Shown piece by piece: positions 1 to 17,340 of a stretch of 17,340 bases of DNA (its first letter is position 1; every line of letters starts with the position of its first letter). The notes below the pieces were generated by a model. The model saw nothing but the letters and a program-made list of their open reading frames with translations, did not search any database and was not told where the DNA came from. Made by a program: the position numbers and the translations under genes. Where the stretch lies: NCBI GenBank assembly GCA_002313255.1, contig DCBA01000139.1, positions 4,559 to 21,898 on the forward strand, read 5' to 3'. Origin of the DNA: Gammaproteobacteria bacterium UBA1119. GTDB lineage: Bacteria > Pseudomonadota > Gammaproteobacteria > Pseudomonadales > Azotimanducaceae.

Positions 1-911
1 GGCAACGATCCAAGACCGCCATGAGGGACCGTAACGGATGCTCAGGCGATCGGCGAAATACCCACCAAGAAACGTTCCCAGTGCGCCCCCCCACCAATGA
101 GCAGCGCGAGCCACGTCCCTGTCATACCGGTGCCAACTTCGTGAATACGCACGAAATAGACTGGAATCCATAGCACCACCGCGTATCCGACGAAACTAGC
201 CAACGCACTGCCTAGAACGAAGTGCAATACCACTGGCTTCTTCATCATGGTGCGAATGACGACAGGAAATGGCGGCGGACGCTTCACGAGCGCACCTGGA
301 TCGGATTGGCCGCGGACTGGTTCGTGTACCGTGAACCGTACGATCAGACCCAATATCAGTCCTGGCAAACCCGCGATCACGAACGCCCAGCGCCAGCCGA
401 TCCATTCGTTCACCCAGCCGCCCAGCAGGAAACCGATTAAGATGCCGAAGTTCACCCCGGTAGCGAAAATAGCCATGGCGGTGGTGCGAACTTCCGGTTC
501 GTAAAGGTCGGCGATGATCGAATGTGACGGCGGGTTCGACCCCGCTTCTCCCACACCAACGAAGATCCTGGCGATAAGCAGCTGACCGTAATTTGACGCG
601 GCCCCGCAGATGGCAGTGGCCGCACTCCACAGTGAAATCGATATTGCGATGATGTTTCGACGGTTGCCGCGATCTGCCCACATGGCCATGGGCATACCAA
701 GGGTTGCATAGAACAATGCGAACATTAACCCGGTCATGAGTCCCAGCTGGGTGTCGGTCAGCGCCAACGATTCTTTGATGGGCTGACCGAGAATCCCCAT
801 GATCTGGCGGTCGACGTGACTGGACGCGAACACCAGCACGAGGACAGCCAGCACGTAGCGGCGTTCGCGTTGCGGCTCTCTGCTGTCGATCGTATGGGGT
901 GCTTCGTTCAT
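1..911 (-). CDS. MFS transporter (Spinster/hexuronate-like), frameshifted and cut by window edge
   Basis: Inner-membrane secondary transporter of the major facilitator superfamily; the substrate cannot be read from sequence. The N-terminal half is well preserved: TM1 carries the HVDRQIMG motif (residues 32-39), the loop 2-3 signature GMPMAMWADRGNRR lies at about 72-85, TM4 has ARIFVGVGEAGSNPP, and TM6 ends near residue 190 before a cytoplasmic linker. In the annotated frame the protein stops at 42-44 after an unrelated tail (AHWERFLVGISPIA). Adding one C to the run of seven C at 86-92, or removing two, restores a good MFS continuation (GALGTFLGGYFADRLSIRYG) that runs off position 1. The frame therefore breaks at a homopolymer, either by sequencing error or by a real mutation. 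The gene lies 80 nt downstream of the amidase on the same strand and is probably co-transcribed, which suggests it imports the amidase substrate (inference). Confidence 0.85.
86..92. repeat. C7 homopolymer at the MFS frameshift
   Basis: Seven consecutive C on the + strand (G on the coding strand) sit exactly where the transporter reading frame switches from family-like to unrelated sequence. Eight C, or five, would keep the family frame. Such tracts are prone to length errors in sequencing and to slipped-strand mutation. Confidence 0.8.
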
Positions 912-991
912 GAAGATTCCAGATGCATCGATACCCGTCGACCGCTTATCGGAGCGCCGATGCTGCTGAGAAAGCGTATGTGTTCGTCGAT

Positions 992-2452
992 TCAGGTCGA
1001 CTTAGCGAAAGACGGCGGCGCAACGAATCCGCCGATCTCTTCGCCGATCAGTCGGGCAAAGGCGATGGTTCGGTGATCACGATACGGAGCGCTTGCTGCT
1101 TGGAGACCGATGGGTAAACCGTCCTTCGAAGGTCCGGTAGGAAACACCGTGCTTGGTAAGTACGGGTTGGTGATCAATCCTGCCCAGAATAGCTGGGTGA
1201 AATAGTCTTGCTCGTTGCCATCGACATCAATGGTGCGTTCACCAAAAGGTCGATGGTCGTGAGGAAACGCAGGAACCGCCATTTGGGGACAAACGAGGAT
1301 GTCCCAATCCTGAAAAAATTCGACCCACGCATACCTCAATCGTTCTCGGACAACGTTGTGACGTAACCAATGACCATGGGGAAGTACGCGGGCACGGTAT
1401 TCCACCGCGGCCCGTGACATGTCGTTGGGATCTAAAGAATCGGCGAAGTCCCGCGCACGAGCATATTCGTCATCCGCCATGCCGGCCGACATGACCGAAG
1501 TGAGTAGGCTTTGGTAGGCGATGTGAGCGCGCTTGATATCGAAATTGGGCCTAGCGGTTTCGGACACGCGTCCACCTAACCGTTCAACTGCCTCACCCAC
1601 CATGGCGACTCGCGACTGGGTTTCCGCCGAGACGGGTGCAAGGTCGTCGCTCGGCCATAGTGCGACTCGCACACCTTTGAGCGACGTAATGTCGGACGGC
1701 GGTAGATTTAACGTCCAACCGACCGCTTCCCGTTGTACGGGTCCTGCCATAATGTCGAGCGCGGTCGCCAGATCCTCGGCGCTGCGCGCGAGTGGTCCGC
1801 ACACCGCGAGATCCGGTTCGGGGGTATTTTCAGCGAGTTCGTGACCTTGCATGGGGATGATCCCCCACGTGGGCTTATGGCCGTAGATGCCGCAAAAGTG
1901 GGCTGGGTTTCGAATGGAGCTGCCGATATCGGAACCGGCTTCCAGGGCAGTGAAACCGGCCGCCAGCGCGGCCGCGCTGCCACCCGATGAGCCTCCCGGC
2001 GTGCGTGTTGGATCCCAAGGATTTCCCGTTGTGCCGTAGATGGGGTTGTAACTTTGAAAGTCGGCAAGACTCACCGGCACATTGGTTTTACCAAGAAAGT
2101 GTGCGCCGGCGGATTTAAACCGTTGGACCGCGAGTCCATCTTTTGTTGGCTTATTGTTGCGAAAATCTTCAAGGCCCCAAGTGGTCGGCGTGTCGGCAAT
2201 GACGTAGGACTCCTTGATGGTCATGGGGACGCCGTGCAATGGGCCGAGGTTCTCGCCTCGTGCCAGCGCGGCGTCCGCGTTGCGGGCGTCGTCAAGGGCG
2301 CGATCGAATATACGCACCACTACCGCGTTGATTTCTCCATCACGTTGTTCGATTCGATCGATATAGAGTTCGGTGAGCTCAAGTGAGCTGAACGTCTTCT
2401 TTTGAATACCCTTCGCCAAGTCTGTGGCCGATTGAAATGCGAGATCACTCAT
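992..2452 (-). CDS. Amidase (amidase-signature family)
   Basis: Hydrolyses a carboxamide by the Ser-cisSer-Lys mechanism of the amidase-signature superfamily. The protein is 486 aa, normal for the family. The triad is visible: Lys80 in MTIKES, cis-Ser155 in PGGSSGGSA, and nucleophile Ser179 in GSDIGSSIRNPA, followed by FCGIYGHKPTWG, which is typical of the fold. The usual glycine just before the nucleophile is serine here (GSS in place of GGS), a variation in the oxyanion strand. I chose the ATG at 2450-2452 (MSDLAFQ) because GGGAGAGAAGGA lies just upstream on the coding strand; an upstream in-frame ATG at 2506 lacks support. No signal peptide, so cytosolic. Followed by the MFS transporter on the same strand and divergent from the aldo/keto reductase. 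The family includes enzymes acting on many amides and carbamates, so the substrate is unknown. Confidence 0.92.
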   Translation of the reverse strand: MSDLAFQSATDLAKGIQKKTFSSLELTELYIDRIEQRDGEINAVVVRIFDRALDDARNADAALARGENLGPLHGVPMTIKESYVIADTPTTWGLEDFRNNKPTKDGLAVQRFKSAGAHFLGKTNVPVSLADFQSYNPIYGTTGNPWDPTRTPGGSSGGSAAALAAGFTALEAGSDIGSSIRNPAHFCGIYGHKPTWGIIPMQGHELAENTPEPDLAVCGPLARSAEDLATALDIMAGPVQREAVGWTLNLPPSDITSLKGVRVALWPSDDLAPVSAETQSRVAMVGEAVERLGGRVSETARPNFDIKRAHIAYQSLLTSVMSAGMADDEYARARDFADSLDPNDMSRAAVEYRARVLPHGHWLRHNVVRERLRYAWVEFFQDWDILVCPQMAVPAFPHDHRPFGERTIDVDGNEQDYFTQLFWAGLITNPYLPSTVFPTGPSKDGLPIGLQAASAPYRDHRTIAFARLIGEEIGGFVAPPSFAKST

Positions 2453-2599
2453 GTCCTTCTCTCCCTTTTGTTGGCGTTTCATCATTGTCCGGATCGATGC
2501 CCACACTACTCGGTGTTTTGTTAATTAGCGTATCGAAACGTATGGTTGTCGAAACGGCCATGCGATTGCCGACCCAGAGAATAAACGAGAGAGCTTGGA
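2453..2599. promoter_or_regulatory. Divergent control region, amidase / aldo-keto reductase
   Basis: This 147-nt gap separates the start codons of two divergent genes, so it must hold promoters for both unless one is read from elsewhere. A direct repeat of TCGAAACG occurs at 2533-2540 and 2549-2556 (start-to-start 16 nt). A moderate sigma70-like candidate for the rightward genes is TTGTTA at 2518-2523, then 17 nt, then TATGGT at 2541-2546, which lies between the two repeat copies. A regulator binding these repeats would cover the -10 element. This is motif reading only. Confidence 0.35.
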
Positions 2600-3607
2600 A
2601 TGGAACAGCGGAAATTTGGCAACACGGATTTACAGTCATCGGTCGTCGGCTTCGGCACTTGGGAGATGGGGACAACTCAGTACGGTGACATCGATATCAA
2701 ACAAGCCGTGCGTGCGGTCGAAATGGCAGTTGATCACGGCATCACGTTGTTTGATACGGCGGAAGTGTACGGGCCATTCACTTCGGAAGAGTTACTTGCG
2801 CGAGGTCTAGGAGAGCGTCGAAAAGATATTGTGTTGGTAACCAAGGTAGGTTTTACCTATCACGACGATGCGGATCGACGGGGCAACGCCGCCGTTGTCG
2901 GTCGAGATGCTTCTGCCGATAGTGTCACGCAACATACGGAAGCATGCCTGCGCCGCCTGCGCAGCGATTACGTGGATTTGATGCTGATTCACTGGCCTGA
3001 TCACAAGACTCCGCACGAGGAGACGGTGGAGGCGCTGGAGTCGCTTAAGCAGGCCGGCAAGATTCGTCATTATGGTGTTTCGAATTACAACGTCGAGATG
3101 ATGGCCGCGTGCCAATCCCACGGAACTTTGGCGGCGAATCAGGTCGGTTATCACATGTTCGACCGGCGGATGGAAGCCGAGGTTCTTCCGTATTGTCAGC
3201 GAGAGGGCATTGGTTACATGGCGTACGGTAGCTTGGGTTTTGGTCTTCTTACTGGGGCAATGTCCCCCGATACGGAGTTTGTCGATTGGGATTGGCGGAG
3301 CAGCGGTAAAGCGTTTGGACTCCCACTTTTTGAAAAGGAACACTTCGAGAAAGAACTTCGTGTGGTTGAACGATTGCGTGCCTTCGCCGCCGATCACGGT
3401 CGTTCGGTACCGCAGTTGGCGATTGCATGGCTCCTGGGGAACGAAGCTGTGACAGTCGGCCTCGTGGGGATGCGTAATGAGCAAGAACTCGTGGAGAACG
3501 TGGCAGCCGCCGACTGGCGGCTAACGGCATCCGAGCGCGAGGAGATGGATTCGTTTTTTACCGAGGAAGACGTGCCGACGTACATTGATGCTGAGCAGGC
3601 AACCTGA
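2600..3607 (+). CDS. Aldo/keto reductase
   Basis: NAD(P)H-dependent reductase with the AKR (beta/alpha)8 barrel, interconverting carbonyls and alcohols in the cytosol. The protein is 335 aa, usual for the family. The catalytic tetrad is complete: Asp52 and Tyr57 in FDTAEVYG, Lys82 in VTKVG, and His131 in LIHWPD. The barrel-end cofactor region is recognisable in GLVGMRNEQELVENVAA near residues 287-303. VDLMLIHWPD and KIRHYGVSNY are standard AKR signatures. The ATG at 2600 follows a weak purine stretch (cgagagag) and the protein begins exactly where AKR domains do (MEQRKFGNTDLQSSVVGFGT). The sulfatase begins 65 nt downstream on the same strand, so the two are likely one transcript. The substrate is unknown; context suggests a catabolic step linked to the amidase and sulfatase (inference). 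Confidence 0.93.
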   Translation: MEQRKFGNTDLQSSVVGFGTWEMGTTQYGDIDIKQAVRAVEMAVDHGITLFDTAEVYGPFTSEELLARGLGERRKDIVLVTKVGFTYHDDADRRGNAAVVGRDASADSVTQHTEACLRRLRSDYVDLMLIHWPDHKTPHEETVEALESLKQAGKIRHYGVSNYNVEMMAACQSHGTLAANQVGYHMFDRRMEAEVLPYCQREGIGYMAYGSLGFGLLTGAMSPDTEFVDWDWRSSGKAFGLPLFEKEHFEKELRVVERLRAFAADHGRSVPQLAIAWLLGNEAVTVGLVGMRNEQELVENVAAADWRLTASEREEMDSFFTEEDVPTYIDAEQAT

Positions 3608-3672
3608 GGCGATGTCATCGCCAGATCCAATGCGCGTGACGGACGAATTTTATTCGAGCGAGGTGAATGCTA

Positions 3673-5061
3673 ATGGCTGAGCCCAACATCTTATTTCTCA
3701 TGACGGACCAACAGCGCTGGGACGCAATGGGTTGCAGCGGCGATTGGGTGAGAACACCGAACTTGGATCGAATCGCTGCGGAAGGTGTGCGTTTTACACG
3801 CTGCATCACCACGACACCTATATGTATACCTGCGAGAGTGACGCTCGCGACCGGTCGCTATCCGCATAACAATTCGGTATGGAGCAACGTTGATTACACG
3901 TTACCGCCCGATGGTCCGAGTTGGATGCGGGTCGTTAGGGATTGTGGTTACCGAACGAGTTTGTTCGGTAAAACCCATTTGCACCCTCATCAAGGCGATT
4001 TACGTGACAAAGAACACCTACTACACGCGTATGGGCTTGATGATGTGGACGAAATTGGTGGACCCCGCGCCAGTGCCGTGGTCATGAGTCACATGACGGC
4101 GAAGTGGTCTGATCGTGGTCTGCTCGAAGGATATCGCGAAGACTTTGAGGAACGGTTTGCGAACAAACCTCATGTGGTAAGACCGTCGACGCTACCAATT
4201 GACGAATACGCCGACGTCTATGTAGGTCAACAAGCGAAACGCTATCTCGAGTCGTACAACCGCGACGAGCCCTGGTTTTGTTGGGTCAGCTTTGGCGGGC
4301 CCCATGAGCCGTGGGATGCACCGGAGCCCTACGCGAGCATGTACGAGCCGAGTGCAATGCCAAAACCGGTGATCCGGCCCCAAAACGATCATCCGCGACC
4401 TCAAGGCTGGTTGGACTTTCACATGGAACGGAATTCACCGAAACTCGAATCAACCGATGCCGAAGACATGCGAGCGAATTACGCGGGAAACGTGAGTCTT
4501 ATCGACGATCAGATTGGTGAGATCCTCGATGTCATTGAAGCACGAGGCGAGCTCTCGAATACCGTCATCGCGTTCACGTCCGACCACGGCGAAATGAATG
4601 GCGATTGGGGCCTCATCTATAAGATGAATTTCTTGAATGGAGCGTTGCGTGTGCCATTGATTGTGCGTACGCCAGAGACCTTAGTTGCGGGAAGCGGTGT
4701 CGAGAACGATGATTTGGTCGAGAACATGGACCTGGGTCCCACGCTTGTCGATCTTGCCGGTGGTGAACTCGAACACCGGCAGTTCGGACGATCGTTGATT
4801 CCTGCGGTAAGTGGGAAACTACATGACGAGCCTCACCGCGAGGACGTTCTGTCCGAATTTCGAGGCGAGTTCATGTTGATGGCGGATCAATGGAAAATGG
4901 CCGTGAACAGGGAGGGCGAGACGTATCTCCTGTTCAATCTCGAGAACGACCCCGAAGAGACAAGTAACTTAGCGGGATTAACAGAGCATGGTGTGGTGGA
5001 AGATGAACTTCGTCTTCGACTGCTTGAACGCATATCGAAAACGCAGCTCAAAGAACCCTAG
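3673..5061 (+). CDS. Sulfatase, formylglycine type, cytosolic
   Basis: Member of the alkaline-phosphatase-like sulfatase family, hydrolysing sulfate (in some relatives phosphonate or phosphate) esters. The protein is 462 aa. The formylglycine motif is CIPAR with Cys51 and Arg55, followed by VTLATGRYPHNNS. Metal and substrate ligands expected for the family are in place: Asp12-Gln13 (MTDQQR), Lys100 and His102 (GKTHLH), His211 (GGPHEPW), and Asp304-His305 (TSDHGEMNGDWG). I prefer the second of two close ATGs (3673) because AGGTG at 3661-3665 then has a 7-nt spacer; from 3667 it would be only 1 nt away. There is no signal peptide, unlike most polysaccharide sulfatases, so a small imported ester is the likelier substrate. 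Activity requires a formylglycine-generating enzyme, which is not in this window. The N-terminus and CxPxR motif resemble choline-sulfatase-like and phosphonate monoester hydrolase-like groups. Confidence 0.92.
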   Translation: MAEPNILFLMTDQQRWDAMGCSGDWVRTPNLDRIAAEGVRFTRCITTTPICIPARVTLATGRYPHNNSVWSNVDYTLPPDGPSWMRVVRDCGYRTSLFGKTHLHPHQGDLRDKEHLLHAYGLDDVDEIGGPRASAVVMSHMTAKWSDRGLLEGYREDFEERFANKPHVVRPSTLPIDEYADVYVGQQAKRYLESYNRDEPWFCWVSFGGPHEPWDAPEPYASMYEPSAMPKPVIRPQNDHPRPQGWLDFHMERNSPKLESTDAEDMRANYAGNVSLIDDQIGEILDVIEARGELSNTVIAFTSDHGEMNGDWGLIYKMNFLNGALRVPLIVRTPETLVAGSGVENDDLVENMDLGPTLVDLAGGELEHRQFGRSLIPAVSGKLHDEPHREDVLSEFRGEFMLMADQWKMAVNREGETYLLFNLENDPEETSNLAGLTEHGVVEDELRLRLLERISKTQLKEP

Positions 5062-5166
5062 TCGCCGCGGCTGACACGTTTGGCGTGCGCATCTTGTGAA
5101 GTCGTCGACATCGCCTTAGGGTTACGGAGATTCGTGATAGTACATCCACATAACGGATGGCAATAA
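5062..5166. other. Intergenic gap with small hairpin over the MscS ribosome site
   Basis: A 105-nt gap between the sulfatase and the MscS gene. CATCC at 5143-5147 and GGATG at 5155-5159 can pair around a 7-nt loop. The 3' arm is also the only purine-rich ribosome-binding candidate for the ATG at 5167. No T-tract terminator or convincing promoter was seen. Confidence 0.3.
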
Positions 5167-5706
5167 ATGAGTGAATCGCAAGCAGAAGGCATGACGGCGT
5201 ACGCGGAACGATTGGTGGGTCTCGCCGTTGAGTACGGCCCGTTCGTCGTTGGTGCAATCGTCGTGCTTATTGTCGGCCTTTGGATTGCGAATCGTGTCGC
5301 GAAGGCTGTCCAAGGCGTGATGGAAGCCAAAGAACTGACTCCGTCCATTGTGGGATTTCTAACAAATATATTCCGTATCTAATTGAAAAAACTAATAATA
5401 ATTAGCGTAGCGTCGATGGTCGGAATCGAGACGACATCGTTTATCGCAGTCCTTGGTGCTGCCGGTTTAGCGATTGGACTGGCGCTTCAAGGAGGTCTTT
5501 CTAACTTCGCGGGTGGGGTTTTGATTGTTATTTTTCAGTACTACAAGGTCGGTGATGACATCAAAACGCAGGGCATTTCTGGAAAGGTAACCGAGATTCA
5601 CCCGTTCTATACCAAGCTCGTAACAGAGGATGCGAAAGAAGTCATTCTTCCGAATGGTCGGGTTTCGAATGGCATCATTACGCGACAGCCTCGGCGTGGA
5701 GCGTAG
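5167..5706 (+). pseudogene. Small MscS-family channel gene interrupted by in-frame TAA
   Basis: Encodes the core of a small-conductance mechanosensitive channel. Codons 1-71 give an N-terminal membrane helix (about residues 24-41). Codon 72 is TAA (5380-5382). The same frame then continues with the MscS pore helix and beta domain: [51 protein letters not shown]. Spacing between the FL and LK pairs flanking the stop matches intact relatives with one residue replaced, so this is a single nonsense codon and not a frameshift (TTA, Leu, to TAA would suffice). The end is also early: after [13 protein letters not shown] it stops, without the usual C-terminal alpha/beta domain. TTG directly follows the stop (TAATTG), so coupled re-initiation at 5383 is conceivable, but no ribosome site supports it. 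It could be a decaying gene, a sequencing error or a split channel. Confidence 0.75.
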
Positions 5707-5830
5707 GTATTTTTTTGTCGCTGATGCCATCCAGTCGCGTTGAGTACCGAGGCGCGCGACCAACTGATCGCATGCGAAAAACGAGCACGAGAAATCGACC
5801 CGGGACGTTGCGCCGAACGAGGGGCTTGAG
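5707..5830. other. Intergenic gap before the epimerase gene
   Basis: These 124 nt hold no supported gene. In the frame of the upstream channel gene there are further stop codons and no clear MscS C-terminal sequence. The only site of note is the ribosome-binding sequence GAGGGG ending at 5824, which sets the GTG start at 5831. Confidence 0.5.
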
Positions 5831-7036
5831 GTGGTTAAGCACGTAGTCGTCGTAACGAGCTCGCGGGCCGATTACGGCCATCTTTTTTGGCCGATGAAAG
5901 ACATTGAAGCCAGCACAAGTCTGCGCCTAAGTGTTGTCGTCATGGGCGCGCATTTATCTTCACGATTCGGGAACACGGTGAAGTTCATCGAAAGCGATGG
6001 CTTTGCAGTTGCTGCGCGCGTTGATTGCCTCGATCCAGACGACTCTGATCATGGAATGGCACGGACTATCGGAGAAGCGACGACGAAACTGACGGAGGTT
6101 CTTGTCCGACTTCAGCCCGACATTCTTTTGGTGATTGCTGATCGATACGAAATGCTTGCTCCTGCGTCGGTCGCGCTGGCGCTTCGAATACCTATTGCTC
6201 ATATCGAAGGGGGTGATATTAGCGAAGGAGCGATAGACGATGCCGTCCGAAACGCGCTAACTAAGATGTCCCATCTTCATTTTTCGCCGACCGAAGTGGC
6301 CCGCCGGCGTGTTCTCGCTATGGGTGAGGAACAATGGCGTGTCGTATGGACAGGGGCGCCGTCACTCGATCATTTGCGGAGGAGCGCTCGTCCTGATCGT
6401 CGCCAATTAGAAACAACGATCGGGTTAGAAATGTCAGGCAAGGTATGTGTAGTGGCGTATCACGCGGTTACGTTGCACCGCGAGACGACGACGGAGTTAA
6501 ACGCACTTTTTGCTTCCCTCGAATCGTGGGGACATCAAATGGTTTTCTGCTTTCCGAACGCGGATGCGGGCAGCTCTGAAATCGCGCGAAGAGCAGAAGC
6601 TTTTTGCGCTCGGCGGGATAACGCAAACCTGTACGTTAACTTGGATCATCTAACGTACTGGGCTCTGCTTGAGCATGCCGAGCTTATGGTCGGGAACTCC
6701 TCGAGTGCGATCATGGAAACGCCCAGCCTGCTTCTTCCGGCCGTTGACGTTGGTGATCGGCAACGGGGTCGGACACGTGCCGATAACGTTGTGCATGTAC
6801 CTGCTGCGGCTAACGCCATTACGGCTGCCATGCGAAGGGTGACGACACCCGAGTTTCGGGCTTCGTTGAAAGGTTTGGTCAACCCATACGGGGATGGTCG
6901 GGCCAGCGAACGTATCGTGCGATCGTTGATCGACGCGCCCGGTCGTGAGGTGCTCTTACATAAACGTGCACTTGAGCTTGATTCGAGTGGTGCGAATTTT
7001 GTTCAAATACATGAAGATTCCGCTCGCCCGCTCTAA
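5831..7036 (+). CDS. UDP-N-acetylglucosamine 2-epimerase, hydrolysing (NeuC/LegG-like)
   Basis: Cytosolic GT-B-fold enzyme of the WecB/NeuC family. Hydrolysing members remove UDP and invert C2 of a UDP-HexNAc to give a free ManNAc-type sugar, an early step to sialic, legionaminic and related nonulosonic acids. The protein is 401 aa. The NeuC-type N-terminus SRADYG (residues 11-16) replaces the GTRPE of non-hydrolysing WecB. Also visible are ADRYEM (103-108), HIEGGDISEGAIDD (124-137), MSHLHFSPT (146-154), GNSSSAIME (288-296) and the UDP-binding GDRQRGR (308-314). Start is GTG at 5831, served by GAGGGG with a 6-nt spacer. Its 3' end overlaps the next gene by 26 nt, so the two are translationally linked. 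Whether the substrate is UDP-GlcNAc or a 2,4-diacetamido sugar (LegG role) cannot be told; the aminotransferase partner favours the latter (inference). Confidence 0.9.
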   Translation: MVKHVVVVTSSRADYGHLFWPMKDIEASTSLRLSVVVMGAHLSSRFGNTVKFIESDGFAVAARVDCLDPDDSDHGMARTIGEATTKLTEVLVRLQPDILLVIADRYEMLAPASVALALRIPIAHIEGGDISEGAIDDAVRNALTKMSHLHFSPTEVARRRVLAMGEEQWRVVWTGAPSLDHLRRSARPDRRQLETTIGLEMSGKVCVVAYHAVTLHRETTTELNALFASLESWGHQMVFCFPNADAGSSEIARRAEAFCARRDNANLYVNLDHLTYWALLEHAELMVGNSSSAIMETPSLLLPAVDVGDRQRGRTRADNVVHVPAAANAITAAMRRVTTPEFRASLKGLVNPYGDGRASERIVRSLIDAPGREVLLHKRALELDSSGANFVQIHEDSARPL

Positions 7037-8114
7037 GATCAACGAGGAGGAAGCCGCGGCGATCGCGCGAGTGATCGATCGAGGGCGACTTGCTTTAGGG
7101 CCTGAAGTCACCGCGTTTGAAGAAGAATTCGCGAGGTGGCTTGCCGTTGACGCCGCCGTTGCAACAAATTCCGGCACATCGGCTTTGATTGTGGCATTGC
7201 GCGCAGTTGGCGTGAGACCGGGGGACGAAGTCATTGTGCCGGCACTTACGTTCGTTGCCACTGCAAATGCGGTTCTTAATTGTGGTGCTCGGCCGGTACT
7301 CGTCGATGTACTGCCTGACTCCTGGAATCTTGACCCTCTCGCTGCTGCAGAAGCTATCGGAAAAAATACTCGAGCCATTATTGCCGTCCATCTTTTTGGA
7401 TTAGCGGCCCCGATGAGCGAGCTGATAGCTCTGGCTGAAAAAGCGAATGTGGCGCTGGTCGAAGACGCATGCGAAGCCATTGGTTCGACCTACGGTTCTC
7501 GATTCGTGGGCGGGTTGTCGGACGTCGGTGTTTTTGGGTTTTATCCAAACAAGGTGCTGACGACGGGTGAAGGCGGAATGGTGGTGTCGACGGACACGAA
7601 TGTCGTAGAGACAGCCCGCGCGATCTCGAATCAGGGGTATGGGTCGAGCGGTCAATTGCTAAAAAGAGCGATGCCAGGCCACTCGTTTCGTATGAACGAG
7701 TTTGGTGCCGCATTGGGTCGGGCCCAGCTAGACAGTATCGAAAGTCGGCTCGTTGAGCGTGACCGGTTGGCGGTAAAATATATCGATGCATTAGGTTCGG
7801 TGAACGGACTCACGATGCCCGTGACCGATTCCGAGAGTCGCCGCGGATGGTTTACCTTTCCCATGCTGCTGCCGCAAGAAATAAATCGCGACCGGGTAAT
7901 GGTTGCAATGAAAGACCAAGGTATAGAGACGGCGGACTATTTCCCGGCGCTCCATGACCTGCCGGATTACGACGATTTTTGCATCCAACGAAGTCCGCTT
8001 GATACTGCACGAGACGTCGGCCAACGTCTTCTATGCGTGCCGTTGTGGGAAGGCCTTGACGATGGAACCATCGAAACGATTGCCGCGGAACTTGGCAAAG
8101 CGATAACTAGCTGA
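7011..8114 (+). CDS. DegT/DnrJ/EryC1/StrS sugar aminotransferase (LegC/PseC-like)
   Basis: PLP enzyme that aminates a keto group on a nucleotide sugar, using glutamate as usual donor. The protein is 367 aa, normal for the family. PLP-binding elements are clear: NSGTSALIVAL (53-63), VEDACEAIGS with Asp152, and Schiff-base Lys181 in FYPNKVLTTGEGGM. The RMNEFGAALGRAQL motif follows. I start at ATG 7011 (MKIPLARSKINEEE), where family proteins begin; an upstream GTG at 6945 would add residues buried in the epimerase gene. That start lies inside the epimerase reading frame and gives a 26-nt overlap, which argues for coupled translation. Paired with a NeuC-like enzyme it could supply the C4 amino group of a di-amino sugar for legionaminic-type acids, or act on another NDP-amino sugar. 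Synthase, cytidylyltransferase and dehydratase genes are not in the window. Confidence 0.92.
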   Translation: MKIPLARSKINEEEAAAIARVIDRGRLALGPEVTAFEEEFARWLAVDAAVATNSGTSALIVALRAVGVRPGDEVIVPALTFVATANAVLNCGARPVLVDVLPDSWNLDPLAAAEAIGKNTRAIIAVHLFGLAAPMSELIALAEKANVALVEDACEAIGSTYGSRFVGGLSDVGVFGFYPNKVLTTGEGGMVVSTDTNVVETARAISNQGYGSSGQLLKRAMPGHSFRMNEFGAALGRAQLDSIESRLVERDRLAVKYIDALGSVNGLTMPVTDSESRRGWFTFPMLLPQEINRDRVMVAMKDQGIETADYFPALHDLPDYDDFCIQRSPLDTARDVGQRLLCVPLWEGLDDGTIETIAAELGKAITS

Positions 8115-8215
8115 TTCCCCCTTCCAAAAGATGCGGCTTCGGAGCCTCATTGCCACCAAGCGTATAACGCGCGTTGGTGTAGTATCCATCCTTAATGATT
8201 TTGGAGGACGTCGAT
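8115..8215. other. Intergenic region with two hairpins upstream of the selenoprotein
   Basis: Two inverted repeats lie here. At 8131-8150, ATG-c-GGCT pairs with AGCC-t-CAT around TCGG (seven pairs, one mismatch). At 8155-8178, ACCAA/TTGGT encloses GCG-TATAA-CGC with three unpaired bases. Neither has a T tract, so they are not textbook terminators. TATAAC at 8163-8168 could be a -10 element, but I find no good -35 at the right distance. GGAGGA at 8203-8208 is the ribosome-binding site of the next gene. Confidence 0.35.
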
Positions 8216-8737
8216 TTGAAGCTACGGAGAATCGGATTATATTTTGCGACCTTGTTGTTTGGCGCAACAACGTCGGCGGCGCCGGAAGTGGGCGACTTGG
8301 CCCCTGATTGGACACTGCCGGGATCGGATGGAAACGAATATCGTCTTTCAGACCTTTTGGGGAAACACGTGGTGATCGCGTTTTTCCCTAAAGCTTATAC
8401 CAGCGGCTGAACTCTCGAATGCAAGGCGCTGCGTGACAGCGACCGAGAAATTCGTCAGTACGATGTCGTTTATTTCATGGTAAGCACGGACTCGATCGAA
8501 GACAACCGAGGGTTTGCGGAGAAGAATCGAGCAAGTTTCCCGATCCTCTCGGATCCGAGTAAAGAGATGTGCGAGGCCTATGGGGTGCTGTACCCGATTG
8601 GGATGGCTAAACGATGGACCTTTTATATCGACGCGGAAGGCGTTATCCAAAAAATTGATCGTATGGTTAAACCGCTGACCGCGGGAACGAGCTTGGTTCA
8701 GAATCTAGAAGAGCTGGGCATTCCGCGAGTGCTGTAG
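8216..8737 (+). CDS. Exported peroxiredoxin (Bcp/AhpC-TSA type), probable selenoprotein with Sec65 encoded by TGA
   Basis: Thiol/selenol peroxidase of the AhpC/TSA-redoxin family, 173 aa including selenocysteine. The frame is open from 8216 to 8737 except for TGA at 8408-8410 (codon 65). Peroxiredoxin sequence runs through it: [27 protein letters not shown], then the TGA, then [38 protein letters not shown]. The TGA replaces the peroxidatic Cys of the family TPGCT motif (Cys45 of E. coli Bcp). A SECIS-like hairpin lies at 8413-8448. Start is TTG at 8216, with GGAGGA (8203-8208) 7 nt upstream; an in-frame ATG at 8195 would put that site inside the gene. From TTG the product opens with a signal peptide (MKLRR, hydrophobic core, TTSA/AP), so it should act in the periplasm. 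Other cysteines are Cys69 and Cys119. A plain nonsense mutation is the alternative, made unlikely by the position and the hairpin. Confidence 0.85.
8408..8410 (+). other. TGA recoded as selenocysteine
   Basis: In-frame TGA between GGC (Gly64) and ACT (Thr66), at the catalytic residue of the peroxiredoxin active-site loop. The reading frame continues for 108 further sense codons that match the family. Confidence 0.82.
8413..8448 (+). promoter_or_regulatory. Bacterial SECIS-like hairpin
   Basis: An upper stem CGCTG (8427-8431) / CAGCG (8437-8441) closes a 5-nt loop CGTGA (8432-8436) with G at its second position. GG (8425-8426) pairs with CC (8443-8444) across a bulged A8442, and a lower stem TCTC (8413-8416) / GAGA (8445-8448) is separated by an 8-nt bulge. 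Twenty-one bases lie between the TGA and the apical loop. A short apical loop with G in the first two positions, about 16-37 nt after the UGA, is the published general pattern for bacterial SECIS recognised by SelB. Confidence 0.65.
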
Positions 8738-8763
8738 CACGGTAAGGGTTCTCGTCTCTCGGC

Positions 8764-9108
8764 ATGAAAAACTTTGCATACGTCACGATGATTGCGTTTC
8801 TTGGGACGGCAACCTTGTGGAACATTCGGGTGTCAGCAGAGGTGACGTTTGGGGTGGGCAACGCTGCAAACTGCGACGAAGTCGCTCGCGAAATCAGTCG
8901 AAATTGGTTTGACGTAAAACACATTTTTTCTGAAGGCGTTGGTAGCAAACGACCGCGTCCGAAGGATTTTCAGTGTATTTCTTCACAGTACATGTACAAC
9001 TTGCTCCCTCGACCGATACCGGCACTCTCCAATAAGTTGATTTGTTTCAAGGAAAGAGAGATCGCTGCATGCTGTGATCCTCAGATGCGCGTGTGTGCGA
9101 CCCTTTGA
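8764..9108 (+). CDS. Exported small six-cysteine protein, unknown family
   Basis: I do not recognise this 114-aa protein. It opens with a signal peptide (MKNFAYVTMIAFLG, hydrophobic core, likely cut at VSA/EV near residue 24). The mature part has six cysteines: Cys37, Cys71, Cys94, the adjacent pair Cys103-Cys104, and Cys111. An even number in an exported protein fits disulfide bonding. The C-terminal third (KLICFKEREIAACCDPQMRVC) is densest in cysteine and could form a small knot or metal site. It starts 26 nt after the peroxiredoxin stop on the same strand with only a weak purine site (aaggg) upstream, suggesting co-transcription. A redox partner or reductant of the selenoperoxiredoxin is possible but is inference from position and cysteine content alone. 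Confidence 0.7.
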   Translation: MKNFAYVTMIAFLGTATLWNIRVSAEVTFGVGNAANCDEVAREISRNWFDVKHIFSEGVGSKRPRPKDFQCISSQYMYNLLPRPIPALSNKLICFKEREIAACCDPQMRVCATL

Positions 9109-9186
9109 ATAATCTGGAAATATGTTTTTTTGAGGAACTGCGAGTTAAAATCGAGTAATGAAGAAACACAACCTAGCAAGGTGGCT

Positions 9187-9843
9187 ATGAAGATTCTAAC
9201 GAGGGCCTTATTTTTGCTGGTACTTTCCCTACCGGTCACTGCACTCGCAGATACTGCGAGCGCTTTGGCGAACGCGCCAAGTATCACCGCGCAGGAACTC
9301 TATCAAGCGCAGAACAAAGGCTTGAGTTTGTACGGTAGCAAAGACTATCAAGAAGCGGTCCCACATCTGATGAAGGCGGCGCAGTATGGTTTGAAGAATG
9401 CGCAAGCGTCTATAGGGTGGATGCACCTTACTGGTAATGGCGTAGAACGCAGTCCGCAATTAGCTATCGGTTGGTTGGGTGTAGCTGCGGATGGTAAAGC
9501 TGGGAGCCGCATCAAGAAAACGTACAAGGACGCGATCAAGAAAATTCCGACGGAATATCGACCGCAGTTCGACAAAATCGTGGATGCATTTATCTCCCAA
9601 TATGGAACCAAAGCGCATGGCGTACGCTGCGAGGGCTATAAGCCGGTGGGTACTAATGTTAAGCAATACAAGTGTCACTTCGCGGATTCACGATACGGTG
9701 ATCAGATCGAAGATCCCTTCACCACCCTCAGCCACATGGATACGGGCGGGAGTGACGTTGGGAGTGTCTATTCCAGTAGCGGGACTTCGAGCGGCGCGGC
9801 ATCCCAGCAGAGCGGGTTTACTGGTGGTGGAGGTCGTCGCTAA
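9187..9843 (+). CDS. Exported Sel1-repeat (TPR-like) protein
   Basis: The protein is 218 aa with a clear signal peptide (MKILTRALFLLVLSLPVTALA/D, cut near 21). Residues about 40-92 form one or two Sel1-like repeats: GLSLYGSKDYQEAVPHLMKA, then AQASIGWMHLTGNGVERSPQ and AIGWLGVAAD. Such helical repeats usually mediate protein-protein contacts. A second part (about 100-185) has two cysteines, Cys148 and Cys163, possibly a disulfide. The tail is rich in Gly and Ser and ends in GGGGRR, probably disordered. The ATG at 9187 is chosen because AAGG (9178-9181) precedes it and a signal peptide begins there; an in-frame TTG at 9130 would bury that signal. It lies 78 nt after the six-cysteine protein on the same strand. 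Partner and role are unknown. Confidence 0.85.
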   Translation: MKILTRALFLLVLSLPVTALADTASALANAPSITAQELYQAQNKGLSLYGSKDYQEAVPHLMKAAQYGLKNAQASIGWMHLTGNGVERSPQLAIGWLGVAADGKAGSRIKKTYKDAIKKIPTEYRPQFDKIVDAFISQYGTKAHGVRCEGYKPVGTNVKQYKCHFADSRYGDQIEDPFTTLSHMDTGGSDVGSVYSSSGTSSGAASQQSGFTGGGGRR

Positions 9844-9941
9844 GGTCATTCACAAATTCGATGATCTGAGCGAATCGCTCCCCCCTTTACTCGTTGCTTC
9901 TGGCCTTCGAGCGAAGGTTCGGTCGCTTAGGTTCCCAACGA
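9844..9941. terminator. Convergent gap with two hairpins, possible terminators
   Basis: The region between the convergent Sel1-protein and GST genes. GAGCG (9868-9872) / CGCTC (9876-9880) closes a 3-nt loop and is followed by a C run and TTT, a weak rightward terminator. CCTTC (9904-9908) / GAAGG (9913-9917) is a second short hairpin with a 4-nt loop. Neither has a strong T tract. Confidence 0.3.
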
Positions 9942-10553
9942 TTACTGCATGGTGATTGCTGTTTGAAAGGCAGGTCGAGCCTGAATGCGGCCGACATACC
10001 CTTTGATGTTCTGCATTTCTTCACTCACGCAACCGAGTCGATTGCTCATGAATACCGCGTGACCGAGCATGATATCGGCGCCAGAAAATTCACCAATAAG
10101 GTAGTCCTTTCCATCGAGTGCTTCGTCTATCGGCTGCAGTGCTTTCGTTAACAAACGCTGCGCCTGCTCCAGCGCTTCCTTGTTTTGGCGTTCGGGCGGC
10201 AGCAGTACCGTTTGTACAATGATGGTGTTGACCGGTGGCATGACCATGCCCTCGCAATAATGGAACCACTGCAAATACGCTGGGAATTCGGGTGCATCGA
10301 CCGAGGGTTTGAGACCGCCATCCGTGTGTTTCGCAAACACGTATTCGACGATTGCGCCCGACTCGTAGATCGAGACGCCGTCGTCTTCGAGAACCGGCAC
10401 TCTGCCTAGGGGGTGGCGTGCCCGGTGTTCGTCCGATTTTAAATCTTTGGGATGGAAGGCCATCTTGTTAATGTCGTAAGGAAGTCCGAGTTCTTCCAAC
10501 AGCCAGACGATACGCCCCGCGCGCGAATTCGGTGCGAAGTGCAGTTTCAACAT
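9942..10553 (-). CDS. Glutathione S-transferase family protein
   Basis: Cytosolic GST-fold protein, 203 aa, the usual size. The N-terminal thioredoxin-like domain is clear: LHFAPNSRAGRIVWLLEELG with candidate catalytic Ser10, the cis-proline motif RVPVLED (51-57), and glutathione-binding ESGAIVEY with Glu64-Ser65. The C-terminal all-helical domain follows (LLTKALQPIDEAL, then the YLIGEFSGADIMLGHA capping motif). It would conjugate glutathione to an electrophile or act as a glutathione-dependent reductase or isomerase; the substrate is unknown. It lies 46 nt after the quinoprotein dehydrogenase on the same strand and is probably co-transcribed. It might handle reactive aldehydes made by that enzyme (inference). 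The start ATG (10551-10553) has only a weak GGAC upstream, but the protein begins where GSTs do. Confidence 0.92.
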   Translation of the reverse strand: MLKLHFAPNSRAGRIVWLLEELGLPYDINKMAFHPKDLKSDEHRARHPLGRVPVLEDDGVSIYESGAIVEYVFAKHTDGGLKPSVDAPEFPAYLQWFHYCEGMVMPPVNTIIVQTVLLPPERQNKEALEQAQRLLTKALQPIDEALDGKDYLIGEFSGADIMLGHAVFMSNRLGCVSEEMQNIKGYVGRIQARPAFQTAITMQ

Positions 10554-10599
10554 GTTGTGTGTCCATCAATTGAGTTCATAGCAATGCCCGGGTTATTCG

Positions 10600-12774
10600 T
10601 TAAGCCTCCCCGGCTTCCTCGAGTGCTTTCTGCCGGTCTGCATTGGCCCGGAACAACACGTATCCGAGAATACGTTGGCTCTGCTCGGTCGTGATCATGT
10701 CGCCGCGGCCACCCATCCCCAGTTTCTCTAAAGCGCCTTCAAGAACAATGTCATCCCAATCCGACCGGACCGAGGCATCGATAAAACGTAAATCCGGCAT
10801 GACACCAAAGCTCTTTGCTTGACCGCCGTGGCAAGCAGCGCAAAAATCGTGATAGAGCACGCTTCCGCGGCGTACCTCATTGCGGTTGTTGGTTAGCAAC
10901 GGCTGTTCGGGTGGAATTTGCTCGCGGATAGGAGGTTCTTCAAGTTCGTCCTTCCCACCAAGAGTAAATACCAACAATTGTGGGTGATTTCCGTAGGTGT
11001 CGGTTGCCGTTCCCGACTCTTTGCCGATAAAACTCTCGACGCCGCCTGAACCCGTCAATATCGCCACGTACTGAGTGTCATCAATGGCGTATGTGATGGG
11101 GGGGGCAATAATGGAAGTGTACGTGTTAAATCCCCACAGTTTTTCCCCTGTCTCCTTATCGTAGGCATAGAGATGCCCCATGCCTTCGCCTTGGAAGACT
11201 AGTCCTCCCGCGGTTGCGACGACACCACCGTTCCACCAATGCTCGAGCTGATTTTGCCATTTCACTTCGCCGGTGAGCGGATCAAAAGCTGTCAAATATC
11301 CGTCGGCTGCGGGCGAGGTCATTCCTTCAATGATGTCGGCCGTTTCAAGATCGGTTCCTGTATTGAGTTGCCCCGAACGCCATTTATAGATGCCGGTTTT
11401 CTGGAAATTCGGATCGAGCTTGAAGTACCACGCGAAATCGTGCGTGCCCATGTAGACCACGTGGGTTTCGGGGTCAACACTCATGGCCTGCCAGTTGTGA
11501 GCACCCAAAGGTCCCGGCATGACCCATTTGGCTTCCTTGTCCCAGTTACCCGATTCCAGTTCGACCGGACGGCCCGTTTCCATATCCACGTGGGATGCCC
11601 AAGTAACTGTTGCGAATGGATGCGCACGCAACAATTCTCCGTTGGTCCGATCAATGACATAGAAAAAGCCATTCTTGGGGGCTTGCATGATCACTTTGCG
11701 CATAGCGCCGTCGACGTCGAGATCAACGAGCGCCATATCCTGGGTCGAAGTGAAATCCCAGTTATCTCCGGGGACTTGTTGGTAGTACCAATTCATGCTT
11801 CCGGTGTTGGCATCGACCGCCACGATAGAGGAGGCAAAGAGATTATCGCCGCCGCCCGGACTTCGAATAATCCTTGCCCAGGGCGCCGCGTTGCCCATAC
11901 CGAGATAGACTTGACCCAGTTCGGCATCGTAAACAATTGAACTCCATACATTCCCGCCGCCGCCGTACTTCCACCATTCGCCGCCCTTCCAGGTCGGCGC
12001 GGCTAATTCCATTTCCGGATGTTCAAACGGCAAGGATGGATCGCCCGGGACGGACCAGAAGCGCCAAATTTGCTCACCGGTGTTGGCGTCGTACGCGGTG
12101 GTATAGCCGCGGGTACCCCACTCGGCGCCGCCGTTGCCGATAAAGATCTTGCCGCCGCCAACGCGGGGCGCCCCGGTAATAAAGTAGGGAATACTGCGAT
12201 CCGCAATGGTATCCACTTTCCAGATTTTCCTACCGGTGGAAGCATCGAGAGAGATCAGGTATCCGTCGAGCGTGGCGACAACGACTCGACCTAGGTACAC
12301 GGCAATACCTCTACTAAAGGGTGCCCAAATCGTTCCAATACGGCCTCGATCAACTTTGGGGTCAAAGACCCACTGGGTCTCGCCCGTGACGGCATCAACG
12401 GCGTAGACGACGTTCCATGCTGTCGGATAAATGATCAAGCCGTCGACAACCAACGGCGTGGCTTCCTGGGCATGAAATGTACCCAAATCTTTATGCCATG
12501 CGAGTCCGAGGTCCTGAACGTTGTCGCGATTGATTTGTGTTAGCGAGGAGAATCGTTGCTCGGTAAAGTCCATGCCGTACGTCAACCAACTTCCGGGCTC
12601 GTTTTCAAGAGCCGCTTGGATACGTGCGTCGTCGACCATAGCAAAGACGGGTTCCGGCAACGCGATAGGTTGTGGTTCATGGGCGACCGGGTCTGGCTGA
12701 GCGTCGTCCTGCAGTACAAAAAACGCGCCAATCGCCAACACGATTACGGCGACGATTGCTATCAGTGCCTTCAT
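10600..12774 (-). CDS. PQQ- and heme c-containing quinoprotein dehydrogenase (alcohol dehydrogenase type)
   Basis: Periplasmic quinohemoprotein that oxidises an alcohol or related substrate and passes electrons from PQQ through heme c. The protein is 724 aa. An N-terminal membrane helix (4-21) is followed by an Asp/Pro-rich linker and then an eight-bladed propeller with repeated Trp-docking motifs such as AVDAVTGETQWVFDP and AYDANTGEQIWRF. Expected active-site residues are present: Glu218 (NGGAEWG), Asn295 (MGNAAPW) and catalytic Asp310 (GGGDNLFASS). The C-terminal cytochrome c domain has CAACH at 645-649, with Met687 (KLGMGG) a likely heme ligand. Unusually, the adjacent cysteine pair above PQQ is absent: the equivalent position reads GTIWAPFSRG (Ile149-Trp150). 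Start ATG 12774 follows GGGGGA; an upstream in-frame start would bury this and the membrane helix. No PQQ synthesis genes are in the window. Confidence 0.92.
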   Translation of the reverse strand: MKALIAIVAVIVLAIGAFFVLQDDAQPDPVAHEPQPIALPEPVFAMVDDARIQAALENEPGSWLTYGMDFTEQRFSSLTQINRDNVQDLGLAWHKDLGTFHAQEATPLVVDGLIIYPTAWNVVYAVDAVTGETQWVFDPKVDRGRIGTIWAPFSRGIAVYLGRVVVATLDGYLISLDASTGRKIWKVDTIADRSIPYFITGAPRVGGGKIFIGNGGAEWGTRGYTTAYDANTGEQIWRFWSVPGDPSLPFEHPEMELAAPTWKGGEWWKYGGGGNVWSSIVYDAELGQVYLGMGNAAPWARIIRSPGGGDNLFASSIVAVDANTGSMNWYYQQVPGDNWDFTSTQDMALVDLDVDGAMRKVIMQAPKNGFFYVIDRTNGELLRAHPFATVTWASHVDMETGRPVELESGNWDKEAKWVMPGPLGAHNWQAMSVDPETHVVYMGTHDFAWYFKLDPNFQKTGIYKWRSGQLNTGTDLETADIIEGMTSPAADGYLTAFDPLTGEVKWQNQLEHWWNGGVVATAGGLVFQGEGMGHLYAYDKETGEKLWGFNTYTSIIAPPITYAIDDTQYVAILTGSGGVESFIGKESGTATDTYGNHPQLLVFTLGGKDELEEPPIREQIPPEQPLLTNNRNEVRRGSVLYHDFCAACHGGQAKSFGVMPDLRFIDASVRSDWDDIVLEGALEKLGMGGRGDMITTEQSQRILGYVLFRANADRQKALEEAGEA

Positions 12775-13174
12775 GATTTCCCCCAAGTCATGATTCCCTA
12801 CTTCAAGATTCTGTCCGGAGGACAACGAATCTATTTCGACGGAAACTAAACCTTAAGCTCGCGTCAGTCTACAGGCGGCACGGACCTAGTCGGGCGATTG
12901 GCCGGCAATCGTGGAGAAGTAGTTTTTATTCTTGATTTTTCGTGATCGCGACAATCAAGTTAGGAGATCGAATTGTTGTAGGTACGGTCCCGTGAAAAAG
13001 GCGGGGACTCGCGGATACTCGAGAAAAATTTCGGTGTTGAATTTTGGATCGTCGCCGTAGCCCTTATCTTCCGCGATTGATTAGTATAAAGAGGACCTAA
13101 TCGTCGGTGCTTTGTTAAACGCCGTAGAGACATCGTGGGCTGTATGGAATTGCCCTGGTTTAGGAGCTCTCGTT
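12775..13174. promoter_or_regulatory. 400-nt divergent region between quinoprotein and histidine kinase
   Basis: No convincing gene is present. It contains three inverted repeats. CGATTG/CAATCG flanks GCCGG at 12895-12911. CTTGATT (12931-12937) and AATCAAG (12953-12959) enclose a near-palindrome TCGTGATCGCGA. GTCCC (12987-12991) and GGGAC (13004-13008) are separated by 12 nt. TATAAA at 13085-13090 could be a -10 box for the kinase, but no good -35 precedes it. AGGAG at 13162-13166 is the kinase ribosome-binding site. The repeats could be operators for either divergent gene; nothing in the sequence says which. Confidence 0.4.
12931..12959. repeat. 29-nt interrupted palindrome, candidate operator
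   Basis: A perfect 7-bp outer inverted repeat (CTTGATT / AATCAAG) surrounds a 12-nt inner near-palindrome TCGTGATCGCGA with one mismatch. It lies 157 nt upstream of the quinoprotein start and 215 nt upstream of the kinase start. There is no T tract, so a regulator site fits better than a terminator. Confidence 0.4.
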
Positions 13175-16100
13175 ATGCCGATCAAATATCAAATACTGAC
13201 TCTGGGAATCGTAGGAAATTTATTGATTGCGGGGATCATGTATTTCGGATCGGATTTTCGAGAGGAGAGGCAATCGGAAGTTTCGTCCGAATCGCTTGCC
13301 GAACTGTACGAAACGGCATGGTTCGTTAGTTCCGAGGCGAGTTATCTCGAACACATTTCGAAATGGAATCCAGACACATTTGTAGGAGATTTCGTCGATT
13401 TTTGGAATCCCGAAGTCAATCTATTCCCCGACGAGGCAGATGAAAAAACGGGGGTTGCGCTAGCCCGAGTACTTAGGCGTCGCTCTGGTCATTCTCGAAC
13501 CGATGCGGGTATTTACATTAATCCCCTGTTCGACGCGATTCTTTCAAATCGACTTGATGACGCGCACTTTCTCTTTGAATATTTGTTCCAAGGCGATCTT
13601 GAATCGAAGAACCTCAGTTTTGTCATGGTTTTTACCCCGCTGGGACAGTCAGTTTATTGCGGTTCAACGGGCGGTTATGGAGTTGATCCTTGTGGCCGCG
13701 ATGCGGACCCCGTGTGGCCGAACGGCCTGACAAGTTTCATCAATTCAACCAATAAACCAACGCGCGGAATTATTCGAATTGACGATAAAAACGGTAGAAG
13801 TCGCTTCACCTTGAACCAAAGCCTGCGCTTTTCGTTGAAAGACAATAACGATGACATTATTGCCGCGGTAGTTGTTGGGCGAAATCTCTTCGAAAATCTC
13901 GTGTTATTTGAGGACAAGTATTCGATTCGCGCAGGTGTCTACACGCCTACCGAGTCGATTTCGTTGGAAGACTACGGAGTCGAACGCGCGGACGGGCGCT
14001 TCGGTATCGACGACATTGGGTCCATCATCGCGCACGCCGGCGCGCTTAAAGCCAATCGCGGAGACCGATTTAGCGTGCCTGAAAAAGACCTAGGTGCCTC
14101 CATTACTGTGTTCCCGATAAGCAACCTCCACGGCGCTGGCGACGCGAGTCTCGTCGTATTAAAGGACGAAAGGGCTAGTTATCAGCAGCTGTCGGAGTAC
14201 GAACTTTATACGTACATCGTCATCGTCATCGCGTTTATTCTGATCTCGATTCTGTTGCTCGCGGTCATGTCCAAAGCGTTCAGTGGCATCACCCGAGCAA
14301 TTTCGGTGCTGGAAGCGCTAACCAAGGGCAAACTTGACGAAGCGCTGCCGGCACGAAGTGGTGTGCTCGCGTCGGACAACGACGAGGTAGGTCAACTTGC
14401 CAACGCGCTTGAAAGTTATCGGTCGCAGCTGAGAGCACTTGAAGACTTAAGATCAGCCCAAGCGGAGCGTCGACGGCAACGAGACACGGTCATCATTGAA
14501 AAAATGTCCGTGCTTGCCGATCAGCTCGAGGGTGGGGCGAAAGAGCTGATGCTTTCGGATATTCAAAAAATGCAAGTGGGAACGGAATCGGATTCGGATC
14601 AAGACAGCGAAACTGCGTCGATCGAGATGATGTCGTTAGCGTTTTCAAGGATGTCTGACGAGGTCAATTCGCTCATCCAAGCACGGACCGAGGAACTTGA
14701 GGTTGCGCGCAATGAAGCAGATGACGCGAATCTTGCCAAGTCACGATTCTTTGCCAACATGAGTCACGAATTGCGAACACCTCTAACCGCGATTATCGGT
14801 TATGGCGAGATGATTGCCGAAGACTGCGAGGATTTGGGATACGACGACCTGCTTCCGGACGTTAAGAAAATTACGACCTCGGGCAAGTATTTACTGGAAC
14901 TCATTAATTCCGTACTCGACCTACAGAAAATTGAAGCTGGCAAGATGGAGCTATACATGACCAGCTACAGCATTGAAGCAATGCTGGATGCAATAAGGGA
15001 CATCAATACGCCGTTAGCGGAAAAGAATGCCAATCGGTTCTTGATCGAATACGAAAACGGTTTAGGAACCATGTTCCAGGACGAGACTAAAGTCAGTCAG
15101 TGCCTCACCAATTTTTTAAGCAACGCCTTTAAATTCACGAGCGAGGGGACTGTGACACTTACGATTGAACCGTTTGACGAGAATGGCGTAGAGATGATCC
15201 GGTTCAATGTGCAGGACACGGGGGTAGGGATAACCCCCGAACAATTGGTCACCGTCTTTGAGGAATACCAGCAAGGCGAGAGGTCGACCAAGGCCGAAAC
15301 AGCGCAACGCGGAACAGGGCTCGGTCTAAGCTTGACCAAGTCGTATGCAGAGTTGATGGGTGGTCGAGTTGATGCAGAAAGCGAAAAAGGAGTTGGTTCT
15401 ACCTTCGCCTTCATTATTCCGAGAGATTTCTCGAACGACGAAGCCTCGGACGCAAACGACCCGATTGTCCGGAATTTGGACGATCAATCGATTGTTGTCC
15501 TAATCGACGACGACCCAGCCATGCACGACGTTGTCAGACGTACGCTATCGAAATCGGGTGTCACGATGGTGGGAGCCACCAACGGAGAGCGAGGGCTGGA
15601 AATTGTTCGCGAGTCAAAACCCAAACTGATTCTCCTCGATGTCTACATGTCGGGGCGAGACGGATGGTCGATTTTGCGCGAAGTTAAATCGGATCCGGAA
15701 TTGAAAGACATCCCGGTCGTGATGGTGACGCAGCTTTCCGAGGAGCGATTTGCGAAGTCACTCGGAGCCGACGGGTACTTCACCAAGCCCATCGACAGAA
15801 AGCGATTTGTGGAAGAGATCTCAAGAATCCTGGGAGAAGCATCGCCATCGGAGCAAGTCCTCGTGATCGACGACGACGAAAACACGCGCACGCTTCTTTC
15901 GCGAATTCTCGCAGAAGAAGGCTGGCAATCGATCGTCGCCAATGATGGCATCGACGGTCTGGAGAAAATCAATGAACTCGGCGAAAAAGGCCAGAAACCG
16001 AGCCTTATCGTGCTCGATATTGATATGCCTCGAATGGACGGGTTCGAATTTCTTGAAGTCTATTCACGGGATATCCCAGCGGAACGTCGATCGCCAATTC

Positions 16101-16243
16101 TGATTTTTTCTGGAAAAGATCTTTCGACCATGCAGCATGACCTCCTGGTTCAATACGAAAATGTTAGAGGCGTACAAAGCAAAGAAGATGTCCCGGGATT
16201 GACTGCGCTGATTAAAGAGATTCAGCAAGAAACGGCGGCCTAG
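13175..16243 (+). CDS. Membrane hybrid histidine kinase with two receiver domains
   Basis: Inner-membrane sensor kinase, 1022 aa. Order: TM1 (7-24), a large periplasmic sensor (about 25-344, perhaps Cache-like, with Cys162 and Cys173 able to form a disulfide), TM2 (345-364, rich in Ile/Val/Leu), HAMP (367-422), a charged coiled coil, and HisKA with phospho-acceptor His531 in MSHELRTPL. HATPase_c follows, with N-box NFLSNAFKFT (646-655), Asp681 in DTGVGI, and GTGLGL. REC1 has IDDDP, phospho-acceptor Asp822 (LLDVYMSGRDGW) and FTKPID. REC2 has IDDDENT, Asp948 (LDIDMPRMDGF) and a serine in FSGKD. There is no HPt domain, so phosphorelay must end in a separate protein. Start is ATG 13175, with AGGAG (13162-13166) 8 nt upstream; an in-frame TTG at 13112 is less likely. 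Possible targets are the adjacent channel or the divergent quinoprotein (inference); the ligand is unknown. Confidence 0.9.
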   Translation: MPIKYQILTLGIVGNLLIAGIMYFGSDFREERQSEVSSESLAELYETAWFVSSEASYLEHISKWNPDTFVGDFVDFWNPEVNLFPDEADEKTGVALARVLRRRSGHSRTDAGIYINPLFDAILSNRLDDAHFLFEYLFQGDLESKNLSFVMVFTPLGQSVYCGSTGGYGVDPCGRDADPVWPNGLTSFINSTNKPTRGIIRIDDKNGRSRFTLNQSLRFSLKDNNDDIIAAVVVGRNLFENLVLFEDKYSIRAGVYTPTESISLEDYGVERADGRFGIDDIGSIIAHAGALKANRGDRFSVPEKDLGASITVFPISNLHGAGDASLVVLKDERASYQQLSEYELYTYIVIVIAFILISILLLAVMSKAFSGITRAISVLEALTKGKLDEALPARSGVLASDNDEVGQLANALESYRSQLRALEDLRSAQAERRRQRDTVIIEKMSVLADQLEGGAKELMLSDIQKMQVGTESDSDQDSETASIEMMSLAFSRMSDEVNSLIQARTEELEVARNEADDANLAKSRFFANMSHELRTPLTAIIGYGEMIAEDCEDLGYDDLLPDVKKITTSGKYLLELINSVLDLQKIEAGKMELYMTSYSIEAMLDAIRDINTPLAEKNANRFLIEYENGLGTMFQDETKVSQCLTNFLSNAFKFTSEGTVTLTIEPFDENGVEMIRFNVQDTGVGITPEQLVTVFEEYQQGERSTKAETAQRGTGLGLSLTKSYAELMGGRVDAESEKGVGSTFAFIIPRDFSNDEASDANDPIVRNLDDQSIVVLIDDDPAMHDVVRRTLSKSGVTMVGATNGERGLEIVRESKPKLILLDVYMSGRDGWSILREVKSDPELKDIPVVMVTQLSEERFAKSLGADGYFTKPIDRKRFVEEISRILGEASPSEQVLVIDDDENTRTLLSRILAEEGWQSIVANDGIDGLEKINELGEKGQKPSLIVLDIDMPRMDGFEFLEVYSRDIPAERRSPILIFSGKDLSTMQHDLLVQYENVRGVQSKEDVPGLTALIKEIQQETAA

Positions 16244-16301
16244 TGTCGAGTGACGAGTCAGAGGGTGGTTAGTCATAAAGCAATGAAAGCGGGTATTAGA
16301 T

Positions 16302-17340
16302 TTGGCCCTTAGGTACGGATTTGCGCGGCTTCGTTATTTGATCGTGGTCTTTTCAACGAGGACCACTTTTTTCCCATACTTGTTGTTGGTGGCGGCCATG
16401 GGTTTGGTCGTTGTCGTGGGAATGGGAGCGTATTTTTTTGGGTTGATGGCGCCAGAGTCCATTCGCGCGGAAGGCATCGACAATTCACTCGATGCTGGTT
16501 TCTTCGATACCTTTTGGTGGTCCTTTAAACACGTCCTTGATCCGGGTGCTTTTGCGAAAAATTACGGGGCACCGGTATCCGTGTTGGTCTTCGGTGTATT
16601 CACCACGATCATGGGACTGGTCATCACGGGAGCCCTGATCGGATTCATCGTCAATTTCATTCAGACCGTTATGGATGAGTTAAAAAGAGGTTCCACGGTC
16701 ATCCATGAGATTAATCACGTCTTGATACTCGGATGGAACCGTAAGGTGGTGTCGATCCTGCGCTTTTTTAGTGAATTGGGGAGTCGTCAGCCCATCGTGA
16801 TTTTGACTAACGCTGATATCGATGATGTGAATGAAGAAATTCGGCAAGAGAGGCGTTCGTTTCGAAATATCAGGGTGATGCCGCAACACGGATCCCCGAC
16901 GGCTGCTGCTGAATTGAAGCGCGTAAACGTTGAAAACGCCGCTAGCGTCATACTCCTGGCGGAAGAACGGACCTCGGGACGAGATCAATCGCCTGATATC
17001 TCGACGATTAAATCGTTGATGCTCCTCGACAATATTGCGTGGGAAGGAAAAAAACCCAACATCGTTGCGGAAATCGCTGAAAAGGATAACGTGCGCGTCG
17101 CCAACATTGCGGTCAGCGCACGTGCGCCGATTGTGTCGAGTACAGAGTTTGTCAGTAAAACGCTGGTTCAATGTGCCCGCCACACGGGTTATTCGAGCGT
17201 CTACTCCCAGCTATTTTCGTTCGACAAAAATGAAATCTTGATCCACCACGTTGAGGGCTTATCGGGGGAACTGTTCGGTAACGTTGCGCGTCGATTTAAA
17301 AATGCCATATTGCTCGGAGTGAGTTGGGTGCAGAACGGTG
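16302..17340 (+). CDS. CASTOR/POLLUX-type ion channel with RCK-like domain (3' end beyond window)
   Basis: Membrane cation channel relative with a cytosolic Rossmann regulatory domain, seen for 346 residues before the window edge. TM1 is about residues 26-48. A pore helix GFFDTFWWSFKHVLDPG (66-82) is followed by the TM2 region (about 91-123, VLVFGVFTTIMGLVITGALI). INHVLILGWNRKVVSIL (137-153) matches the NHTLILGW-type start of the CASTOR/POLLUX and DMI1 nucleotide-binding domain. Then come VILTNADIDDVNEEI and HGSPTAAAELKRVNVENAASVILLA, the typical second half of that fold. No ATG fits the N-terminus. TTG 16302 is the first plausible start after an in-frame stop at 16284-16286, and its ribosome site is weak. 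An out-of-frame ATG at 16283 encodes only nine residues before TAG, so a small frameshift near the start is possible. The kinase ends 58 nt upstream on the same strand. Confidence 0.85.
   Translation, partial: MALRYGFARLRYLIVVFSTRTTFFPYLLLVAAMGLVVVVGMGAYFFGLMAPESIRAEGIDNSLDAGFFDTFWWSFKHVLDPGAFAKNYGAPVSVLVFGVFTTIMGLVITGALIGFIVNFIQTVMDELKRGSTVIHEINHVLILGWNRKVVSILRFFSELGSRQPIVILTNADIDDVNEEIRQERRSFRNIRVMPQHGSPTAAAELKRVNVENAASVILLAEERTSGRDQSPDISTIKSLMLLDNIAWEGKKPNIVAEIAEKDNVRVANIAVSARAPIVSSTEFVSKTLVQCARHTGYSSVYSQLFSFDKNEILIHHVEGLSGELFGNVARRFKNAILLGVSWVQNG

Follow-up and report, generated by a model that had tools for sequence, protein, structure and literature searches.

Does the in-frame TGA of a peroxiredoxin-like gene in this DNA end the protein, or does it encode selenocysteine? 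Within the window, by which we mean the whole analyzed stretch of 17,340 nucleotides, positions 8216 to 8737 form a single frame that is open except for the TGA at 8408-8410 and terminates with the TAG at 8735-8737. Numbering from the TTG at 8216, the TGA is residue 65. The original prediction had proposed an exported selenoperoxiredoxin at this locus. The analysis of the sequence, its relatives and its predicted structure makes it very likely that the gene does encode an exported peroxiredoxin with selenocysteine (Sec), with the following features.

8203..8207, + strand: Shine-Dalgarno-like GGAGG, 8 nt before TTG 8216 (sequence reading)
8216..8737, + strand: predicted exported selenoperoxiredoxin (PrxQ/Bcp-like), 173 residues, Sec at 65 (frame, Pfam/NCBIfam, relatives, AlphaFold, Foldseek)
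8216..8281, + strand: predicted signal peptide, about residues 1-22, cleavage site guessed (hydropathy of 100 members; low pLDDT of residues 1-20)
8387..8410, + strand: catalytic motif P-KAY-T-SG-Sec, PxxxTxxU (frame; motif described in the consulted part of PMC13188914)
8408..8410, + strand: TGA predicted to be read as selenocysteine, U65, at the peroxidatic position (frame and relatives)
8420..8422, + strand: C69, proposed resolving Cys at U+4 (conservation; 3drn alignment)
8427..8441, + strand: SECIS-like hairpin with a 5-bp stem and the loop CGUGA at 8432-8436, 21 nt after UGA (folding and codon conservation)
8612..8614, + strand: R133, conserved Arg (invariant in alignments A1 and A4)

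TTG is a plausible start, because GGAGG precedes it at a distance of 8 nt and the in-frame ATG of position 8195 is not Met throughout the genus: two of its members, L020 and L021, have Asp and Val, respectively, at this codon. Met is kept in L022. The Pfam model AhpC-TSA matched residues 25-146 with 110.1 bits (cut-off 26), on both sides of the TGA, and Redoxin matched residues 25-153 with 71.5 bits. PDB matches aligned straight through the TGA position. The claim of one frame running through the TGA with peroxiredoxin sequence on either side was thus borne out. The best NCBIfam model was that of the Bcp family, NF006960, and since its 85.8 bits lie under the cut-off of 140, the protein appears PrxQ/Bcp-like yet is outside NF006960 by the curators' rule. 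Membership of NF040737 (peroxi_PrxU) failed as well (55.3 bits versus a cut-off of 270). The AlphaFold model had a mean pLDDT of 92.1, with residues 1-20 at 52-55. Foldseek returned Sulfolobus Bcp1 (3drn) as the top match and Bcp chains at E about 1e-16; ranks 1-5 were titled Bcp1, ACKA-BCP, Bcp1, Bcp4 and BcpB, and ranks 6-7 were Burkholderia alkyl hydroperoxide reductase. The active site reads P58-K-A-Y-T62-S-G-U65. P58, T62 and R133 are invariant in alignment A4, and we take R133 to be the likely active-site Arg of peroxiredoxins. With the PxxxTxxU motif, and with Cys at the same codon in relatives, the TGA stands at the peroxidatic position, as had been proposed.

The original prediction had also called for a check of the same genome for selA, selB, selC and selD, and selA, selB, tRNA-Sec and selD were all present in this assembly (2.78 Mb, 139 contigs, 93.5% complete). 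At the end of contig C18, selA (2133-3470), selB (268-2115) and tRNA-Sec (93-182) follow in a row on one strand. The tRNA-Sec scored 69.2 bits (cut-off 47) and was found by ARAGORN too, and a profile search of the genome returned selA with 546.1 bits, selB with 403.7 bits and selD with 279.6 bits, all over cut-off. The selD gene lies on contig C86 inside a 731-residue frame whose first domain is a pyridine-nucleotide oxidoreductase; it resembles the Ndh-SelD fusion, which the consulted part of PMC2398784 describes as abundant in ocean samples. A second redoxin gene with an in-frame TGA was located on contig C37 (L170, 1378-2625). It encodes an AhpC-TSA domain with a W-U-PPC motif and, behind it in one chain, a DsbD_N domain, and is a second selenoprotein candidate; its predicted hairpin loop is GGC, not CGUGA.

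A protein query against 97 genomes gave a strong match with TGA in 27 genomes (17 genus codes, one family code) and a strong match with Cys at the same codon in 21. The codon was read directly in all 27 TGA genes and was Cys in 21/21 of the others. Comparison of 26 TGA and 18 Cys distinct genes revealed a Sec/Cys pair among homologues; rows that share the 48 nt beginning at the codon count once in this set (L049 equals L041 there), and its pattern did not pick up the gene of G057 (L054, which on checking has TGA and the hairpin motif) or three Cys forms, L058, L064 and L066 (on checking, Cys at the codon and at +4). A scan of named-species genomes, a set that overlaps with the 97, covered the best 80 of 204 relatives and found TGA at 74 loci and Cys at six. 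The titles of these records (MAGs) include Gammaproteobacteria, Proteobacteria, Pseudomonadales, Pseudohongiella, SAR86, OM182 and K189A, and by our reading of the isolate names most of these relatives are marine. The first pattern used here required Cys at +4, as did the distinct-gene pattern, and missed L166, in which Gly replaces the motif Thr and both the TGA and the hairpin motif are present. The original prediction had named decay of the gene in relatives as a contrary sign, and the codon was either TGA or Cys in those read. One TGA relative, L035 (G026), has an in-frame TAA late in the gene besides the TGA. Some relatives also carry further peroxiredoxin genes with TGA at the peroxidatic position (L184-L191), which represent at least three other sequence types.

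Few genomes of the class carry the gene: a search at E <= 1e-30 matched three of 274 genomes, namely the source genome and two without a stop in the match. Three changes between Sec and Cys were counted on a 101-row tree and four on a rooted 75-row tree (68 of the 101 members plus seven outgroups), with many forks open on either tree. Of the 27 TGA genomes, 24 gave a SelA match, which was over cut-off in 23; the remaining three genomes are 73-85% complete. SelA was also matched in 18/21 Cys genomes and in 17/49 genomes without a strong family member. SelB was over cut-off in 22/27 TGA genomes, the five without it (G002, G006, G022, G034 and G053) being 73-91% complete. SelA presence was associated with the TGA form (24/27 versus 35/70; Fisher test ignoring kinship, p = 4e-4). 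Sec is not obligatory, however, because the genomes with a Cys form mostly have SelA too.

The strongest evidence comes from the RNA, just downstream of the TGA. Among the 69 conserved-residue columns of the 26 TGA genes, only four hold to a single codon; they stand side by side and encode A-L-R-D (GCG CTG CGT GAC) at +6 to +9; each of the other 65 columns uses two or more codons. The codons are GCG (23 genes) or TCG (3), followed by CTG, CGT and GAC (26 each) and then by AGC (12) or AGT (14). The 18 Cys genes vary at +6 to +9 in codon and often in residue. The fixed codons fold as CGCUG-CGUGA-CAGYG, each pair of which has a probability of at least 0.99 in the window, and the alternation between AGC and AGT preserves G-C or G-U pairing. 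The loop of this hairpin, CGUGA, begins 21 nt downstream of the UGA. The hairpin motif [G/T]CGCUGCGUGACAG[C/U] was present in 27/27 distinct TGA genes, and the full motif was present at 72/74 TGA loci of the named-genome set; of the two exceptions, L141 has an N inside the motif and L162 has TCT for TCG, which breaks one stem pair. R-D is also a protein motif, so that CGTGA is partly fixed by the protein, which does not, however, account for the use of CGT out of six Arg codons.

The limits given for bacterial SECIS elements (bSECIS) in the consulted part of PMC13188914 include loop size, stem length, a G among the first two loop bases, distance and a minimum free energy of -7.5. The hairpin of the window falls within them, with a 5-nt loop, a 5-bp stem, G at loop position 2, a spacing of 21 nt and an energy of -13.5 to -14.1 for the 47-50 nt from the UGA. 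In contrast to the bSECIS model, the hairpin sequence is almost unchanged among members of this family. The 15-nt hairpin alone gave -5.4 or -3.5 kcal/mol. Folding of the single sequence yielded z = -1.54, with 14 of 200 shuffles as good, and pair shuffles of the stem do not separate pairing from chance. No stem pair is altered on both sides, the only change being the one G-C/G-U alternation, and the case for a SECIS element therefore rests on the synonymous-codon constraint. A covariance model of the hairpin (R1), run against the source genome with E up to 10, recovered only the window gene among the 150 candidates scored (out of 1125); the second TGA redoxin of this genome therefore uses another hairpin. 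An Rfam scan of 8200-8740 returned no curated family for the hairpin, only a weak and irrelevant REN-SRE match (12.3 bits, minus strand). For L185 and L190, the fold program ranked another hairpin first.

Taken together, the selenocysteine machinery, the TGA and Cys forms among relatives and the constrained hairpin downstream uphold the proposal that the gene is a genuine selenoprotein, which on these sequence data is almost certain. Two other ways of reading the TGA have to be weighed against this. It could be a real stop in a decaying gene or a sequencing error; a mechanical ORF list indeed shows two ORFs, one closing with the TGA and the other opening with ATG 8477, and L035 does have a further in-frame TAA. 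However, the same TGA recurs in 27/97 genomes and at 74 of 80 named-genome loci (best 80 of 204) with the frame kept beyond it, which makes chance or error no sensible explanation, and the synonymous freeze is found only just after the TGA. We regard a real stop as extremely improbable. The same holds for a genetic code in which TGA means tryptophan (code 4 or 25), a reading suggested by database homologues with W at the Sec position (P0002; 6/78 rows of A4). These entries are probably gene calls made with another code, in which TGA was read as Trp. In the source genome, long frames on C18 and C86, including those of 946, 399 and 731 residues, end in TGA, and the genome has tRNA-Sec, selA, selB and selD; moreover, Cys occupies the position in 71/77 homologues of A4. 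With the TGA as a Sec codon, SelB would bind the CGUGA-loop hairpin and deliver Sec-tRNA to the UGA at 8408.

A hydrophobic N-terminus, scored as a 12-residue stretch with a mean hydropathy of 1.6 or more, was detected in 99 of the 100 members whose core is preceded by 20 residues or more (77/78 Sec forms and 22/22 Cys forms). The exception, L048 (G037), has a lipoprotein-like LSGC in its leader with a Leu run before it. The predicted export thus found support in hydropathy, and on that sole basis we consider the protein very probably exported, presumably via the general secretion route. As both Sec and Cys forms have the hydrophobic stretch, export would belong to the whole subfamily. The export of a Sec enzyme has precedents, an example being the formate dehydrogenase FdnG of E. 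coli.

Four residues after the Sec, C69 is Cys in 78/78 aligned proteins and in 93/93 distinct sequences matched, Sec and Cys forms alike; the count was made with a pattern without a requirement for Cys at +4, together with alignment A4 (P0002 left out), and this pattern missed nine loci (L047, L058, L086, L119, L125, L133, L149, L152 and L166). The resolving Cys of PrxQ proteins is at +5 (CXXXXC), absent or about 38 residues away, according to the consulted parts of PMC6590489 and PMC8945050 (section 22). The +5 spacing was not found here, position +5 being Lys in 93/93 distinct sequences. In the AlphaFold model, residue 65 and C69 share one helix (residues 63-74). We propose that the selenol of U65 would attack H2O2 or an organic peroxide and that C69, one helical turn away, would resolve the selenenic acid to give an intramolecular U65-C69 selenenylsulfide. 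A periplasmic thiol donor could then reduce the selenenylsulfide, perhaps fed by the DsbD_TM protein of contig C53, the one DsbD_TM match in the source genome. A reductant from the DsbD branch is a tentative suggestion.

C69 is probably the resolving residue. It could instead be structural, with the protein acting as a one-Sec peroxidase in which an external thiol reduces the selenenic acid directly; we consider this rather unlikely. The consulted section 22 of PMC8945050 describes PrxQ/Bcp proteins without a resolving Cys, one of them reduced directly by Trx or GSH/Grx, and in the same bacterial family some Sec-PrxQ genes (L184-L187, L190) have no Cys close to the Sec; the unbroken conservation of C69 and its place on the helix of residue 65 argue against a merely structural role. 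Far less probable is an exported thiol-disulfide oxidoreductase or metal-handling protein in place of a peroxidase. SCO1-type proteins, whose CxxxC has a metal role, provide the model for it. CxxxC is the active site of these Trx-fold proteins (PMC2757866, consulted part), but the PxxxTxxU motif and the conserved Arg speak against this assignment, as do the nearest solved relatives, which are Bcp/PrxQ by sequence and by fold. That the protein is a peroxidase is, on the same sequence data, highly probable.

The gene neighbors were compared at 24 loci. In G020 and G057, selA, selB and then the peroxiredoxin gene lie on one strand, and in G051 a short-chain dehydrogenase gene stands between the upstream selA-selB and the gene. 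Among the five same-genus genomes examined, neighbors are common to G000, G001, G002 and G006 and not to G004. Outside the genus the 24 loci have no general neighbor, some neighbors being common to a few genomes, and no reductant candidate was named among them. Reverse-strand ORFs that clustered in 14 genomes were rejected as shadows lying opposite the gene itself. Two genera share a four-gene block upstream of the gene (L068, 6916-11705, in G056; L085, 3599-8462, in G014), encoding MlaD, a CsgG/GNA1162-like protein, a protein without a family and DUF4384 (domains read on L068, DUF4384 also on L085). Directly after the gene, window positions 8764-9108 encode a small Cys-rich protein of 114 aa with a hydrophobic start, which is found in three genomes of the genus and has no Pfam or NCBIfam family. 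In another part of the window (5167-5706), an MscS-like channel gene is split by a TAA at 5380-5382; G001, G002 and G006, of the same genus, have one 179-residue frame at this locus.

The original prediction is silent on the second Cys at U+4, on the Sec and Cys forms over many genera and on the location behind selA-selB. A wider reading, which we put forward as doubtful in its entirety, would see a distinct exported peroxiredoxin subfamily of marine Pseudomonadales that detoxifies periplasmic peroxide by Sec, forms a selenenylsulfide in a one-helical-turn U-xxx-C arrangement, is reduced by a DsbD/CcdA-type route and not by thioredoxin, and has a near-fixed SECIS element. In this reading, the near letter-for-letter conservation of the hairpin and the occasional position of the gene behind selA-selB suggest that the enzyme is one of the main reasons why these bacteria keep selenocysteine. 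The findings suggest that, across a wide range of marine Gammaproteobacteria, peroxide is countered outside the cytoplasm by an enzyme that depends on selenium. Such an enzyme is easily missed, because its gene is cut in two by software for which TGA is a stop, and Trp seems to take the place of Sec in some database entries. At the DNA level, [GT]CGCTGCGTGACAG[CT], beginning 15 nt downstream of an in-frame TGA, can serve as a signature for the family.

PrxU of Eubacterium acidaminophilum is a Sec-containing peroxiredoxin with TxxU, and marine TxxU selenoperoxiredoxins have been on record since at least 2005. In the consulted parts of the surveys, Sec-containing peroxiredoxins with TxxU are the second most abundant family in the Sargasso Sea, with 43 genes (PMC1088965), and Sec-containing peroxiredoxins are among the abundant families in GOS, with 253 (PMC2398784). 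All of these proteins share with that of the window the Sec in the TxxU of an AhpC-TSA protein, and those of the two surveys are from marine bacteria. The available main texts of PMC1088965, PMC2398784, PMC1794560 and PMC13188914 do not contain the term "signal peptide," nor do those of the latter three contain "periplasm," and the UxxxC spacing does not appear in the available survey text of PMC1088965 or PMC2398784. The titles and abstract openings examined, mostly of open-access literature, named no exported, periplasmic or CxxxC/UxxxC selenoperoxiredoxin. The subfamily of the window may nevertheless sit among the Sargasso and GOS sequence sets. Closer at hand, the Sec-PrxQ genes L184-L190 of the same bacterial family have Sec at the same position and, like the window gene, CGTGA 21 nt after the TGA; they differ in that the core starts right after Met in most frames printed, with no leader seen, in their stem, and in the second Cys, which is at +5 in L188 and L189 and absent nearby in L184-L187 and L190, whereas it is at +4 in the window gene. 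Finally, the window protein resembles PrxQ/Bcp (NF006960; PDB 3drn, 2ywn/4g2e) in fold, PxxxTxxC-type active site and chain length, and is distinguished from it by a hydrophobic leader, by Sec at the position of the peroxidatic Cys and by a second Cys at +4, where PrxQ has it at +5.
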